From Hydrogenophilales bacterium (GTDB lineage Bacteria > Pseudomonadota > Gammaproteobacteria > Burkholderiales > Thiobacillaceae), in contig JAHFRD010000001.1 in NCBI GenBank assembly GCA_023258975.1, forward strand, positions 409,571 through 473,570: DNA of 64,000 nt, written 5' to 3'. The position numbers and the translations under genes were made by a program. The first letter of the stretch is position 1; every line of letters starts with the position of its first letter. The notes under the pieces are model-generated. The model was not told the DNA's origin, did no database searches, and saw only the letters and a list, made by a program, of their open reading frames with translations. Shown here piece after piece: positions 1 through 64,000 of the stretch.

Positions 1-33
1 CGTCCAACCTTGCGAGGCCGGAAAGGTTGGACG
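1..33. repeat. 11-bp perfect inverted repeat
   Basis: Positions 1-11 (CGTCCAACCTT) and 23-33 are perfect reverse complements separated by an 11-base loop. No T-run follows on either strand, so it is not a convincing intrinsic terminator. It lies downstream of the leftward primase-helicase gene and could be a structured 3' end or a protein-binding site. The window edge prevents seeing its context. Confidence 0.5.
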
Positions 34-117
34 GCGCTCAACCCCCTCTCAGGCCCTTTTCCGGACACGCCTTGGCGCGCCGATCCCTGGGCGGAAACGG
101 AGGTTGAAACCTGCGGG

Positions 118-2535
118 CTAGAACGGCACATCGACCATCCTCCCCGCATCCTGACGGCCTGCTGGCGCCGGCGGCACCGCTACGGCCCCCGGACGCACAT
201 ACACCCACTCACGGCGCCCGGTGGATCGACGATCCTTCCGCCAGCCCAGGCGCGCCATCAGATTCCCGATGCGCGTCGCCGCGCCGCGGTTGTTGTCGAT
301 CTTCTCCACCTCCAGGCCGATGGCCTCAGTCAACAACTCCAGCGAGGTGAACTGCATCGTCCCCCGCTGCACCGGATCATCCAGCCAGTCCTGCAGCTTG
401 TAGACCCAGGGGTCGACGATCTCGCGCGATTCCTGCTCGGGGCGGATGTACTGCGCCTCCTCCTCGCGGCTGGCATACAGCCGCGCGCCGGAGCGGAACA
501 CTTGAAGCGCCTCCTCCAGCAGTTGGCCGCGCCATTCCGCCAGCTTGTCCAGATCGAGCGTACCGGTCAGGCGGATTGGGAAAAACCGCCGGTTCCCCGT
601 CGTGTCCTTCAGATACTCGCCCTGGTTCGTCGTGCCCGCGAACGCCACCTGGCGCGGTCTGTCGATGGTGCGTCGCGCGTAGGGCTCGCGGTAGTGGTCC
701 ACCTGGGTGGTCACGAACGCCTTCACCGCCGTCGTCTCCGCGCGGTTGAAGGAATCCATCTCACCCACCTCATAGAGCCACACCCCGTCCAGCGCCATAT
801 AGGCATCCTTGTCGCCCAGGCGCAGGGGCGTATCGGCGAACCACTCGCCGCCCAGGATGCGTAGCGCCGTCGACTTGCCCTTGCCCTGCGGTCCCTCCAG
901 GATCGGCATGTAATCCCACTTGATCCCCGGCTGCATCACCCGCGCCACCAGGCCCACCAGGAACAAGCGGCCAACGATGCGCAGATACTCCGAATTGCCT
1001 GCCGAGGCACCCAGGCATTCCTCCAGCCAGAACGGCAACCGCTCGACGCCATCCCATGGCCCCAATCCCTCCAGGTGCTCGCGCACCGGATGAAACTTCG
1101 CCCGGCTGGCCGCCATGGCCACTCCAGAGGTAATCGTTCCTTCGCCCTTCACCAGCAGCCGACAGCGCTGCGCCATCCACAGCCCCAGGGACAGATCATC
1201 CTCGCTAGTCCATTCACCAGCCTCACCCCCGGTGGGCGTCTTCCCGCGCTTCACCGCCCGCCGCGCGAAATCGTCCCAGGCCACGAGACCCGCCCAGGCC
1301 GGATGCTGGGTCAGAAGCAGAAACACATTCTCCCGGCAGTCTTCCAGCGCGCCGCGGGACTTCCAAATCATCCCCCGCATCCATTCCGGATGCCGGCCAT
1401 CGCCATCGTCGCCGCTCGCGCCAGCCGGCGGCGAGGTGGAAGCGCCATCGCTGCCGCCACCCCCTGCCACCGCTGGCGCGAGCACCACCAGATTCGCCCG
1501 GATATGGTCCGCCAGCGCCGCGCCGGCCAGCCCCTCGGCCACCGCATCCGCGATGTCCCAGCCATCCGGCTTATCCCCCGGCGCCGGAATCTTCACCCGC
1601 CACACCCGGCAGCCCAGGCCGAGCAGGATCTCCGCCAGCTCCGCCATCGTCTTCACGCCCGGCTGATCCGCCTCGGGCAAGAGCGGCCTGGCGTCCTGCG
1701 CGGCCTGGCGCGCTGCATCGTCCGGCAGCGCATCCCGCTCCGCCTTCGTCAGCGGCACCCGCTTCGCATCCGCGTCCGCCCATAGCATCACCTTGCGCCC
1801 GGCCAGGGGCGCGAAATCCGACTTCTTCACCGCCTTGCCGCCGCCTGGCCAGCTCACCACCACCAGGTCGGGCAATTCCGCCGCGCCGGCATCCGCACAC
1901 TTCTCCCCCTCCACCACCAACACCGTCGCCTTTGGCCGCACGGCCAGGCGATCCAGGCCATACAGCGGCCGTGGTGACGGGAACGACAACCAGTGCCACT
2001 CCGTAGCCCCAGACTCGCCATGGCGCGCCCACACCAGTGGCAGCACCTCCTTACCGCCATCACTGGTGCGGAACCGATACACATAGCCCAGCACCGCCCC
2101 GGCGGCATCGCGGTAACACCAGACTGTCTCGGGCAGGCCCCGCTTCACGTGCGCACGGGGTGGCTCAGGGGCGTCGGCGGGCGCCGGCAGGACCGGCACC
2201 CAAGCCGTGCGCGGCTTCTCCCGCACCGGTGCCGGCAATGAAGCAGGCCCAGCACCCGGCGCCGGCAACTCACCCCCCAGCGTCGCCACAGCATCCAGGA
2301 ATGACAGGCCCTGATGCTCGCGCAGGAACTTGATCGCATCGCCGTGGGCGCCGCAGCCGAAACACTGGTAAATCTGCTTGGTCGGGCTGACCTTGAACGA
2401 CGGCGTCGCCTCGGTATGGAACGGGCAACAGGCCTCATACTCCGCCCCGCTCTTCTTGAGCGGCACATAGCGGTCGATCACCTGGACGATATCCACCCGG
2501 TCCAGCAGCGCCGCGGTATCCACGCGATCGATCAT
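118..2535 (-). CDS. phage CHC2 primase / VirE-type helicase
   Basis: An 805-residue replication protein. The N-terminus has a CHC2 zinc finger typical of DnaG-like primases (C37, H40, C58, C61). A TOPRIM-like stretch follows at about 200-260 (VVEGEKC, then ADAD). The C-terminal half is a VirE/VapE-type P-loop helicase: Walker A GPQGKGKST near 548-556, then the family block EVGEMDSF, and later AGTTNQGEYLKD...GNRRFFP. It probably primes and unwinds DNA at the element's own origin. The ATG overlaps the stop of the small gene upstream (ATGA), so the two are translationally coupled, and the CII-family gene is just upstream. Primase-helicase fusions of this type occur in temperate phages, P4-like satellites and integrative islands; the CI/Cro/CII layout here favours a phage. 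Confidence 0.9.
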   Translation of the reverse strand: MIDRVDTAALLDRVDIVQVIDRYVPLKKSGAEYEACCPFHTEATPSFKVSPTKQIYQCFGCGAHGDAIKFLREHQGLSFLDAVATLGGELPAPGAGPASLPAPVREKPRTAWVPVLPAPADAPEPPRAHVKRGLPETVWCYRDAAGAVLGYVYRFRTSDGGKEVLPLVWARHGESGATEWHWLSFPSPRPLYGLDRLAVRPKATVLVVEGEKCADAGAAELPDLVVVSWPGGGKAVKKSDFAPLAGRKVMLWADADAKRVPLTKAERDALPDDAARQAAQDARPLLPEADQPGVKTMAELAEILLGLGCRVWRVKIPAPGDKPDGWDIADAVAEGLAGAALADHIRANLVVLAPAVAGGGGSDGASTSPPAGASGDDGDGRHPEWMRGMIWKSRGALEDCRENVFLLLTQHPAWAGLVAWDDFARRAVKRGKTPTGGEAGEWTSEDDLSLGLWMAQRCRLLVKGEGTITSGVAMAASRAKFHPVREHLEGLGPWDGVERLPFWLEECLGASAGNSEYLRIVGRLFLVGLVARVMQPGIKWDYMPILEGPQGKGKSTALRILGGEWFADTPLRLGDKDAYMALDGVWLYEVGEMDSFNRAETTAVKAFVTTQVDHYREPYARRTIDRPRQVAFAGTTNQGEYLKDTTGNRRFFPIRLTGTLDLDKLAEWRGQLLEEALQVFRSGARLYASREEEAQYIRPEQESREIVDPWVYKLQDWLDDPVQRGTMQFTSLELLTEAIGLEVEKIDNNRGAATRIGNLMARLGWRKDRRSTGRREWVYVRPGAVAVPPAPAGRQDAGRMVDVPF

Positions 2536-2717
2536 CGCCCCCCCGCGGAATTCTTACGGCCCATCCCAGCCTGCGGCCTGGACCACGCCGGCGCCGTCGC
2601 CTCCAGCGCCTCGCGCGCCAACTCGAACCACAGCCGCGCGGCCGACTTCACCGCGCCGGGATCATGCAGACGTTTGCACCGCTCCGCCTGATGGCGAACC
2701 TCCACCCAGGTCGTCAT
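2532..2717 (-). CDS. small phage protein, unknown function
   Basis: A 61-residue protein of no family I recognise. It starts MTTWVEVRHQAERCK and is alpha-helical in character with a basic, Gly/Ser-rich tail. It sits between the CII-family gene and the primase-helicase, three bases after the former and overlapping the start of the latter by four bases, which supports it as a real member of a leftward replication operon. An in-frame upstream ATG at 2744 is possible, but it would overlap the CII-like gene by 25 bases. Confidence 0.6.
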   Translation of the reverse strand: MTTWVEVRHQAERCKRLHDPGAVKSAARLWFELAREALEATAPAWSRPQAGMGRKNSAGGR

Positions 2718-2719
2718 CG

Positions 2720-3190
2720 TCAGCCCGCGGCACGGGCCCGGCACAACTCCACGAAAGCCGCGATCGCCGCGATCGCCTCATAGCCCTCACGCTCGATCTC
2801 CGCCAGCTCGCGGCGGGTGAGGTGCTTATCCGCCAGATCGCGCGCCGCCTCGCCGGCCAGGTCGCCGAACTCCTTCACGGCCCGGAACATCGCCGTGGAC
2901 AACTCATCGGCCTCGCCGGCGCCGGACGGAAGCGCCACGAACACCCCGCCATGCTCATGCGCCTTCGCATGCAGCGGCTGCGCCCAGCACGCCACCCCGG
3001 CCTGCTGAGCGAAATGGATGATCGCATCCTGTCGCTCCACCGACAGTGCCTCCGAGCCACGCAAGATGCCGTACAGCGTCGAGGGTGCGACCCCCAGGCG
3101 CCCGGCCATCGCCGGCACCTCGCCCGGATAAGCCTTCGCCACCTGGTAGACAGCCGAGAGTTGGTCCATGGGATCAATGCGTAGGGTCAT
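2720..3190 (-). CDS. phage regulatory protein CII family (CP76-like)
   Basis: A 156-residue protein with the layout of the phage CII/CP76 regulatory family. An N-terminal HTH-like part (VPAMAGRLGVAPSTLYGILRG) is followed by a middle segment with CWAQPLHAKAHEHGG and a helical C-terminus (KEFGDLAGEAARDLADKHLT). Members govern the lysis/lysogeny choice in P2- and lambda-like phages and usually lie directly upstream of replication genes, as here. No Shine-Dalgarno is visible before the ATG at 3190; MDQLSAV at 3169 is an alternative start. A minus-strand intrinsic terminator lies about 100 bases upstream, so the gene probably has its own promoter in 3191-3290. Confidence 0.8.
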   Translation of the reverse strand: MTLRIDPMDQLSAVYQVAKAYPGEVPAMAGRLGVAPSTLYGILRGSEALSVERQDAIIHFAQQAGVACWAQPLHAKAHEHGGVFVALPSGAGEADELSTAMFRAVKEFGDLAGEAARDLADKHLTRRELAEIEREGYEAIAAIAAFVELCRARAAG

Positions 3191-3291
3191 AGCTTATGTA
3201 TCCGATTACGGTTTTTGCGGAATCGTGCTCGCGCTACGCTGGAGCAACGAATCGGGAACGGACGGGCAGAGATGGAAAGCACTACCGGGAC

Positions 3292-3326
3292 GGAAGAAAA
3301 AAGGTCGGCAGGTTCCCCTGCCGACC
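3292..3326 (-). terminator. intrinsic terminator, leftward
   Basis: A perfect 10-bp stem (GGTCGGCAGG at 3303-3312 and its complement at 3317-3326) with a 4-base loop. On the minus strand it is followed at once by six U residues and then CUUC, a textbook Rho-independent terminator. It would stop leftward transcripts from the Cro-like gene or the minus-strand ORF at 3695-3898 before the CII-family gene. Its position resembles that of lambda tR1. Confidence 0.8.
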
Positions 3327-3476
3327 AAAGCCGCGCGCAATCGCGAAACGCGCGGCCAGGGAGTAGGTGCTGGGTACGCATGACCGGCCCAGCGTCCAGT
3401 CGGGGAGACTCCGCGGCCGGGAAACGGCGGCAGCAGATGGCGATGCGCTCACCAGAAGGGTGGAATTTCCCGCCCG

Positions 3477-3521
3477 TAGAATGGGAGTTCTCACACCACC
3501 ACCCGACAGAAAGGAAACCCC
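3477..3521 (+). promoter_or_regulatory. promoter/leader, copy 1 of a duplicated pair
   Basis: A -10-like TAGAAT (3477-3482) is followed by a leader containing AGTTC and CACCAC, and by the Shine-Dalgarno region AGGAAACCCC just before the ATG at 3522. The same order recurs at 4067-4111, and both genes begin MKPK. No clear -35 box is visible, so an activator may be needed. Confidence 0.5.
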
Positions 3522-3725
3522 ATGAAACCGAAGACCATGACGATCGGAGAACTCAAGTCCGAGCTGTCCGGCTACCCGGACAGCGCCCCGATCTACTTTG
3601 GCGATGGGAAACTCTCGTTCAACCGGATCAAAAATCGAGGCCCGGTCGGGGGCTACCTGCTCAACCTGGAATTCAACGAGATTTACGAAGTCCATCAAGA
3701 CTTCTCCGGACCAGAAACCGACTGA
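3522..3725 (+). CDS. small phage protein (MKPK leader, copy 1)
   Basis: A 67-residue protein of unknown function that starts MKPKTMTIGELKSELSGYPD. The segment IGELKSELSGYPDSAPIYFG resembles short phage proteins beginning with an 'L..L...PDD.pV.f' motif, but I cannot assign a family. The Shine-Dalgarno is good (AGGAAACCCC). Its upstream region and first four codons are near-identical to those of the gene at 4112, although the rest of the proteins differ. Its 3' end overlaps the minus-strand ORF at 3695-3898. Confidence 0.6.
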   Translation: MKPKTMTIGELKSELSGYPDSAPIYFGDGKLSFNRIKNRGPVGGYLLNLEFNEIYEVHQDFSGPETD

Positions 3726-3898
3726 TCGCCAGGCCCGTACAGCGCGGGCCGATCACCGGAACACCACTCCATGAGCATTCGTCCGATCTGGGCAGGAGTC
3801 TTGGCGTGTGCGTAGGACTCGATCAGGGTTCCAACCGGATCGTAAATGCGCAAGACATAACCACTGGCCTGAACATCCACAGTAGCGACACAACCCAT
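3695..3898 (-). CDS. possible small protein, unknown
   Basis: A 67-residue frame with protein-like composition (MGCVATVDVQASGYVLRIYD, then TLIESYAHAKTPAQIGRMLM). No family is recognised and no Shine-Dalgarno precedes the ATG. The frame stays open upstream, so the true start may be earlier. Support comes from its composition and from the leftward terminator at 3292-3326, which implies leftward transcription here. Its 3' end overlaps the rightward gene at 3522-3725 by 31 bases. Confidence 0.35.
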   Translation of the reverse strand: MGCVATVDVQASGYVLRIYDPVGTLIESYAHAKTPAQIGRMLMEWCSGDRPALYGPGDQSVSGPEKS

Positions 3899-4066
3899 GC
3901 GGGAATAATCGTCGCCGGCGTAAGGATTGGATTCGGCCTGCGCGCCGTTATCCGCGAACGACGGCGCGCAGGAAGCGCAGCCGCATTGGCGGTGTGGTGG
4001 ATGGGGGCTGGCCCCCTCGGGCGGCAGGCCGGAGGGGGAGTGAACGGGTGGGGTCTCGCATGTCGA

Positions 4067-4111
4067 TAGAATGGAAGTTCCACCCACCACGCTATTCGAC
4101 GAGGAGACCCC
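4067..4111 (+). promoter_or_regulatory. promoter/leader, copy 2 of a duplicated pair
   Basis: TAGAAT (4067-4072) starts a leader with AAGTTCCACC and CACCAC and ends in the Shine-Dalgarno region GAGGAGACCCC before the ATG at 4112. It closely matches the leader at 3477-3521, so the two genes are probably co-regulated, or one leader was copied from the other. Confidence 0.5.
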
Positions 4112-4468
4112 ATGAAACCGAAGATCAATGCGGACGGAACGCTGACGCTTGGCGAATCCAACTTCACCACCGAGCAAGTCGAGCAACTGATTCACGACAT
4201 GTTGCTCGCGCGATCCAGGATGGAACCGCCCGTGCCGCAACAACTTCCGCAGGACCGCGATCCGATTGTGCAATTTCAGCCGGCGATGGAAGTCTCTCGG
4301 AACCCGGAGGGAATCACCCTCGCCATGCGCTCGGCCGGACTGGGATGGGTGGTCTATTCGCTGCCGGAGCGGCAGGCCCATTTCCTCGTCGCCTACTTCA
4401 CCAAGCGGATCGGGCGGCCACCGGTCGACCTCCCCGATATAGAGGTAGCTCAAGGGCAGGCGAACTAG
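4112..4468 (+). CDS. small phage protein (MKPK leader, copy 2)
   Basis: A 118-residue protein without a family I recognise. It begins MKPKINADGTLTLGESNFTT, carries a helical segment (EQVEQLIHDMLLARSRM) and ends hydrophilic. The Shine-Dalgarno GAGGAG is strong. Promoter, leader and first codons match the gene at 3522. It converges on the Cro-like gene, whose stop lies only two bases away. Confidence 0.6.
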   Translation: MKPKINADGTLTLGESNFTTEQVEQLIHDMLLARSRMEPPVPQQLPQDRDPIVQFQPAMEVSRNPEGITLAMRSAGLGWVVYSLPERQAHFLVAYFTKRIGRPPVDLPDIEVAQGQAN

Positions 4469-4470
4469 GC

Positions 4471-4689
4471 TCACGCCGCCTCCCTATCCACATCCTTGCT
4501 GCGAAAGTAGTCATACAAGCGCTGGATACGGTTGACCGAGGGTTCCGGGATGCGGCCTTGGGCCAACTTGGTGAGCCAGGAATAGAACGAAACCGTCCTG
4601 TTAGGCTCCAGTTCGCGGGCGATTTCGGACCACTGGCCCTTATGGGCTGCCAGGTCTTCCATCACGGCTTTGAGCATGGGTTTTGTCAT
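4471..4689 (-). CDS. Cro-like small HTH regulator
   Basis: A 72-residue protein (start MTKPMLKAVMEDLAAHKGQW) with a probable helix-turn-helix: QWSEIARELEPNRTVSFYSWLTKLAQG reads as two short helices followed by a recognition-type segment. It is divergent from the CI-like repressor, and the 16-bp palindrome at 4701-4716 lies between them, the classic arrangement of a phage immunity switch. The ATG at 4689 is preferred; a TTG at 4698 would overlap the operator. The Cro role is inferred from position and size. Confidence 0.6.
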   Translation of the reverse strand: MTKPMLKAVMEDLAAHKGQWSEIARELEPNRTVSFYSWLTKLAQGRIPEPSVNRIQRLYDYFRSKDVDREAA

Positions 4690-4700
4690 GCTTACCAAGC

Positions 4701-4716
4701 TAGCATCGCAGTGCTA
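4701..4716. promoter_or_regulatory. palindromic operator, copy 1
   Basis: TAGCATCGCAGTGCTA, with inverted half-sites TAGCA/TGCTA separated by 6 bases. It lies between the divergent Cro-like and CI-like genes. Two matching sites occur at 9871-9886 and 9913-9928. This is the expected place for the immunity-repressor operator. Confidence 0.7.
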
Positions 4717-4763
4717 GTTCAGTCAAGCACTACATGGCTAGCTTTGTTAGCAATAATTTGCTT

Positions 4764-5276
4764 ATGAGAAAAGACGCAAGAATGATCCTGGCCGAGAATC
4801 TGTCTGCGCTCATGGCAAAGTCAGCCAACGCACGCTCGCAAAATGCGCTTTCCCGTGCGACCAGAGGCAATGTTGGCCAGACCACTATTGGAAATATTCT
4901 CAATTTGCGCAACAAGACGACGAGCCTAGAGAGCATTGAATACCTTGCCGATGCATTCCATGTATCGGTAGGAGAACTACTCTCAGACAACCTCGGAAAG
5001 CCAGAAACCGCACACAGGTCCGCACCCACGCCCGCCCGTGCCGATCCCGACCTGACCGATACCACGCGGCAGGTGATGGATCGTCTGCGCCTGCTGGAGT
5101 CCGCCGGCCTGGCATCGCCCGAGCTATGGCAAGCCGTCGAGTCAGTCATCACCCTGGCCATGGGCAGATCCACCGTGGCGCACGTCCTTGAGCGCGATAC
5201 CGCGGCCCTGACGTCAACCGGCGACTTCGTCGCCCAGCTCCAGACAAACACCCCTCAGGAGAAAGCGGCGGACTGA
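4764..5276 (+). CDS. XRE-family repressor (CI/HipB-like)
   Basis: A 170-residue DNA-binding regulator. The N-terminal part is a Cro/C1-type HTH: ILAENLSALMAKSANARSQN, then GQTTIGNILNLRNKTTSLES and EYLADAFHVSVGELL. A linker and a helical C-terminus (QVMDRLRLLESAGL) follow. There is no recognisable S24 peptidase domain, so self-cleavage after DNA damage is not expected. ATG 4764 is preferred; ATG 4734 also exists. Neither has a Shine-Dalgarno, so the message may be leaderless, as for lambda cI. A HipA-like kinase gene follows 33 bases later, so the protein may double as a HipB-like antitoxin. It probably binds the palindromes at 4701, 9871 and 9913. Confidence 0.75.
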   Translation: MRKDARMILAENLSALMAKSANARSQNALSRATRGNVGQTTIGNILNLRNKTTSLESIEYLADAFHVSVGELLSDNLGKPETAHRSAPTPARADPDLTDTTRQVMDRLRLLESAGLASPELWQAVESVITLAMGRSTVAHVLERDTAALTSTGDFVAQLQTNTPQEKAAD

Positions 5277-5309
5277 GGCGACCATTTCCAACACCTGACG
5301 ACAACAATC

Positions 5310-6029
5310 ATGCAATTGAGAACAGGTCAGATCATCCCCGGCGCGGAAACGCCGGTTGGGGAGGGCATCAACCGACCCGTCCGGACCACCATCCGGGTGG
5401 ATGAAGGCATCCACGCCGCGGTCATCAAACGCATTCCCCAGAGCGCCGTCCTGGTGGAGTGCTTCTGTGCGCTGCTCCTGCGCGGGTGGGGATTGCCCGT
5501 CCCGGAACCCATCTTGGTCACGGAAGGGGATAACCTGGTATTCGCCAGCATCGACGCCGGCTATCCCAACCTCAAGCAACGCCTAGGCTGGCGCGACAAT
5601 CTGCCCGAGGCCCAGGCCGAGCAATTGCGCCGCATCGGCGCCGCCATCATCTGCGCGTGGCAAGATGCGCCCAAGGCCCTGATGGCGGACGAAGCCATCG
5701 CCAACGCCGACCGCAACCTCGGAAACTTCCTCTGGGACGGCGGTGAGCACGCCTATATCGACCACGAGCGATCCATGGGACTGATCCCCCACACCACCAA
5801 CCTGATGGCAGTCTTCGCCGCCCTGGCCGGCAAGACCGTGGACATGGAAACCGGCGCCGTCGCCGCCGCCTTGTCCGCGGACCGTGGCATGCCCGCCAGC
5901 ATCGAAAATCCGGAGGGGATTGATTTTTCTCCACTGGTGGCATACGTTGAGACACGTTTGCCGACCCTGGCAACCAGGGTGTTGACGCGATTTCCAAAAC
6001 CTCATGATCTCCTGACCGGATTGCCCTGA
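5310..6029 (+). CDS. HipA-like kinase (HipA_2 type)
   Basis: A 239-residue protein with a compact HipA-type kinase core. AVIKR around K40 is a candidate ATP-binding lysine. The catalytic-loop equivalent is NADRNLGN at about 132-139, and a metal-binding IDHE at about 150-153 replaces DFG. Length and motif spacing fit the short HipA_2 family rather than full-length HipA of about 440 residues. HipA kinases phosphorylate translation factors such as glutamyl-tRNA synthetase and cause growth arrest; the target here is unknown. The gene follows an XRE gene, as in hipBA, and its stop overlaps the ATG of the next gene (TGATG). No Shine-Dalgarno is obvious. Confidence 0.7.
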   Translation: MQLRTGQIIPGAETPVGEGINRPVRTTIRVDEGIHAAVIKRIPQSAVLVECFCALLLRGWGLPVPEPILVTEGDNLVFASIDAGYPNLKQRLGWRDNLPEAQAEQLRRIGAAIICAWQDAPKALMADEAIANADRNLGNFLWDGGEHAYIDHERSMGLIPHTTNLMAVFAALAGKTVDMETGAVAAALSADRGMPASIENPEGIDFSPLVAYVETRLPTLATRVLTRFPKPHDLLTGLP

Positions 6030-6850
6030 TGAACCTAAACACCTACTGGCGTCCCATCTTCTGGGAACCTGTTTCCGGGACGGGAGAACGCCTGATGGTG
6101 GGAGTCGTGCTGGACCGGGAAGACATCGTCAGCGCCCATCGCGTCATCCGCGATGACGTGCTCGACTGCCTCTATGGAAAATCGTCCAAGGGTGCCCGAA
6201 CCCTGATCGACACCGGATTGGCTACCCTCAAGACCCTGGCGGAATCCACTTCATTGCAACAGGACCTCCCCGCCGTATTTGGCCTGGAACCCGGCCCCCT
6301 GCGCCACACGGAATCCAGGAGCCTGGGCGAAGCGCTACGCACTGCCGCCCTGCTCTACTCCAGCCTGTCCAACCTGGACAAGCTGGACGATCTGGAGGAA
6401 ACCGACGCCCCTACCCAGGAAGAATCCAACCGCCGCTTCACCACCGAGTTGCGCGACATGGTCGTGACCCGGCGACCGGAACTCGAATCCTACTTCGGAC
6501 GCTCCGCCGTGCTCATCGAGGGGGGTGAGCCTACCCGATTCGGATTCTGCTCTACCCGGTCCATACTGCATTTCGGCGTGCTCTCCCCCGTGCGCCAATC
6601 TTCCAGCGTGCGCGATGCCCGAGCCCGGCTCTGGGAACTCAATGGCGCCCGCCAACTGGCCCACCTCAGCCTGGCGGCCTTGATCTTCGCCACACCGCGC
6701 CTAGACGACCCCACCCTATCGGGAAAACAGATCATCGCCCTGCGCCGCAACCTCTCCGAGATCGAACGCGAAGCGGACGGCCATAACATGCGCTTCATCC
6801 CGGTGAACAGCATCGATGAAGGCGCCGACCGGGTTATCGAGCATGCCTGA
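6029..6850 (+). CDS. uncharacterised partner of the HipA-like kinase
   Basis: A 273-residue soluble protein I cannot firmly assign. The N-terminus, with a GERLMVGVVLDREDI segment, faintly recalls DUF3037 proteins, which are often encoded beside HipA_2 kinases, but it is about twice their length. The rest looks largely helical. Its ATG overlaps the kinase stop, so stoichiometric co-production is likely. Eight bases beyond its stop lies a perfect bidirectional terminator, which closes a three-gene operon. Confidence 0.6.
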   Translation: MNLNTYWRPIFWEPVSGTGERLMVGVVLDREDIVSAHRVIRDDVLDCLYGKSSKGARTLIDTGLATLKTLAESTSLQQDLPAVFGLEPGPLRHTESRSLGEALRTAALLYSSLSNLDKLDDLEETDAPTQEESNRRFTTELRDMVVTRRPELESYFGRSAVLIEGGEPTRFGFCSTRSILHFGVLSPVRQSSSVRDARARLWELNGARQLAHLSLAALIFATPRLDDPTLSGKQIIALRRNLSEIEREADGHNMRFIPVNSIDEGADRVIEHA

Positions 6851-6857
6851 CCAGGAC

Positions 6858-6890
6858 ATGAAAACGCCGGCTTAAAGCCGGCGTTTTCAT
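6858..6890. terminator. bidirectional intrinsic terminator
   Basis: A perfect 16-bp inverted repeat around one central base (arms ATGAAAACGCCGGCTT). Each strand has a GC-rich stem followed by GCGTTTTCAT. It sits between the convergent kinase operon and toxin-antitoxin pair and can serve both. Confidence 0.85.
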
Positions 6891-6906
6891 GGTGACGCTG
6901 ACGGAT

Positions 6907-7239
6907 TCAGGCTGCCCTTCGCAAGTTCTGCTCGGACTCTTCTTCGCCGTGTTCCTTCGCATATTCTGCAGCCCAATCGCGCAGAATCTGCTTTTTCTCA
7001 CTATCGGCAAAGCGCTTCAAAACCTGGCGCATCAAGGTCTGGTAACCAAGGCCGTTCAGCTTGGCGATCAGCTTGAAATCCTCGATCAGCGACTTGTGCA
7101 AGCGGATCGAAATGGGCTGCAATTCCAGGGCCTCGTCCAGGGCGTCCTCATCCATCTGCGAGGCGACGGCAAAGGCCTCATCCGCACCCAGTGCACGGCT
7201 ATCCCAGGCCTCATCAGTTTCCATGATCTTGTCGGACAT
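6907..7239 (-). CDS. CopG/BrnA-like antitoxin
   Basis: A 110-residue protein. The acidic N-terminus (DEDALDEALELQ) probably covers the toxin, and a C-terminal segment PISIRLHKSLIEDFKLIAKL followed by LGYQTLMRQVLKRF reads as a ribbon-helix-helix DNA-binding unit. Start ATG 7239 is preferred over 7251 because GGAG lies seven bases before it. It follows the toxin gene by 17 bases. It should neutralise the toxin and repress the shared promoter near 7568. The toxin-first order is as in brnTA. Confidence 0.75.
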   Translation of the reverse strand: MSDKIMETDEAWDSRALGADEAFAVASQMDEDALDEALELQPISIRLHKSLIEDFKLIAKLNGLGYQTLMRQVLKRFADSEKKQILRDWAAEYAKEHGEEESEQNLRRAA

Positions 7240-7256
7240 GGCGTTCTCCATTCTGG

Positions 7257-7541
7257 TTAACTGAGATTGGCGAAAATGCGCAATTCATCAGCGTTAGGGT
7301 CGAAGGCGGACTTGATGATGATGTCACCCCCCAAAGGGATGAACACCACCTTCAGCTTCCGACCGAAGTCAGTCTCAGCAATAAACCATCGAGTAATCGG
7401 GTTCGTCAGATGTTCCTCGCGCAGATCAGCCACATAACTTCCCGTTCGATTGGAGAAACACTGCAGGATCTCGTCTTCCGTCACGGGTGGCGTCTTGTTC
7501 GCCAACTTGGTGCGCACGTTCTGCGAGATCCTTAGCGTCAT
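7257..7541 (-). CDS. RelE/BrnT-like toxin
   Basis: A 94-residue protein (start MTLRISQNVRTKLANKTPPV; later TRWFIAETDFGRKLKVVFIP). Relatives are commonly, and probably wrongly, annotated as 'ADP-ribosyl-(dinitrogen reductase) hydrolase' and occur beside CopG-like antitoxins. The small alpha/beta fold and pairing suggest an mRNA-cleaving toxin. The ATG at 7541 has an excellent GGAGGC Shine-Dalgarno; the open frame to 7649 has none. Confidence 0.7.
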   Translation of the reverse strand: MTLRISQNVRTKLANKTPPVTEDEILQCFSNRTGSYVADLREEHLTNPITRWFIAETDFGRKLKVVFIPLGGDIIIKSAFDPNADELRIFANLS

Positions 7542-7567
7542 ACTAGCCTCCGGAAACAAGTCTGTAT

Positions 7568-7577
7568 TGTATATACA
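7568..7577. promoter_or_regulatory. toxin-antitoxin operator/promoter
   Basis: The perfect palindrome TGTATATACA lies in an AT-rich patch (7561-7600) 27 bases upstream of the toxin ATG, in otherwise GC-rich DNA. It overlaps plausible -10 sequences for the leftward operon. The ribbon-helix-helix antitoxin is the likely ligand. Confidence 0.45.
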
Positions 7578-7674
7578 TGATAACGAAATAATAAGGCGGA
7601 AGCCGGAATTCTTTCCTGCAGGATGACTATCTCGTTGCCCTTTCGCCACGCAATCAGGCGGGCATAGCCTCTAG

Positions 7675-8160
7675 CTACTTCACGAAACGGGTGAACAGGC
7701 TTTCCAGTTCGCCGTGAACTTCCAGTCCCGCGTGGGCGATGGAGAGCATCCTGGGGTCATTCGCCTCCGCCTTGATCCGGTCGGCAGTTTGAAATGTGCC
7801 GCCGGTCAACTGATCCATCAATCCCTTGAGCGTCCTGTCCAAGTTATCGGATTTCATCGCGAGGTATCGGAAACTGAGGTGGTCCAGCGCATTGAGCAGG
7901 CGGTTGAGCCGCACCAGCATTTCGGCTTCCTTCTTGCGGCCCGCGTCGACATCCATTTGGTAATAGGCCTGAGCCAGGTCGACCAGGGCGTCGAGATCGC
8001 GCTGCAGCTTGTCCAGCAGGCTGCGCAGCTCCTTGCGGGATTCCCGCGCGTTGTGCGTATTGTTAGTGTAAATCCAGCCGCCGATCACCAGCACCCAGGT
8101 GAGCACCTGGGCAGCGGCGGGCCAGAAACCACTCGCCGCCTCAGTGCTTGCGGCGGGCAT
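7675..8160 (-). CDS. single-pass membrane protein, unknown
   Basis: A 161-residue protein with one N-terminal transmembrane segment (about residues 14-31, around VLTWVLVIGGWIYTNN). A long, helical cytoplasmic part of probable coiled-coil character follows (KELRSLLDKLQRDLDALVDL). No family is assigned. It is the last gene of a leftward four-gene operon and overlaps the upstream DUF4325 gene by 20 bases. It may anchor the ATPase/STAS pair at the membrane or act as its effector; this is inference from the operon. Confidence 0.65.
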   Translation of the reverse strand: MPAASTEAASGFWPAAAQVLTWVLVIGGWIYTNNTHNARESRKELRSLLDKLQRDLDALVDLAQAYYQMDVDAGRKKEAEMLVRLNRLLNALDHLSFRYLAMKSDNLDRTLKGLMDQLTGGTFQTADRIKAEANDPRMLSIAHAGLEVHGELESLFTRFVK

Positions 8161-8470
8161 CTTCCTCTTCAATGTATTGCCAGGCGCGGTCCACGAACAG
8201 GCGAACCGAGCATTTCAGGGAGAGCTGGCCGCGCAACTGTTTGGCGCTTAGGCCATATGCCCGTACCAGGCCGGCAAAGGCTTCGTCGAGAAATGAGGAG
8301 CCGTAGCCCAGCGCGCCGTCCATGTCGACTTCCACGCGGGCGTTTCCCTGCAGGGCGGGATAGAGCAGGTCTTCACGGAAGTGTTCGCCGGAAAACGGGC
8401 CGTCCGTGCGGTAACGTCCCGCAGGGTGGGGCGAGAAATCTTTGGCGATCGAAATCATCTTGGTGTCCAT
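8141..8470 (-). CDS. STAS-like DUF4325 protein
   Basis: A 109-residue protein matching the DUF4325 pattern: an N-terminal SPHPAGRYRTDGPFSGEHFR, then the STAS-like core ARVEVDMDGALGYGSSFLDE and AFAGLVR. STAS folds act as phosphorylatable switches in partner-switching systems (SpoIIAA type). DUF4325 proteins are often encoded beside GHKL ATPases, as here, where the ATPase stop is eight bases upstream. ATG 8470 is chosen; 8458 is also possible, and neither has a strong Shine-Dalgarno. Confidence 0.7.
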   Translation of the reverse strand: MDTKMISIAKDFSPHPAGRYRTDGPFSGEHFREDLLYPALQGNARVEVDMDGALGYGSSFLDEAFAGLVRAYGLSAKQLRGQLSLKCSVRLFVDRAWQYIEEEDARRKH

Positions 8471-8477
8471 TTCTTCA

Positions 8478-9503
8478 TCATGTCCGCTCGGGTTCCGCAA
8501 TGGACAGCGTCCATTGAATCAGGGTTCCTGGCAACGCGGGCGCCATGACCACGGTGCGCTCCGTCTGCGTGTCCACATCATAGCTATAAGTGCCGCGGTT
8601 ACTGTGGATTATCATGCCACCAATTCGGCTGGTACGCACGAACTCCAGCATCTCGGGCAGGCCCCGTCCGCGATACGGAAGTTTGGTGCTGCTACGGCGT
8701 CCTGCCGCTGCCTCGATGAGTTTCTTGTCGCGGGTCTTGGGGCGCCAATGTAGCAAGTAGTCTTTCAGCTCGGGCTTTCGCTTCAGGGATTCGGCAATGC
8801 CGATGCCCAGGTCGCAAATGGTGACGGTGAGCAGGTCATCCAGGCGTTGGGCGAACATCCACCAGGGTCTGGGTGCCACTTCCGTCGCGGGAATATCCGG
8901 GTAGGCATGCTGAATGGTGTTGGTGACGGCTTCGGTCAGGCTGCTATAGAGGCCCATTCTCACCTGCCCGTCAAAGCTGTTCGTGTATTCCGCCATCAAT
9001 TCGGCAAAACCCGCCGCATCCCCGGTCTTCCCCTTCACGAAATGCCAATGGCGCACATTTTCCGCCGTGATGGCTTGCCTCGGGCTCAAGCCCATCCATT
9101 GCAAGAGGCCGATGTGCTGGAAGAGCTGCTCGACAGTGTTGTCTTCCGGGTAATTGCAGGTGATCTGGCCTGGGTAATCCGTGAGCGCCTGATCGAGATT
9201 GGCAGTGAAGTAGAGCGTGCCACAAGGGTGGAGACGCTTGCTTTGGGTGAAATCGAGATGCACGCGGTGGCCTTGTGCCAGACCTTCACGCAAGGCATGA
9301 ACCAGTTTGAAGAGGGCTAGACGGGCGGCGGCATCCCCCAGGGTGAAATGCTCCGGTGTGCTGAGTCTGATGTTCCTGACGCGCCTGGGCGTGTGATCGC
9401 AACGGGCCTTCCGGCAGCGCGGGCGCTGATGACAGGCTCGCCGGCGGAGGGCTATGTTGTGGCGGACGATGCGTTCGCGTTGCCAGTGTCTTTGGCGTTT
9501 CAT
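8478..9503 (-). CDS. STAS-GHKL ATPase (histidine-kinase-like ATP-binding)
   Basis: A 341-residue protein. The basic N-terminus leads to a STAS-like segment (VHLDFTQSKRLHPCGTLYF, about 81-99). A GHKL ATP-binding domain has an N-box EAVTNTIQHAY (E191, N195, H199), G1 box CDLGIGI (about 230-236) and G2 box GRGL (about 279-282). There is no dimerisation/phosphoacceptor histidine domain and no membrane segment, so it resembles SpoIIAB/RsbW-type kinases or ATPases rather than a sensor kinase. The ATG at 9503 overlaps the upstream stop (ATGA). With the DUF4325 and membrane proteins it looks like a partner-switching module of unknown output. Confidence 0.75.
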   Translation of the reverse strand: MKRQRHWQRERIVRHNIALRRRACHQRPRCRKARCDHTPRRVRNIRLSTPEHFTLGDAAARLALFKLVHALREGLAQGHRVHLDFTQSKRLHPCGTLYFTANLDQALTDYPGQITCNYPEDNTVEQLFQHIGLLQWMGLSPRQAITAENVRHWHFVKGKTGDAAGFAELMAEYTNSFDGQVRMGLYSSLTEAVTNTIQHAYPDIPATEVAPRPWWMFAQRLDDLLTVTICDLGIGIAESLKRKPELKDYLLHWRPKTRDKKLIEAAAGRRSSTKLPYRGRGLPEMLEFVRTSRIGGMIIHSNRGTYSYDVDTQTERTVVMAPALPGTLIQWTLSIAEPERT

Positions 9504-9802
9504 GGCGCAGGTATGGCGGTCGAGCAGCCGCTGGCTTCCACCCATTCCGCGATGTCCTGGACCAGGTCTGCCGCGTGTTTCCGCACACCCAGGGCCATAT
9601 CCTGGGTGCGGAACATCCATTCCAGGCGGTCGATAACTTTATCCAGCTTGAGCAGAGCGGACTCCGAGGTGGCACCCAGGCCGGGGCGGAGGATGAACAG
9701 GCCGATCCGGTCTTTCTGGAAGCGCCGGCGGCGGCGGCATTCACCGTCCGCATTGACGTACCGAATCTCAATCAGCCGATTACCCGGACTGAAGCTTGGC
9801 AT
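9500..9802 (-). CDS. first gene of the ATPase/STAS operon, unknown
   Basis: A 100-residue protein with no family I know. It is a small alpha/beta-looking protein with a basic stretch (ECRRRRRFQKDR) and a helical end (VRKHAADLVQDIAEWVEASG). It is coupled to the ATPase by an ATGA overlap, and the operon promoter must lie in 9803-9870, next to the repressor operators. It may be the sensor or target of the module. Confidence 0.55.
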   Translation of the reverse strand: MPSFSPGNRLIEIRYVNADGECRRRRRFQKDRIGLFILRPGLGATSESALLKLDKVIDRLEWMFRTQDMALGVRKHAADLVQDIAEWVEASGCSTAIPAP

Positions 9803-9870
9803 CAGCGACCTCCCCTACTTAAACGGCTAACAGCGTGTGGATTAGGAGGATGCATTGTCACTTCATAAAT

Positions 9871-9886
9871 TAGCACCGTAGTGCTT
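9871..9886. promoter_or_regulatory. palindromic operator, copy 2
   Basis: TAGCACCGTAGTGCTT matches the palindrome at 4701 at 13 of 16 positions. It lies in the divergent region between the leftward ATPase/STAS operon and the rightward recombination operon, 42 bases from copy 3. Confidence 0.65.
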
Positions 9887-9912
9887 GCTTCGTGCTTATT
9901 TCACTGCTAACC

Positions 9913-9928
9913 TAGCATCACGTTGCTA
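9913..9928. promoter_or_regulatory. palindromic operator, copy 3
   Basis: TAGCATCACGTTGCTA, with the same TAGCA/TGCTA half-sites and 6-base spacer as the site at 4701. It ends 16 bases before the ATG at 9945, well placed to block the rightward promoter. Confidence 0.7.
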
Positions 9929-9944
9929 GTTTACTTAGGTAGCC

Positions 9945-10337
9945 ATGAACACCCAGTCCCTGATCAATCTCTGGAATCTCACCCAGATCCACGTCGGAAC
10001 CTCCGGCGCCCGCGCCGCGGCTGGCGTTCTGCTTAGCCTATACAACGGCCAGCGCTTCCCCTGCGACCTGACCGATTTGCGTCTGCTCGACGCCGCCCAG
10101 ATCGATGTCGCCATGGAGGTCATCCGCGGCGATGCCACGCACTGCCAGAGGGAGGTGCATGAATGGCTCAACCTGCTCACCGGACGCCGCGACTTTGGCG
10201 ACCGCTTCGAGCACCTGGCTCACGAATATGGGGCCTTCAAGCGCGGACGCGGATCGAAGGCCGCCCTGGCCGAAAGGCCAGTCAATCCGACTCATCTCGT
10301 GATCCGGTTTGCTGACTCAGCCGAGGCCGCCGCATGA
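9945..10337 (+). CDS. conserved phage protein, first gene of rightward operon
   Basis: A 130-residue protein. The segment GTSGARAAAGVLLSLYNGQRF, then DLTDLRLLD, is characteristic of small conserved phage/ICE proteins found near integrases (probably the DUF7673 group). Function is unknown. It is the first gene after operators 9871 and 9913, and its stop overlaps the next start (ATGA), opening a tightly overlapped operon that runs to the integrase. Confidence 0.7.
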   Translation: MNTQSLINLWNLTQIHVGTSGARAAAGVLLSLYNGQRFPCDLTDLRLLDAAQIDVAMEVIRGDATHCQREVHEWLNLLTGRRDFGDRFEHLAHEYGAFKRGRGSKAALAERPVNPTHLVIRFADSAEAAA

Positions 10338-10513
10338 ACCCCACCCCCGATCGCCGCACCGACCACGCCCTGGCCCAGGCGGTGCATACCGGCTGGCATC
10401 TATACCTCGGCAGCCCCATCGACGCCATCTACCACCTGGCGCTATCCGGCGTACCGCAGTCCGTCGCCATGCGCGTCCTATTCACGACTCATCGGAGAGC
10501 CTCCGGAAAATGA
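10334..10513 (+). CDS. 59-residue phage protein
   Basis: A short gene (MNPTPDRRTDHALAQAVHTG; ends THRRASGK). It overlaps its neighbours by four bases on both sides (ATGA), strong evidence that it is translated. No family is recognised. Confidence 0.6.
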   Translation: MNPTPDRRTDHALAQAVHTGWHLYLGSPIDAIYHLALSGVPQSVAMRVLFTTHRRASGK

Positions 10514-10968
10514 CCACCTACACCCTCGACCCCGCCACACCCGCAGAACTGCGCGCCGAGAACGCCCGCCTGCGCCTCACCGTCGCCCACCTGGCCGTCT
10601 ACGGCCGCGCCGTGCTCGACTGCCGCGACAACGGCGGCCTCACGCTCGCCCACCAGGGCTATCCCGCCTATCAGGCCCGCCACGCCATGGCGGCGCTGGA
10701 GGAATACGTCACCAAAGTGCTCGCCGGCGACTGTCCACCGCTGCGCCCCGAGCAGATCGCCGCCGCCTGGGAGCGCCACGCCAAGCACCCGCTCTGGGGC
10801 GAAGAGTACATGACCCGCGAGCGCTGGCAGGCCGCCGTCAACGACCTGCTCTGGCACCCGGAGCGCCAGGCTGCAGCCAGCACCGCCCCCACCCTACCGG
10901 TGGACGGCACCGTGGGCTTCGCCGACGAGATCGCCGGCCTTTCCAGATTTCATCAATCCCACGACTGA
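10510..10968 (+). CDS. hypothetical phage protein
   Basis: A 152-residue protein (MTTYTLDPATPAELRAENAR). The N-terminal helix (ELRAENARLRLTVAHLAVYG) resembles the leader of Ea8.5-type or other short phage proteins, but I do not assign it. Start chosen by the ATGA overlap with the previous gene. Soluble, function unknown. Confidence 0.65.
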   Translation: MTTYTLDPATPAELRAENARLRLTVAHLAVYGRAVLDCRDNGGLTLAHQGYPAYQARHAMAALEEYVTKVLAGDCPPLRPEQIAAAWERHAKHPLWGEEYMTRERWQAAVNDLLWHPERQAAASTAPTLPVDGTVGFADEIAGLSRFHQSHD

Positions 10969-10977
10969 GGCGCCGCC

Positions 10978-11151
10978 ATGGTCATCACTCTCCTCCCCGC
11001 CAGCCGCCTGCGGCTGATCGATGCCGCCCGTGCGGCGGTGCAGGCCGGTTGCGTCCTCTGGTGCAATGGTCGCGCCCTGGCAGCGGCCCCGCAACGGCCC
11101 GGCGCCCACTGGCACCGCGTCGGTGTGCGCATCGTCCCGCGTGAGGCCTGA
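10978..11151 (+). CDS. 57-residue phage protein
   Basis: A short gene (MVITLLPASRLRLIDAARAA; ends RVGVRIVPREA) nine bases after the preceding stop, with the next ATG following after one base. It is a basic protein with Cys-Val-Leu-Trp-Cys in the centre. No family is known; support is from gene packing. Confidence 0.5.
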   Translation: MVITLLPASRLRLIDAARAAVQAGCVLWCNGRALAAAPQRPGAHWHRVGVRIVPREA

Positions 11152-11152
11152 C

Positions 11153-11275
11153 ATGCCCGACCACTGCATCCCACTGGGCCACCTCATCATCGCCCTGATC
11201 CACCCGGCGCGGCCCTGGGTGCGCTCCGCCCCGACTGCCGCGGGCGTCGGCGTCTATCTGAGGACCTGGAAATGA
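11153..11275 (+). CDS. 40-residue phage microprotein
   Basis: A tiny gene (MPDHCIPLGHLIIALIHPAR) packed between neighbours, with its stop overlapping the next ATG. It has a short hydrophobic stretch but no clear membrane helix. Function unknown. Confidence 0.4.
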   Translation: MPDHCIPLGHLIIALIHPARPWVRSAPTAAGVGVYLRTWK

Positions 11276-11706
11276 GCGCCAGCCCCTTCGGCCTGCGCCA
11301 GGATGCCCCCGGCGTGCGGCGCATGCTGCAGCGGCTGGAGACCCTCGGACCCGCAACCCGCTACCGGCTGGCGCTCGAATGCCATCTCGATCAGAACCAT
11401 GCGGCCAACCTGGTGCGCCGCCTGCGCGCCCTCCCCGGCCTGATCCACATTGCCGCCTGGGCGCTGCCGGAAAACGGCCGCGGCCCGTGGACGCCGGTCT
11501 ATGCCCTCGGGGCCGGGCGCGACGCGCGCAAGCCGATCCCCTCGACTCCTGCCCAGAAATCCCGGCTGCGGCGTGCCCGACTGATCGAAAAAATCGGCGT
11601 CCACCATGCGGACCGCATCCTGCGCAGCCGCCAGGCAGGCGGAATCGACACGCTCGTCATCGACGGCCGCACCGTCTATCGGCGCGGCGAAGGCCTGCTG
11701 ATATGA
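11272..11706 (+). CDS. hypothetical phage protein, possible winged helix
   Basis: A 144-residue basic protein. ATRYRLALECHLDQNHAANL then VRRLRALPGLIHIAAWAL reads like a winged-helix DNA-binding fold, and the C-terminus (VIDGRTVYRRGEGLLI) is strand-rich. It overlaps both neighbours by four bases. No specific family is assigned. Confidence 0.6.
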   Translation: MSASPFGLRQDAPGVRRMLQRLETLGPATRYRLALECHLDQNHAANLVRRLRALPGLIHIAAWALPENGRGPWTPVYALGAGRDARKPIPSTPAQKSRLRRARLIEKIGVHHADRILRSRQAGGIDTLVIDGRTVYRRGEGLLI

Positions 11707-11792
11707 CCGCCCACGCCCTCGCCCGATTTTTCCTGCGCGCCGGACTGGTGCTGCTCGCGTGGGTGGCACTCACCGCCCTGGTGCAGCCATGA
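11703..11792 (+). CDS. 29-residue single-helix membrane peptide
   Basis: A tiny gene whose product is little more than one hydrophobic helix (RAGLVLLAWVALTALVQP) after a basic start. It overlaps both neighbours by four bases, which suggests genuine translation. Possible roles include modulating a membrane partner, but nothing specific can be said. Confidence 0.45.
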   Translation: MTAHALARFFLRAGLVLLAWVALTALVQP

Positions 11793-12823
11793 GCCGCTTC
11801 GATGCCCCCAGCGCCCTGGCGCTGCATGTTCTCGCCACCCTGCAGGAGCTCCGCGCCAACAGCGCGCGCCCCATCTCCCAGGCCGATCTCCTGCACGCCT
11901 ACTACCAGGCGGAAACGCCCGACCGCGTCCACGATGCCCTGGAAGAGCTGCTCGACCAGCGCCTCATCGCCACCCTGCGCCACACCCGGGACGGCGTCAC
12001 CCAGTCTGTCTACTGGCCCACCGGGCTCCACCCCCTCACCGCCCCCACCCTAGAGGAAATCGCCGCCATGTCCGAGTCCAAATCCGCCCGCCTCATCCGT
12101 CTGCTCGCCGCCTATGGTCGCCAGACGGCCACTGAACTGGCCCTCCGGGCTGACGCCGAAGGCGCCAACATCCCCGCCAAAACCGTGGGCGGCCTGCTCG
12201 CCTACGCCGTCAGCCGGGGCGATGTCACCGTCACCAAGGAAGGCGGTACCACCTACTACCAGGTGCGAGAGCACACGCCGGCCGATGCGGTAAAAGAGGA
12301 AACCCACCAGGGCCACGACCTGCTCCTGGCCCGAATTTCCGAACTCAATGCAGAACTCTCCGCCAGCCAAGCCAACGAGAAGGTGGAAAGCGATCGCGCC
12401 ACCGCGCAGGCGAACGACATCGCCGCCATCTGCCGGGCCCTCGACGTGCCCCACGCGGGGGCGGCCGTCGCGGAAATCCAGCATCTGGTGGCGATGTCCG
12501 AGGCCCGCACCGACCAGGTCTTTGGCGACCTGGGGCGCTACCGCGCGCTACTCGACACCCTCGCGACCGCGCTCGCGGTGGATAGCTACGACAGCCTCCC
12601 CGCCGCCATCGGCTGCCTGCAGGCCGGCGTACCCCACACCACGGCCTCCCCCATCGGCTACGCCGTGATGCTCGATAGTCCCGATATCGCCATCCATCCC
12701 GACCTGGAGGCCGCCCGCGCCGAGGCGATCCGCTTCCTGTTCGAGGATCACATCGAATCCGCCCACGTCGTCGGCGTCATCGCCACCGCCCGCAAGGCGG
12801 TTACCTGGTCGGATGCGGGCTGA
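11789..12823 (+). CDS. winged-helix and coiled-coil phage protein
   Basis: A 344-residue protein. Two N-terminal winged-helix-like repeats (about 10-75, including PISQADLLHAYYQAE; about 92-155, including RLLAAYGRQTATELALRADA) are followed by a coiled-coil region (ISELNAELSASQANEKVESD, about 180-215) and an unassigned C-terminal domain. The first ATG at 11759 is rejected for 11789, which overlaps the preceding stop. It ends four bases before the ParB gene, so it could be a DNA-binding partner of that protein. Confidence 0.6.
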   Translation: MSRFDAPSALALHVLATLQELRANSARPISQADLLHAYYQAETPDRVHDALEELLDQRLIATLRHTRDGVTQSVYWPTGLHPLTAPTLEEIAAMSESKSARLIRLLAAYGRQTATELALRADAEGANIPAKTVGGLLAYAVSRGDVTVTKEGGTTYYQVREHTPADAVKEETHQGHDLLLARISELNAELSASQANEKVESDRATAQANDIAAICRALDVPHAGAAVAEIQHLVAMSEARTDQVFGDLGRYRALLDTLATALAVDSYDSLPAAIGCLQAGVPHTTASPIGYAVMLDSPDIAIHPDLEAARAEAIRFLFEDHIESAHVVGVIATARKAVTWSDAG

Positions 12824-12826
12824 GCC

Positions 12827-14554
12827 ATGAACGCACCCACCGCCCCCGCAGCCCTCGCCACGCCGGAAACCCCCGTCCGGCAGGTGACCATCGCCCTGGC
12901 CGACCTCTACCCCAGCCCCACCAACCCGCGCCGGACCTTCCCCGAGGGGCCGCTCGCCGAACTGGCCGACACCATCCGTCGTCACGGCGTTCTGCAGCCC
13001 ATCCTGGTGCGGCCGTCTCCGGTGATGCCTGGCCAATACGAGATTGTCGCCGGCGAGCGCCGCTACCGGGCCAGCATCCAGGCCGGCCTGGCGGAAATCC
13101 CCGCCACCGTCCGCGACCTCACGGATACCGATGTCCTGGAAATCCAGGTGCTGGAAAATCTTCAGCGCGAGGACGTCCACCCACTGGAAGAGGCGGAGGG
13201 CTACCAGGTGCTCATGCTGCGCACCGCCTACACCGTCGAGGACGTGGCGGCCAAACTGGGGCGCAGCAAGGCCTACATCTACGCCCGCCTCAAGCTGTGC
13301 GCCATCACGGGCGAGGCGCGGCAGGCCTTCCTGGACGGCAAGCTGTCGGCCAGTGTCGCCCTGCTCATCGCCCGCATCCCGGTACCGGCCCTGCAGCAGC
13401 AGGCGACCCGTGAGGTGCTGGAGGGTTACGCCGGCCCGATGTCGGCCCGTCAGGCGTCCGAACACCTCCAGCGCAAATACATGCTCCGGCTGGCCGAGGC
13501 GCCGTTCCCGCGCGGCGATGCCAAGCTGCTTGCCGATGCGCCGAAATGCAAGGACTGCCCCAAGCGCACCGGCCACGCCCCGGAGTTGTGGCCGGACGTG
13601 CAGAGTGCAGACGTGTGCACGGACCCGGAATGCTACGGCGCCAAGCGCACCGCCTGGCGCGATCGCCAGGCGGAGGTCGCCGCCGCCGCCGGCAAGAAAG
13701 TCGTGATCGGTAAGGCCGCCGAGAAAATTGCCCCTTACGGATTTTCCGATTACAACCAGCACCTGTCCGGCGGCCTGGCCTATCTCGATGCCGTCGCCAT
13801 CGGCGCGCTGGCGGACAAAAAAGGCCGCGTGCCCACCTGGCGCCAGTTGCTGGCTGAATCCTGCCCAGAGGCCACCACGGTCATCGAGGATACCCGCCGC
13901 GGTACCCTGCACGAGGCGGCGCCGGTCGCGGACCTGCGCCAGGCGGCCATGAATGCCGGCATCAAGGTGGCCAGCACCCAGCGTGGCGACCCCAGCACCC
14001 AGATGGAGCGAGAGCGCGAGAAGGTGGCCCGTGACCAGACCGCTCGGCGCCGGGCGCTGGTGGAACAGATCGTCCAGGCCTCCCAGGGCATGCATCTCAG
14101 CCTCGACGAGCTGCGCAGCGTTGCCGCCGTCGCCTTCGATCACCACGACTTCGAGGCGCAGAAACTCGCCTGTCGGATCTGGGGCCTCGAAGGCAAGATC
14201 GAGCGCAGCCACTGCGCCGACCTGGTGGCCGCCATCCACCAGATGGACGGGGCGGACATCCACCGCGTCCTGCGCCTCATCACCCACGTCAGCCGCATCC
14301 ATGTCAACAGCTATTCGAGCGAGCCGACGAAATTGCCCACGGACCTGGTGGATGCCTGCATCGAGTGGGGGATCGATACGGATCTCGCCAGCGCCGGTAG
14401 CGGCAAGAAGGCGCCGTCTGGATCCGGGGTCGCCTATCGCCACCCTGACCCTGCTTCCGGCCTGAGCTGGTCCGGGCGTGGCAAACAGCCGGCCTGGGTG
14501 GTGGCGTGGCTGAAGGAGGGCGGCAGCCTGGATGATATGCGGGTGGTGAAATGA
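12827..14554 (+). CDS. phage ParB/Spo0J-like nuclease/CTPase-domain protein
   Basis: A 575-residue protein. The N-terminal ParB domain (about 18-110) shows SPTNPRRTF, then HGVLQPILVRP and the core GERRYRAS (the ParB GERRxRA motif). ENLQREDVHPLEEAEGYQ follows, then a KorB/ParB-type HTH (AKLGRSKAYIYARLKLC). A Cys cluster (CKDCPKR...CTDPEC, about 242-270) could bind zinc. No ParA partner or parS site is visible nearby, so a role in transcription or DNA processing is as likely as partition. Proteins of this design occur in lambdoid phages of beta/gammaproteobacteria near the integrase. Confidence 0.85.
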   Translation: MNAPTAPAALATPETPVRQVTIALADLYPSPTNPRRTFPEGPLAELADTIRRHGVLQPILVRPSPVMPGQYEIVAGERRYRASIQAGLAEIPATVRDLTDTDVLEIQVLENLQREDVHPLEEAEGYQVLMLRTAYTVEDVAAKLGRSKAYIYARLKLCAITGEARQAFLDGKLSASVALLIARIPVPALQQQATREVLEGYAGPMSARQASEHLQRKYMLRLAEAPFPRGDAKLLADAPKCKDCPKRTGHAPELWPDVQSADVCTDPECYGAKRTAWRDRQAEVAAAAGKKVVIGKAAEKIAPYGFSDYNQHLSGGLAYLDAVAIGALADKKGRVPTWRQLLAESCPEATTVIEDTRRGTLHEAAPVADLRQAAMNAGIKVASTQRGDPSTQMEREREKVARDQTARRRALVEQIVQASQGMHLSLDELRSVAAVAFDHHDFEAQKLACRIWGLEGKIERSHCADLVAAIHQMDGADIHRVLRLITHVSRIHVNSYSSEPTKLPTDLVDACIEWGIDTDLASAGSGKKAPSGSGVAYRHPDPASGLSWSGRGKQPAWVVAWLKEGGSLDDMRVVK

Positions 14555-15207
14555 GCGAGCACCCCATCCTGTTCTCGGCGCCCATGGTCCGCGCGCTCCT
14601 GGATGGCAGGAAGACGCAAACCAGGAGAATTGTGAATCCGCAGCCAGACCACGACGCCATCATCGCCGTTGGCGAGATTGGCACGTCACGTGGTGCGGCC
14701 TATGTGCGCTATCCGGATTCGGGTGGATTGACCACTCGGTTACCGTTCCCCTACGGCCAGCCTGGCGACAGGCTATGGGTGCGCGAGAACTGCCGGGCCG
14801 AGGAACTGGAAAGCGGCCTGGTTGGCGTGCGCTACCAGGCAGACGGCGCATTCCGTGAGATCGAGAACACGCAAGAGGCCGCTGAATCGTGGTTTGACCT
14901 GCGCCACTACGGCAGAGGGACGAAGGTAGGTCTGCTATACGGGCGCATCGTCCCATCCATCCACATGCCCCGATGGGCCAGCCGCATCACCCTGGAAATC
15001 ACAGGCATCCGTGTGGAGCGGCTGTTGATGATTAGCGAGGACGATTGCGCCGCCGAAGGAATTGCTCGGCCTGAATGGAATCGGAATGATACCGTGCTGG
15101 CATATTCGATTCCGTATCGCAATCTCTGGGAATCCATCCACGGCCTCGGCTCATGGCATATCAACCCCTGGGTGTGGGTTGTCGAATTCCAGCGATGCAA
15201 ACCCTAG
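14551..15207 (+). CDS. ASCH-superfamily phage protein
   Basis: A 218-residue protein. ILFSAPMVRALLDGRKTQTR is the hallmark start of a phage family related to ASCH domains, with PYGQPGDRLWVRE in the middle and PSIHMPRWASRITLEITGIR, then LWESIHG and NPWVWVVEF, near the end. These proteins probably bind RNA or nucleotides; exact function is unknown. Its start overlaps the ParB-like stop (ATGA), and its end overlaps the excisionase-like gene. Confidence 0.8.
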   Translation: MSEHPILFSAPMVRALLDGRKTQTRRIVNPQPDHDAIIAVGEIGTSRGAAYVRYPDSGGLTTRLPFPYGQPGDRLWVRENCRAEELESGLVGVRYQADGAFREIENTQEAAESWFDLRHYGRGTKVGLLYGRIVPSIHMPRWASRITLEITGIRVERLLMISEDDCAAEGIARPEWNRNDTVLAYSIPYRNLWESIHGLGSWHINPWVWVVEFQRCKP

Positions 15208-15557
15208 ACATCGCCGGCGCGGCAGAATGGCTCAAGTGCGACCCTGAAACGGTGCGCGCGATGGCTGCGGCGGGCGAATTACCGGCCGCCAAGGTGGGGC
15301 GATCCTGGGTCTTCGTGGACGTTGATCTGATTGACTGGCTCCGTTCACAATATGGCGCATCATGCCGCTCTACAAAGACCCGAAATCAGGCTTCTGGTAC
15401 GCCTCGATCAGCATCCCGGAAAAACCCAGAATTCGCCGCAGCACTGGGACTGCCGACAAAGCGCAGGCCCAGCGCATCCACGACGAATGGCGCGCAGAAG
15501 CCTGGCGAGATCGTCCATCTGGCCGTGCGTGGCAAGACGCCGCCGCCGCCTGGCTGA
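15195..15557 (+). CDS. excisionase-type HTH protein
   Basis: A 120-residue protein. The N-terminal MerR/excisionase-like HTH (AAEWLKCDPETVRAMAAAGE, then LPAAKVGRSWVF and VDLIDWLRSQY) resembles HTH_17 proteins encoded just upstream of integrases. The remaining 60 residues are basic, low-complexity and overlap the integrase gene by 196 bases in another frame. It may direct excision (Xis-like). ATG 15195 is chosen over 15153, which would lie deep in the ASCH gene. Confidence 0.65.
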   Translation: MQTLDIAGAAEWLKCDPETVRAMAAAGELPAAKVGRSWVFVDVDLIDWLRSQYGASCRSTKTRNQASGTPRSASRKNPEFAAALGLPTKRRPSASTTNGAQKPGEIVHLAVRGKTPPPPG

Positions 15558-16429
15558 CCGCCGGCGAGCGCGGCGACTCGGATCGCTACCTGATCCGCGC
15601 CTATACCGAGTCCCTGGGCAACCCTGTCCTGGCCGACCTGACTACAGATACCCTCACCCAGGCCCTGGGGCTGAAATCTGCCGGAACCTGGAACCGCTAC
15701 CGCAACACCATCCTCGCCATCCTGCACCACGCCCAGGCTCTCGGCTGGATGGAAAGAGTGCCCACCCTCCCCGCCAGGAAAACCCCGGCAGGGCGTACGC
15801 GCTGGCTCACCCCACAAGAATGGTCCAGGCTCGAAGCGCAATTGCCCGAGCATCTGCTGGCGCCGGCGCGGTTCGCCCTGGCCACCGGGATACGCCGCTC
15901 CAATCTCCTGGGCCTGCAATGGTCCGAGGTCGATCTGGCACGCAAGGTCATGTGGATCCACCCGGACGAAGCCAAGGCGCGCAAGGCCATCGGCATCCCG
16001 CTGTCAGAGGCTGCCGTAGCCATCCTGCGCGGCCAAATCGGCCTGCACCACACCCACGTATTCACCTACGAATTCCGGGCATTCGGGAAGGCCGATCGCA
16101 AACCCATGCGCGAGATCGGAGAAGCCTACCCGCGAGCCGTGAAGCGCGCCGGCCTGACCGGCGTCAACTGGCACACCCTGCGCCACACCTGGGCGTCCTG
16201 GCACGTCATGAATGGCACGCCGCTTGAGGTACTGCAAAAGCTGGGGGGATGGAACAGCCTGCAAATGGTGCTGCGCTATGCACACCTGGCGCCGGAATAT
16301 CTGGCGAGCTGGGCGGGGAATTCTGATCGGCCGCCGATTGACTCTGACAATAACTCTGACAGCGACATACGGTCTGACACGGTTATAGGCGGTTTTGTAA
16401 AAGGGAAAGGCCACTCGAAAGCGGCCTAA
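15362..16429 (+). CDS. int: tyrosine-type site-specific integrase
   Basis: A 355-residue phage integrase. The N-terminal arm-binding region (MPLYKDPKSGFWYASISIPE) is followed by a core-binding domain and a catalytic domain. Catalytic residues are R178 (TGIRRSNLLGL), H271 and R274 (HTLRHTW), W297 (GGWNS) and the nucleophile Y306 (RYAHLAPEYL). The gene ends 14 bases from the 3' end of tRNA-Val(CAC) and is oriented towards it, as expected for integration into a tRNA 3' end. It should catalyse integration and, with the HTH protein, excision. Confidence 0.93.
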   Translation: MPLYKDPKSGFWYASISIPEKPRIRRSTGTADKAQAQRIHDEWRAEAWRDRPSGRAWQDAAAAWLTAGERGDSDRYLIRAYTESLGNPVLADLTTDTLTQALGLKSAGTWNRYRNTILAILHHAQALGWMERVPTLPARKTPAGRTRWLTPQEWSRLEAQLPEHLLAPARFALATGIRRSNLLGLQWSEVDLARKVMWIHPDEAKARKAIGIPLSEAAVAILRGQIGLHHTHVFTYEFRAFGKADRKPMREIGEAYPRAVKRAGLTGVNWHTLRHTWASWHVMNGTPLEVLQKLGGWNSLQMVLRYAHLAPEYLASWAGNSDRPPIDSDNNSDSDIRSDTVIGGFVKGKGHSKAA

Positions 16430-16475
16430 GTCCTTGTTTCTTTGGTGGGCAGTAGTGGTTTCGAACCACCGACCC
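16430..16475. other. attachment-site junction (probable attR/attL)
   Basis: The integrase stop is followed by 13 bases and then the CCA and acceptor/T-arm part of tRNA-Val. The tRNA 3' end faces the element and the tRNA stays complete, so the element supplied or preserved this end. The exact core cannot be set without the other junction, which lies left of the window. Confidence 0.5.
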
Positions 16476-16517
16476 CCGCCGTGTGAAGGCGATGCTCTAC
16501 CACTGAGCTAACTGCCC
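16443..16517 (-). tRNA. tRNA-Val (anticodon CAC)
   Basis: A 75-base cloverleaf on the minus strand. The 7-bp acceptor stem GGGCAGT/ACTGCCC is perfect, with D-arm GCTC-AGTGGTA-GAGC, anticodon loop TTCACAC (anticodon CAC, reading GUG), T-loop TTCGAAA and an encoded CCA at 16443-16445. It is the insertion target of the adjacent integrase. Confidence 0.95.
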
Positions 16518-16618
16518 AAAGCGGCGCGCATTCTAATGAACTCCGGGTGCTTGGGTCAAAGGCTTTTTTCGCCGGGAGGCTAGTAGAATCGCGGCCTTTC
16601 GCACCCTTTGCCTCGATC

Positions 16619-18055
16619 ATGATCCGCACTCGCTTCGCCCCCTCCCCCACCGGCTATCTGCATATCGGCGGTGCCCGCACCGCGCTGTTTTCCTGGGCCT
16701 ATGCCCGCAAGATGGGGGGCGAGTTCATCCTGCGCATTGAGGACACCGACCAGGAACGCTCCACCCTCGCCTCCGAGCAGGCCATTCTCGACGGCATGGC
16801 CTGGCTGGGCCTGGATTGGGACGAAGGCCCCTACTACCAGATGAAGCGCATGGAGCGGTACAAGGCGGTGGTGGACCAGTTGCTGGAAGCGGGCCAAGCC
16901 TATTACTGCCACGCCAGCAAGGAAGAGCTGGACGTGATGCGGGAGGCACAGAAGGCGCGCGGCGAGAAGCCGCGTTACGACGGGCGCTGGCGGCCGGAAC
17001 CGGGCAAGACCTTGTCGGCGCCACCGGTCGGATCGGGGCCGGAGAACAAGCCGGTGATCCGCTTCAAGACGCCGCAGGAAGGCGAAGTCACCTTCCACGA
17101 CATGATCAAGGGTTCCATCACCGTGGCCAACGCGGAACTGGACGACCTGGTGATCGTGCGCGGCGACGGCATTCCCACGTACAACTTCGGCGTCGTGGTG
17201 GACGACTGGGACATGAAGATTTCCCACGTCATTCGCGGCGACGACCACGTCAACAACACGCCGCGCCAGATCAACATCCTGCTGGCCCTGGGCGCGCCCA
17301 TTCCCACCTACGCGCATGTGCCGATGATCCTCGGCCAGGATGGCGAGCGGCTGTCGAAGCGGCACGGCGCGGTGTCGGTGTTGCAATACCGCGAGGAAGG
17401 TTTTTTACCGGAGGCGCTGCTCAACTATCTGGCACGCCTGGGCTGGAGTCATGGCGACGACGAAAAATTCGACCTGAAACAGTTTGTGGAATGGTTCGAT
17501 GTCGGCCACGTCAGCCACTCCGCCGCGCGCTTCGACGCAACCAAGCTGACCTGGCTGAACCAGCAGTACCTCAAGGAGGCCGACAACGCCCGCCTGGCGG
17601 AACTGGCCCGCCCCTTCCTGGCGACGCAAGGCATCGACGTGAGTAGCGGCCCGGATGGGGTTGCCAATCTCGCCGCCCTGGTCGGCCTGGTGAAAGAGCG
17701 CGTGAGCACCATCGTCGAACTGGCCGATGCCCTGCACATCTACTTCCGCCAGTCCCTGCCCACGGTCGAGGAACTCCAGGCCAAGCTGGAGCGCGCCGCC
17801 CTGCCCGCCTTCGAGAAACTGCAAGCCGACCTCGCCACGGTGGCCTGGGAGGCGCCCGCCATCGGCCAACTCATCAAGGACACCGCGAAGGCGTTCAACC
17901 TCAAGATGGGGCAGATCGGCATGCCGCTGCGCCTGATCCTGTTCGGCACCGCGCAGACACCGGCCATCGACCAGACCCTGTATCTGCTCGGACGCGCGGA
18001 AACCTTGCGCCGCTTTCAAGCCGCGTGGCCGCATGCCCTTGCTGCGGTGGAATGA
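16619..18055 (+). CDS. gltX: glutamyl-tRNA synthetase
   Basis: A 478-residue class I synthetase that charges tRNA-Glu. The N-terminus IRTRFAPSPTGYLHIGGART contains the HIGH-type signature (HIGG), and the second signature is LSKRHG (KMSKS class). The C-terminal half is the helical anticodon-binding domain. ATG 16619 gives the canonical MIRTRFAPSPTG start; the longer open frame to 16547 overlaps the promoter region. A TAGAAT (16584-16589) upstream may be the -10 box. Essential housekeeping gene marking the chromosomal side of the insertion. HipA of E. coli phosphorylates this enzyme, a notable coincidence given the HipA-like kinase in the neighbouring element. Confidence 0.97.
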   Translation: MIRTRFAPSPTGYLHIGGARTALFSWAYARKMGGEFILRIEDTDQERSTLASEQAILDGMAWLGLDWDEGPYYQMKRMERYKAVVDQLLEAGQAYYCHASKEELDVMREAQKARGEKPRYDGRWRPEPGKTLSAPPVGSGPENKPVIRFKTPQEGEVTFHDMIKGSITVANAELDDLVIVRGDGIPTYNFGVVVDDWDMKISHVIRGDDHVNNTPRQINILLALGAPIPTYAHVPMILGQDGERLSKRHGAVSVLQYREEGFLPEALLNYLARLGWSHGDDEKFDLKQFVEWFDVGHVSHSAARFDATKLTWLNQQYLKEADNARLAELARPFLATQGIDVSSGPDGVANLAALVGLVKERVSTIVELADALHIYFRQSLPTVEELQAKLERAALPAFEKLQADLATVAWEAPAIGQLIKDTAKAFNLKMGQIGMPLRLILFGTAQTPAIDQTLYLLGRAETLRRFQAAWPHALAAVE

Positions 18056-18112
18056 TTCATTTCAAGGCGGCTAGAATCGCCGCCGCTCTACAACCAGACA
18101 TTTCGCTCGTTC

Positions 18113-18733
18113 ATGAATAACAAGATGAAGCTCATCGCCTCCCTGACCAGCCCGTTCGCGCGCAAGGCGCGCATCGTGGCGGCGGAGAAATACATCGAAT
18201 ATCAACTGGTGGTGGACGTCCCCTGGAGCGACGACACCCATGTCCCCGAATTCAACCCCCTCGGCAAGGTGCCGGTGTGGGTGCTGGAGGACGGCAAGAC
18301 GTTGTTCGACTCACGCGTGATCGTGGAATACCTGGACAGCGTCAGCCCGGTGGGCCATCTACTGCCCAAGGAACCGCGCCCGCGCATCACGGTGAAACGC
18401 TGGGAGGCGCTGGCCGATGGCGTGGCCGATGCCGCCGCTCTGGTGTTCATCGAGCGCAAGCGCCCCGAAACGCGGCAAAGCCCGGAATGGATCGAACGCC
18501 AACTGGGCAAGATCGGCGCCGGCCTGAAAGCCATGAGCGAAGACCTTGGCGCGCAAACCTACTGCACGGGCGACACTTTCAATCTGGCCGATATCGCCCT
18601 CGGCTGCACCCTGGGCTATCTGGATTTCCGCTTCCCGGAAATCGACTGGCGCCGCGCCCACCCCAACCTCTCCGAACTCTACGACCGCCTGATGCAACGC
18701 CCGGCGTTCAAGGAAACCGTGCCGGTCGCCTGA
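18113..18733 (+). CDS. glutathione S-transferase family protein (YibF-like)
   Basis: A 206-residue GST. The N-terminal thioredoxin-fold domain begins KLIASLTSPFARKARI with the catalytic Ser in SPFARK, has the cis-Pro segment GKVPVW, and ESNGLT is replaced by LFDSRVIVEYLD. The C-terminal helical domain contains the N-capping motif DTFNLADIALG. Length and sequence resemble E. coli YibF. Substrates are unknown. MNNKM (18113) and MKLIAS (18125) are both possible starts. TAGAAT at 18072-18077 may be its -10 box. Confidence 0.88.
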   Translation: MNNKMKLIASLTSPFARKARIVAAEKYIEYQLVVDVPWSDDTHVPEFNPLGKVPVWVLEDGKTLFDSRVIVEYLDSVSPVGHLLPKEPRPRITVKRWEALADGVADAAALVFIERKRPETRQSPEWIERQLGKIGAGLKAMSEDLGAQTYCTGDTFNLADIALGCTLGYLDFRFPEIDWRRAHPNLSELYDRLMQRPAFKETVPVA

Positions 18734-18761
18734 ACTGGATAACGCGCTCCGCGCCGCCACC

Positions 18762-18815
18762 TGTAGCGCCGGCATTATGTCCCGAAGGGACGGTATCCCT
18801 TGGGGCCTTGCCGGC
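18762..18815. repeat. GTAGCGCCGGC hairpin repeat
   Basis: TGTAGCGCCGGC (from 18762) and GCCGGCG (near 18809) frame a stem containing TCCCGAAGGGA. The same TGTAGCGCCGGC arm recurs at 41590 and 60119. It lies in the 123-bp space between convergent genes and may act as a terminator. Confidence 0.5.
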
Positions 18816-18856
18816 GTCTTGACTTCTGCGGCGCGGGCCAGGTTGGCGCGAGGCGA

Positions 18857-20380
18857 CTACCTGACGTTCGTCCTGAACCGCGTCCAATCCATGCCCAGGC
18901 GGCGCATACGCGAGCGCAGGGTGTGCGGATTCATTTCCAGCAGGCGCGCGGCGCCGAAGGGGCCTTCGATGCGGCCGTGGCAACGGGCCAGAACCGCTTC
19001 AATATGCCCGCGCATGGCGGCGTCGAGCGGTGCCAGGCCGGCTGACGCGGCGGTCGGCTCCCCGGTGGGTACATGCGCGGATGGAAACAAGCCAACCCCC
19101 AGCGAGCGCGCCACTTCCAGGCGATGCCCGTCGCCGAGGATGGCGGCGCGCTCGATCACCGAGGCGAGTTCACGCACGTTGCCGGGCCAGGCGTAGCCCT
19201 CCAGCAGTGCGAGATCCGCTGCGTCCGGCATGCGCGGTGGCAGGCCCAGGCGCTCGGCGGCGCGCAGCGAGAAATGCGCGGCCAGGGCGGGGATGTCGCG
19301 CACCCGTTCACGCAGCGGCGGCAAAGGGATGGGAAACACCGCCAGGCGGAACCAGAGATCCTCGCGAAAGCCCCCCGTCGCCACGGCGGTACGCAAGTCT
19401 CGATTGGTGGCGGCCACCACGCGCACATCCACGTTGAGGCCGCGTTCGCCCCCCACGCGCTGAAAGCTGCCATCCTGCAGCACCCGCAACAGACGCACCT
19501 GCGCCGCCGGCGGCAGCTCGCCGACTTCATCGAGAAACAGGGTGCCGCCGTCGGCCCGCTCGAACCAGCCCCGGCGCGCGCCCACCGCGCCGGTGAAACT
19601 GCCGCGTTCATGGCCGAACAATTCCGAGTCGATCAATTCCGGCGGCAGGGCGCCGCAGTTCACCCGCAGAAACGGCCCGGCGGCACGGCGCGAGCGCGCG
19701 TGCAAGGCACGCGCGACGACTTCCTTGCCGGTACCGGTTTCACCCAGGATCAAGACCGGCGTATCCGCGCGCGCCACTTGCCCGACCGCGCGCATCACCT
19801 CGTTCAGGCCGGTATCGGCGCCGACGATGCTGTCGCTGATGTCCTGGCGCTTGAGACGCAGCAACAGCGCCTGGCGCTCGGCTTCCGCTGCCTCGCGGCC
19901 GCTCGCCAGCTCGCGCCAGCGCAACTCGTTGGCGAGCGCGGTGGCGCAGGGTTCGCGCAGGGCGCCCGCCAGCGCCTCCGCGTCCCGCGTCGCGATCAAC
20001 AGCACACCGATGGTCTGTTCGGCCGGGCGCAAAGCCGCGAGGGCAAGCGGCCCGCGCCAGGCCGCTGGCGCCACCCCAGGGCAGGAACGAGCCAGACCGG
20101 CGGAGTTCCCCACCCAGACAGCCGCGCGGCCCAGCCATTCGAGCAACGTGGCCCAGGCCTCGGGAGAGAAGGCCGCACGACGGTTTTCCGTGGCGGGAAC
20201 GCCGAGATGCGCCAGTGTTTCCAGGGTCTGCGCGGCGGCATCCAGGCGGCGGATGGCCAGATGCGCCGACTCGTCGAGGAGGGGGCGCAAGCCTTCACTG
20301 AACTCCGGCAGGCGAGGGTATTGCGCGGCGAGGCGCCAGGCCGCGCCAGCAAGCGCTTCATTGGACAAAATCCGTGACAT
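18857..20380 (-). CDS. sigma-54-dependent transcriptional activator (NorR/HyfR-like)
   Basis: A 507-residue bacterial enhancer-binding protein. An N-terminal GAF-like sensor region (about 1-165) is followed by the AAA+ domain: Walker A GETGTGKE, sigma-54 contact loop GSFTGA (the usual GAFTGA with Ala to Ser), Walker B LFLDEVGEL and EDLWFRLAVFPI. The C-terminal HTH has GAARLLEMNPHTLRSRMRRL. It should drive sigma-54 transcription on an unknown signal. The divergent neighbour is a TauE/SafE exporter with a good -24/-12 promoter, and three TGACATT-type repeats lie between them. In-frame ATGs at 20404 and 20395 would put these repeats inside the gene, so 20380 is preferred. Confidence 0.88.
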   Translation of the reverse strand: MSRILSNEALAGAAWRLAAQYPRLPEFSEGLRPLLDESAHLAIRRLDAAAQTLETLAHLGVPATENRRAAFSPEAWATLLEWLGRAAVWVGNSAGLARSCPGVAPAAWRGPLALAALRPAEQTIGVLLIATRDAEALAGALREPCATALANELRWRELASGREAAEAERQALLLRLKRQDISDSIVGADTGLNEVMRAVGQVARADTPVLILGETGTGKEVVARALHARSRRAAGPFLRVNCGALPPELIDSELFGHERGSFTGAVGARRGWFERADGGTLFLDEVGELPPAAQVRLLRVLQDGSFQRVGGERGLNVDVRVVAATNRDLRTAVATGGFREDLWFRLAVFPIPLPPLRERVRDIPALAAHFSLRAAERLGLPPRMPDAADLALLEGYAWPGNVRELASVIERAAILGDGHRLEVARSLGVGLFPSAHVPTGEPTAASAGLAPLDAAMRGHIEAVLARCHGRIEGPFGAARLLEMNPHTLRSRMRRLGMDWTRFRTNVR

Positions 20381-20422
20381 TTCAATGCAACCCATGACAT
20401 TCAACGGAAATTCCGTGCCATT
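20375..20422. promoter_or_regulatory. probable upstream activating sequences
   Basis: TGACATT at 20375 and 20395 and TGCCATT at 20416 are spaced 20 and 21 bases apart, two DNA turns. A perfect CGGAAATTCCG palindrome (20405-20415) lies between the last two. Located about 70-120 bases upstream of the -24/-12 promoter, they are likely binding sites for the divergent sigma-54 activator. Confidence 0.55.
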
Positions 20423-20491
20423 TAACTATAGCCCGATCCAGGACAGCGCATCGCCCCCGTGAACGGGCTGGCTCCACTCCGTCGCGTGGCC

Positions 20492-20506
20492 TGGCATGCA
20501 AGCTGC
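20492..20506 (+). promoter_or_regulatory. sigma-54 -24/-12 promoter
   Basis: TGGCATGCAAGCTGC matches the consensus TGGCAC-N5-TTGC with the invariant GG and GC at exact spacing (GG 20493-20494, GC 20505-20506). It lies 33 bases before the ATG of the TauE-like gene and next to a sigma-54 activator gene. Confidence 0.65.
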
Positions 20507-20539
20507 TCATGGCGAGTACCGCCACCCCTGGAGTCCACC

Positions 20540-21457
20540 ATGCAAACGCCCCCCCTCTCCGCCAACGCGCTGACCGCCATCCTCCCGTCCAGCCGGCGCA
20601 CCCGCCTCTGGCTGCTGCTGGCCGCCGGCGCCGTCGCGACCGTGCTCGCGCTCGGCCAACTGCCCGGCTGGCGAGTCATGAGCGAATCCACGGCCAGCCT
20701 GTCCACCCCTTTGCTGCTGGCCATCTTCCTGGCCGCGATGGCCTGCGAATACGTGGATTCCAGCATGGGCATGGGCTATGGCACCACATTGACGCCACTA
20801 CTCATGCTGGCCGGCTACGCGCCCTTGCAGATCGTGCCGGCGGTGCTGATCAGCGAATTCATGACCGGACTGGCAGCCGGATTGCTGCACCAGCGCGACG
20901 GCAATGTCGATTTCTTCCGCGACGCCCAGGCACGCCGCACCGCCTGGTTGCTCGCCCTGCTCTCCGGCGTCGGCGCCCTGCTCGCGGTCTGGGTGGCGGT
21001 GAGCGTGTCGAAATTCTGGCTGGGGCTGTGCATCAGCGGCATCGTCCTGGCGATGGGCGTCATCGTCCTCGCCACGCGCAATCGCCAGGTACCCTTCCAT
21101 GCAGGCGGTATCGTCGCCGTCGGCGCCGTGGCGGCCTTCAACAAGGGGCTGTCGGGTGGCGGCTACGGGCCGCTGGTGACGGCCGGCCAGGTGGTATCCG
21201 GCCTGCCGGCGAAAAGCGCGGTGGCGGTCACCTCGGTGGCGGAATCGCTGACCTGCCTGATCGGCGTGCTCGGCTACCTGGCCGCCGGCAAGTCCATCGC
21301 ATGGAGCCTCGCCGTTCCCCTCACCCTGGGCGCCCTGCTCTCGGTGCCGATGGCCACCCTGACCGTAAGCCGTATTTCCGAGGCCACGATGCGCGGCCTG
21401 GTGGGATTCGTCACCCTGGCACTGGGCTGCGTGGCGCTGCTCAAGCTGTTGACGTGA
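20540..21457 (+). CDS. TauE/SafE-family anion exporter
   Basis: A 305-residue integral membrane protein of the sulfite exporter TauE/SafE family, with about eight transmembrane helices. DSSMGMGYGTTLTPLLMLAG is the family's first conserved repeat; KGLSGGGYGPLVTAGQVVSG is the second. Members export sulfite, sulfoacetate or related organosulfur anions; the substrate here is unknown. The ATG at 20540 has GGAG upstream; an ATG at 20459 precedes the sigma-54 promoter and is rejected. Probably induced by the divergent activator. Confidence 0.87.
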   Translation: MQTPPLSANALTAILPSSRRTRLWLLLAAGAVATVLALGQLPGWRVMSESTASLSTPLLLAIFLAAMACEYVDSSMGMGYGTTLTPLLMLAGYAPLQIVPAVLISEFMTGLAAGLLHQRDGNVDFFRDAQARRTAWLLALLSGVGALLAVWVAVSVSKFWLGLCISGIVLAMGVIVLATRNRQVPFHAGGIVAVGAVAAFNKGLSGGGYGPLVTAGQVVSGLPAKSAVAVTSVAESLTCLIGVLGYLAAGKSIAWSLAVPLTLGALLSVPMATLTVSRISEATMRGLVGFVTLALGCVALLKLLT

Positions 21458-21471
21458 GTACACCGTCTTCC

Positions 21472-21532
21472 CGTAGGAGCGGGCTTGCCCGCGATAGCAA
21501 CCGTAGCTATCGCGGGCAAGCCCGCTCCTACG
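21472..21532. repeat. REP-like hairpin, copy A
   Basis: Perfect 26-bp arms at 21472-21497 and 21507-21532 (arm begins CGTAGGAGCGGGCTTGCCCG) around a 9-base loop. The same arm occurs at 32174 and 48581. It resembles the palindromic REP/BIME elements of Pseudomonas and other proteobacteria. Confidence 0.85.
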
Positions 21533-21605
21533 AGGGGCATCATCGGGGGCTGCGTGGCGTTGTTCAAATTGTTTTCCTGAGCGCGGAAATGTTCATAATC
21601 CGGGC

Positions 21606-22850
21606 ATGCCGAACGACCAACTCGCCACCCTCTACCCCTTCCTCACCAGTCTCGCCCTGGGCCTGCTGATCGGCCTGGAGCGGGAGCGTTCCCCCGCCGC
21701 CCGCGCCGGGCTGCGCACTTTTTCCCTGGTCGCCCTGGCCGGCACCCTGGGCGCGCTGCTCTCGGAGAAGACCGGCGCACCCTGGGTGCTGGGCGCGGGT
21801 TTGATGATCATGGGCGGCATGATGGTGGCGACCTATTTCAAGGCCAACGGCAATGACGACCCTGGCACCACCACCATCGCCGCCGTGGTGGTCTGCTACG
21901 CGCTGGGCGCGATGGTCTGGTACGGCATGGAGCAACTTGCCGTTACCCTGGCCATCCTGGCCACCGCCCTGCTTTACTTCAAACCGGAATTGCGCGGCGT
22001 CTCGCGCAGCCTGACACGGCTGGATCTGGTCTCCATCCTGCAATTCGCGGTGCTTTCCTTCGTCATTTTGCCGATCCTGCCGAATCAGGATTACGGCCCC
22101 TACCACGCGCTCAACCCCTATCAGATCTGGTGGATGGTGGTGCTGATCTCGGGCCTGTCGCTGGCCGGTTACGCCGCGCTACGCATCGCCGGGCAGCGCC
22201 ACGGCACCCTGCTCACCGGCCTGTTCGGCGGCATCGCCTCCAGCACCGCCACCACCCTGGCCTTTTCCCGGCACGGCCGCGACAGCCCGCATCTCACCGG
22301 CATGGCCGCGCTGGTCATCCTGCTCGCCAACTGGGTGGTGCTGGTGCGCCTCGCCGTGTTGGTGGCGGTATTGGCGCCCGGCCTGCTGCGGCCCATGCTC
22401 ATTATGTTGGGCGGCGGCGCGATGAGCGGACTGGTGGTGCTATGGCTGTTCTGGCGGCGCCTGGAAGGGAAGCCCGACACCCCCGTGCTGGAAATGAAGA
22501 ACCCCACGGAAATCCGCGCCGCCTTGAGCTTCGGCGTGCTCTATGCAGGGGTTCTGTTCGCCGCCGCCTGGCTCTCCGATCTGGTCGGCAGCCAGGGCGT
22601 CTATGCCGTGGCGCTGGTCTCCGGTCTTACCGACGTGGACGCCATCACCCTTTCCAGCCTGCGTCTGTTCGGCCTGGGCAACCTGCATGCCGACCATGTA
22701 GTCACCACGGTGATGCTGGCCCTGCTCGCCAACATCGCCTTCAAGAGCGGGCTGGCCACGGCCATCGGCGGCACCGCCCTGGCACGCCAGGTGCTGCCCG
22801 GCATGGCGGCGGTGGCGGTGGGGCTGGTGGCGGGCTGGCTGGCGCTGTAA
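21606..22850 (+). CDS. MgtC/SapB + DUF4010 membrane protein
   Basis: A 414-residue polytopic protein with roughly 12 hydrophobic segments. The N-terminal MgtC/SapB domain shows FLTSLALGLLIGLERER and RTFSLVALAGTLGAL; the C-terminal half is DUF4010, with GLFGGIASSTATTLAFSRHG and GLTDVDAITLSSLRL. MgtC relatives are linked to Mg2+ or acid adaptation, but this fused type has no proven transport activity. Start ATG 21606. Confidence 0.85.
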   Translation: MPNDQLATLYPFLTSLALGLLIGLERERSPAARAGLRTFSLVALAGTLGALLSEKTGAPWVLGAGLMIMGGMMVATYFKANGNDDPGTTTIAAVVVCYALGAMVWYGMEQLAVTLAILATALLYFKPELRGVSRSLTRLDLVSILQFAVLSFVILPILPNQDYGPYHALNPYQIWWMVVLISGLSLAGYAALRIAGQRHGTLLTGLFGGIASSTATTLAFSRHGRDSPHLTGMAALVILLANWVVLVRLAVLVAVLAPGLLRPMLIMLGGGAMSGLVVLWLFWRRLEGKPDTPVLEMKNPTEIRAALSFGVLYAGVLFAAAWLSDLVGSQGVYAVALVSGLTDVDAITLSSLRLFGLGNLHADHVVTTVMLALLANIAFKSGLATAIGGTALARQVLPGMAAVAVGLVAGWLAL

Positions 22851-22906
22851 ACCCGAGGCCGCGCGTCGGCCCGAGCCTCGTGGATCGGCGCGTATGGATC
22901 GGTGCG

Positions 22907-22912
22907 TATAAT
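22907..22912 (+). promoter_or_regulatory. prfB promoter -10 box
   Basis: A consensus TATAAT 32 bases upstream of the prfB ATG. The -35 region is not clear. Assigned by sequence and position only. Confidence 0.45.
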
Positions 22913-22943
22913 TCGCGCCTTTTTTGATTCTCTGGATCGCATC

Positions 22944-24048
22944 ATGGAAGCCGAACGCCTCAACCTCATCGAAAGCAATCTTGCCGACCTGGCGCGCCGC
23001 GCCGAAGAACTTCGGGGGTATCTTTGACTACCCTGGCAAGCATGACCGTTTAGCCGAAGTCGTCGGCCTACTGGAAGACCCGAACGTCTGGAACGACGCC
23101 AAACGCGCCCAGGATCTGGGCCGCGAACGCAAGGAACTGGAGGGCGTGGTCCTCAACCTGGACAAGATCGGCCAAGGCCTGAGCGAGCACCAGGAGTTGT
23201 TCGACCTCGCCCGCGAGGAAGGCGACGACGATACGCTGGAAGCCGTCGAAGCCGATGTCGCCAAACTGGAAACCGCAGTCGCCGAATTGGAGTTCCGCCG
23301 CATGTTCTCCGGCGAAATGGACGCCGCCAGCTGCTTCATCGACATCCAGGCCGGCTCCGGCGGCACCGAGGCTCAGGACTGGGCCGGCATGCTGGAGCGC
23401 ATGTATATCCGCTACGGCGAGCGGCGCGGCTTCAAGGTGGAAGTGCTGGAGGAATCGGAAGGCGAAGTCGCCGGCATGAAATCCGCCACCCTCAAGTTCA
23501 GCGGCGAATACGCCTACGGCTATCTGCGCACCGAAACCGGCGTCCATCGCCTGGTGCGCAAGTCGCCGTTCGACTCCAACGCGCGCCGCCACACCTCGTT
23601 CTCCAGCGTGTTCGTCTACCCCGAGGTGGACGACTCCATCGAGATCGACATCAATCCGGCCGATCTGCGCGTCGACACCTACCGCGCCTCCGGCGCCGGT
23701 GGCCAGCACATCAACAAGACCGACTCGGCGGTGCGCATCACCCACCTGCCCAGCAACATCGTGGTGCAGTGCCAGAACGACCGCTCGCAGCACAAGAACC
23801 GCGCCGAAGCGATGGCCATGCTGAAATCGCGCCTGTACGAAGCGGAACTGCGCCGCCGCCAGGCCGAACAGCAGAAACTGGAAGACTCCAAGACCGACAT
23901 CGGCTGGGGCCACCAGATCCGCTCCTACGTGCTCGACCAGTCACGCATCAAGGATCTGCGCACCAATTACGAAGTCGGCAACACCCAGGGCGTGCTCGAT
24001 GGCGACCTCGATCCATTCATCCAGGCAAGCTTGAAGCAGGGGGTTTGA
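22944..24048 (+). CDS. prfB: peptide chain release factor 2, programmed +1 frameshift
   Basis: RF2 recognises UGA and UAA and hydrolyses peptidyl-tRNA. The reading frame begins [13 protein letters not shown] and reaches an in-frame UGA after codon 27 (CTT at 23022-23024, TGA at 23025-23027). A +1 slip at CUU-U resumes at GACTACCCT, giving 367 residues. The site GGGGGTATCTTTGAC is the conserved autoregulatory element, in which low RF2 favours shifting. The RF2 specificity tripeptide SPF (in [14 protein letters not shown]) and the catalytic GGQ (in [12 protein letters not shown]) are both present. A naive open frame from 22924 misses the true N-terminus. Confidence 0.97.
23013..23028 (+). promoter_or_regulatory. 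RF2 frameshift element
   Basis: CGGGGGTATCTTTGAC: a Shine-Dalgarno-like GGGGG sits just before the slippery CTT and the in-frame TGA followed by C, the poorest termination context. This is the standard prfB +1 frameshift signal. Confidence 0.95.
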
Positions 24049-24100
24049 GGTAGCGCCGGCTTCCAGCCGGCTGTTTTCGCTTTGCCGACGGGCACTCGTC

Positions 24101-24433
24101 CTACTCGGCTGAACCCGCCTCCGCCGCCAACTTGCGCAACTCCTCAACCAGGTGCCGGCGTTTCGCGGCTGGCAACGACCCCAGGATGGCCAAAGTTTCT
24201 GCCAAGTCGTCGTCCTCCGAATACAGATAGGAGGCAGGCACCTTGAGAACAACCGCCAACCTTTTCACCATCTGAAAGTCCGGCGCGTGCTTGCCTCGTT
24301 CGTACTGGTTGATCCTGGGACTCGCGGACATCTCGTCAATACCCGCCGCGACACCCAGTGCGTACTGGGAAATCCCGAGTTTCTGCCGCGCCTCTCTGAG
24401 GCGGCGTGCAATAACCGGGATGTCTGAGTCCAT
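24101..24433 (-). CDS. XRE-family HTH regulator
   Basis: A 110-residue regulator. The HTH covers about residues 8-62 (ARRLREARQKLGISQYALGV, then YERGKHAPDFQMVKRLAVVL, VPASYLY). A helical tail (AKRRHLVEELRKLAAEAG) may dimerise. It is divergent from two lipoprotein genes, with an AT-richer promoter region between them (24434-24580). It probably controls that pair or itself. Confidence 0.8.
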   Translation of the reverse strand: MDSDIPVIARRLREARQKLGISQYALGVAAGIDEMSASPRINQYERGKHAPDFQMVKRLAVVLKVPASYLYSEDDDLAETLAILGSLPAAKRRHLVEELRKLAAEAGSAE

Positions 24434-24580
24434 GCGGCAAGACCATGAATGCCAAGGACTAAGATGCTCTTAGTTATTTCTTGATGCTTTCCTAAGACTT
24501 CCTTAGTATTCCCGCTTGGTTACGAATGCCAGGGCTCGGCAGCGTCACCGCTGACCACAAGGAAATCCAACGGAGGGAAC

Positions 24581-25228
24581 ATGAAGAAAGTGGTGAATAT
24601 GATTTTTGTGGCGCTTCTCGCCGCTGGCTGCGCCACTGAAATTCCAATAGCGTCCACCCACCCGGTCACGACGCAAAAGAAGATCAAGTCAGCCAGCCAT
24701 TGGGACATTATCGCCAGGGATACGGCGCAACAGGCGGTAGCCGGTTTGGTCAAGGCCAACCTGGCAGCCACCCCCGTCACCGTCTCAACGCAGCAGCCTG
24801 ATAGTCAGTTCCAGGCCGGATTCAAGACTTTTCTCATCACACGACTGGTTGAAGCGGGCCAGCCTGTCGTTCAGGCCAAGGCCGACGTGGATGTCCAGTT
24901 TGAAGCTCAGGTAGTACGCCATCCAACCAAGGGAAGCGCCACGGTGCCCGGAGAACTGACCGCGCTGGTGGCGGGCATTGGGGTGATCCGTAACGCATAC
25001 AAATGGGGCGACGCGGCACAAACCGCGGGCATCCTGGGATTGGCCGCTCTCGCCGACTGGGGCGCGGGGCACTCAACGCCAGCAACCAAAACCGAGGTTA
25101 TCGTCACCACTTCAGTGCTGCGCGCCGGACGCTATATCGCGCGCAAGACCGACGTGTACTACCTGGACGATGCCGACGGTTCACTGTACGAACAGATGAA
25201 GGTTTGGACCTGGAAGGTGGTGGGATGA
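24581..25228 (+). CDS. lipoprotein, unknown function
   Basis: A 215-residue secreted lipoprotein. The signal peptide ends in a lipobox (LLAAGC), placing acylated Cys near residue 18. The mature part has a glycine-rich hydrophobic segment (GELTALVAGIGVIRNAYKWG, then LGLAALADWGAG) typical of outer-membrane-associated lipoproteins. Ser at +3 or beyond rather than Asp at +2 suggests sorting to the outer membrane. The stop overlaps the next start (ATGA), so it is paired with the FlgO-like lipoprotein. Confidence 0.7.
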   Translation: MKKVVNMIFVALLAAGCATEIPIASTHPVTTQKKIKSASHWDIIARDTAQQAVAGLVKANLAATPVTVSTQQPDSQFQAGFKTFLITRLVEAGQPVVQAKADVDVQFEAQVVRHPTKGSATVPGELTALVAGIGVIRNAYKWGDAAQTAGILGLAALADWGAGHSTPATKTEVIVTTSVLRAGRYIARKTDVYYLDDADGSLYEQMKVWTWKVVG

Positions 25229-25776
25229 GCAAGCTATCCGTTTTGCTGGCCATGAGCTTATCGCTGGCCTTCCTGGCTGGATGCGACACCGTCCCGAGCA
25301 AACCGCCGACGATCAGTTCTGAGCAGTACATTGAGTTGACCTATGCCGCGACTGACAAACTCATCGCGCAGATCAGCCCCCAGGGCGCGGGCATGAATAA
25401 AGCCGAGCCAATACTGGTAGCGACCCTGGTGTCGATTGACGAACTGGAGAGCGCGTCGCGCATGGGTCGCTCCATCTCCGAGCAAGTGGCCGCCAGGCTG
25501 ACGCAGAAAGGCTACAAAGTGGTGGAAGTAAAACTGCGAGGGACGTTGTTCGTGAAGCGCACGGAAGGCGAGATGTTGCTGTCACGGGAGTTGATGCAAA
25601 TTAGTCAGTCGTACCGTGCGCCCACAGTGGTGGTGGGCACCTACGCCCCGGCCTCTGACTTTATTGCGGTAAACCTGAAGGTCGTGGCCGCCGAGACTCA
25701 GCTTGTGCTTGCCGCAGCGGACTATGGACTGCCGCTCGACGCGAACACCAAGACACTACTTTCCTCCGGCAGATAA
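25225..25776 (+). CDS. FlgO-domain lipoprotein
   Basis: A 183-residue lipoprotein. The lipobox is FLAGC (Cys at about 20). The mature protein is a FlgO-like domain: RMGRSISEQVAARLTQKGYK, VVEVKLRGTLFVKRTEGEML, VVVGTYAPASDF, VNLKVVAAETQLVLAAADY and PLDANTKTLL. FlgO of Vibrio is an outer-membrane lipoprotein needed for normal motility, but the domain also occurs outside flagellar loci, as here. Start ATG 25225 overlaps the upstream stop. Asp at +2 after the Cys could favour inner-membrane retention. Confidence 0.75.
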   Translation: MSKLSVLLAMSLSLAFLAGCDTVPSKPPTISSEQYIELTYAATDKLIAQISPQGAGMNKAEPILVATLVSIDELESASRMGRSISEQVAARLTQKGYKVVEVKLRGTLFVKRTEGEMLLSRELMQISQSYRAPTVVVGTYAPASDFIAVNLKVVAAETQLVLAAADYGLPLDANTKTLLSSGR

Positions 25777-25810
25777 TCAACCCCATGGATTAAGAACCGC
25801 AGCGCCGGCC

Positions 25811-25867
25811 GGCCTGAAATCCGCCCATCAAGTTCAGCGGCGGCTACGCCTACGGCTATGTTCGCGT
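25811..25867 (+). pseudogene. short prfB-like remnant
   Basis: This 57-bp stretch is highly similar to prfB 23471-23529. Shared runs include TGAAATCCGCC, then TCAAGTTCAGCGGCG and TACGCCTACGGCTAT; a few substitutions and a small deletion separate them. There is no start and no continuing frame. It lies 1.8 kb beyond the real prfB, past the XRE/lipoprotein cassette. Confidence 0.6.
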
Positions 25868-25960
25868 TCTGAGCACCAATCAGCAGCCGATGGGGTAAGC
25901 CCAGCCTGGCGGGGTGGTCAAACAAAAACACGTTTGCCCACCCCAACCTGACTACCTGAT

Positions 25961-27148
25961 TCAACGCCTTTCGCCGATAGCCGCCGCCGCGACCAGGCGC
26001 CAAATGGCCTCGCGAATCATGCCGCGCGGCGCGCCCAGGTTGAGGCGCATGAAACCTTTGCCGCCCTGGCCGAACAAGCTGCCGGGGCTCAGGCCCAGTC
26101 GCGCCCGTTTGATGAAGAAACGGTTGAGGGCATCGTCGTCCAGGTTCCGCTCCCGGCAAAACTCACGGCAATCCAACCACATCAGATAGGTGCCTTCCGC
26201 TTCAACCACTCGGATACTCGGCGTCTCGCGCGCCAGAATTGCGCTGACTTCGTCGCGGGTGTCCACCAGATAGGCCATCAGCGCGTCCAGCCAAGCCGCA
26301 CCATGCTGGTAGGCGGCGGCGAAGGCGGCAATGCTGAAGGGATTGGCGCCGCTCACATGGAGAAGGTCGAAAGCGCGGCGCAGTTTCTCGCGGTGTTCCG
26401 GGTTGCTCGCAACCAGGGCGGAAAGACCGAGGCCTGGAATGTTGAAGGTCTTGCTCGGGGCGACGGCGGTGACGATGTCATCAGGGTTGTCCGTCAATGT
26501 CGCCAGCGGGATGTGGCGCCGGCCGGGGTAGATCAGGTCGTGGTGGATTTCGTCGGAAAGCACCACCAGCTTGTGCTTGCGGGCGATGCGCAATAGTTCG
26601 CGCAGTTCGTCAGTCTCCCAGACCCGACCGACCGGGTTGTGCGGGCTGCACAGAAGCAACAGGCGGGCGTCGGCGGCGCACTGTTCCAAGTGGTCAAAGT
26701 CGATGCGGTAACGGCCGTCCGAGAACCGCAGCGGGTTCTCGATCAAACGGCGTCCGGTGACGGTGACGGCGGAAAAGAACGGGAAATACACCGGCGGCTG
26801 CACGATGACGCCCTCCCCCGCCTCGACGAAGGCCAGCACCGCCGCGTGCAGCGAGGGCACCACGCCGGGCGCCATGAGCAACCAGTCACGCTCGGTCCGC
26901 CATTGGTGGCGTTCGCCCAACCAATCCATCAAGGAGTCATAAACCGCGTCGGGAAACAGGCTATAGCCATGAACCGGGTGCGCGGCCCGAGCGGCGAGCG
27001 CTTCACCAACCGCCTCCGGCACGGCGAAATCCATGTCGGCCACCCACAGCGGAAGAACATCTTCCGTGCCGAACACGCTCTCGCGGGCGTCCCATTTGAG
27101 AGAGCCGCTGCCCTCGCGCGGAATGACCCGGTCGAAATCGAAGCTCAT
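25961..27148 (-). CDS. MalY/PatB-type cystathionine beta-lyase / aminotransferase
   Basis: A 395-residue fold-type I PLP enzyme. The start has FDFDRVIPREGSGSLKWDAR and LPLWVADMDFAVPE, typical of PatB/MalY C-S lyases, followed by SPHNPVGRVW. The PLP lysine is in VAPSKTFNIPGL, and LRLNLGAPR near the end contains the substrate-carboxylate Arg. It likely cleaves cystathionine or related S-conjugates. ATG 27148 (MSFDFDRV) is preferred over 27157. Confidence 0.85.
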   Translation of the reverse strand: MSFDFDRVIPREGSGSLKWDARESVFGTEDVLPLWVADMDFAVPEAVGEALAARAAHPVHGYSLFPDAVYDSLMDWLGERHQWRTERDWLLMAPGVVPSLHAAVLAFVEAGEGVIVQPPVYFPFFSAVTVTGRRLIENPLRFSDGRYRIDFDHLEQCAADARLLLLCSPHNPVGRVWETDELRELLRIARKHKLVVLSDEIHHDLIYPGRRHIPLATLTDNPDDIVTAVAPSKTFNIPGLGLSALVASNPEHREKLRRAFDLLHVSGANPFSIAAFAAAYQHGAAWLDALMAYLVDTRDEVSAILARETPSIRVVEAEGTYLMWLDCREFCRERNLDDDALNRFFIKRARLGLSPGSLFGQGGKGFMRLNLGAPRGMIREAIWRLVAAAAIGERR

Positions 27149-27334
27149 GCAAGACACTCCCTGTGAGGTGTTTCCGATAGCACGCGCGGGCCACGGATTG
27201 ATCGCAACAATGACACGTCCAGACTAACAGCCTGTCCGACCCCGATGGCGCACGCCAGGTGTCAAAAACTCAACGTTGCCCTGCATCAGGCACTTGTCCA
27301 GAATCGGGCTCCCCCCATCGGCGTTACCGCATTC

Positions 27335-28519
27335 ATGGTCATACCCACCCGCTTCCTTCTTGGCTCTCCACTCAAGCTCGGCATTGCCGTCGCCTTGTTC
27401 ATCCTGCTCGACCTGAGCGTGCTGATGATCAATCTGTGGATCGCCGATCAGGTTTCGCGCGATGCCGTGGCGATCAACCTGGCCGGGCGCCAGCGCATGC
27501 TATCGCAGCAGATCACCAAATCGCTGTTGCTGGTCAACCATGCGCCGGATGAAGCCGCCCGCGCGGCGGCGCGCGTGGAACTGGCGAACGCGTTGCTCCT
27601 GTTCACCACCACGCTGCGCGCGTTCGACCAGGGCGGCGAGACCAAGGGGGGCGATGGCCAGCCGGTGCGGCTGCGCCGCGTGGAATGGGAGGATGGCCGC
27701 AAGCCGCTCGATGCGGCGCTGGTTCGGGTGGCGCCGATCGTGAAGCGGCTCGATACCCTGCTGAAGGCTCCGACCGCTTCCGCTGGGGATTTACGTTGGG
27801 CGATGGACTATGCGATCGCCCACAACCGCGAAGTCCTCGGAAAAATGAACGACCTCACCTCCGCGCTGGAGCAGCAATCCATCCGCCGCATCCGTGAGCT
27901 GCGCGCGGTCCAGACCGGCGCCTTCCTGCTCGCGCTGATCAACTTCCTGGTCATCGTGCTGGGCCTGGTGAAGCAATATCACGTCGTGAAGCAGGATCGC
28001 GGCCGCTGGCGTGACATTGCCCAACGCGACGCCCTGACCGGCCTGTTCAACCGCGCCGCCCTGCGCGAGGCCCTGAACCGCTTGCTGGAAGTCGCAGCGC
28101 GCAAAGAGGATGCGTTCTCCCTGTTGCTGCTCGACCTGGACAATTTCAAACCGATCAACGACCGTTTCGGCCATGCCGCCGGCGACGTATTGTTGAAGGA
28201 ACTCGCCGATACCTTGCAACACCTGGCGCGGGAGAGTGACACCGTGGCGCGCCTGGGCGGCGACGAGTTCGCGCTGATTTGCCCGAGCCTGAACGGCGCG
28301 GATCAGATCCGGCATTTCTGCGACCGCATCGTCCAGGGCATCTCCAACATGAAGTGCGCTCACGGCGACAGTTGCAATGTCCACGCCAGCATCGGCGCGG
28401 CCGTCTACCCCACGCACGGCACCGGCACCGACGAACTCCTGGCTGCCGCCGACCGCGCCATGTATCAAAGCAAGCGCGCGGGTGGCGACCGCTGGAGCCT
28501 GGCCGAGCTGAACCGCTGA
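27335..28519 (+). CDS. membrane diguanylate cyclase with PilJ-type sensor
   Basis: A 394-residue inner-membrane enzyme making cyclic-di-GMP. TM1 is near residues 11-32 (LGIAVALFILLDLSVLMINL); the periplasmic part has the PilJ/NarX-like AGRQRMLSQQITKSLL. TM2 is near 197-216 (GAFLLALINFLVIVLGL). The cytoplasmic GGDEF domain has the intact active site LGGDEF, with an RxxD inhibitory site (RESD) exactly five residues upstream, so the enzyme should be active and product-inhibited. The start is uncertain: an ATG at 27245 gives 30 more residues. Confidence 0.85.
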   Translation: MVIPTRFLLGSPLKLGIAVALFILLDLSVLMINLWIADQVSRDAVAINLAGRQRMLSQQITKSLLLVNHAPDEAARAAARVELANALLLFTTTLRAFDQGGETKGGDGQPVRLRRVEWEDGRKPLDAALVRVAPIVKRLDTLLKAPTASAGDLRWAMDYAIAHNREVLGKMNDLTSALEQQSIRRIRELRAVQTGAFLLALINFLVIVLGLVKQYHVVKQDRGRWRDIAQRDALTGLFNRAALREALNRLLEVAARKEDAFSLLLLDLDNFKPINDRFGHAAGDVLLKELADTLQHLARESDTVARLGGDEFALICPSLNGADQIRHFCDRIVQGISNMKCAHGDSCNVHASIGAAVYPTHGTGTDELLAAADRAMYQSKRAGGDRWSLAELNR

Positions 28520-28599
28520 CAGCCCTTCGATCAACGCGGTTTTCATTGTTTTGGGATAATCGCCGGTTCCTGGCGATGCTCGCCGGCCAATCCGTAACC

Positions 28600-31500
28600 A
28601 TGCCCGTGATCCTCAAGCTTCCCCCTCCTGGCCAACGCCTGAAACTGCGCCGCCCCGCCGGCTCCGCCGACAGCCTGATCCTCGCCGGACTGGCCGCGAA
28701 ACAGCGTCTTCTTCTACTCACCCAGACCGCGCGGGAAGCGGCCCGCCTGGCGGAGGAAATCGCCTGGTTCGATCCCGCGCTGTCGGTGAACCTGTTCCCG
28801 GACTGGGAGACGCTGCCTTACGACCCCTTGTCACCGCATCCGGATTTGGTGTCGGAACGCCTCTCCGCGCTCTGGCTGGCCTCTTCGGCCAAGGTCGACG
28901 TGCTGGTGACGCCGGCCGCCACGGCGATGCAGCGCCTGTGCCCGCCCGCCTATCTCAACGCCCACGCCTTCCTGCTCAAGGAGCGCGACAAACTGGACGC
29001 CGACCGCCTGCGTACCCGCTTGACCGAGGCCGGCTACAGCGCGGTACAGCAGGTGCTCTCGCCGGGCGAATTCGCGGTACGCGGCGGCATCATCGACCTG
29101 TTCCCGATGGGAGGGGAGCAAAAATCGCCCCTGCCCTACCGCCTCGACCTGTTCGACGACGAGATCGAAAGCATCCGCACCTTCGACCCGGACACCCAGC
29201 GCACCTTGTACAAGGTGGCGGAAATCCACCTGCTGCCGGCGCGCGAGGTGCCGCTGGACGAGGCCGGCGTCACCCGCTTCCGGCAGAACTTCCGCGACCG
29301 TTTCGAGGGCGATCCGTCCAAGAGCAAGCTCTACAAGGACGTCTCCAACAAGCTGGCACCCGGCGGCGTCGAGTACTACCTGCCGCTGTTCTTCGACGAA
29401 ACCGCCACCCTGTTCGACTACCTGGCCGACGACACCGCTCTGGTGCTGCACGGCGACATCCAGGAGGCGGTGGAAGGGTTCTGGCGCGACACGCAAAGCC
29501 GGCACCGGCTGCTACAAGGCGACAAACACCGGCCGCTGCTGGCACCGGATGCGCTGTTTCTGCCGCCGGACCGGTTTTTTGGGGCGCTGAAACCGTATTC
29601 GCGCCTGGAGCTGGGCGGTGAATCGGACACCCCCGTGGAGTATCAGGCCGCCCCCGCCGTGGAGGTGGAGCGCAAGGCCGAGAACCCCTACCACCGCCTG
29701 AAAGCGCACCTCGACAGTTTTCAGGGCGCGACCCTGCTGATCGCGGAAAGCCTGGGCCGGCGCGAGACCCTGGCGAACGCGCTGGCGGAATATGGCTTGA
29801 AGCCGATCCTGGGCGAGGGCTGGCCCGACGCGCCACTCGCCACTCGCCAATTGCAACTGACCACCGGCCCGCTCGCCACCGGCTTCATCGACCTCTCGCA
29901 TCAGCTCGCCGTCCTCACCGAAACCGAGCTTTACGCGCGCGGCCCGCTTGGCTCACTGAGCCGCCGCGCCCGCGAGGGCAAACGCGCCAGCACGGCCGAA
30001 GGGCTGCTGAAAGATCTCAGCGAGCTCAAGATCGGCGACCCGGTGGTGCATGCCCAGCACGGCATTGGCCGCTATCTGGGCCTCAGCGGCATGGATATGG
30101 GCGATGGCGCCGAGGAATTCCTCACCCTGGAATTCGCGGGCGGCGACAAGCTGTATGTGCCGGTCGCGCATCTGCACCTGATCTCCCGCTATCTCGGCGG
30201 CGACCCCGATACCGCGCCGCTGCACCGTCTCGGCAGCGGCCAGTGGGAAAAAGCGAAGCGGCGGGCGATGGAGAAGGCGCGCGACACGGCGGCCGAACTT
30301 CTCAACATCTACGCCCAGCGCGCCGCCCGAGTCAACGCAAACTCGGGCCACGCCTTCGCCATCAGCGATCACGACATGGACGCCTTCGCGGAAGGCTTCG
30401 GCTTCGAGGAAACCCCGGATCAACTCGCCGCCATCGAGGCCGTGGTCGGCGACATGACCTCGGGTAAACCGATGGATCGCCTGGTGTGCGGCGACGTCGG
30501 CTTCGGCAAGACCGAGGTGGCCCTGCGCGCGGCCTTTGTCGCGGTTTCCGGCGGCAAGCAGGTGGCGGTGCTGTGCCCCACCACGCTGCTCGCGGAACAG
30601 CATTTCCAGACCTTCTCCGACCGTTTTTCCGATACTCCGGTGCGCATCGCCGAACTGTCGCGCTTCCGCTCGCCCAAGGAAGTCGCTGGCGCGCTGGAGG
30701 GCATCAAGAATGGCCGCGTCGACATCGTCATCGGCACCCACAAGCTGTTGCAGAAGGATGTGGTGTTCAAGAACCTGGGGCTCACCATTCTCGACGAGGA
30801 ACACCGCTTCGGCGTGCGCCAGAAGGAGCGCATGAAGGAACTGCGCGCCGAGGTGGACGTGCTCACCCTGACCGCCACCCCGATCCCGCGCACTTTGGCG
30901 ATGTCGCTGGAAGGCATCCGCGATTTCTCGGTGATCGCCACCGCGCCGCAAAAACGCCTGGCGATCAAGACCTTCGTGCAGCCGATCAGCGACGGCCTGA
31001 TCCGCGAGGCGGCCTTGCGCGAACTCAAGCGCGGCGGCCAGATATTCTTCCTGCACAACGAGGTGGACACCATCCAGACCATGCGCGAGAAGCTGGTCAA
31101 GCTTTTGCCGGAAGCGCACATCGAAATCGCCCACGGCCAGATGCCGGAACGCGAGCTGGAACACGTGATGCGCGACTTCACCCACCAGCGTTTCAACCTG
31201 CTCCTGTGCACCACCATCATCGAAACCGGCATCGACGTACCCACCGCCAACACCATCATCATGAATCGCGCCGACAAGTTCGGCCTGGCGCAGTTGCACC
31301 AGTTGCGCGGCCGCGTCGGCCGCTCGCACCACCAGGCCTACGCCTATCTGCTCACCCCGCCGGACGGGGTGAAAGTCACCCCCGCCGCCGCCAAGCGGCT
31401 GGAGGCCATCCAGAGCATGGAAGACCTCGGTTCCGGCTTTTACCTGGCCATGCACGATCTGGAGATTCGCGGCGCCGGCGAGGTGCTGGGCGAATCACAG

Positions 31501-32040
31501 AGCGGCGAGATGCAGGAGGTCGGTTTCAATCTTTTCAACGACATGCTGGCAAGCGCGGTCAAATCACTGAAAGAAGGCCGCGAGCCGGACATGGACGCGC
31601 CGCTCAAGGCCACCACTGAAATCAACCTGCATATGCCCGCCCTGCTGCCGGAAGTGTATTGCGGCGACATCCACGAGCGCCTGGTGCTGTACAAGCGCCT
31701 GGCCAACAGCGACTCCCTGGCGGAACTGGACGACCTGAAGGAAGAACTGATCGACCGCTTCGGCCTGCTCCCGGAACCGGCCGAGGCACTCATGGCGGTA
31801 CACCGCCTGCGCCTGGAAACCAAACCTTTCGGCATCGCCCGCTTGAGCGTGAGTTCGGAAGGCGCCAACATCCAGTTCGAGCCCAACCCGCCCATCGACC
31901 CGATCAAGCTGATCAAACTGATCCAGACCCGGCGCGAATACAAACTCGCCGGCCAGGACAAGTTGAAGATCGAGAAGGATTGTCCCAGCCTGGCCAAGCG
32001 GCTGGAACTGATCCGGGGGTTCCTGCGCGAAGTCGCGTAG
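28600..32040 (+). CDS. mfd: transcription-repair coupling factor
   Basis: A 1146-residue ATPase that displaces stalled RNA polymerase and recruits UvrA. In order: a UvrB-like region (about 1-330), the RNAP-interaction domain (about 470-540; DPVVHAQHGIGRYLGL), RecG-like helicase motors with Walker A GDVGFGKTEVA, DEEHRF (DExx) and TATPIPRTLAM, then GLAQLHQLRGRVGRS, and a C-terminal TRCF domain. ATG 28600 yields the betaproteobacterial start PVILKLPPPGQRLKL. A short hairpin (GGGGTCTGAACCCC, 32049-32062) follows the stop. Confidence 0.96.
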   Translation: MPVILKLPPPGQRLKLRRPAGSADSLILAGLAAKQRLLLLTQTAREAARLAEEIAWFDPALSVNLFPDWETLPYDPLSPHPDLVSERLSALWLASSAKVDVLVTPAATAMQRLCPPAYLNAHAFLLKERDKLDADRLRTRLTEAGYSAVQQVLSPGEFAVRGGIIDLFPMGGEQKSPLPYRLDLFDDEIESIRTFDPDTQRTLYKVAEIHLLPAREVPLDEAGVTRFRQNFRDRFEGDPSKSKLYKDVSNKLAPGGVEYYLPLFFDETATLFDYLADDTALVLHGDIQEAVEGFWRDTQSRHRLLQGDKHRPLLAPDALFLPPDRFFGALKPYSRLELGGESDTPVEYQAAPAVEVERKAENPYHRLKAHLDSFQGATLLIAESLGRRETLANALAEYGLKPILGEGWPDAPLATRQLQLTTGPLATGFIDLSHQLAVLTETELYARGPLGSLSRRAREGKRASTAEGLLKDLSELKIGDPVVHAQHGIGRYLGLSGMDMGDGAEEFLTLEFAGGDKLYVPVAHLHLISRYLGGDPDTAPLHRLGSGQWEKAKRRAMEKARDTAAELLNIYAQRAARVNANSGHAFAISDHDMDAFAEGFGFEETPDQLAAIEAVVGDMTSGKPMDRLVCGDVGFGKTEVALRAAFVAVSGGKQVAVLCPTTLLAEQHFQTFSDRFSDTPVRIAELSRFRSPKEVAGALEGIKNGRVDIVIGTHKLLQKDVVFKNLGLTILDEEHRFGVRQKERMKELRAEVDVLTLTATPIPRTLAMSLEGIRDFSVIATAPQKRLAIKTFVQPISDGLIREAALRELKRGGQIFFLHNEVDTIQTMREKLVKLLPEAHIEIAHGQMPERELEHVMRDFTHQRFNLLLCTTIIETGIDVPTANTIIMNRADKFGLAQLHQLRGRVGRSHHQAYAYLLTPPDGVKVTPAAAKRLEAIQSMEDLGSGFYLAMHDLEIRGAGEVLGESQSGEMQEVGFNLFNDMLASAVKSLKEGREPDMDAPLKATTEINLHMPALLPEVYCGDIHERLVLYKRLANSDSLAELDDLKEELIDRFGLLPEPAEALMAVHRLRLETKPFGIARLSVSSEGANIQFEPNPPIDPIKLIKLIQTRREYKLAGQDKLKIEKDCPSLAKRLELIRGFLREVA

Positions 32041-32348
32041 CAGCCTGCGGGGTCTGAACCCCATTTATCCTGGAAACCACAGTTGGCCGTACGCAAAACG
32101 CTCGAAAGTTGCGTGGGCAAAGGCATGACCGGTGATTGTTCGCTTTACCTGCGGGGTGAGTGGAAACGTCACTCGTAGGAGCGGGCTTGCCCGCGAATGG
32201 CCGCGTTCTATCGCGGGCAAGCCCGCTCCTACGGCACCTACAACTGCGGGAAATAGGTTTACCCATACCGAGGCCGGCGCGAGATTCGCCCGGATTGAGG
32301 TGGGCTTGCCATCCACTGGCCGATTTCCCCGCCCTCGGAGAGCGCTCG
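32041..32348. other. intergenic region with REP hairpin
   Basis: A 308-bp space between convergent mfd and the DUF748 gene. It contains a weak mfd terminator hairpin (32049-32062) and a REP-like element (32174-32233). I see no credible ORF or RNA gene in the rest. Confidence 0.6.
32174..32233. repeat. REP-like hairpin, copy B
   Basis: Perfect 23-bp arms (32174-32196 and 32211-32233), the same sequence as copies at 21472 and 48581, around a 14-base spacer. It lies between convergent genes. Confidence 0.85.
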
Positions 32349-35300
32349 TTACCGCCTTGCCACCTCCAACTCCAGCTTCACCGGCACTTCTTTCCCCTCG
32401 CCTAGGTAAGGCTCGCCGATGGCGGCCCGGATGCGTCCGGAGGGAGCGCCGGCGGCGGCCAGGCCGGCGACGATGGCTTGCGCCCGCCGTTCGGCCAGTT
32501 GCCTCAGCGCCTCGTCGCCGACCATTTCCCTGTCCAGCAGGCGCGCGCGGAGCACCGCGTGAAGATCGCCGCCCTTGAGTTCGGCTTGATCGGCTTCGCC
32601 AAGCGCTGACTCCGGCCGGACCGGGCCACCCAGACGCGACGACAACTTGCCCGTCCCGATCTCCGGCCTATTCGCGGGGTTGGCCAGAAACCACCTCCCT
32701 TGCAACGCCGTCCAGTCCGCTTCTCCGAAACGCTCCGCGTAGAGCGCTTCCAGCGCGTCCCGTGACTTGGGATTGACGCTGGAAATGGGGCCGGCGTCTT
32801 CATCCGGCGCCAATTTCAGGCCCATTTTCCCGGCCACCGCGCGGCGCAGTTGCCGTTCCTTCATCACCGGGCGGTCGATCTCTGCGGACCAGACTCCATG
32901 CACGGCAAGCCCGAGGCCGGGGCGCTTGTCGAGAATCCGGGTGATCTGGTTGAGCTTCTCCTTTTCCGGCGGCGTGAGGCCGGGTTCACCGGCTTCAAAG
33001 GAAATTTGTTCCAGTTTTTCACCGCTGCCGCCGAACAGCTTGGCGAGTGCCCGGAACGGCGCCGTGACGATCTTGCCGATAAGGTTGCCGACGGCCTTCC
33101 AGATAATGCGGCCGTAGCTGAATTGCGGATCGTCCAGGCTGCCGGACACGGGCAGGCCGAGGTCGATCCGGCCGTTGGAGTCGCGCAGGATGGCGATGGC
33201 CAGTTCCAGCGGCAGGTGCTTGATGTCGGGGCCTTCCAGCTTCTCGCCCAGGGTGAGGTTGTCCAAGACGATCTGGTTTTCGCCCAGCAGTTCGCGCTGC
33301 TTGATCTTGTATTCCAGGTCCAGCGAGAGCTTGCCGGAGGCGATCCTGTAGCCCGCGAAGGTGGCGGTATAGGGCGTCAGATTGGCCATTTCGACATTGC
33401 GGAACACGGTTCTGATGTCCATGAAACCGGTCGGATCGAACAGGTCGATGCGGCCCACGACGCGCGCCAGGCCGTACTCGTCCACCCGCCCATCCAGTTC
33501 CAGTTCCGCCGCCGCGCCGGGTTGGCTGGAAATCCCGTTGAAAGAACCCTTGAAGTCGTGAATGCGGGTACCGAACGGCAGGCTCAGGGAGTAATCGGCG
33601 AAATCGACTTCGCCACGTTCGACGCGCACGCGGTCGATGTTGAGGCGGAAGGCTTTCTCTCCCCCCGCCTTGGGGCCAGCCACGGCCTGGTCACCCTCTT
33701 TTCGCGGCCGGGCCGCTGGCTCGGGCGCGGCCGGGGGCGTCGCGGAGGGCATCGACGCGCCCGCCGTCGCGCCCTCTCCCGCGAGCGCGGGGGGCGGCTC
33801 CGTCCGGAGAATCTTCTTCAGGTTGACCGTCTTGTCCTGGTAGACGACCAACTTGGCGCCGAGGCCGTCGAGTTTCAGTTCGTCGATATTCAGGCCCTCG
33901 GGCGTGGCGCTGACCGTGTCGCTGCTCACGCGTTTCCAGGCCAGGAAACGGTCGCCGGTTTCGCTTTCCTTGAGCAGCAGGTCATCGACCGCAAACCCGC
34001 CCTGGAAACCGACCCGCTTGTCCGTCACGGCCTTGCCGTCGAAAGTGACCCGGCCCCGCGCGGCCGCGCGCCCGGAAGCCAGTTGCAGATTCGCGGCCCG
34101 ACTCAGCCAGGGCTGCGCCGGGGCCAGGGCGAGGCCGTCGAGTTTCAGCCTGATGTCGGCGCGGAGATGGTCGGGAATCACCTTGCCCGTGGCCTGGAAG
34201 CGGCCGCCTTCCTGAATCCGGAAGGAGAGGCTCACGGGCAGCGCCGCCTTCATGTCCTCGCTGATGCCGCGTGCCGTTGCCTCGATGCCTTGCAGGGTGA
34301 GGGAGGCGGCGGGCCGCGCGGTTTCGTCGCGCGCGCCGATCTGGAAACCGGACAGGCCCACCTGACCCACCCGGTAACGCCAGGGTTCGGCAATCGCGTC
34401 CCGCGCGGGCGCAGAGCGCTTGCCGGAAACCGGCTCGAACGCCTCCAGCAAGCCGATGCGCCCCCGTGCATCGCGCCGCAGTTCCATCTTGCCGTTCGCC
34501 AGCGCCAGCTTGCCGACCCGCGCCTCGCGCGCCGCCAGATCGAGCCAGCCTTGTTCAAGATGGATGTCGTCGAGCGCGAACAGCGGCTTCCCGCCGGAAC
34601 GCAGGCGCACGCCGGAAACCGTCACGTCGAGCTCATCCAGCACCGCCCGCGTCTGTTTTCCACCCGCTTCCGCGCGTGCCGTGAAGCCCATTTGGAGATT
34701 GCCGACCTCGGCATCGAGCGGCGCGGCGAAACCGGCGTCATTGAAGTGGACGCCAACCTCCTTGAGGGAAAAACCGGCAAGGTTCACGCGCCAGGGCGCG
34801 CCCTCTTTCTCCGCGCCGGCCGGAGCGGGCTTTTCCTCCTCCGCGCCGGGCGAGCCGGAAGCCGGGGCAAACCAATCCATCGCATCCAGCCGCCCCGCCC
34901 TGTCCCGCCGCAGATCCACCTTGCCGCCGGACAAGGCGATCGCGCCGATGTCGAGTTGCCGTTGTTCCAGATCGAAACGCCCGTCGGTGAGCGCCAGATG
35001 TTGCAGGTGGAGGGTGTCGCGCATCGCGCCCTTGCCGCGCAACGCCAGTCCTTCGAGCGTCAGACCCAGCTTGTCCAGGCGTAGCGACAGGCGCTTGCCG
35101 GCCAGAGCCACTCGATAATGCAGCGCCAGGGCGGCGGCGCCGGCCGGTGGCGCCATGTTCAGCCTGCCGGCCAGATAGGGCCAATAGTGGGCCAGCGTCA
35201 CCTTGTCGAGGCCCAGCTCGCCACTCGCCGCGACAGGTTTCAGCGTCACGTCACCCCTCAGGCGGATGCGCGCGCCGGACGGGGTGGCGGCGGCCAGGGT

Positions 35301-35870
35301 ATAGGCGCCCTGGGTGGCCGGCAGGGTGGAGAGCCCGGCCACGCTCAGTTCGAGCGGATTCAGCGTGGTTTCAAAGCCCACCTTGCGATCCGCGAATTCG
35401 ACACGCCCTTTCTCCAACGCGATCCGGCGAATCAGCAGGCGCGGCAACGGTTGGTCTTCTTCTTCCCTGCTTTTCAGCGCCTCGATCAACGCGGCCCAGT
35501 TGAGGCTGCCATCGGCGCGCAATTCCACGCGTGCACTGGGCGCCACCAGGCGGATGCTGTCGAAGGTGTAAGCCCGCTTGAACAGGCTGGCGGCCTCGAA
35601 ATCGACGAACAGTTCATCGAACGCCAGCAACGGCTTGCCGTCGGGTTCGGCCAGTTTCAGGCCGCGCAAGTCGATGGAAAGCCGCAGCGGGTCGAACTTC
35701 GCGGCTTGCAGGGTGAGGGTGTGCCGGCTCTTGTCGGCGATGTATCTGGGCGCCGCCCATTTCAGCAGCGGCTCGAAAGCGAACCAGGCGAACAGAAAAT
35801 AAGCCGCAGCCAAACCGAGCGTGATCTTGATGGGCGTTTTCAGAAGCGGGGAACGCAAGCGGATCGACAT
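32349..35870 (-). CDS. DUF748 / AsmA-like giant envelope protein
   Basis: A 1173-residue protein. An N-terminal membrane anchor (about 15-35; ITLGLAAAYFLFAWFAFEPL) precedes a long periplasmic beta-rich region with repeats of the type 'LRLSIDLRGLKLAEPDGKPL' and 'DGSLNWAALIEAL', characteristic of DUF748 in the AsmA/TamB-like group. A Pro/Ala-rich linker lies near residue 690-720, and the DUF748 core follows (SLPFGTRIHDFKGSFNG, GKLSLDLEYKI, LPLELAIAILRDSNGRIDLG). The C-terminus may hold an OmpA-like region. Such proteins are thought to bridge the periplasm and help move lipids to the outer membrane. Confidence 0.82.
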   Translation of the reverse strand: MSIRLRSPLLKTPIKITLGLAAAYFLFAWFAFEPLLKWAAPRYIADKSRHTLTLQAAKFDPLRLSIDLRGLKLAEPDGKPLLAFDELFVDFEAASLFKRAYTFDSIRLVAPSARVELRADGSLNWAALIEALKSREEEDQPLPRLLIRRIALEKGRVEFADRKVGFETTLNPLELSVAGLSTLPATQGAYTLAAATPSGARIRLRGDVTLKPVAASGELGLDKVTLAHYWPYLAGRLNMAPPAGAAALALHYRVALAGKRLSLRLDKLGLTLEGLALRGKGAMRDTLHLQHLALTDGRFDLEQRQLDIGAIALSGGKVDLRRDRAGRLDAMDWFAPASGSPGAEEEKPAPAGAEKEGAPWRVNLAGFSLKEVGVHFNDAGFAAPLDAEVGNLQMGFTARAEAGGKQTRAVLDELDVTVSGVRLRSGGKPLFALDDIHLEQGWLDLAAREARVGKLALANGKMELRRDARGRIGLLEAFEPVSGKRSAPARDAIAEPWRYRVGQVGLSGFQIGARDETARPAASLTLQGIEATARGISEDMKAALPVSLSFRIQEGGRFQATGKVIPDHLRADIRLKLDGLALAPAQPWLSRAANLQLASGRAAARGRVTFDGKAVTDKRVGFQGGFAVDDLLLKESETGDRFLAWKRVSSDTVSATPEGLNIDELKLDGLGAKLVVYQDKTVNLKKILRTEPPPALAGEGATAGASMPSATPPAAPEPAARPRKEGDQAVAGPKAGGEKAFRLNIDRVRVERGEVDFADYSLSLPFGTRIHDFKGSFNGISSQPGAAAELELDGRVDEYGLARVVGRIDLFDPTGFMDIRTVFRNVEMANLTPYTATFAGYRIASGKLSLDLEYKIKQRELLGENQIVLDNLTLGEKLEGPDIKHLPLELAIAILRDSNGRIDLGLPVSGSLDDPQFSYGRIIWKAVGNLIGKIVTAPFRALAKLFGGSGEKLEQISFEAGEPGLTPPEKEKLNQITRILDKRPGLGLAVHGVWSAEIDRPVMKERQLRRAVAGKMGLKLAPDEDAGPISSVNPKSRDALEALYAERFGEADWTALQGRWFLANPANRPEIGTGKLSSRLGGPVRPESALGEADQAELKGGDLHAVLRARLLDREMVGDEALRQLAERRAQAIVAGLAAAGAPSGRIRAAIGEPYLGEGKEVPVKLELEVARR

Positions 35871-35897
35871 GCTTCTTCTCCTCTCTTGGCGGGGATT

Positions 35898-35921
35898 CGG
35901 CCCGCGAGCGGGCCTCCCACG
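35898..35921. repeat. half of a GGCCCGCGAGCGGGCC repeat
   Basis: GGCCCGCGAGCGGGCCTCCCAC matches the right arm of the repeat at 49166-49189 apart from one base. It lies just upstream of the DUF748 start and is self-complementary at its core. Confidence 0.5.
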
Positions 35922-35938
35922 CCTTTACCGTAGTCGGA

Positions 35939-37165
35939 TTACCCGCCGAAAAACAGATACGCCGCCAGCACCGCCGCGACGAAGCCGCCCAGATCCGCCA
36001 CCAGGCCGCCGGCCACCGCGTGGCGCACCCGTTTGATGCCGACCGCGCCGAAATACACCGCCAGCACATAGAAGGTCGTCTCGGTGCTGCCCTGGATGAT
36101 GCTGGCAAGACGTCCGGCGAAGGAATCGGCGCCGGATACCTTCATGGTCTCCACCATCATCGCCCGCGCGCCGGAGCCGGACAGGGGCTTCATCAGCATG
36201 GTCGGCAGGCCGTCCACCCAGGCGGCATCGAAGCCCAGCGCCAGCACTCCCGCGCGCGCCGCCTCCACGAACGCCGGCAACGCGCCGCTGGCGCGCAACA
36301 TGGCGATGGCCACCAGCATCGCCACCAGATAGGGAATGATGGTCACGGCGGTGCTGAAGCCCTCTTTGGCGCCCTCGATGAACGCCTCGTAGGCATTCAC
36401 CTTTTTCACCAGCGCCCCGATAAGGAAGATCACGATCAGCGCCAGCAGCAGGAAATTGCTCAGGATCGACGAGCGCGCGGTCATGTCCACGGCCGACAAA
36501 TGCGCGAAATGCCAGGCCAGCCCCCCCACCACGGCGGTCAAGCCCGCCATCCAGGCCAGCACCACGCCATCCAGGCGGATGCGCTGCACCGCCGCGACGA
36601 AGAAAAAACCCGCCAGCGTGGAGCAATAGGTGGCCATCAGGATGGGAATGAACACGTCGGTCGGGTCGGCCGCGCCCATCTGCGCGCGGTAGGTGAAGAT
36701 GGTCACCGGCAACAGGGTCACCGAGGAGGCATTGAGCACCAGAAACAGGATCTGCGCGTTGCTGGCGGTGTCCTTGTCGGGATTCAGTTCCTGCAGTTCG
36801 CGCATGGCCTTGAGGCCGATGGGCGTGGCCGCGTTGTCGAGGCCGAGGATGTTGGCCGCCATGTTCATGGTGACCGAGCCCAACGCCGGATGCCCGCGCG
36901 GCACCTCGGGAAACAGGCGCGCGAACAGGGGCGCGAGCCAGCGCCCGAGGAGCGCGAGAAAACCGGCCCGCTCACCGATCTTCATCACGCCCAGCCACAG
37001 GCACATCACGCCGGTCAGCCCCAGGGCCACCTCGAACGCGGTCTTGGCGGCGTCGAACGCCGCCTTCATCACCGCCGCGAAAACAGCCTGGTCGCCGCCG
37101 AGAAACTGCATCACGGCGGCGCCAAACGCGGTGAGGAAAAAGCCGATCCAGAGAGTGTTCAGCAT
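35939..37165 (-). CDS. SpmA-SpmB-like fused nucleoside-recognition (Gate) protein
   Basis: A 408-residue membrane protein in which SpmA-like and SpmB-like halves are joined. The first half has LGLTGVMCLWLGVMKIGERA and MNMAANILGLDNAATPIGLK; the second has SGSGARAMMVETMK and IIQGSTETTFYVLAVYFGAV. Both are nucleoside-recognition (Gate) domains. In Bacillus these act in spore-core dehydration, but in Gram-negatives the fused form is widespread with unknown transport role. ATG 37165 is used; the open frame extends to 37315 without support. Confidence 0.85.
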   Translation of the reverse strand: MLNTLWIGFFLTAFGAAVMQFLGGDQAVFAAVMKAAFDAAKTAFEVALGLTGVMCLWLGVMKIGERAGFLALLGRWLAPLFARLFPEVPRGHPALGSVTMNMAANILGLDNAATPIGLKAMRELQELNPDKDTASNAQILFLVLNASSVTLLPVTIFTYRAQMGAADPTDVFIPILMATYCSTLAGFFFVAAVQRIRLDGVVLAWMAGLTAVVGGLAWHFAHLSAVDMTARSSILSNFLLLALIVIFLIGALVKKVNAYEAFIEGAKEGFSTAVTIIPYLVAMLVAIAMLRASGALPAFVEAARAGVLALGFDAAWVDGLPTMLMKPLSGSGARAMMVETMKVSGADSFAGRLASIIQGSTETTFYVLAVYFGAVGIKRVRHAVAGGLVADLGGFVAAVLAAYLFFGG

Positions 37166-37190
37166 GGTCGCGCGGCGCCTGTCTGCAGGG

Positions 37191-37370
37191 TCATTTCTTG
37201 TTGATCCAGCGCAACAACTCCCATACCGGGATGGCGGCCAGGCCCCCGGCCATGCCGGCCAGATAGCTGGGGAGGGGGGTATCGAATGCCAGCCGCCACA
37301 ACCGCCCCGCAGCAAAGCTGGCGATGAGCATGGCGAGCAGGGTGAGGAGGAGTTTCTGCCAGGGCCGCAT
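37191..37370 (-). CDS. 59-residue membrane protein
   Basis: A short gene (MRPWQKLLLTLLAMLIASFA; ends ELLRWINKK) with one clear N-terminal transmembrane segment and a second hydrophobic stretch (YLAGMAGGLAAIPVW). It sits 25 bases upstream of the SpmAB-like gene and 10 bases after the next gene on the same strand, so it is probably in one operon. No family is assigned. Confidence 0.55.
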   Translation of the reverse strand: MRPWQKLLLTLLAMLIASFAAGRLWRLAFDTPLPSYLAGMAGGLAAIPVWELLRWINKK

Positions 37371-37380
37371 GGCTACCCCT

Positions 37381-37971
37381 TCACTTCAGCTCGTAGGCGG
37401 GAGGCGTGTATTCCAGCACCAGTGTGCCCAATTGCCGGTTCAGTCCCAGGATGGGGATGACGGCGAGCAGGTTGCCATTCGCGCCGCGCTCGATCTTGAT
37501 CTCGCCGGCTTGCAGATAGCGCGCGGGGTACAGGCTGGAGAAGGCTGCGGCGAGATGCTTGCGGTTGCTGGCGACGAGCACCTTGCCGTCCGGCCCGGCC
37601 AAAACGGCCGCCTGAAACCCCCGCATCCGCGCCAGATCGGTGAAATATTGGTCTACCTGATCCAGATTGGCGGCCATCATCTCGCGGCGCACGACCCAGG
37701 CGACGGGTACGCTGAAACGGCTTAACGCCTCTTCACTGTGGCGGGCGTCCAGTTGCCTGGCCTGTTCGATCAGTTGGTCGCGGGCCTGCAACTGTCGCGA
37801 TTCGACCTTGGCCAGTTTATTTTCCAGCGAAGTCACCGCGACCACTCTCCAACCGTACATGGCGGCGGCCACGAACAACAGAATGCCGACCAGGATCAGC
37901 ATGATCTTGCGGTTGCCATCCATGCCCTTGGGAGACCCTGCTTCCTCCGCGATTTCTTCACTGGTATTCAT
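37381..37971 (-). CDS. membrane-anchored PAS/CACHE-like sensor fragment protein
   Basis: A 196-residue protein. The acidic N-terminus is followed by one transmembrane helix (about 24-41; IMLILVGILLFVAAAMYGW), a coiled coil (SLENKLAKVESRQLQARDQL) and a small alpha/beta domain with FQAAVLAGPDGKVLVASN, resembling a CACHE/PAS sensor module without an output domain. Start ATG 37971 has an AGGAG Shine-Dalgarno. The product likely faces the periplasm. Confidence 0.6.
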   Translation of the reverse strand: MNTSEEIAEEAGSPKGMDGNRKIMLILVGILLFVAAAMYGWRVVAVTSLENKLAKVESRQLQARDQLIEQARQLDARHSEEALSRFSVPVAWVVRREMMAANLDQVDQYFTDLARMRGFQAAVLAGPDGKVLVASNRKHLAAAFSSLYPARYLQAGEIKIERGANGNLLAVIPILGLNRQLGTLVLEYTPPAYELK

Positions 37972-38005
37972 GTCTTGCTCCTGTCGAAAGGTAACGAAAC
38001 CCGGG

Positions 38006-38479
38006 TCAGACGACCAGGGTGGACAAAGGTTTTTCGGCGGCATCCAGATCGACCTGGTTCATTTGCCGGATGAGCAGGGCGAGATCCTCGTGCAGCCTGG
38101 CCAGCGCGGTGTCCGACATTTTATCCAGGGCATCGGGCACCAGCCCGGTAAGGGGACGCGGCGCGCGATTCAGCGCGGCCTGGCCCGTTTCCGTGAGATG
38201 CAGATTTACCACGCGGCGGTCCGCCTCGCCGCGCCGGCGCTCCACCAGGCCGGCCTTGGCCAGCTTGTCCAGCATGTTGCTGGCGGTGGAGATATGCACC
38301 GATAGGTCTTCACTCAAACGGGAGACGGTGATGCCCGGGTTCTCCGCGAGGGCGGCCAGTATCCAGACCTGGGCGCCGGATACGCCGCAAGCGGATTCCA
38401 GGGCGCGGAAGTGGTGGCGCACCGCACCGATGATGATGCGGAACTGCTTCAGGGTTTCTCTGGCCAGTGGGCGGCTCAT
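38006..38479 (-). CDS. MarR-family transcriptional regulator
   Basis: A 157-residue winged-helix regulator. The recognition region is PGITVSRLSEDLSVHISTAS and NMLDKLAKAGLVERR, and the wing has RRGEADRRVVNLHLTETGQA. It probably dimerises through the terminal helices and binds a palindrome near its own promoter. It is 34 bases upstream of the membrane sensor-like gene, suggesting co-transcription. Confidence 0.88.
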   Translation of the reverse strand: MSRPLARETLKQFRIIIGAVRHHFRALESACGVSGAQVWILAALAENPGITVSRLSEDLSVHISTASNMLDKLAKAGLVERRRGEADRRVVNLHLTETGQAALNRAPRPLTGLVPDALDKMSDTALARLHEDLALLIRQMNQVDLDAAEKPLSTLVV

Positions 38480-38712
38480 GTCTTTGTCCTTGGCGCGCGG
38501 GGAAGGGATGGCGAGGTTTCCACGTTACGCGCTGGCCAGGAAACCGCAGCACTGTATTTTGGGCCGGGTGACACGCACCGCGACGGGGGGCTACTTCGAC
38601 TGGAACCATGTGCTGGAGGGTGTGCCGAGTATCGAATCCTCCACCACCCGGCCGGAAAACGCGGCGGTGGCGGTGCCCTACCGCAACGGCTGGTATACGC
38701 AAGATCTGTACG

Positions 38713-39723
38713 CTATACGCGCGCGGGTTCCAGCGCCCGCGCGCGCAATTGGCCGCAGCCGCCGTCGATGTCCTGCCCGGCGGAATCGCGCAGGCGGGTG
38801 AGGATGCCGCGTTGATGCAGGGTGCCCGCCATCCTCGCGGCGCGCTCCCAGGTGGGGCGGTTGAAGCCGAGGCCTTCGTTGGCGTTGTAGGGGATGAAAT
38901 TCATCATCGCGTATTTGCCGGAGAGAAGCCGGACGATGCCCTCCAGCTCCGCGTCGCTATCGTTGACGCCTTCGAGCAAGGTCCACTGATACTGGATCGG
39001 GTAGCCGGTGGCGCGGGCGTAGCGCTCGCCGAGTTCCACCAGTTCGTCCGGGCCGATGCGCGGCGCCTTCGGCAGCAGTTTCGCGCGCAAGTCGGCGCGG
39101 GTGGTGTGCAGGGAGAGCGCCAGCGCCGGCTTCACCGGGCCTTGCGGCAGGCGCTCAAACACGCGGCGGTCGCCCACCGTCGAGAAGACCAGGTTCTTGT
39201 GGCCGATGGCGCCGACCGTGCCAAGCAATTCGATGGCTTCCATCACGTTGTCGAGGTTGTGCGCCGGCTCGCCCATGCCCATGAACACCACCCGGCTCAC
39301 CTTGCGCCGCGCGCGCGCCAGCACCACCTGGGCGACGATCTCGCCGCCGCTCAACTGGCGCAGCAGGCCGTCGCGGCCGGTCATGCAGAACAGGCAGCCG
39401 ACGGCGCAGCCGACCTGGGTGGAGACGCACACGCCGTCGCGCGGCAGCAGCACGCTTTCCACCGTCTGGCCGTCGCCGAGTTCCACCAGCAGGCGCGCCG
39501 ACCCATCGGCGCCGGGGTGTTCGGAACGCAGGCGGACCAGGCTCGCCAGTTCCTCGGTCAGCGCCGGCAGCGCCTCGCGCAGGCGCAGCGGCAGGAAATC
39601 CTCGGCGCGGCGATGCCGGGTATCGACGGAACGCAGGCGCGTCCAGGCTTGCAGCACGCGCTGCTCGTGGAGGGGTTTGGCGCCGAGTTCGCGCAGGCGC
39701 CGGCGCAGGGTTTCGATTCGCAT
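38713..39723 (-). CDS. RlmN/Cfr-family radical SAM methyltransferase
   Basis: A 336-residue radical SAM enzyme. The CxxxCxxC cluster motif is in GCAVGCLFCMTG, with GMGEPAHNLDNV (GEP motif) and the C-terminal catalytic Cys in GGCGQL, as for the RlmN disulfide/methyl-Cys chemistry. RlmN methylates A2503 of 23S rRNA and A37 of tRNAs. The sequence is more divergent than a standard RlmN, so it may be a second, RlmN-like paralogue. Confidence 0.85.
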   Translation of the reverse strand: MRIETLRRRLRELGAKPLHEQRVLQAWTRLRSVDTRHRRAEDFLPLRLREALPALTEELASLVRLRSEHPGADGSARLLVELGDGQTVESVLLPRDGVCVSTQVGCAVGCLFCMTGRDGLLRQLSGGEIVAQVVLARARRKVSRVVFMGMGEPAHNLDNVMEAIELLGTVGAIGHKNLVFSTVGDRRVFERLPQGPVKPALALSLHTTRADLRAKLLPKAPRIGPDELVELGERYARATGYPIQYQWTLLEGVNDSDAELEGIVRLLSGKYAMMNFIPYNANEGLGFNRPTWERAARMAGTLHQRGILTRLRDSAGQDIDGGCGQLRARALEPARV

Positions 39724-39764
39724 GGGGGGCGGATGCTACCTAAATTTCTCTTATCATCGCGACC

Positions 39765-40397
39765 ATGAACGCCTCCCAACGCCGCGTCCTCTTCGAGCGC
39801 CTGCGCGCCGCCAATCCCCACCCCGCCACCGAACTGCATTACCGCACGCCGTTCGAGCTGCTGGTGGCGGTAATGCTGTCGGCGCAGGCGACCGACGTCA
39901 GCGTCAACCTGGCGACCGCGACCCTGTTTCCGGTCGCGGATACTCCCGAAAAAATGCTTTCCCTGGGCGAGGAAGGGCTGATCGAACACATCCGCCGCAT
40001 CGGCCTGTTCAAGACCAAGGCAAAGAACGTCATCACCACCTGCCAGATTCTGCTCGACCAGCACGGCGGCGCGGTGCCGCATGGCCGGGAAGCCCTGGAA
40101 GCCCTGCCCGGCGTCGGCCGCAAGACCGCCAACGTGGTGCTCAACACGGCCTTCGGCGAACCCACCATCGCGGTGGACACGCACATCTTCCGGGTCGCCA
40201 ACCGCATCGGCCTGGCGCCGGGCAAGACCGTGCTGGAAGTGGAACGGAAGCTGCTACGCCATGTGCCCGCCGAATTCCGCCATGACGCCCATCACTGGCT
40301 GATCCTGCATGGCCGTTACGTCTGCAAGGCACGCAAGCCGGAATGCGGCGCCTGCCTGATTCGCGATCTGTGCGATTTCAAGGAGAAGACGGCGTGA
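39765..40397 (+). CDS. nth: endonuclease III
   Basis: A 210-residue DNA glycosylase/AP lyase that removes oxidised pyrimidines. The helix-hairpin-helix contains LPGVGRKTANVV with catalytic K120, and the catalytic Asp138 is in AVDTH, at the same positions as in E. coli. The [4Fe-4S] cluster ligands are C187, C194, C197 and C203 (C-x6-C-x2-C-x5-C). Length is canonical. Confidence 0.97.
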   Translation: MNASQRRVLFERLRAANPHPATELHYRTPFELLVAVMLSAQATDVSVNLATATLFPVADTPEKMLSLGEEGLIEHIRRIGLFKTKAKNVITTCQILLDQHGGAVPHGREALEALPGVGRKTANVVLNTAFGEPTIAVDTHIFRVANRIGLAPGKTVLEVERKLLRHVPAEFRHDAHHWLILHGRYVCKARKPECGACLIRDLCDFKEKTA

Positions 40398-40416
40398 ACC
40401 TGAAACCCCTTTTGAA

Positions 40417-40481
40417 CCACACAGGCACGGAGTTCTCGGAGAAAAGCATGTACTTCCCCAGTGAACTCCGTGCCTCTGTGG
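40417..40481. repeat. 19-bp inverted repeat before the FIST gene
   Basis: CCACACAGGCACGGAGTTC (40417-40435) and GAACTCCGTGCCTCTGTGG (40463-40481) are complementary except at one position. The repeat fills most of the 97-bp gap between nth and the FIST gene and ends 13 bases before the ATG. It could terminate nth or fold in the FIST leader. Confidence 0.75.
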
Positions 40482-40494
40482 TGAGGAAATCAGG

Positions 40495-41580
40495 ATGAAA
40501 GTCGCCAGCGGCCTGGCTCAGGGGCACCGCGCGGAACCCGAACTGGCGGCTGCGGCCGTGCGCGCGGCGATGGAGCGCGCCGGCCTGACCCATGCCCAGG
40601 CGGTGTTGCTGTATCTCAGCGCCGATTTCGCCCACGAACCGCAAGCCGCCATTGGCGCCGCCGCGCGCGCCGGCAGCTGTGTGCAAGTGGCGGGCTGCGC
40701 TGCGGCCGGGGTGTTCAGCGACGAAGACTGGGTGCTGGACGCGCCCGCCGCCGCCGCCCTGGTGCTGGGCGATGGCCTTTCCCTGCGGGCTGCGGCGGCG
40801 GACACCGATCCGGTACTCACCTTCGCCGCGCCCAACGCCATCGACCTGCACTGGCTGATGCGCGGCGGCGCGCGTTTCGGCGGGGTCTCCGGCGACGCCT
40901 CGGGCCAGGGGCCGTATACGGTCTGGTCCGGCGGTCGCGTCCAGCGGGCCGGCCGCTGTGAACTGGCGCTGGCCGGCGCGGATTTGCGCGTGGGCGTCTC
41001 GCAGGGCATCCGCGCCCTGTCGAAGCCAGCCAACATCGACCAGGTGGAAGGCCACGATGTGCGCGTGGTGGGTGGCCAGGCGGCGCTTTCCAGCCTGGTG
41101 CGGGAACTGCCCTTGAGCGAGCGCGCGCCGCAACGCATTCCCACGCATCTGTTGATGGCCGGGGTGACCTATGGCGAGCCGGAGCACGCCCTGGAAGAAG
41201 GCCGCTTTCATCTGCTGCCGGTGATCGCGGCCAACCCGGACAACCGTTCGGTGACGGTGGCCGGCCGGCTCGAACCCGGGCTCGATCTGTTCTGGGCGAT
41301 GCGCCAGCCGCGCGCGGCGGAACACGACATGCGCGCCATGCTTGATCGTCTGGACAAGAACCGGAGCGGCAAACCGCGTTTCGGCCTGATGTTCCCGTGC
41401 ATGGGGCGCGGCCCCGCCTTTTACGGCGGCGTCGATCGCGACCTCCAGATACTGAAACAACGCTACCCCGGCATGCCCTTCGCCGGCTTCTACGGCAACG
41501 GCGAAATCGCCCACCTGGACGGCGCCAACCGGCTGCTGCAATCCAGCGTGGTGCTCGGGCTTGGGTATGAAGCAAGGTAG
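40495..41580 (+). CDS. FIST-domain sensor protein
   Basis: A 361-residue soluble protein with tandem FIST N and FIST C domains. FIST_N: SADFAHEPQAAIGAAARAGS then VAGCAAAGVFSDE. FIST_C: FGLMFPCMGRGPAFYGGVDR and PFAGFYGNGEIAHLDG. FIST domains are thought to sense small ligands such as amino acids and often feed signal-transduction proteins; here it stands alone. The ATG has an AGGA-containing leader. Confidence 0.82.
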   Translation: MKVASGLAQGHRAEPELAAAAVRAAMERAGLTHAQAVLLYLSADFAHEPQAAIGAAARAGSCVQVAGCAAAGVFSDEDWVLDAPAAAALVLGDGLSLRAAAADTDPVLTFAAPNAIDLHWLMRGGARFGGVSGDASGQGPYTVWSGGRVQRAGRCELALAGADLRVGVSQGIRALSKPANIDQVEGHDVRVVGGQAALSSLVRELPLSERAPQRIPTHLLMAGVTYGEPEHALEEGRFHLLPVIAANPDNRSVTVAGRLEPGLDLFWAMRQPRAAEHDMRAMLDRLDKNRSGKPRFGLMFPCMGRGPAFYGGVDRDLQILKQRYPGMPFAGFYGNGEIAHLDGANRLLQSSVVLGLGYEAR

Positions 41581-41589
41581 CTGCGCCAC

Positions 41590-41649
41590 TGTAGCGCCGG
41601 CATCCTTGCCGGCATCTTTTAAGCAGCCGGCTGGAAGCCGGCGCTACAG
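41590..41649. repeat. GTAGCGCCGGC hairpin repeat pair
   Basis: TGTAGCGCCGGC (41590) and its complement GCCGGCGCTACA (ending 41648) enclose two smaller hairpins (GCCGGCATCCTTGCCGGC and GCCGGCTGGAAGCCGGC). Related copies occur near 18762, 24050, 41718 and 60118. It sits between the FIST and DUF1841 genes. Confidence 0.7.
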
Positions 41650-41745
41650 CGAGAGATACGCCAGTGCTTCTTCCAGACGTGTTTCGGCGGCGTGCCGATT
41701 ACTTCGCCAACCAGAGGAGCCGGCGGAAATGCCGGCGCTAGATGA

Positions 41746-42177
41746 ATGTTCTCTCCCACCCGCGATCAGGCCCGCCTGTTCTTCTTCGATGCCTGGAAAA
41801 AATTCCGCGAGCGGATTCCCTTGACCGATCTGGAAGCCATCGCGGTGGAGCACATCGGCCGGCATCCGGAATACCACGCCATCATGGACGCGCCCGAGCG
41901 TTACCAGGAGCGTGAATGGCGGCCGGAATTGGGCGAGACCAACCCGTTCCTGCACCTGTCCATGCACCTGGCGATCAGTGAACAACTTTCCATTGACCAG
42001 CCCCCCGGCGTAAAAGCACGCTATGCGCAATTGCGCGCCACCCTCGGCGATGAACACGACGCCCAGCATCAGGTCATGGATTGCCTGGCCGAAATGATCT
42101 GGATCGCGCAACGTCACAAACAGCCGCCGGACGGCGCGGCTTATCTCTCTTGCCTGGAAAAAAAATGTCCTGGCTGA
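41746..42177 (+). CDS. DUF1841 family protein
   Basis: A 143-residue protein matching DUF1841: SPTRDQARLFFFDAWKKFRE, then HPEYHAIMDAPERY, ETNPFLHLSMHLAISEQLSI and HDAQHQVMDCLAEMIWIAQR. Function is unknown. A preceding ATG at 41742 is out of frame. Its end overlaps the SulP gene by 13 bases. Confidence 0.82.
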   Translation: MFSPTRDQARLFFFDAWKKFRERIPLTDLEAIAVEHIGRHPEYHAIMDAPERYQEREWRPELGETNPFLHLSMHLAISEQLSIDQPPGVKARYAQLRATLGDEHDAQHQVMDCLAEMIWIAQRHKQPPDGAAYLSCLEKKCPG

Positions 42178-44000
42178 AAAGCGACCGCATCGGCGCCGAG
42201 TTTTCCCACCTTCTCGCCTGCAACCTCTGGCTGTACAAGCTCTTCCCCTTCCTGAAATGGCAGGATCGGGTCACCCCCGGCAACCTCAAACACGATGCCG
42301 TCGCCGGCTTCACCGGCGCGCTGATCGTGCTGCCGCAGGCGGTGGCCTTCGCCACCATCGCCGGGTTGCCGCCGGAATACGGCATCTACGCGGCGATGGT
42401 GCCGACCATCATCGCCGCCCTGTTCGGTTCCTCATGGCACCTGGTCTCCGGCCCTACCACGGCGATTTCCATCGTCGTGTTCGCGGCGGTCTCGCCTTTC
42501 GCCGAGCCGGGTTCGCCCGAGTTCATCGGCATGGTGCTCACGCTCACCTTTCTCACCGGCCTGTTCCAGCTCATCATGGGCCTGGCCAAGATGGGCATGC
42601 TGGTCAACTTCATCTCGCATACCGTGGTGATCGGTTTCACCGCCGGCGCGGCGTTGCTGATCGCCGCCAGCCAGGTAAAAAACTTCTTCGGCATCGACAT
42701 CCCGCGCGGCTCGCCCGCCTACCTGGTGATCGAGGAACTGTTCCTGCAACTCGACGACATCAATCCCTACATTTTGACGGTGGCGGTGGTCTCGCTGATC
42801 GCCGGCATCCTGGCGCGCCGTTTCACCCCCAAGGTGCCGTACATGATCGTGTCGATGGTGGCGGGTGGTCTGGTGGCCGCCGCGCTGGATGCCGAATTCG
42901 GTGTCGAAGCCACGCAAATCCGCACCGTCGGCGCCCTGGTCGCCAGCCTGCCGCCGCTCTCCATGCCGGATTTCACCCTGCACGCGTTCAAGAACACCTT
43001 CTTCTCGGCGCTCGCCGTCACCGTGCTGGCGCTGACCGAGGCGGTATCCATCTCGCGTTCCATCGCGGTGAAATCCGAGCAGCACATCAACGGCAACCAG
43101 GAATTCATCGGCCAGGGGCTGTCCAATCTTTGCGGCAGCTTCTTCTCGGCCTACGCCGCGTCCGGCTCGTTCAACCGCAGCGGCGTCAACCATGAATCCG
43201 GGGCGCGCACCCCTATGGCGGCGGTATTTTCCTCCGTGTTCCTGTTCATCGTATTGCTGCTGGTCGCCCCGCTGGCGGCGCATCTGCCGATTCCGGCGAT
43301 GGCGGCGGTGCTGTTCCTGGTGGCCTGGAATCTGGTCGATTTCCATCACATCCACATGATCCTCAAGGTGCATCGCGACGAAACCGTGGTGCTCGCCGTC
43401 ACCTTCCTCGGCACCGTGATCGACCTGGAAAAAGGCATCTTCTTCGGCATCGCCACCGCCATGATCTTCTACCTCTCGCGCACCTCGCGCCCGGCCATCC
43501 GCTCCATCGTGCCGACCCCGGACGACCTGGAAAATCCGAAGCGCAAATTCATCATCGAGACCGGCGCCGAGCCGGATTGCCCGCAACTCAAGATGCTGCG
43601 CATCGAGGGCGGCATCTACTTCGGCGCGGTGGATCACATCCAGACCGCCCTGGCCGCCGTCGGCGAACACACGCCCACCCGGAAAAGCATCCTGTTGTTC
43701 TCGAAAGGCATCAACGCCATCGACCTGGCCGGCGCCGAAATGCTCACCCGCGAAGCGCGGCGGCGGCGGCGCCTGGGCGGCGCGCTCTACCTGTGCGGCG
43801 TGCGCGAGGGCTTCTGCCGCATCCTGCGCCAGGGCGGCTATCAGGATGACATGGGGCGCGACAACATCTTCAGCCACAAACCCGACGCCATTGCCGGAAT
43901 CTACCCGCATCTCGACTCCGAGATCTGCCGCGCCTGCAAATCGCGCATCTTCCGCGAGTGCCGGGAGCGGCTGCCCAACGGCGAAGCGCGCCAGGAGTGA
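42165..44000 (+). CDS. SulP-family anion transporter with STAS domain
   Basis: A 611-residue permease. The SulP transport domain (about 30-440) has GALIVLPQAVAFATIAGLPP and SGPTTAISIVVFA; TEAVSISRSIAVKSEQ then SGSFNRSGVNHESGARTP are family signatures. A STAS domain follows (about 490-585; SKGINAIDLAGAEML). The C-terminus carries an extra Cys-rich tail (ICRACKSRIFRECRERL). SulP proteins carry sulfate, bicarbonate or other anions; the substrate cannot be told. ATG 42165 gives a normal N-terminus; the frame is open to 42081. Confidence 0.9.
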   Translation: MSWLKSDRIGAEFSHLLACNLWLYKLFPFLKWQDRVTPGNLKHDAVAGFTGALIVLPQAVAFATIAGLPPEYGIYAAMVPTIIAALFGSSWHLVSGPTTAISIVVFAAVSPFAEPGSPEFIGMVLTLTFLTGLFQLIMGLAKMGMLVNFISHTVVIGFTAGAALLIAASQVKNFFGIDIPRGSPAYLVIEELFLQLDDINPYILTVAVVSLIAGILARRFTPKVPYMIVSMVAGGLVAAALDAEFGVEATQIRTVGALVASLPPLSMPDFTLHAFKNTFFSALAVTVLALTEAVSISRSIAVKSEQHINGNQEFIGQGLSNLCGSFFSAYAASGSFNRSGVNHESGARTPMAAVFSSVFLFIVLLLVAPLAAHLPIPAMAAVLFLVAWNLVDFHHIHMILKVHRDETVVLAVTFLGTVIDLEKGIFFGIATAMIFYLSRTSRPAIRSIVPTPDDLENPKRKFIIETGAEPDCPQLKMLRIEGGIYFGAVDHIQTALAAVGEHTPTRKSILLFSKGINAIDLAGAEMLTREARRRRRLGGALYLCGVREGFCRILRQGGYQDDMGRDNIFSHKPDAIAGIYPHLDSEICRACKSRIFRECRERLPNGEARQE

Positions 44001-44003
44001 GCC

Positions 44004-44300
44004 TTGCGTCCACCACCGCTGCTCCTGTTGCTCGCCCTCAGCCCCGCCGTTCAGGCCGGCGCCTGGGTTCTGGTCGGTGAAGGCGATTGCCCCGGCCCCC
44101 AGATGATCGGCAGCGCCGGCAAACGGCCCGACAACGAACTGTGCACCCCCGCCTTCTTCGGCAAGACCGCGCTCTGCCACACGCGCAACTGCAATCCCGG
44201 CTGCGAATACATCGACGTGCCCACCACGCAATGCCGCGGCGGCGCGGAACTGGCGGATGTCTATACCTGTGTGCCGGAGAAGCCGGCGGCGGGATCATGA
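44004..44300 (+). CDS. small secreted cysteine-rich protein (TTG start)
   Basis: A 98-residue precursor. A signal peptide of about 18 residues (RPPPLLLLLALSPAVQAGA, cleavage near VQA-GA) is followed by a mature part with six Cys (GDCPGP, ELCTPAFF, ALCHTRNCNPGCEY, TQCRGG, YTCVPE), suggesting disulfides. The start is TTG with a strong AGGAG Shine-Dalgarno. It overlaps rarA by four bases. No family is assigned. Confidence 0.65.
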   Translation: MRPPPLLLLLALSPAVQAGAWVLVGEGDCPGPQMIGSAGKRPDNELCTPAFFGKTALCHTRNCNPGCEYIDVPTTQCRGGAELADVYTCVPEKPAAGS

Positions 44301-45619
44301 GCGACGATCTGTTCGCTGCCCCCCCCTCCCCGACCGCCGCCGGCGACGCACCGCTGGCGGAGGCGATGCGCCCGCGCGGCCTGGACGAGATGGTCGGCCA
44401 GACGCATCTGCTCGGGCCGAATACGCCCTTGCGCCTCGCCTTTGCCGCGCGGCGCCTGCACTCGATGATCCTGTGGGGGCCGCCGGGGGTGGGCAAGACC
44501 ACCCTGGCGCGCCTCACCGCGCGCCATTTCGACGCCGATTTCATCCAGATTTCCGCCGTCCTGGCCGGGGTGAAGGAAATCCGCGAAGCGGTGGAGCGGG
44601 CGCGCATGAATCAGGCTCATGGCCGCCAAACCATTCTGTTCGTCGACGAAGTGCACCGCTTCAACAAGGCGCAGCAGGATGCCTTTCTGCCGCATGTGGA
44701 ATCCGGCCTGGTTACCTTCATCGGCGCCACCACCGAGAACCCCTCGTTCGAGGTGGTGGGCGCCCTCCTCTCCCGAGCCCAGGTCTACGTCCTTTCCGCC
44801 CTGAACGAGGACGAGCTCGCCACCCTGCTCCAGCGCGCGCGGAAGCGGGGCCTCGGCCTGAACCTGGACGCCGGCGCGGAAAAACTCCTGGTGGCCTATG
44901 CCGATGGCGACGGCCGCCGCCTCATCAATCTGGTCGAACAACTGGCGGTGGCGGCGCGCGCCGCCGGCATCGAACTGGTGGACGCCGCCTTCGCCACCAA
45001 GGCCCTTTCCCCTTCCCTGCGCCGTTTCGACAAGGGTGGCGAATCCTTCTACGACCAGATTTCCGCCTTGCACAAAAGCGTGCGCGGCTCCGACCCGGAC
45101 GCCTCCCTGTACTGGTTCGCGCGCATGCTCGACGGCGGCGCCGACCCGCGCTATCTGGCGCGCCGCATCGTGCGTATGGCGTGGGAAGACATCGGCCTGG
45201 CCGACCCACGCGGCGCGCGTCTGGCCCTGGACGCCGCTGAAACCTACGAGCGCCTGGGCAGCCCGGAAGGCGAACTGGCCCTGGCGCAAGCCCTCATCTA
45301 CCTCGCCTGCGCCCCCAAATCCAACGCCGGCTACGTCGCCTGGGGCGCGGCGCGCGGCTTCGCCAAGGAAAACGGCTCGCGCGAGGTGCCGGTACACCTG
45401 CGCAACGCGCCCACCCGGCTGATGAAGGAACTGGGCTACGGCCGCGCCTACCGCTACGCCCACGACGAACCGGAAGGCTACGCCGCCGGCGAACATTATT
45501 TTCCGGAGGAACTGGCCGCGCCGCCGCGCTTCTACTCCCCCACCCCGCGCGGCCTGGAAGGCAGGATCGGCGAGCGCCTGGCACACCTGCGCGAACTGGA
45601 TCGCAAGGCGGGGAAGTAG
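44297..45619 (+). CDS. rarA: replication-associated recombination protein A
   Basis: A 440-residue AAA+ ATPase (MgsA/WRNIP1 family) that acts at stalled forks. Walker [12 protein letters not shown], Walker B FVDEVHRF, sensor region [12 protein letters not shown], then C-terminal tetramerisation domains with [18 protein letters not shown] and YKP-like [17 protein letters not shown]. Start ATG 44297 overlaps the upstream stop. Confidence 0.95.
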
Positions 45620-45637
45620 GCCGGGGCGGCCTTCGCG

Positions 45638-46813
45638 TCAGGGCATGATCTCCACGTATTCATAGACTTCGGCATCCGTCACCTGCTTGCGCACGGGCAC
45701 CGTCGCGCTGGCAAACCAGGCGTGAGGGTCGTGGCGGTCGATCTCGCGGCCCATGAAGCGGATCAGCTCGCAGATGGGCTCGACCACGTTGCGGCGGTAA
45801 CGCTCGTCGTTCTTCACATACCCCAGATAGAGGTTTTTCATGCAGTTGCGGCGGCACCAGGGGAAAGCCTCGCAGCTTTCGCAGGGCATGTCGGAAGTGG
45901 GTTGCAAAGGGCTCTTTTTCAGCCAGTTACCCTGAATCTCGCCCATCTGCATGTGGTGGGCATACATCATGTCGGGACAGGGATAGATCTGGCCGTTGGG
46001 CATGACGTTGATCAGATGCGTGGACACGCGGCACTGCGTGAGGCCGGCGTACAGTTCCCGCGCGCGGTTGGGGAGTACCTTGTTGCGCACGATGCCCATG
46101 ATCGGCACCAGCGGATAAAGGCGGTCGCCGCGCTCGAAAAAACGGTCGATGAGGCGCGTCAGCACCGCCTTGCGTTTTTCGACGGAATCGCCGGCGTACA
46201 TCTCGTCGGCGACGAACTGCCAATAGACATAGTCGAAGGCCTCGATCGCGGTCGCCAGCTCATCGAGTTCCTCGAAGGTGGTGTCGGCATTGCCCCAGGT
46301 GACCCGCGCCGTGATGGTGCCGCCGACGCGCTCATGCACCTTGTTCAGATTGCGGATGACCTGGCGCCAGATGCCGCGCCCGCGGTAACCATCGGTGATG
46401 GCCTCGCCGCCGTCGATGGAGACGAGAACATTGGATAGTTTCGCCAGCGCCCAGTCCGGCAGATCGTCCAGGAGGGTGCCGTTGGTCTGGAGTTGATAGC
46501 GGAATTCCGGAAAGCGGGCCATCACCGACAGCATCATGTCCTTGTTCAGCGTCGGCTCGCCGCCATAGAAGGTGACGTAGATTTCCTTGCCTTTCAGATG
46601 GCTGTCGATGAAAACGGCAAGCTGGTCGATGTCGTAGCGCAACTCGGTCTGCGAGCCGAGTACCTCGCCGACCCCCAGCGAACAGTAGGAGCACTTGAGG
46701 TTGCACTTGAGCGTGGTGAGCAATTGCAATTCGACGCGGTCGCCCACGATGGGGTCGGCGTCGAAACCAGGCGCCGCCCCGGGCGGCACCTGTTGGATGG
46801 CATGGAGGTTCAT
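45638..46813 (-). CDS. radical SAM/SPASM enzyme, peptide-modifying type
   Basis: A 391-residue radical SAM protein. The N-terminal cluster motif is CNLKCSYC, and YVTFYGGEPTLNKDM is the GGEP block. A C-terminal SPASM-like region (CESCEAFPWCRRNC, with an earlier YPCPDMMY) should bind auxiliary Fe-S clusters. This layout is typical of enzymes that modify ribosomal peptides or mature other enzymes (anSME type). ATG 46813 has a GGGAG Shine-Dalgarno. A short ORF (46865-46993) lies 51 bases upstream on the same strand. No transporter or peptidase is adjacent. Confidence 0.82.
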   Translation of the reverse strand: MNLHAIQQVPPGAAPGFDADPIVGDRVELQLLTTLKCNLKCSYCSLGVGEVLGSQTELRYDIDQLAVFIDSHLKGKEIYVTFYGGEPTLNKDMMLSVMARFPEFRYQLQTNGTLLDDLPDWALAKLSNVLVSIDGGEAITDGYRGRGIWRQVIRNLNKVHERVGGTITARVTWGNADTTFEELDELATAIEAFDYVYWQFVADEMYAGDSVEKRKAVLTRLIDRFFERGDRLYPLVPIMGIVRNKVLPNRARELYAGLTQCRVSTHLINVMPNGQIYPCPDMMYAHHMQMGEIQGNWLKKSPLQPTSDMPCESCEAFPWCRRNCMKNLYLGYVKNDERYRRNVVEPICELIRFMGREIDRHDPHAWFASATVPVRKQVTDAEVYEYVEIMP

Positions 46814-46864
46814 TTCCCTTCTCCCTATGCGGAACAAAGCCGTGGCATCGGCCACGGCGGCGGA

Positions 46865-46993
46865 TCAGACGCGGGGAAGGGAGGGTGGAGCGGTCTTGTG
46901 TTGGGCCGTGATCTTGCGGCGCAGCCAGACACATTCGGCATTGGCCGGGGACATGGTTCGAGATCGGTGGAAAAAGAAGGCGGGAAAAATCAT
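46865..46993 (-). CDS. possible small peptide upstream of the radical SAM gene
   Basis: A 42-codon frame; an internal ATG at 46954 gives 29 residues starting MSPANAECVWLRRKITAQHK. No clear Shine-Dalgarno precedes either ATG. It contains one Cys and a basic core. It is on the same strand as, and 51 bases before, the radical SAM start, the usual place of a precursor peptide, but nothing in the sequence proves translation. Confidence 0.3.
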   Translation of the reverse strand: MIFPAFFFHRSRTMSPANAECVWLRRKITAQHKTAPPSLPRV

Positions 46994-47079
46994 GGCGGCG
47001 GAATCTACGCCCTGTTCCCGGCCAGTCAAGCCACTACCTCCACGGGGGTAAACGGCGATACCCCTCCGGATGCCGGCGC

Positions 47080-47358
47080 TCAGGCGCGGCCCTCGCCCTG
47101 CTCCAGGCGGTACAGCCAGGCCAGCAGTTCCGCCACGGCGATATACAACTCGGGCGGGATGCGGGCATCCATGTCCACCTGCATCAACAACGAGACCAGT
47201 TCCGGCGATTCATGCACGAACACGCCGGCTGCCTGGGCGCGGGAGATGATCTCCTCGGCGAGGAGGCCGCGCCCCTTGGCGAGGACGCGCGGGGCGCCAT
47301 CGTCCGGGTTGTAGGCCAGGGCGACGGCTTGTGATACGGAATCAGGCCGCGATTGCAT
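47080..47358 (-). CDS. FlhB C-terminal-like flagellar protein
   Basis: A 92-residue protein similar to the cytoplasmic part of FlhB/YscU (EscU family): AVALAYNPDDGAPRVLAKGR, GLLAEEIISRAQAAGVFVHE and LYIAVAELLAWLYRLEQ. The autocleavage NPTH is replaced by NPDD, so it should not self-cleave. Such stand-alone proteins often follow fliK and may tune export switching. ATG 47358 overlaps fliK's end; TTG 47388 is possible. Confidence 0.8.
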   Translation of the reverse strand: MQSRPDSVSQAVALAYNPDDGAPRVLAKGRGLLAEEIISRAQAAGVFVHESPELVSLLMQVDMDARIPPELYIAVAELLAWLYRLEQGEGRA

Positions 47359-48556
47359 CGGCCTGGCCGACACCGAGGTTGACCGCAAGACCGGTGGGTT
47401 TCAGGCCCGCCGCCTGAAACGCGTGTTCCAGATTGGGCAGGGCCGCGCTCATGGCCTCCCGAGTGGCAGGATCGGAGGCGACGAGGCCGACGGTGAGGCG
47501 CTCCCCGGCCAGGGTCAGGCGGGCGGTAACGCCTCCCATGCGCGGCAGCGTCAGGCGCAGTTCGGTCGCCCAGGTATCAGGCTCTTCTTTGCCGGCTTCG
47601 CCGCCCGCCTGTTCCCGCACCTGCCACTCCAGCCACTGCCCCGGCCAGGCGAAACCCTGCCAGAGGAAGGGCGCGCCTTCCAGCATCAGCAATTGCCGGC
47701 CGGCCAGGCGCGCGGCTTCTTCGGGCATGCCGGTGAGGCCGGCGGCGCTGGCCAGGTTGTCGGTGGCGCGGCCGAGGCGGGCTTGGGGTTCGTTACGCAG
47801 ATCGGCCAGTTCAAAAGTGCCGCGCGTCCAGCGCGCCAGATGCGATTCATAGAACATCCCGCTCTCGCGCAGCGTCTCGTGCAGGCGCCGCGGCAGCGCC
47901 GGCTGGCTGCTGGCCACGCCCGCCTGCAGGGCGGCCAGATTGGAGGTGGACGGCCCCGAAGCCAGGCCGGCGCGGGTGGCATCCACCGGTGTGCCGCCGG
48001 TCAGCGCGGTGGCCGTGGCGAATGCGCCGGTCAGCGCGTTCATGGGCGGCGTGGCGCCACCGGGCAGCGCGAGGGGATTCGCCAGCGGCGCGGTATTGCC
48101 GAGAATGGGGCGCTGCGCGCTCACCCCCGTCCGCGCGAGTTGCGCGGGGCCGGGCGTGGTGGGTGGCGGCCCGCTCGGGGCGGTGCTCGCGGGCCGCGCC
48201 AGTTGCGCCAGGGCGGTGAGTTGTTGCGCGGTCTGTGACAGGCGCACCGGCTGCACCGCGCTGATCGCCGGCTGCTCCATGACGAAGGTGGGGCGCGGGA
48301 CACTGTGCAGATAGGTCAGACGGATGCTGTCACCCGCCTGGGTGCCGCGCGGCAGGGCCATGTTGAGCTGCTGTCCGCCCACTTGAACCAGATTACGGCC
48401 GCCCGCCAGATTTTCCAGCACCTTGCCTTGATAGCTCGCGCCGGGCTGGAACGCGTCCTTGCCAGCGGGCGGGTTGCCCTTGCCCGGCTCCAGCAGTTCC
48501 ACGCCCTGGGTTTTCAGCCAGGAGACGAGCAACTGCGGCAGGGCGGAGAGGTTCAT
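47342..48556 (-). CDS. fliK: flagellar hook-length control protein
   Basis: A 404-residue FliK-like protein. A Pro/Ala/Thr-rich central region acts as the ruler, and the conserved C-terminal domain reads TWATELRLTLPRMGGVTARL, then LTVGLVASDPATREAMSAAL. It measures hook length and triggers the export switch with FlhB. Pairing with the FlhB-like gene just downstream supports the call. N-terminal start MNLSALPQLLVSWLK. Confidence 0.82.
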   Translation of the reverse strand: MNLSALPQLLVSWLKTQGVELLEPGKGNPPAGKDAFQPGASYQGKVLENLAGGRNLVQVGGQQLNMALPRGTQAGDSIRLTYLHSVPRPTFVMEQPAISAVQPVRLSQTAQQLTALAQLARPASTAPSGPPPTTPGPAQLARTGVSAQRPILGNTAPLANPLALPGGATPPMNALTGAFATATALTGGTPVDATRAGLASGPSTSNLAALQAGVASSQPALPRRLHETLRESGMFYESHLARWTRGTFELADLRNEPQARLGRATDNLASAAGLTGMPEEAARLAGRQLLMLEGAPFLWQGFAWPGQWLEWQVREQAGGEAGKEEPDTWATELRLTLPRMGGVTARLTLAGERLTVGLVASDPATREAMSAALPNLEHAFQAAGLKPTGLAVNLGVGQADAIAA

Positions 48557-48580
48557 GCCGGCTTACCCGGTTGACCGCGC

Positions 48581-48640
48581 CGTAGGAGCGGGCTTGCCCG
48601 CGAGACAACGGTGGCTATCGCGGGCAAGCCCGCTCCTACG
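48581..48640. repeat. REP-like hairpin, copy C
   Basis: Perfect 23-bp arms (48581-48603 and 48618-48640) identical to the copies at 21472 and 32174. It lies between DUF2802 and fliK in a run of same-strand genes. Confidence 0.85.
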
Positions 48641-48650
48641 GGGTTCGGTT

Positions 48651-49019
48651 TCATGACTCGCCATGCCGCAAGGCAATGATGAGTTCGGCCTCACTACGGG
48701 AAATGCCGAGCCGCCCGGCGAGTTCCTGCGAGGTGGCGCCCTCGCGCGCCAGACGCATGGCCTCGGCGTAGGTGACGGCCTGGGTATCGAGCGCGGATTC
48801 CACCGGCGGCTTCGCTTCCAGGTTTTCCACCCGCGCCTTGAGGGCGGCCACTTCGCCGAACAAGGTTGCAATGCGCGCGTCCTGTTCCGGCGAGACGGCC
48901 GGCTTGCGGCGGCGCGAGAACAGCAGCGTTTCCAGCAGATAGACGACGGTGGCGAACACCACGGCGAGGATCACGAAAACCAGGAGTTCACGACCGCTAT
49001 AGGTGAGCTGTTCCAGCAT
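48651..49019 (-). CDS. DUF2802 membrane protein
   Basis: A 122-residue protein: one N-terminal transmembrane helix (about 9-31; ELLVFVILAVVFATVVYLLE), a coiled coil (FGEVAALKARVENLEAKPPV) and a C-terminal HTH-like segment (MRLAREGATSQELAGRLGIS). This is the DUF2802 layout, often found beside fliK or other flagellar genes in betaproteobacteria. Exact role unknown. Confidence 0.82.
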   Translation of the reverse strand: MLEQLTYSGRELLVFVILAVVFATVVYLLETLLFSRRRKPAVSPEQDARIATLFGEVAALKARVENLEAKPPVESALDTQAVTYAEAMRLAREGATSQELAGRLGISRSEAELIIALRHGES

Positions 49020-49094
49020 GGGGGCGAGTGGTCCGGCAAAGCGAGAGTGAGTTCGGCCATAACGGCCGACGCGAAAATTTCTTTAATGCGAAGC

Positions 49095-49189
49095 GGTAGG
49101 AGGCCCGCTCGCGGGCCGATGCGACGCCGCCACGAAGGACGACATTCGCGCCGATGCAGCCCGAACGGCCCGCGAGCGGGCCTCCTACC
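49095..49189. repeat. GGCCCGC hairpin repeat, variant REP
   Basis: Inverted arms 49095-49118 and 49166-49189 (arm GGTAGGAGGCCCGCTCGCGG) around a 47-base spacer. Same design as the REP copies but with a different core. A half-copy is at 35898. Confidence 0.75.
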
Positions 49190-49445
49190 GGGGCGCGGCG
49201 TAATCGTCGATCAGAGCATCCGGCGGCGAGCGGCGAGCGGGTGTTTCCGGTGGCGCGGGGGGCAGCTTGGGTTTCCGGCGTTGGTCCTTGATGCGATCCT
49301 GCCAGTGTTCCAGCGGAGCTTCCGAGCGATCGCCGATGCGCACTTCGATGCTCATCGGATCCACATCCGCCACGGAATCACGCGCGCATTCACGGCGCGG
49401 CATCAAGAGGGAACGATGCTGCCCGACAGATTTGCATGGCTTCAT
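49185..49445 (-). CDS. possible small protein, unknown
   Basis: An 86-residue frame (MKPCKSVGQHRSLLMPRREC; middle MSIEVRIGDRSEAPLEHWQD). GGGAG lies six bases before ATG 49445, a good Shine-Dalgarno. The C-terminus is Pro/Arg-rich and the stop overlaps the repeat at 49189. No family. ATG 49355 is an alternative start. Confidence 0.45.
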   Translation of the reverse strand: MKPCKSVGQHRSLLMPRRECARDSVADVDPMSIEVRIGDRSEAPLEHWQDRIKDQRRKPKLPPAPPETPARRSPPDALIDDYAAPR

Positions 49446-49528
49446 GGCCAAGTCTCCCAATCTCAGTGCGTTCTTGTCACGGCCCGAATGGTTCTCGTGA
49501 ATGCCCTACCAGGTCAACACCTGGCCGT

Positions 49529-50665
49529 TCAATAGGATTTCAGCAGGGTTTCGCCATGCACCAGTCCGACCTCTCTGCCGCGCAAACGCAATTTGCGCGT
49601 GATCTGGGGTTCCTCGCCAATCGTCTTGCTCATGCGCAGGCCATAGAAGCCGCCGATATCGAGCCAGTCGCGTTTCGTGATGGCGGCGCAGCAGCCCCAG
49701 GTGGGGCCTTCATACAGCGTGAGGCCTTCGCGTTCGATCGGCAGGTATTCCTCGTCCGGCGCGCCCCGCATGATGCTGCGCGCTCCGCTCATGACATCCA
49801 GGCGGGTGGGTTGAAAACCGATGTAGCCGTGCTCGGGAAAAACCGTGAGATGGCGCTCTAGAGTCAGGTCGAAACCACGCGGCAGTTCGACGATGTTGTC
49901 GTCGATTTCGATGATCGTGTTGCCCTCGGCGGCGGCGAACAACACGCGGTAGTAGTCGATGGAGTCGTTACGCTGATTCCAGAACACGCGTTCGATGCCG
50001 TGCCTTTCCAGCACCTGGGCGGTGTGATCGACGCTGGCGTTGACGCCGACGAGGATTTCGTAATCGCCGCTACCCGCCTTGGCGCGGATTTCCGCCAGGC
50101 AGCGGTCGAGCAGGTCGGCGCGGTTCCAGGTGAGCAGGACGAAACTGAAACGATGCTTCGGCTGGAAGCCCTCCGCGCGCGCGCGGCCCAGCATGAGGTG
50201 GCGGCGCCAGGGGTCGAACAATTCCGCCGGCAACAGCGAGTGAACGCTGAGAGCGTGATTCCAGAGGCCGAAATAGGTGAAGAACTCCAGGATCAGGCGT
50301 TGCGCCTCAGGCACTTGCGGATGCTCCCCGTAGAGTTCGACCGCGAGTTGTATCCAGAACGTCGAGGCGGACCGGAAGCCGCTGTTGATCGCCTTGTAGA
50401 GCACTTCGAACACCCGCCCCAAGGCCGGCAGGCGGCTTTCGCTCGCGGCGAACGCCTTGAGCGCGCGCGCGGCCTGCTCGGTGTCGCGCCGGGCATAGGT
50501 TTGCAGGGCGATGCCCAGTTGCAGGGCACCCTCGGGGTCATGCTCCAGGCCGAAATGCGCCGCCAGGGCCGCGAAGCGCGGCATGCCCTCGCTCATGAAA
50601 GCGTTGACGGCCTCGGCATCGGGAAGGAGATCGGGGGCGAGGGCGAACTCGCGCATATCGTTCAT
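49529..50665 (-). CDS. family 2-type glycosyltransferase
   Basis: A 378-residue protein. A helical N-terminal region (about 1-170) precedes a GT-A fold glycosyltransferase domain: FSFVLLTWNRADLLDRCLAE, EILVGVNASVDHT and an acidic IIEIDDNIVELP that resembles the metal-binding DxD. It is coupled to the large glycosyltransferase gene (start overlaps its stop). Probably extends or transfers the sugar made by the cluster. Confidence 0.75.
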   Translation of the reverse strand: MNDMREFALAPDLLPDAEAVNAFMSEGMPRFAALAAHFGLEHDPEGALQLGIALQTYARRDTEQAARALKAFAASESRLPALGRVFEVLYKAINSGFRSASTFWIQLAVELYGEHPQVPEAQRLILEFFTYFGLWNHALSVHSLLPAELFDPWRRHLMLGRARAEGFQPKHRFSFVLLTWNRADLLDRCLAEIRAKAGSGDYEILVGVNASVDHTAQVLERHGIERVFWNQRNDSIDYYRVLFAAAEGNTIIEIDDNIVELPRGFDLTLERHLTVFPEHGYIGFQPTRLDVMSGARSIMRGAPDEEYLPIEREGLTLYEGPTWGCCAAITKRDWLDIGGFYGLRMSKTIGEEPQITRKLRLRGREVGLVHGETLLKSY

Positions 50666-53600
50666 GGCAACCACGCCTTGCGCCAGACATCCAGATGATC
50701 TTCCAGCATCCAGTTGGCGTGGATGTAGTCGCGCAGGGTATCGCCGCTCCGGGCCAGTTCATCGCGGTCGGAGACATGGCCACGGATCGCCTCCACCCAG
50801 TCCTTGAAGCGGTTGGCCACGCGGGTGACCGGGTAATCGCCACGATAGGGGGTGAAATCGGTACACACCACCGGGTAGCCGAGCACGCCATATTCCAGCA
50901 GGCGCAGGTGGCTCTTGCCGTGATTGAAGGGCACGTCTTCCAGCGGCGCGACCGCCAGATCGAGATCCAGGCTGGCCAGCTTGGCGGGGTAGGCCTCCAG
51001 GCCCACACCCGGATGGAATTCCGCGACATGGGGGCGGATGGCGTCCGGGCACATGCCGAAGAAAATCCAGTCCACTTCCTTGGCGGTGGCTTTCACCACA
51101 TCGAAGATGACCGCCAGGTCGCCATCATGGGTGACGCTGCCGGCCCAGCCCACGCGCGGCCTGGCGCCATGCCGGCGGATCGGGCGCAGCTTGCCCCAAC
51201 GCTCGCGTTCGATGTAGTTGGGCACCACGCGGATGTCGTCGTTGTAGCCCTGGTACTGTTCCGCCAGGTAGTCGGTGGAGACGATGAAGCGATGGCACAG
51301 CGACAGCCCCTTGCGGAAGCGCTTGTGCAGGTCCTTCTGTTCCACGAAGTACTGTTTGCGGATGTTGCGGATCGGGATGTTGGTAATCAGGTCGTCGATC
51401 TCGTAGACGCGGAACGCCTTGCTGTGGCGCACGTAACGCTCGATCAGTTCAAGCTGGTGCGGGTCCACCTGGCGTTGCAGCAGGATGGTGTCGGGCTCCA
51501 TGCGGAACAGTTCCGGCGGCGTTAGATAGTTGCCGGTTTCCCAGCCCATGAGGTGGCCGGCGTCGTTGAGGGCGCGCATCGGGGCGATGACGCGGTATTC
51601 GCCGCAACCGAAACGGTCGGCCGGGTGCGCCAGTACGCGCGGACGCGGCCGCCACTCCGGATCCCAGGCCAGCGCCGGCGCGACTTCGATGAGAAAGTCG
51701 CGGCCATGCGTCGACAGGTTGCGGTTGAAGGCCGGGTCGAAGGCGATGTCGTGGCGCCAGGCGTCATGGAAACGGTTCTGCTCCTCCAGGAAGCGCGCCG
51801 CCTTCACCTCCTTGGCCCGCGTTTCCACCTGTCCGGCCTGGCTCACCGAACCTTCGTGCAGCAGACGCGCGTGCGGCGTGAATACGTTGCGGTACCCCCT
51901 GTGGCGCAGGCGCTGGCAGAAGTCCACGTCGTTGAACGAGACCTGGAAGCGCTGTTCATCCAGGCCGCCCACTTCCAGATAGCGCGAGCGCTTCACCAGC
52001 AGGCAGGCGGCGGTAACGGCGGAAAACTCCTGGGTGAGCTTGGCGCGGCCGAAATAGCCATCGTCGTCGGCGGCCTGGCCGATGAAGGGATGATCCGCCG
52101 GGGTGTCGTTCATGCCCAGAATCACCCCGGCGTGCTGGATTCTTCCGTCCGGATAGAACAGCTTGGCGCCCACCGCGCCGACATCCTCCCGCTGCGCGAT
52201 ACCCAGCATTTCGGCCAGCCATTCCTCGTGCAGCACGGCGGTGTCGTTGTTGAGCAGCGCCAGGTATTCACCCGTGGCCTCGCGCGCGCCCCGGTTGTTG
52301 ATGGCGGAGAAGTTGAACGGGCCGGCGCAGTCCAGCACCCGCAGGCGTGGCGAGTCGAGCGCCTTCAGTTCGTTGAGGTAGATCACCGCGTCGCGCTCGT
52401 CGCTGCCGTTGTCGAGCACCAGGATTTCGCAGTTGGAATACCCCGTGCCCTCGATCAGCGAGGTGAGGCAGCGTTTCAGCAGCTCGGCCTGGTTTTTCGT
52501 CGGGATCAGAATGGAGACCAGCGGATCGCCGCGCACCGCGTAGCGCACATGGACGGTGCCGGGCAACAAGCCCTCTTCCAGACTGGCGGCGCAGCCCAGC
52601 CGCGCCAGATGCCGCCGCAAGGCGCGCCGATGCGCTTCGGCGATCGCCTCGGCGCCGAAGCGGGCATGGCCACCCTCGGCGTGGCGGTGATAGAGCACGT
52701 CGGCGATGTGGCCGATGCCGCCATGCCCCACTTTCTCCCAGGCACGCAGGGTGAGGTCGAACGCCTCCACCCCCTCCATTTCCAGATCGAAGCCGTTCAA
52801 CTCGGTAAACAAACCGCGCCGCAGCAGCAACACGCCCCCCACCGCGAAGGGCGCGGCGCGCAGCATTTCCAGGTTGAAGTCGGTCTTGAAGAAGGGCGCG
52901 GAATGCACATCCTCGCCATCCACCCGATCCTCGTCGCTGTACAGCACCTGGAATTCCGGATGCCGCGCCGCCTTGTCGGCGCAGGCGAACAAGGCGTGCG
53001 GCGCCAGCTTGTCGCCGGCTTCCCACATTCCCACCCAGTCCGTCCCGGTTTCCAGAAGGGCTTGATTGGTCACCGCCAGATGCCGCTCGCGCGGGGCCTG
53101 TATCCAGGCGATGGCGGCGGTGTCGGCCAGGGCGGGATGCGCCGGCTCGGCAGAAACGATGGTGAGCCTCCAGTGTTGGTGGAACTGGTGGCCGAGGGAC
53201 TTGATGTTGTTGGCCAGGCGATCCTCGCCCCCCGCCGGGACGATCACGGCCAGATGGAACAACGGCAGGGCGTCCAGGGCTTCCATGCGCTCCGCGACCC
53301 ACAGCGCATCGCGTTTGAGGTAGGAGTGCCCCAATTGCCAGAGTTGGTAGAAGTCCCGCGAGACTTGTTCCGCTTCCTCGCCCGTCTTGAGGGGTTTGGC
53401 CAGGAACATGATCTGCAACGCCTTGAGATCCTCGAATTCCTCGTCGCCGACATCCTTGAGGATGAGCTTCCCGGTTTCCACCGTGGTACACCCGGCCGGC
53501 CGCGTCAGATCCTGGAGGCCTGCGGTCGGTGTGCGGCTGCTCTTCACCACGCGATAGCCGGTCTCGCGCAGCATCCTTTCCATTTCGGCGCGGGTGAACC

Positions 53601-55407
53601 AGCGGATGTGGGTGATGTCCAGCAAGCCCTCGGCGGCATACGGGAAACGGCCGCTGGCGAGTTCGTCGAGCAGCCAGAGGTTGCGCGCGTTGGGCAGGCT
53701 CACCAGCACCTGGGCGTCCTCGCCGAGTAGCGGCCGGATGCGCAGCAGGGCATCCCAGGGGTCGTAGAGATGTTCCAGCACGTCGGCCAGCAACACGGTG
53801 TCGATGGAGCCGGGCGCCATCCCCTCGGCGGCGAAGTCGATGTCCTCCAACTTCTCGCCGATCACCTTGTCGATGCGCGCGACGGCGCCCGCAGCCGCCG
53901 CGCGGTTGAGTTCGATGCCGGTGACGTGCGCGTCGGGCCAGGCGGTCTTGATGAGTTCGCCGGTGGCGCCGGTGGCGCAGCCGACATCCAGGACACGGCG
54001 CGGCACATGATCCATGAGCAGCAGCAATTCCTTGCGCGGATGGTCGTGGTAGGCGCCCTTGAGGTCGGCGTCCTCCTGTTCCGACAGTTGCTCCCAGACG
54101 TAGCCCTGACGTTGCCGCTCGCCAAGATCCTGACGGGCGACTCCCGGCCGGGCCAGGTTCTCCATCAATTCCGCCGCGCGTTGCGCGGCGCGGCCATCGA
54201 CACCGGCGTTGAAATGGCTCGCCGCCTTGGCCATGCGCGCGCGCAGGTCGCCGGCATGGGCGTTGTCTTGTAGCGCGCGCCGCAGGGTCTCGCTCAGAGC
54301 GTCCGGCGGGATTTCCAGCACTCCCGATCCGGCATCGAAACAATTGCCCAGGCGCAGCGCGGATTCGTCCAGCAGGTTGATGGTGAGCGCGCCCGCCAAC
54401 AGGCTTTCCACCGCGAAGTTGGAATGCGAGGAAACCGTTACATCGCAGGCGACGATCAGCTCCCGCACGTCCAGGCGCGTATAAATCACCGGCGGGCACT
54501 CGGGCACTTCGCGGCGAACCTCGTCGAGCAATGCCTCGTCCCGCCCATTGGCGCCGGGATGGCCCTTGACCACGAACCCGGCGGCCAGCCCTTCCGCGCG
54601 CAGAGCGCGCGCGCTGCTCAAAAAATGGGCCAGGCCTTGCCGGGCCGTGTGGCTGGCCACCACCGCGCTCATCCCGGCATCCCAGCTTGGCGCATAAACG
54701 ATGATGGGCCGGGCGGCATCCAGGCCGAGATGCTCGGCGACCAGCCGGCGCACTTCCGGGCGGCGGCCGATCAGGTCAGGGTAATTGTCCCAGGCCGGGT
54801 TGCCGGTGATGTGGATGCGCTCGGGCGCGATGCCGCTGTCGAGAAAGCCCTCCGCCCCGCGCGCGCCGAACACCGCCAGGTGGTCGGCATGGAGAAAGCG
54901 ATGCAGGCTGGAAGGGATGCCCAGGGGCAACCCATGCGCCAGGTGCAGGCTGGGAATGCCGTGCTGGCGCGCCCATTGCGTGGCGATCCGGGAAACCAGC
55001 AGAACATCCTCGTTCATCACCAGGAGTTCGATATGGTGGCGCTCGTTCGCCCGCTCCAGCGCGAGAACCAGATCCAGGGCCAGATGCAGCAGGTTGCCGG
55101 CGTTTCCCGCCACGCATTCCGCGAACCCGCCCGGTTCGGCCACGCCCAGCGCATCGCAGCACGCGCTCCAGGCGTCTCCGCCCAGCAGCGCGGTCAGACG
55201 TTCCAGCCGCGCATCGAGATCGTTGGCGATGTCGGAGCCCATCTCAAGAATTTCCAGGCGGGAGCCGCCCATCTCGACGATCTGCCGCAACTCCGGGAGG
55301 TCGAGGTCCGGATGGGTCACGACCACGCGCTGGCGATTCACCAGGTAGTGGCCGAGCGCCGCATTGTTGTTGGGCCAGAGCAGGCTGATCAGCGCGGGAG
55401 ACTTCAT
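50662..55407 (-). CDS. giant multi-domain glycosyltransferase/methyltransferase
   Basis: A 1581-residue cytoplasmic protein. Domains in order: (1) about 1-420, a capsule/CDP-glycerol-transferase-like GT-B domain (IIVYAPSWDAG, VVKGHPG, SSHSNFAVESLLAGA); (2) about 440-660, a class I SAM methyltransferase (RRVLDVGCATGATGELIK); (3) about 760-1000, a degenerate GT2-like segment; (4) about 1010-1250, an active-looking GT2 domain (VSILIPTKNQAELLKRC, LNNDTAVLHEEW); (5) about 1300-1581, a GT4-like C-terminus (PRVGWAGSVTHDGD, HLRLLEYGVLGYPVV). ATG 55407 overlaps the upstream methyltransferase stop. It probably assembles a methylated glycan in one polypeptide. Confidence 0.8.
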   Translation of the reverse strand: MKSPALISLLWPNNNAALGHYLVNRQRVVVTHPDLDLPELRQIVEMGGSRLEILEMGSDIANDLDARLERLTALLGGDAWSACCDALGVAEPGGFAECVAGNAGNLLHLALDLVLALERANERHHIELLVMNEDVLLVSRIATQWARQHGIPSLHLAHGLPLGIPSSLHRFLHADHLAVFGARGAEGFLDSGIAPERIHITGNPAWDNYPDLIGRRPEVRRLVAEHLGLDAARPIIVYAPSWDAGMSAVVASHTARQGLAHFLSSARALRAEGLAAGFVVKGHPGANGRDEALLDEVRREVPECPPVIYTRLDVRELIVACDVTVSSHSNFAVESLLAGALTINLLDESALRLGNCFDAGSGVLEIPPDALSETLRRALQDNAHAGDLRARMAKAASHFNAGVDGRAAQRAAELMENLARPGVARQDLGERQRQGYVWEQLSEQEDADLKGAYHDHPRKELLLLMDHVPRRVLDVGCATGATGELIKTAWPDAHVTGIELNRAAAAGAVARIDKVIGEKLEDIDFAAEGMAPGSIDTVLLADVLEHLYDPWDALLRIRPLLGEDAQVLVSLPNARNLWLLDELASGRFPYAAEGLLDITHIRWFTRAEMERMLRETGYRVVKSSRTPTAGLQDLTRPAGCTTVETGKLILKDVGDEEFEDLKALQIMFLAKPLKTGEEAEQVSRDFYQLWQLGHSYLKRDALWVAERMEALDALPLFHLAVIVPAGGEDRLANNIKSLGHQFHQHWRLTIVSAEPAHPALADTAAIAWIQAPRERHLAVTNQALLETGTDWVGMWEAGDKLAPHALFACADKAARHPEFQVLYSDEDRVDGEDVHSAPFFKTDFNLEMLRAAPFAVGGVLLLRRGLFTELNGFDLEMEGVEAFDLTLRAWEKVGHGGIGHIADVLYHRHAEGGHARFGAEAIAEAHRRALRRHLARLGCAASLEEGLLPGTVHVRYAVRGDPLVSILIPTKNQAELLKRCLTSLIEGTGYSNCEILVLDNGSDERDAVIYLNELKALDSPRLRVLDCAGPFNFSAINNRGAREATGEYLALLNNDTAVLHEEWLAEMLGIAQREDVGAVGAKLFYPDGRIQHAGVILGMNDTPADHPFIGQAADDDGYFGRAKLTQEFSAVTAACLLVKRSRYLEVGGLDEQRFQVSFNDVDFCQRLRHRGYRNVFTPHARLLHEGSVSQAGQVETRAKEVKAARFLEEQNRFHDAWRHDIAFDPAFNRNLSTHGRDFLIEVAPALAWDPEWRPRPRVLAHPADRFGCGEYRVIAPMRALNDAGHLMGWETGNYLTPPELFRMEPDTILLQRQVDPHQLELIERYVRHSKAFRVYEIDDLITNIPIRNIRKQYFVEQKDLHKRFRKGLSLCHRFIVSTDYLAEQYQGYNDDIRVVPNYIERERWGKLRPIRRHGARPRVGWAGSVTHDGDLAVIFDVVKATAKEVDWIFFGMCPDAIRPHVAEFHPGVGLEAYPAKLASLDLDLAVAPLEDVPFNHGKSHLRLLEYGVLGYPVVCTDFTPYRGDYPVTRVANRFKDWVEAIRGHVSDRDELARSGDTLRDYIHANWMLEDHLDVWRKAWLP

Positions 55408-56669
55408 TGGGTGGACTCCGGGGCGGTTACCTGAAAATAGTCGCGCAGCAGACGGCGCATCAGGCCGTATTCGAGCCCGACGCCCATGTTCACGCCGCGC
55501 AGGGTCATGGCCTCGGCGAACTCGGGGCAGGCATGCCAACCACTCGCCATGATCAGCGCCTGGGTGTCGCAGGCCTCATGGTTGATCCACTCCCTTAGCG
55601 CGTCGAGATGGCGCGCGTCGAGCATCTCGGTCAGAGCCAGGTCGATATTCCGCTCGCCCACGGCCTGCAGGAGAAAGCCGAACAGCACCCGATTGCGCGG
55701 ATGGTCCAGGAAAGCGTTGAAGGTGGCGCGCCAGTCCTCCCAGCCGCCCGGAACGAGATCGCGCAGCAAGGCCGCGTCGATCACGCCGGCCAGCCTGTCG
55801 TTCAGCGCCTCCCGCGCGGCAAGCCAGGACTGGTTCGCCTCCGGATCGGCGCGTTTTTCCAGCACCACCATGAAGCGTCCCGTCACCCGCGTGGTCAGCA
55901 CGGCGAACAACCGTTGCTCCATGAACAGGGTGAAATCGAACAGCCTGGCGTCCTGGCTCACCCATTCGAGCTGCCGCCGCCACCAGTGTTTCTGTTTCAG
56001 CGGGCCGTCGCGCCAGGGCCATCGGCTGGAGTCGCTGGCGAAGCCGCCGTAGGGGGTGAGATCGACCACGGCCAGATCGTTCTCATTGGCGAATTCAACG
56101 ATGTCACGCGCGGACAGGGCCAGCATGAACTGGGCATAGTCGTCCGGGTGGGTGGGGATCAGATCCTGGTAGCGGTCGTCGCGGCCTTGCATGGCGTTGT
56201 AGTGATCGACGGAATTGATGTCGAACACGATGCGCCCGCCCGGCCTGACCACCCGCCCCCATTCCGTGAGCACGGCCCGCCAGTTCGGCAGGTGCACCAT
56301 GAGGTTGAGCGACATGACGGTATCGAACTCGCCATCACTCGCCGGCAGCCGTGTCGCGTCCGACTGGAGCAGGCGCATGGGCGCCTCGCCGGCCTGGCGC
56401 CGGCACTCGTCGAGCATGGATTGGGAACTGTCCACCCCGGTCACATCGAGGCCGATCCGGGCGAAGGGAATGGAGCCGCGCCCGGTGCCCACCCCCACGT
56501 CCAGCAGGCGGGGGCCGACCACATGCTTCATGCAGAGATCCTGTTCGACCCGGTACTTGAGCGCGTTGATGCCGCTATGGTCCTGCATCTGCCGCGAATA
56601 CCACGCCACCATGCCGGGATCGAACCAGGCTTGCGATTTCCAGTGAATCAGGTCTTGGTGCTGTTCCAT
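55404..56669 (-). CDS. SAM-dependent methyltransferase with C-terminal helical extension
   Basis: A 421-residue protein. A class I methyltransferase fold (about 50-170) contains RLLDVGVGTGRGSIPFARIG (motif I), SDATRLPASDGEFDTVMSLN and VRPGGRIVFDINSV. The second half (about 230-421) is an unassigned helical domain. The target is probably a sugar of the cluster. ATG 56669 is eight bases past the previous stop; the open frame to 56879 lies in another gene. Confidence 0.78.
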   Translation of the reverse strand: MEQHQDLIHWKSQAWFDPGMVAWYSRQMQDHSGINALKYRVEQDLCMKHVVGPRLLDVGVGTGRGSIPFARIGLDVTGVDSSQSMLDECRRQAGEAPMRLLQSDATRLPASDGEFDTVMSLNLMVHLPNWRAVLTEWGRVVRPGGRIVFDINSVDHYNAMQGRDDRYQDLIPTHPDDYAQFMLALSARDIVEFANENDLAVVDLTPYGGFASDSSRWPWRDGPLKQKHWWRRQLEWVSQDARLFDFTLFMEQRLFAVLTTRVTGRFMVVLEKRADPEANQSWLAAREALNDRLAGVIDAALLRDLVPGGWEDWRATFNAFLDHPRNRVLFGFLLQAVGERNIDLALTEMLDARHLDALREWINHEACDTQALIMASGWHACPEFAEAMTLRGVNMGVGLEYGLMRRLLRDYFQVTAPESTQ

Positions 56670-56676
56670 GCTTGCG

Positions 56677-57906
56677 TCATTCCTGATGGGTTGTGGCTCG
56701 AAGCGCCAGGATGGAATGAATCTCCGACAGCCTGGAGGGCAGATGCAGGCTGCGCGAGACCTTGGTGTATTCGTCGAACACGATGATGGCGGTGTCGATC
56801 GAGATGTTCTTCGACAGGCCGAGGTAGCTGCTGTAGTTGCGGTTGCGGCTCTGGCCCACGTAGAAATGGGCGCCGTCATGCGCCAGCCCGCGGGCGAATC
56901 CGGGGAACTCGCCGATGTTCTGGGCGTTGTTCTTGAGCAGGCGGCCGCGCAGGGAATCGAGCACGGTCAGGGAACCGTCGATCAGGGCGATGTTGTGCGG
57001 CATCCACAGGTCGCCGATCACCGGCCCCAGCTTCTCCCCGGTGACGAGATCGAATTCCAGCACCGCGCCGTCGAACACGTTGCGCTTCCAGTTGCCGGTG
57101 AGCGAAAACATCGAGACGTAGAGGCTGTCGCCCACCACCAGGCAATCGTTGCAATGGTGGTGCGGCTCGCCGTCGCGGGCGTGCTTGTGGGACAGGGGGA
57201 ACTCGCGGAGCGGCTGGAAATCCGCGTCCAGTTCGATCACCTTGTCCGCATAGCTGCACGTCACGTAGAAACAACCGTTCGCCTCACTGTGGGAAAGGCC
57301 GTGGGCACGCAGCCCCTTGGGGAGAACTCCGCTACGGACGATGCGATATTCACGATCCAGTTCCAGCAGGCCGAGTTCGTCGTCCACCACGAAGAAATGC
57401 CCACCCCGTTCGATCAGGCCGTGGCAGTTGCCGGAATGCACCTTGCGGTAATCCCAGGTATCACCGTCCAGCACCAGTTCATACAGCCCGCCGCCGCATC
57501 GCGGGTCGTCCAGCGGCGGCAGGCCGCTGGTGAACAGCAAACGGGTTTGCAGGGTCTCCATCTCGGCGATGATCCGCAAATCGTTGAGGACGGGGCTGAC
57601 CAGGAAATCGGCCTCCGGATCGTGCCCCAGGCCCGCCAGTTGCTCGGAAACCTCCAGGAACGAGGTGGTACAGATCAGGATGTAGGGCTTGCCAGCCAGG
57701 CTGGCCAGCGCGTTTGGCCCGCTCACCGTCACCCCCAATTGCTCGGTGCCGATCAGGTTGGGGTTGTTGTCGATCAGGAGGTCGATCGGGCGGCCCAGCT
57801 TGCGTAGCGTCTTCGCGGCGATGTTGCCGCCGCCCCAGAGAACCAGCGGACGTCCGGCGGCGAATTTCGCCACTTCCTGAAAGGTGCTGAAACGGAACTT
57901 GCGCAA
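56677..57906 (-). CDS. Rossmann-beta-propeller protein, unknown (TTG start)
   Basis: A 409-residue protein. The N-terminus (about 1-120) is a small Rossmann-like unit (GRPLVLWGGGNIAAKTLRKL, then LLIDNNPNLIG), similar to sugar-modifying enzyme N-domains. The remainder has repeating strand motifs of a beta-propeller (LYELVLDGDTWDYRKVHSGN, CHGLIERGGHFFVVDDELGL, YVTCSYADKVIELDADF, LYVSMFSLTGNWKRN). The start is TTG at 57906 with AGGAG seven bases before. Lies between the amidotransferase and the methyltransferase. It may recognise or edit the cluster's sugar. Confidence 0.6.
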   Translation of the reverse strand: MRKFRFSTFQEVAKFAAGRPLVLWGGGNIAAKTLRKLGRPIDLLIDNNPNLIGTEQLGVTVSGPNALASLAGKPYILICTTSFLEVSEQLAGLGHDPEADFLVSPVLNDLRIIAEMETLQTRLLFTSGLPPLDDPRCGGGLYELVLDGDTWDYRKVHSGNCHGLIERGGHFFVVDDELGLLELDREYRIVRSGVLPKGLRAHGLSHSEANGCFYVTCSYADKVIELDADFQPLREFPLSHKHARDGEPHHHCNDCLVVGDSLYVSMFSLTGNWKRNVFDGAVLEFDLVTGEKLGPVIGDLWMPHNIALIDGSLTVLDSLRGRLLKNNAQNIGEFPGFARGLAHDGAHFYVGQSRNRNYSSYLGLSKNISIDTAIIVFDEYTKVSRSLHLPSRLSEIHSILALRATTHQE

Positions 57907-57929
57907 TGCGGTCTCCTGTCGTTTTCGGA

Positions 57930-59147
57930 TCAACGCGCGTAGCGCGCGCGGCGCGGGTCGTTTGCCGCCAGATGCACCGGCCCGTAGGCCGACTCGCCGC
58001 CCCATAGGTTGTCCTTCACCCACTCGTTGGCGACGATGCGCCAGACGCGCGGGTCGCGGAAAGTGTCGGCGATGGCGTCGAACTCGGCCTCGCTCATGCC
58101 CACATAGGCCAGCCAGCGCTCCAGGTCGCGGCGCGGCTTGACGTGGTCGTACTTCTTCACCATCTCCACCCCCGTTTCCCGGCTCATCAGGCCCAGGCGG
58201 ATGTCCTTGCAGGAATGGTCGCTGGCGCGGCCGTAACCGAACTTGATGAATTTCATGTAGTCGTGGATGCCGTTCTCGTGCATGTCATCCAGATTGGAGA
58301 TGGTGCGATAGGTGCGCTCGAACGGTTGCCGCGCCGCCTCCCAGCGGTACAGCGCCTCCGACACGCGGGCGTTGCGGTTGCCGTCCCAGGCATCGTAGAA
58401 GCCCAGATAGATGCCGCGCACCCCCACCTCGTCGATTTCATCGTCACCGGGATATTGCGCCCAGTGCAGGTCGCGCGGGGTGATGCCCTGCTTCAGTTCG
58501 GGGCGGCCCAGGCGTTCCAGGCCGGCGTCGGTGAAGTCATGCCAGTCGAAGCCGTGCAGATCGTGTTCCACCCGCGTCTTGGCGGTGAATTCGGCGAAGT
58601 CGTCGTAGGAGAACATGCCGCCCAGATCCATCCAGCCATATTCACCCCAGAGAATCAGCGGAATCCTGTAGCGCACCGCCGTCTGGATCGGATAGGTCTT
58701 GATGCCGCAATGGTTGTGCCAGTTCATGTCGCCGTGCAGGGTGAAACCCAGGCGGTTCATGCGGATCAGCACATCCTGGCTGGGCCGGAAAATGATGTGG
58801 TCGGCATCGAACTCCTCGCGCATGCGCTGGAGATTGGCCTCGCCCTCCGGCAGGAAGTTGTTGCCGTGATAAGTCACCAGCAGCGGCCGCAGCTTGAGTT
58901 CCTTGATGGCAAAGTGGGTCTGGAAATAACTGTCCTTGCCGCCCCCCACGGGAATCAACACGTCGTAGCCGTCGGGATTGCGGTACTGATCCACCAGTTC
59001 TTCCATCATGGCGCGCCGCTCCGACCAGTCGATGGTCGCGACCTGTTCGGAGACACGGCAGCCGGAACAGATGCCGTGTTCGTCGAAGGTCAGCGGCGCC
59101 GCCGAACTGCTCGGATAGACGCATTTCCTGCAATACCTGATCGCCAT
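57930..59147 (-). CDS. N-acetyl-sugar amidotransferase (PseA/WbpG family)
   Basis: A 405-residue ATP-dependent amidotransferase. An N-terminal Cys motif (YCRKCVYPSSS, CSGC) likely binds zinc. The PP-loop ATP site is VLIPVGGGKDSYF. The family converts an N-acetyl group of a sugar (pseudaminic acid or ManNAc3NAcA precursors) to an acetamidino group with ammonia supplied by HisH2/HisF2-type partners, both encoded directly upstream. ATG 59147 has a GGAGG Shine-Dalgarno that abuts the MITE-like element's left end. Confidence 0.88.
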   Translation of the reverse strand: MAIRYCRKCVYPSSSAAPLTFDEHGICSGCRVSEQVATIDWSERRAMMEELVDQYRNPDGYDVLIPVGGGKDSYFQTHFAIKELKLRPLLVTYHGNNFLPEGEANLQRMREEFDADHIIFRPSQDVLIRMNRLGFTLHGDMNWHNHCGIKTYPIQTAVRYRIPLILWGEYGWMDLGGMFSYDDFAEFTAKTRVEHDLHGFDWHDFTDAGLERLGRPELKQGITPRDLHWAQYPGDDEIDEVGVRGIYLGFYDAWDGNRNARVSEALYRWEAARQPFERTYRTISNLDDMHENGIHDYMKFIKFGYGRASDHSCKDIRLGLMSRETGVEMVKKYDHVKPRRDLERWLAYVGMSEAEFDAIADTFRDPRVWRIVANEWVKDNLWGGESAYGPVHLAANDPRRARYAR

Positions 59148-59159
59148 CTTGAAGCCTCC

Positions 59160-59327
59160 TAGCCCGGATATTTCATGAATTCGCGTGATGATCGCGCAGA
59201 TCATTGTTTGTGCGGGGAACTTTGCGAAGGAGCGGCGTAGTCATTCATACGCCCGACTGAGCAAGGATTTTCCGCGCGGACAAGGGGCCAGCGAGGGCGC
59301 GCGAGGATTCATGAAATATCCGGGCTA
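59160..59327. mobile_element. 168-bp MITE-like element
   Basis: Perfect 21-bp terminal inverted repeats, left 59160-59180 (begins TAGCCCGGATATTTCATGAA) and right 59307-59327, with about 126 bp of non-coding sequence inside. No transposase and no obvious target duplication. The right end supplies the TAG stop of the hisF-like gene; the left end abuts the Shine-Dalgarno of the amidotransferase. It fits a non-autonomous miniature transposable element. Confidence 0.75.
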
Positions 59328-60113
59328 AAATCTAACCGCCACCCCGGCCCGGAGCATTGCCCGTTTGCCGCTGCGGTCGGCCAGTTCCTTGAAATGCCAG
59401 ATATTCGCCGACGCCACCGCCGAGGCGCCCGCCTCGATGCCTTTGGCATAGTGTGGGTAATCGCCCACGCCGCCGAGGGCGATGACCGGGATATGGGTCA
59501 CCTCGGCGACCCGATGGATCAGGTCGAGATCGTAGCCGCGCGCGGCGCCGTCGCGGTCGATGCTTTGCAGCAGGATTTCGCCGGCGCCCAGGTCTTCCAG
59601 GCGTTTCGCCCAGTTCTCGGGGCTTTGGCCGGTGGCCTCGCGGCCACCCTCGACGAACACTTCCAGTTTGCCGTCGGCATGGCGGCGCGCGTCGATGCTG
59701 GCGACCACGGCCTGGCTGCCGAAACGGCGCGCGGCTTCCGTGACCAGGGCCGGTTCGCGCCAGGCCTGGGTGTTGAGCGTGATCTTGTCGGCGCCGGCCG
59801 CGAAAACCGCCCGCATCTGTTCGAGCGAACGGATGCGCCCGCCCCAGGTCAGCGGCATGAAACAGGTCTTGCTCACCTCGGCGAGAATTTCCAGGGCTGT
59901 GGTGAGGCCGCGCACCTTCTTGTCGTCGCGGCGCAGGTCATGGTGGTCATCTCGGCTGATGTCCAGGTAGATCAGCTCGTCCACGCTCCATTGGTTGAAG
60001 CGCTCGACCTCGTGGATGGGGTTGCCGATCACCTGATGGATGTTGAAGCCCTGGCTGCGCACGAGCTGGCCGTTTTGCAGGAGGAGGACCGGAATCAGGC
60101 GTTTCTTCAACAT
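59325..60113 (-). CDS. HisF2-type cyclase subunit for sugar amidination
   Basis: A 262-residue TIM-barrel protein of the HisF family. It starts MLKKRLIPVLLLQNGQLVRS. The catalytic Asp11 of true HisF (IPCLDV) is absent (IPVLLLQNG), while the second Asp (ASIDARR) remains. This matches HisF2 proteins that channel ammonia to sugar amidotransferases rather than making histidine. The stop codon is formed by the MITE-like right end. Partner HisH2 gene is upstream. Confidence 0.85.
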   Translation of the reverse strand: MLKKRLIPVLLLQNGQLVRSQGFNIHQVIGNPIHEVERFNQWSVDELIYLDISRDDHHDLRRDDKKVRGLTTALEILAEVSKTCFMPLTWGGRIRSLEQMRAVFAAGADKITLNTQAWREPALVTEAARRFGSQAVVASIDARRHADGKLEVFVEGGREATGQSPENWAKRLEDLGAGEILLQSIDRDGAARGYDLDLIHRVAEVTHIPVIALGGVGDYPHYAKGIEAGASAVASANIWHFKELADRSGKRAMLRAGVAVRF

Positions 60114-60117
60114 GATG

Positions 60118-60188
60118 CTGTAGCGCCGGCATCCTTGCCGGCTTCGTGGGGCTGAATAAAACAGCCGGCGGGGACGCCGGCGCCACAG
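60118..60188. repeat. GTAGCGCCGGC hairpin repeat
   Basis: CTGTAGCGCCGGCATCCTTG starts at 60118 (the same arm as at 41590), and the complement ending CGCCGGCGCCACAG is near 60188. It fills the gap between the HisH2 and HisF2 genes. Confidence 0.6.
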
Positions 60189-60198
60189 GCTGGCCCGC

Positions 60199-60828
60199 TC
60201 ATGCCGCACCCACCTTGTTCAGCCAGTTGCCCAACAGTTTCAGCCCCGCCTTATGGCTTTTTTCCGGGTGGAACTGCACCGCGCTGAGGTTGCCCGCTTC
60301 CAGGCTGGCGCTGAATTCGACGCCGTGTTCGCAGGTGGCGCTGACCACGGCGGGGTCGGCGGCGTTGAAGGCATAGCTGTGCACGAAGTAGAAGTTCTCG
60401 CCATCGGGGATGTCGGCATAGAGGCCATCGTGGCGGCGGATTTTCAGGTCGTTCCAGCCGATATGCGGCAGTCGGCAATCGCCGCTTGCCGGCAGTGCCA
60501 GCCGTTCGACCCGGCCGGCGACGAAGCCGAGGCCGGCATGTTCGCCATGTTCGCTGCCGCTGTCGGCGAGCAACTGCATGCCCAGGCAGATGCCGAGGAA
60601 GGGCTTGCCCCGTTCCAGCACGGCCTGGCGCAGGGCGGGAATGAAGCCGCGTTCACGCAGGTTGTCCATGCCGGCGGCGAAGGCGCCGACGCCGGGCAGG
60701 ATGACGGCATCGGCCCCCGCCAAAGCTTCCGGCCGCGCGGCCACCTCGGGGACGGCACCGACGGCGGCCAGGGCGTTGCACACCGAGCCCAGGTTGCCCA
60801 TGCCGTAGTCGATGACGACGATGTTCAC
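60199..60828 (-). CDS. HisH2-type glutamine amidotransferase
   Basis: A 209-residue class I glutamine amidotransferase. It begins NIVVIDYGMGNLGSVCNAL; the catalytic Cys is in GICLGMQLL, with the His/Glu pair in QFHPEKS. It releases ammonia from glutamine for the HisF2/amidotransferase complex. The start is GTG at 60828, which overlaps the pseI stop (GTGA). The gene lies in the sugar cluster and no other his genes are near, so it is not part of a histidine operon. Confidence 0.87.
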   Translation of the reverse strand: MNIVVIDYGMGNLGSVCNALAAVGAVPEVAARPEALAGADAVILPGVGAFAAGMDNLRERGFIPALRQAVLERGKPFLGICLGMQLLADSGSEHGEHAGLGFVAGRVERLALPASGDCRLPHIGWNDLKIRRHDGLYADIPDGENFYFVHSYAFNAADPAVVSATCEHGVEFSASLEAGNLSAVQFHPEKSHKAGLKLLGNWLNKVGAA

Positions 60829-61874
60829 TCCAACAGGCTCCAGGCCAGTGGCGTGCCGGCGGCCAGATCGCGGCGGGCGCGGCGGCCGAGCACATCGGGC
60901 AGGTGCCTGGGCGGCAGGCCGTTGGCCGGGCGCACCGAGCGCACGTTGTCGGCGGTCAGCGCCTCCCCCGCGCGGATCGGTTTGACGACGTAGAGGGAAC
61001 GACGGAAGGCAGCGCTGCGCTGCTCGCTGGGGGCGCGCTCGTAACTCACCCGCCCCAGCGCCGCATGGGCGGCGCGGCAGTCGCGAACCAGGGCGGCGAG
61101 TTCGTCGGGTTCCAGAGAGAAGGCGGCGTCGGGGCCGCCGTCGGCGCGGCTCAGGGTGAAGTGCTTTTCCACCATGACCGCGCCCAGGGTGACGGCGGCG
61201 ACGGCGACGGCACCGCCGGGCGAGTGGTCGGAGAGGCCGACCGGGCAGCCGAAGGCTTGCGCCAGATGCGGCAGGGTACGCAGGTTGCTGTCTTCCACCG
61301 GCGTGGGGTAACCGCTCACACAATGCAGCAGCAACAACTCCTCGCAGCCGGCCGCGCGCGCGGCGCGCGCGGCGGCCTCGATCTCGCCCAGGCCGGCCAT
61401 GCCGGTGGACAGGATGACCGGCTTGCCGGTGGCGGCGGCGCGCTGGATCAGGGGAATGTCCACCAGTTCAAAGGAGGCGATCTTGTAGGCGGGCGCGTCC
61501 AGGCTTTCCAGGAGGTCGATGGCGGTTTCGTCGAACGGCGAGCTGAACAGGGTGAGGCCGAGTGCCCTGGCCTTGGCAAATAGCGGCGCATGCCAGTCCC
61601 AGGGCGTGTGCGCCTCCCGATACAGCTCATGCAGACGGCGTCCGTCCCAGAGGCCGCCGTGGATGACGAACTCCGGGCCGTCGTGATCCAGGGTGATGGT
61701 GTCGGCGGTATAGGTCTGCATCTTCACCGCGTCCACTCCGGCCGCCTTGGCCGCTTCCAGGATGGCGAAGGCGCGCTCCAGATCGCCCAGGTGGTTGGCC
61801 GACATCTCCGCGACGATGTAAGGGGGTTCGCCCGGCGCGATGAGCCTGTCGGCTATTCTGAGTTGCTGTGTCAT
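60825..61874 (-). CDS. pseI: pseudaminic acid synthase (NeuB family)
   Basis: A 349-residue NeuB-type condensing enzyme. The N-terminal TIM barrel shows PYIVAEMSANHLGDLERAFA, KMQTYTADTITLDH, PAYKIASFELVDIPLI and LSDHSPGG; the C-terminal antifreeze/SAF domain shows RRSLYVVKPIRAGEALTADN. It joins phosphoenolpyruvate to a 6-deoxy hexose to give the nonulosonic acid. PseI rather than NeuB or LegI is favoured by the PseG and PseC-like genes beside it. Confidence 0.88.
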   Translation of the reverse strand: MTQQLRIADRLIAPGEPPYIVAEMSANHLGDLERAFAILEAAKAAGVDAVKMQTYTADTITLDHDGPEFVIHGGLWDGRRLHELYREAHTPWDWHAPLFAKARALGLTLFSSPFDETAIDLLESLDAPAYKIASFELVDIPLIQRAAATGKPVILSTGMAGLGEIEAAARAARAAGCEELLLLHCVSGYPTPVEDSNLRTLPHLAQAFGCPVGLSDHSPGGAVAVAAVTLGAVMVEKHFTLSRADGGPDAAFSLEPDELAALVRDCRAAHAALGRVSYERAPSEQRSAAFRRSLYVVKPIRAGEALTADNVRSVRPANGLPPRHLPDVLGRRARRDLAAGTPLAWSLLE

Positions 61875-62581
61875 GTCGAATCCTGTTTCACATACACGGC
61901 GGCCTGTTCCCATCCCAGGTTGGCGACGACATCGACGATGCAGAGATGGGACACGAAAGGCCCGCGCGTCCCGAATTGCCGATACGGCGCTGGATGATAA
62001 TGCTGAAACTCAAGCGTGATGTCGCTCAACTCGGGGAAACGATCCGCCATCAGGTATTCCAGGGAACCGGACGGAGACAGGTAATGCCGGCAACGCAGCG
62101 CCTGGCAGATGGCCACGAGACGCTCGCTGCGCGAACCCGGCGCAGCGAGCCCGCTGGCAAGCTGGAAGATCGGCGCCAGGCCCAGCCACCCGGAAATCCG
62201 CTGGATCAGATGGATGTTGAACTCGCCTAGCGTCTCCGGCTGGTCCAGCAGCACCGGCAGCACTCGCTCCAGCATCTCCGGCCCGTGGGGATGGCGCGAA
62301 TAGGCCTGGGTGAGTTGTTTCGCGAGCTTGGCGAAATGCCGGTGCGGATCATGCAACCGGGTTTCGGCGATCGTCTGGAGCAAACTCCGGTTCTCGATCG
62401 GCGCGACGATGTAGAGCTCCCGGCCATTGGCCAGCACCCGGTTGCGCGTCTGCCAGGACTGTTTCTCCAACTGCACATTGTCGAGAAACACGAAGGCGTC
62501 GGCCCGGCTGATGAGGTTGAAATAACCGGCCCAGGGAAAGAACGTCGGCTGCATGATGGCGCAACGGGCGGCCCCGCTCAT
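61871..62581 (-). CDS. WbqC-like family protein
   Basis: A 236-residue protein of the WbqC family: IMQPTFFPWAGYFNLISRAD, FVFLDNVQLEKQSWQTRNRV and LYIVAPIEN. These proteins occur in O-antigen and nonulosonic acid clusters; some act as acyltransferases or amidation helpers, but the reaction is not settled. ATG 62581 overlaps the pseG stop; its end overlaps the pseI start (ATGA). Confidence 0.8.
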   Translation of the reverse strand: MSGAARCAIMQPTFFPWAGYFNLISRADAFVFLDNVQLEKQSWQTRNRVLANGRELYIVAPIENRSLLQTIAETRLHDPHRHFAKLAKQLTQAYSRHPHGPEMLERVLPVLLDQPETLGEFNIHLIQRISGWLGLAPIFQLASGLAAPGSRSERLVAICQALRCRHYLSPSGSLEYLMADRFPELSDITLEFQHYHPAPYRQFGTRGPFVSHLCIVDVVANLGWEQAAVYVKQDST

Positions 62582-63636
62582 CTCCCCTCCCATCTCCCCT
62601 CCCCTTTACCGGCCTGGTCGAGCAATTCCTCGATGGCGGCGGCGGCCCGGCTGGCGCCCCGGCCGTCGAGCAGCGTCCGCTGGCGCCGCGACATGGCTTG
62701 CCGCGCGGCCGCGTTCGCGAGCAAGTTCGTCACTGCGGCGCGAATCGCGGCGGCGTCGAAACCGCCCGCGTAGCCCAGGGACAGTCCGACACCCCGCGCC
62801 GCGAACCATTCGGCCTCGGGGAGCAGGTCTTGCAGTTGCGGAAAGAAGACCAGCGGCGTTCCCAGGGCCAGGCACTCGTAGACGATCATTCCGCCCGTCG
62901 TCAGGGCGAGGCTGGCTTGCGCCAGCAGGCCGGCAAGCGCCTCGCCAGGAATGCCGACGCGCAATGCGATTTGCCCGGAGGCCAGACTTTCGGCCAGTTC
63001 CGGCAATCCGGGGAAGGCCGCTCCCACCACCAGGGTGACCGGCATGTCGGGCCAGGGCGCCTGGCTGGCGAGCCAGCGGGCCCACTCGGCGGCGCGCTCG
63101 CCGCCGCCCACGACCACCACCAGATTGGCGCCGTCCGGCTCCCGCCAGCGGGCATGCCGGAAAGCGGGGCGCAGCAGGGCATGGTCGGGGCCGGCAAGCA
63201 CCTTGCCGCCCGCGTGAAGGGCGGGGTAATGGTGATAGGCGTCGAGGACGGTGCCATTGACGATGAGGTCGGCATCGAGCGGGCCGCCCCAATCATCTAT
63301 CAGCGCGATGCTTCCGGCATACGATGCGCGCAGGACGTCCCAACGCACCTCCAGGGCGCGGGGAACGTCGATCAGCAACAGATCCGGCCGCAACGCCGCC
63401 AGTCCCGCCTCCCAGGGCTGGCCCGCTTGCACCGCCTCGGGCCCGAGGCACCGCGCATCGGGAAAAAAGTGTCCCAGAGCCTCGCCCCGCCCGATCACGC
63501 TCAGGCGAAACGGCCGGGAGATTTCCCGCAGGACGGCGTCCACCCGAATGGCATGCCCCATCCCACTTGCGCTGGTCGCATCCAGACGCGCGACGAGATG
63601 CGGCGGGGTGGTGGGCGGCACAGGCACGGGCTTCAC
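62578..63636 (-). CDS. pseG: PseG-like UDP-sugar hydrolase (GTG start)
   Basis: A 352-residue GT-B-like protein. It begins PPHLVARLDATSASGMGHAI, with the PseG-type GMGH motif, followed by LIDDWGGPLDADLIVNGTVL and a C-terminal STTGGMIVYECLALGTPLVF-like segment (actual LTTGGMIVYECLALGTPLVF). It likely removes UDP from 2,4-diacetamido-2,4,6-trideoxy-altrose before condensation by PseI. GTG 63636 overlaps the PseC-like stop (GTGA). Confidence 0.82.
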   Translation of the reverse strand: MKPVPVPPTTPPHLVARLDATSASGMGHAIRVDAVLREISRPFRLSVIGRGEALGHFFPDARCLGPEAVQAGQPWEAGLAALRPDLLLIDVPRALEVRWDVLRASYAGSIALIDDWGGPLDADLIVNGTVLDAYHHYPALHAGGKVLAGPDHALLRPAFRHARWREPDGANLVVVVGGGERAAEWARWLASQAPWPDMPVTLVVGAAFPGLPELAESLASGQIALRVGIPGEALAGLLAQASLALTTGGMIVYECLALGTPLVFFPQLQDLLPEAEWFAARGVGLSLGYAGGFDAAAIRAAVTNLLANAAARQAMSRRQRTLLDGRGASRAAAAIEELLDQAGKGEGRWEGR

Positions 63637-64000
63637 CGCGCCGTGTCCGCGATCAGGCGCGCGGTGGAACGGATGCGTTCCGGGGTGTAGTCCGGCGTCA
63701 ACCACAGATTGAGCACGCGCGCCTGCCAGAGCCGGGCGCGCGCCGGCGCACTCGATGGCGCATAGGCGGCCGTGCGCGGAAAGAACGTCTCCAATGCCGG
63801 GTAGTTGTCCCCGGCGTCGATGCCGGCCGCGCGCAGGCGGTCGAGAACCTGGTCGCGCCGCGTCGCCAATCGCGCGATCAGGCGCCAGGGAGCGACCTGT
63901 TCCATCTCGGGAAGCCCAACCGGGCCGCCCGCTTCATGCAGCGCCTCGCGCCACCTCATGGCGATTTCCCGGCGTTGGGCGATGGTTTCCGGAAGGTTCT
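63633..64000 (-). CDS. PseC-like DegT/DnrJ aminotransferase, 3' part only
   Basis: The C-terminal 121 codons of a DegT/DnrJ/EryC1-type PLP aminotransferase; the gene runs off the right edge. The visible part reads NLPETIAQRREIAMRWREAL, PWRLIARLATRRDQVLDRL, AGIDAGDNYPALETFF and LNLWLTPDYTPERI, the usual small-domain pattern. With PseG/PseI next to it, the C4 aminotransferase PseC of pseudaminic acid synthesis is the best guess. Confidence 0.7.
   Translation of the reverse strand, partial: NLPETIAQRREIAMRWREALHEAGGPVGLPEMEQVAPWRLIARLATRRDQVLDRLRAAGIDAGDNYPALETFFPRTAAYAPSSAPARARLWQARVLNLWLTPDYTPERIRSTARLIADTAR

Follow-up and report, generated by a model that had tools for sequence, protein, structure and literature searches.

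The locus described here lies on the minus strand of a 64,000-nucleotide stretch of DNA from a Hydrogenophilales bacterium, hereafter the window, and consists of four closely spaced open reading frames. ORF1 (9500..9802, 100 aa) is located directly 5′ of a GHKL kinase-like gene, ORF2 (8478..9503; ATG at 9503, stop at 8478-8480, 341 aa), which is followed by a DUF4325 STAS-like gene, ORF3 (8141..8470; about 109 aa from the likely start ATG 8470), and a membrane-protein gene, ORF4 (7675..8160; 161 aa from 8160, or 165 aa from a TTG at 8172). The ORF1 stop and the kinase start have 4 nt in common, a gap of 7 nt separates the kinase and STAS-like genes, and the STAS-like and membrane-protein genes overlap by 20-32 nt, depending on which ORF4 start (8160 or 8172) is used. 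All four ORFs claimed in the original prediction exist, and the codon-position GC is of the coding type and alike in each. Between ORF1 and a divergent DUF7673 gene lies an intergenic stretch (9803..9944) with an imperfect inverted repeat (9908-9933). This is the expected promoter site and may have a regulatory role; no match to a sigma-70-type promoter was found within it. The surroundings are those of a prophage accessory zone, as had been proposed, with genes for a primase/helicase (121-2535), a repressor-like HTH protein (4734-5273, on the opposite strand and ∼2.4 kb past the end of the module), a ParB-like protein (12827-14551), and an integrase (15362-16426). The predicted lack of a sigma factor was borne out among the ten neighborhood proteins scanned against families. 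In the PADLOC models, ORF1-ORF3 had no match and ORF4 matched capH only (E = 0.012), and a known PADLOC defense system was rejected as the identity of the locus on this basis.

The conservation of the genes was assessed in loci collected with scans based on an alignment of STAS-like proteins, which returned 294 relatives from genome contigs and a further 276 from viral contigs. From each set, the 80 most similar to the window STAS-like protein were kept, which gave 160 loci with 145 distinct STAS-like sequences. A kinase gene was present within 400 bp upstream of the STAS-like gene in 154 of the 160 loci (all but three within 160 bp), and a homologue of the membrane protein adjoined the STAS-like gene downstream, also in 154 loci. 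Both flanking partners were found in 148 loci, and in none (0/160) were both missing. Of the six kinase-less loci, five are at contig ends (L104, L116, L121, L139, and L145) and one (L013) had no kinase alongside; the six without a membrane homologue comprise three contig ends (L066, L073, and L081) and three with an unmatched ORF (L032, L038, and L147). The 160 loci served as training data for the final membrane-protein profile; a 9-sequence profile that had not been trained on them matched in 114/160, and all 114 matches were adjacent. Of 156 third proteins, the final profile recruited 149 to the family, and one of the remaining seven, L004, had been read in the wrong frame. Tree distances of the kinase and the membrane protein, with host kinship uncorrected, correlated with a Spearman coefficient of 0.59 against a permutation maximum of 0.16 (104 loci), and the kinase-STAS (0.29) and STAS-membrane (0.23) correlations, likewise uncorrected, were also beyond permutation. 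The trio is a real conserved three-gene module.

ORF1 does not share in this conservation. A comparison with 169 related loci found no relative of it (best E = 1.4). Viral contigs, in a search that picks up close relatives only, and plasmids, at E ≤ 1, likewise yielded nothing; phage records gave weak matches only, with E values of 0.2 or worse. Among 132 related loci with room for such a gene, 44 have an ORF shortly before the kinase gene in the same orientation, and 0/44 match ORF1. As a fourth module member, ORF1 was rejected because it has no counterpart in the 169 related loci, and we read it as a neighbor outside the conserved module. Thus, the predicted four-gene operon stands for its three tightly packed genes, which do co-occur, while the four-gene version was rejected since ORF1 does not. 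In 200 genomes of the order, weak matches to ORF1 occurred in two besides its own (E = 1e-4 and 0.006), the better of which is the C terminus of a protein adjoining an apparent HipA-type gene, as judged by eye. As a separate observation, that HipA-type pair resembles the pair at 5310-6850 in the window.

Named hosts of the module include alpha-, beta-, and gammaproteobacteria, Desulfo-lineages, Phycisphaerae, Cytophagales, and Pontiella. In the Marinobacter phage AS1, the HTH, kinase, STAS-like, and membrane genes all run in one direction. Three genes in module order were also found on plasmids of Vibrio, Acinetobacter, and Pasteurella, although the annotated kinase of one Acinetobacter plasmid is short and lies downstream of an IS element. 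The same order was seen in a Helicobacter prophage and on a Leptospira plasmid, where the third protein is unmatched by the membrane profile (for Leptospira, the final one). Annotated phage records gave matches to the STAS-like protein in 2/50,697 and eight matches to the kinase. In L013 and the Vibrio locus L190, the STAS-like gene has a small hydrophobic partner and no kinase, so other regulation is possible (the third proteins of L183, L190, L192, and L217 were judged hydrophobic by eye). A CI/S24-type repressor was present in 20 of 65 prophage-contig loci with room for one versus 3 of 67 genome loci. In 13/65 prophage loci (11 when counted by distinct STAS sequences) versus 1/67 genome loci, a CI-type repressor gene immediately precedes the module in the same orientation. 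Unlike those 13 loci, the window itself has no CI-type repressor directly in front of the kinase. If the module is coexpressed with the lysogenic repressor, this would fit a role in superinfection exclusion or abortive infection. A wider neighbor scan used the single closest ORF on either side of each locus, some of which were spurious. It covered 110 of 112 neighbor proteins from genome loci and, with mostly near-duplicates set aside, 111 of 127 from viral loci. Among the matches listed (25 of 73, 122, 67, and 107 families), the neighbors were phage genes, such as integrases, repressors, and portal proteins, and few defense genes; the scarcity of known defense genes is firm for one of the scans, which gave 20 families with one member each.

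The window kinase consists of a basic N-terminal helix (residues 6-25), a probable STAS domain (about 44-136), and a GHKL domain (about 148-334) with an N box (E191/N195/H199), a G1 motif (D231/G233/I236), and a G2 motif (G279/G281). It matched Pfam HATPase_c_2 at E = 5.4e-6, slightly short of the Pfam cut-off, and phrog_3364 at E = 7e-44. A Foldseek search with the AlphaFold2 model (mean pLDDT 91) ranked LvrC of Leptospira (3.6e-6) first, closely followed by SpoIIAB (4e-6); CheA came next, and RsbW matched more weakly. Against the PDB, a 9-sequence kinase profile matched SpoIIAB (E = 7e-5) and RsbW (E = 0.003), and an 80-sequence profile matched RsbW (0.001) and SpoIIAB (0.02). The 80-kinase alignment consists of the window sequence and 79 of 97 dereplicated kinases (a companion alignment, A6, holds the window sequence and 94 of 115 dereplicated sequences). 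In the 80 kinases, E191, N195, W214, D231, G233, G279, and G281 are invariant and H199 and I236 nearly so, and Pfam at E ≤ 0.01 recognizes HATPase_c_2 in 39, STAS in three, and STAS_2 in one. Within the genome that carries the window, a protein search gave one match to the kinase, and a profile search gave one remote relative; across 61 genomes, including 22 congeners, a full-length match was found only in this genome, and one other gave a 33-residue fragment.

Residues 44-136 have an alpha/beta pattern in the AlphaFold2 model and align with the N-terminal domain of the kinase of a Deinococcus locus (L189), which is above the Pfam cut-off for STAS. A profile comparison of this domain with DUF4325 was not significant, and the Foldseek output for the kinase comes without aligned ranges. 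The description of ORF2 as a STAS-GHKL protein stands as regards a GHKL kinase of the SpoIIAB/RsbW type, and its N-terminal domain is a probable STAS domain. The first 40 residues of 141 kinases, with start codons picked by script, have a median net charge of +11, and 73% reach +8; the remainder of these proteins carries +0.7 per 40 residues. This basic stretch may point to a nucleic-acid or phosphate ligand. In the related kinase VapK, residue F54 of the Escherichia protein is implicated in ssDNA sensing according to the accessible text of the source used throughout for VapK and its relatives (PMC13373217). The position aligned to it in the window kinase, R90, is K or R in 42 of the 80 kinases and not generally aromatic, a mapping that rests on numbering and on one alignment with W53 of L189, the Escherichia sequence being absent. 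On this alignment, these kinases apparently do not keep the aromatic residue associated with ssDNA sensing in VapK, and a VapK-like ssDNA trigger is not supported for the window kinase.

The STAS-like protein matched DUF4325 (Pfam PF14213) with E = 8.6e-12, above the cut-off, which agrees with its original assignment. It contains a GSSF motif whose paired serines, Ser58/Ser59 (numbered from ATG 8470), fall in the region where STAS domains of the SpoIIAA type carry the phosphoacceptor. The named phosphoacceptor of SpoIIAA is its Ser58 (accessible text of PMC13373217), the counterpart of which is, with some uncertainty, either the first or the second serine of GSSF. The first serine is present in 141 of the 145 distinct STAS-like sequences; the second serine and the Phe occur in 145/145 by construction, since the scan patterns demanded Ser-[F/Y] (and, in the genome scan, also [S/R] before the Ser). 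Two motif-independent samples were available. In the window protein and nine others found via the kinase, the second position is Ser in 10/10 and the first in 8/10, the others being one Thr and one Arg, and in seven membrane-type loci from the DUF4325 survey described below, the second is Ser in 7/7 and the first in 6/7. The PIN-type STAS proteins examined keep Ser/Thr at the first position of the pair and have A or P at the second. The phosphoacceptor would be one of the two adjacent serines.

The AlphaFold2 model of ORF4 is all-helical (pLDDT 93.4), with helices at residues 17-71, 79-102, 109-123, and 140-163, and its N-terminal transmembrane (TM) helix is continuous into a four-helix bundle. 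Depending on the scale, a TM segment was found in 88/156 third proteins or in 133/156 (versus 346/1313 control ORFs), and in 146 at a laxer cut-off. The motif RExRKExR follows the TM segment of ORF4, K/R residues are richer on the C-terminal side in 145 of the 146 family members with a TM segment, and a second hydrophobic segment is present in 6/146. The predicted topology is N-out/C-in, and given the C-side K/R excess, the helical bundle should be cytoplasmic, within reach of the STAS-like protein. Neither Pfam nor NCBIfam placed ORF4 in a family above cut-off (best Pfam match DUF4279, E = 0.007); in Pfam, no match to a PIN family was found for the third protein of the module. A Foldseek search returned nothing significant (best E = 0.03). 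The identities of PIN, HTH protein, and sigma factor were rejected for ORF4 on the lack of a family match and the all-helical TM model.

The best precedent for a kinase-STAS pair with a third gene is VapKSC (EMBO J, June 2026), an anti-phage system that consists of the STAS-GHKL kinase VapK, the STAS antitoxin VapS, and the PIN toxin VapC. As given in the accessible text of PMC13373217, VapS inhibits VapC, a phosphomimic of VapS loses both inhibition and binding, and the operon is protective against one or more phages, while the activity of VapK itself could not be tested. In our searches, two VapKSC-type loci were found, L185 and L189, the latter on a Deinococcus plasmid. The window-family kinase profile matches the kinases of L185 (E = 1e-14) and L189 (5e-14), and the window-family STAS profile matches the STAS proteins of L189 (3e-9) and L185 (4e-5). 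Both STAS proteins are DUF4325 above the Pfam cut-off, and both third genes are PIN by Pfam. A survey of 398 genomes for DUF4325 found the domain in 29 genomes at 33 places, of which 30 loci were examined. The third gene was membrane-type in seven, PIN-like in two (L204 above and L202 below the Pfam cut-off), and another hydrophobic protein in one (L217). Ten further loci encode longer proteins ending in DUF4325, five with an HTH-like start as judged by eye and five also matched by the kinase profile; in the remaining ten, the third gene was unrecognized, the locus was incomplete, or the STAS profile had no match. Since both membrane-type and PIN-like third genes were seen, the slot after the kinase-STAS pair takes different genes; of the arguments for the membrane protein being the output, this is the strongest.

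Our current hypothesis, held with moderate confidence, is that the module is a prophage-borne switch of a kinase, a STAS antitoxin, and a membrane effector that follows the VapKSC principle. In the resting state, the membrane protein would be kept inactive by the DUF4325 protein, bound to its cytoplasmic helical bundle. The kinase would respond to a signal of infection or stress, which may be nucleic acid detected via the conserved basic N-terminal helix, and phosphorylate Ser58 or Ser59 of the DUF4325 protein, which would then release the membrane protein. Once freed, the latter would act at the inner membrane to arrest or kill the cell, and the lysogenic population would be shielded from other phages. 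The proposal builds on gene order and conservation, domain make-up, the GHKL motifs, the serines, the predicted topology, the mobile context, and the related PIN-type pair. By analogy, we infer the phosphorylation, the inhibition and release, the toxicity of the membrane protein, the trigger, and protection against phages; the precedent for the antitoxin and release steps comes from VapKSC and that for phosphorylation from CapK/CapS, in which CapK phosphorylates CapS when supplied with ssDNA (accessible text of PMC13373217). Points against this hypothesis are the lack of a significant fold match for the membrane protein, the incomplete conservation of the first serine, the apparent absence of the VapK aromatic residue, the weak sequence signal of a STAS domain in the kinase, the few known defense genes among the neighbors listed, and the two loci without a kinase. 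A role in phage exclusion or host arrest, as in the original prediction, is plausible. We are more tentative about the fuller claim that this is an undescribed and widespread prophage immune module, in which a STAS-gated, single-pass, N-out/C-in effector is freed from a DUF4325 antitoxin by phosphorylation, with a trigger unlike the ssDNA-stacking residue of VapK.

The same genes could be wired differently. If the membrane protein were the input, it would signal a membrane or envelope disturbance, for instance one caused by an invading phage, to the kinase-STAS pair. The output would then lie elsewhere, in another protein or in transcription. Among the weak fold matches of ORF4 are FAT and vinculin domains as well as bacterial sensor bundles from QseE, Tar, LytS, and MCPs, and the membrane protein is poorly conserved, with a mean column identity of 15% versus 24% for the kinase. 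However, these bacterial sensor bundles are periplasmic, whereas the bundle here is predicted to be cytoplasmic in 145 of 146 members, and all of the fold matches have E > 0.001. In addition, a PIN toxin occupies the same slot in VapKSC-type loci, and no constant extra gene was seen upstream of the kinase. We consider a sensory role of the membrane protein unlikely. The CI-type repressors directly in front of the kinase in prophage loci and the unidirectional gene order in phage AS1 would be consistent with another arrangement, which resembles the RexA/RexB pair of lambda, a cytosolic sensor and a membrane protein whose genes are beside cI. The module would then be expressed in the lysogen from the repressor operon and would block only incoming phages, with phosphorylation of the STAS protein activating the membrane protein in place of antitoxin-type inhibition. 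The loss of toxin inhibition and binding by the VapS phosphomimic (accessible text of PMC13373217) instead favors release over activation, and we regard exclusion of this kind as quite unlikely.

Lastly, the switch might serve the phage itself by tuning lysis-lysogeny or the induction of its own prophage and have no part in defense. The 276 relatives recovered from viral contigs in one scan fit such a role, as do the repressor and integrase genes that, among the matches listed, are nearest neighbors. However, the module is also carried by Leptospira, Vibrio, and Acinetobacter plasmids, with no phage structural gene named in the 4 kb flanks, and it is rare in annotated phage records. Plasmid carriage and this rarity suggest cargo, and a function in phage biology is, in our estimate, the least probable of these accounts. 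If the preferred reading of a membrane-effector switch is true, kinase-STAS switches would be a general framework to which mobile elements attach different outputs, such as an RNase, a transcription repressor, or a membrane protein. DUF4325 would gain a function, and a common candidate would be added to the immune systems of prophages.

Among known systems, lambda RexAB is likened to the module by description only, through its membrane protein and the CI repressor gene that adjoins some module loci; to our knowledge, the Rex system contains neither a kinase nor a STAS protein. SpoIIAB/SpoIIAA and RsbW/RsbV share with it a kinase of GHKL sequence and fold and a STAS-like partner, but the module kinase has an extra N-terminal domain, and the operon lacks a sigma factor and includes a membrane protein. 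CapK/CapS is likewise a pair of a STAS-GHKL kinase and a STAS substrate; it differs in that an HTH is present at the N terminus of CapK and a wHTH at the C terminus of CapS (PMC13373217), whereas ORF2 and the about 109-aa ORF3 have no HTH family match in Pfam at E ≤ 1. The original statement that no characterized system is known with the full gene set has to be qualified: VapKSC and CapK/CapS use the same kind of kinase-STAS pair, coupled to other outputs (PMC13373217). A membrane-effector variant is not described in the accessible text of the literature found on DUF4325, STAS-GHKL, and VapKSC (PMC7824862, PMC9341999, PMC13092281, and PMC13373217). Compared with VapKSC, the third protein of the module is a single-pass membrane helical bundle and not a PIN nuclease, for which reason the module is not classed as VapKSC. 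Its kinase has the basic N-terminal stretch and apparently lacks the aromatic residue linked to ssDNA sensing, and the second serine of its STAS pair is replaced by A or P in the PIN-type proteins examined. On the other hand, the gene order is the same, the kinases are related by profile, and the N, G1, and G2 motifs of the window kinase are intact. The STAS proteins of L185 and L189 are DUF4325 like ORF3, with Ser/Thr within the same motif, and L189 is plasmid-borne. In the module, the membrane protein occupies the position that the toxin has in VapKSC, probably with the same logic and a swapped effector.

Hydrophobic third proteins were also found after related kinase-STAS pairs in three fetched loci, L183 (1423-1986), L217 (943-1395) and L192 (4338-4742). 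None of the three matched the profile built from relatives of the window's membrane protein, and they are perhaps additional effector types. The STAS-like gene was also followed by a small hydrophobic-protein gene at L190 of Vibrio parahaemolyticus (5016-5738) and at L013 (4004-4797); the hydrophobic partner belongs to the membrane family in L013 and is unmatched in L190. Because no kinase gene lies near either pair, these loci suggest that the STAS-like protein and its small hydrophobic partner can occur kinase-free. Within the window's own genome, DUF4325 is also C-terminal in longer proteins on contigs C29 and C22 (loci L199 and L222), one of which has an HTH-like start while the other is also matched by the kinase profile.

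Around the module, a HipA-like gene (5310-6029, plus strand; weak HipA_2 match, under cut-off) is followed by a phrog_21150 gene (6029-6850, plus strand), and a pair that looks similar by eye is present in L223. ORF1 (9500-9802), the neighbor upstream of the kinase gene, is weakly similar to the C-terminus of the second member of the L223 pair; phrog_14695 is weakly matched by both ORF1 and the 6029-6850 protein, at opposite ends. Adjoining the module on the minus strand, a CopG/BrnA-like antitoxin gene (6907-7251; match under the Pfam cut-off) lies next to a small phrog_18652 gene (7257-7553), and 6907-7553 is a possible toxin-antitoxin pair.
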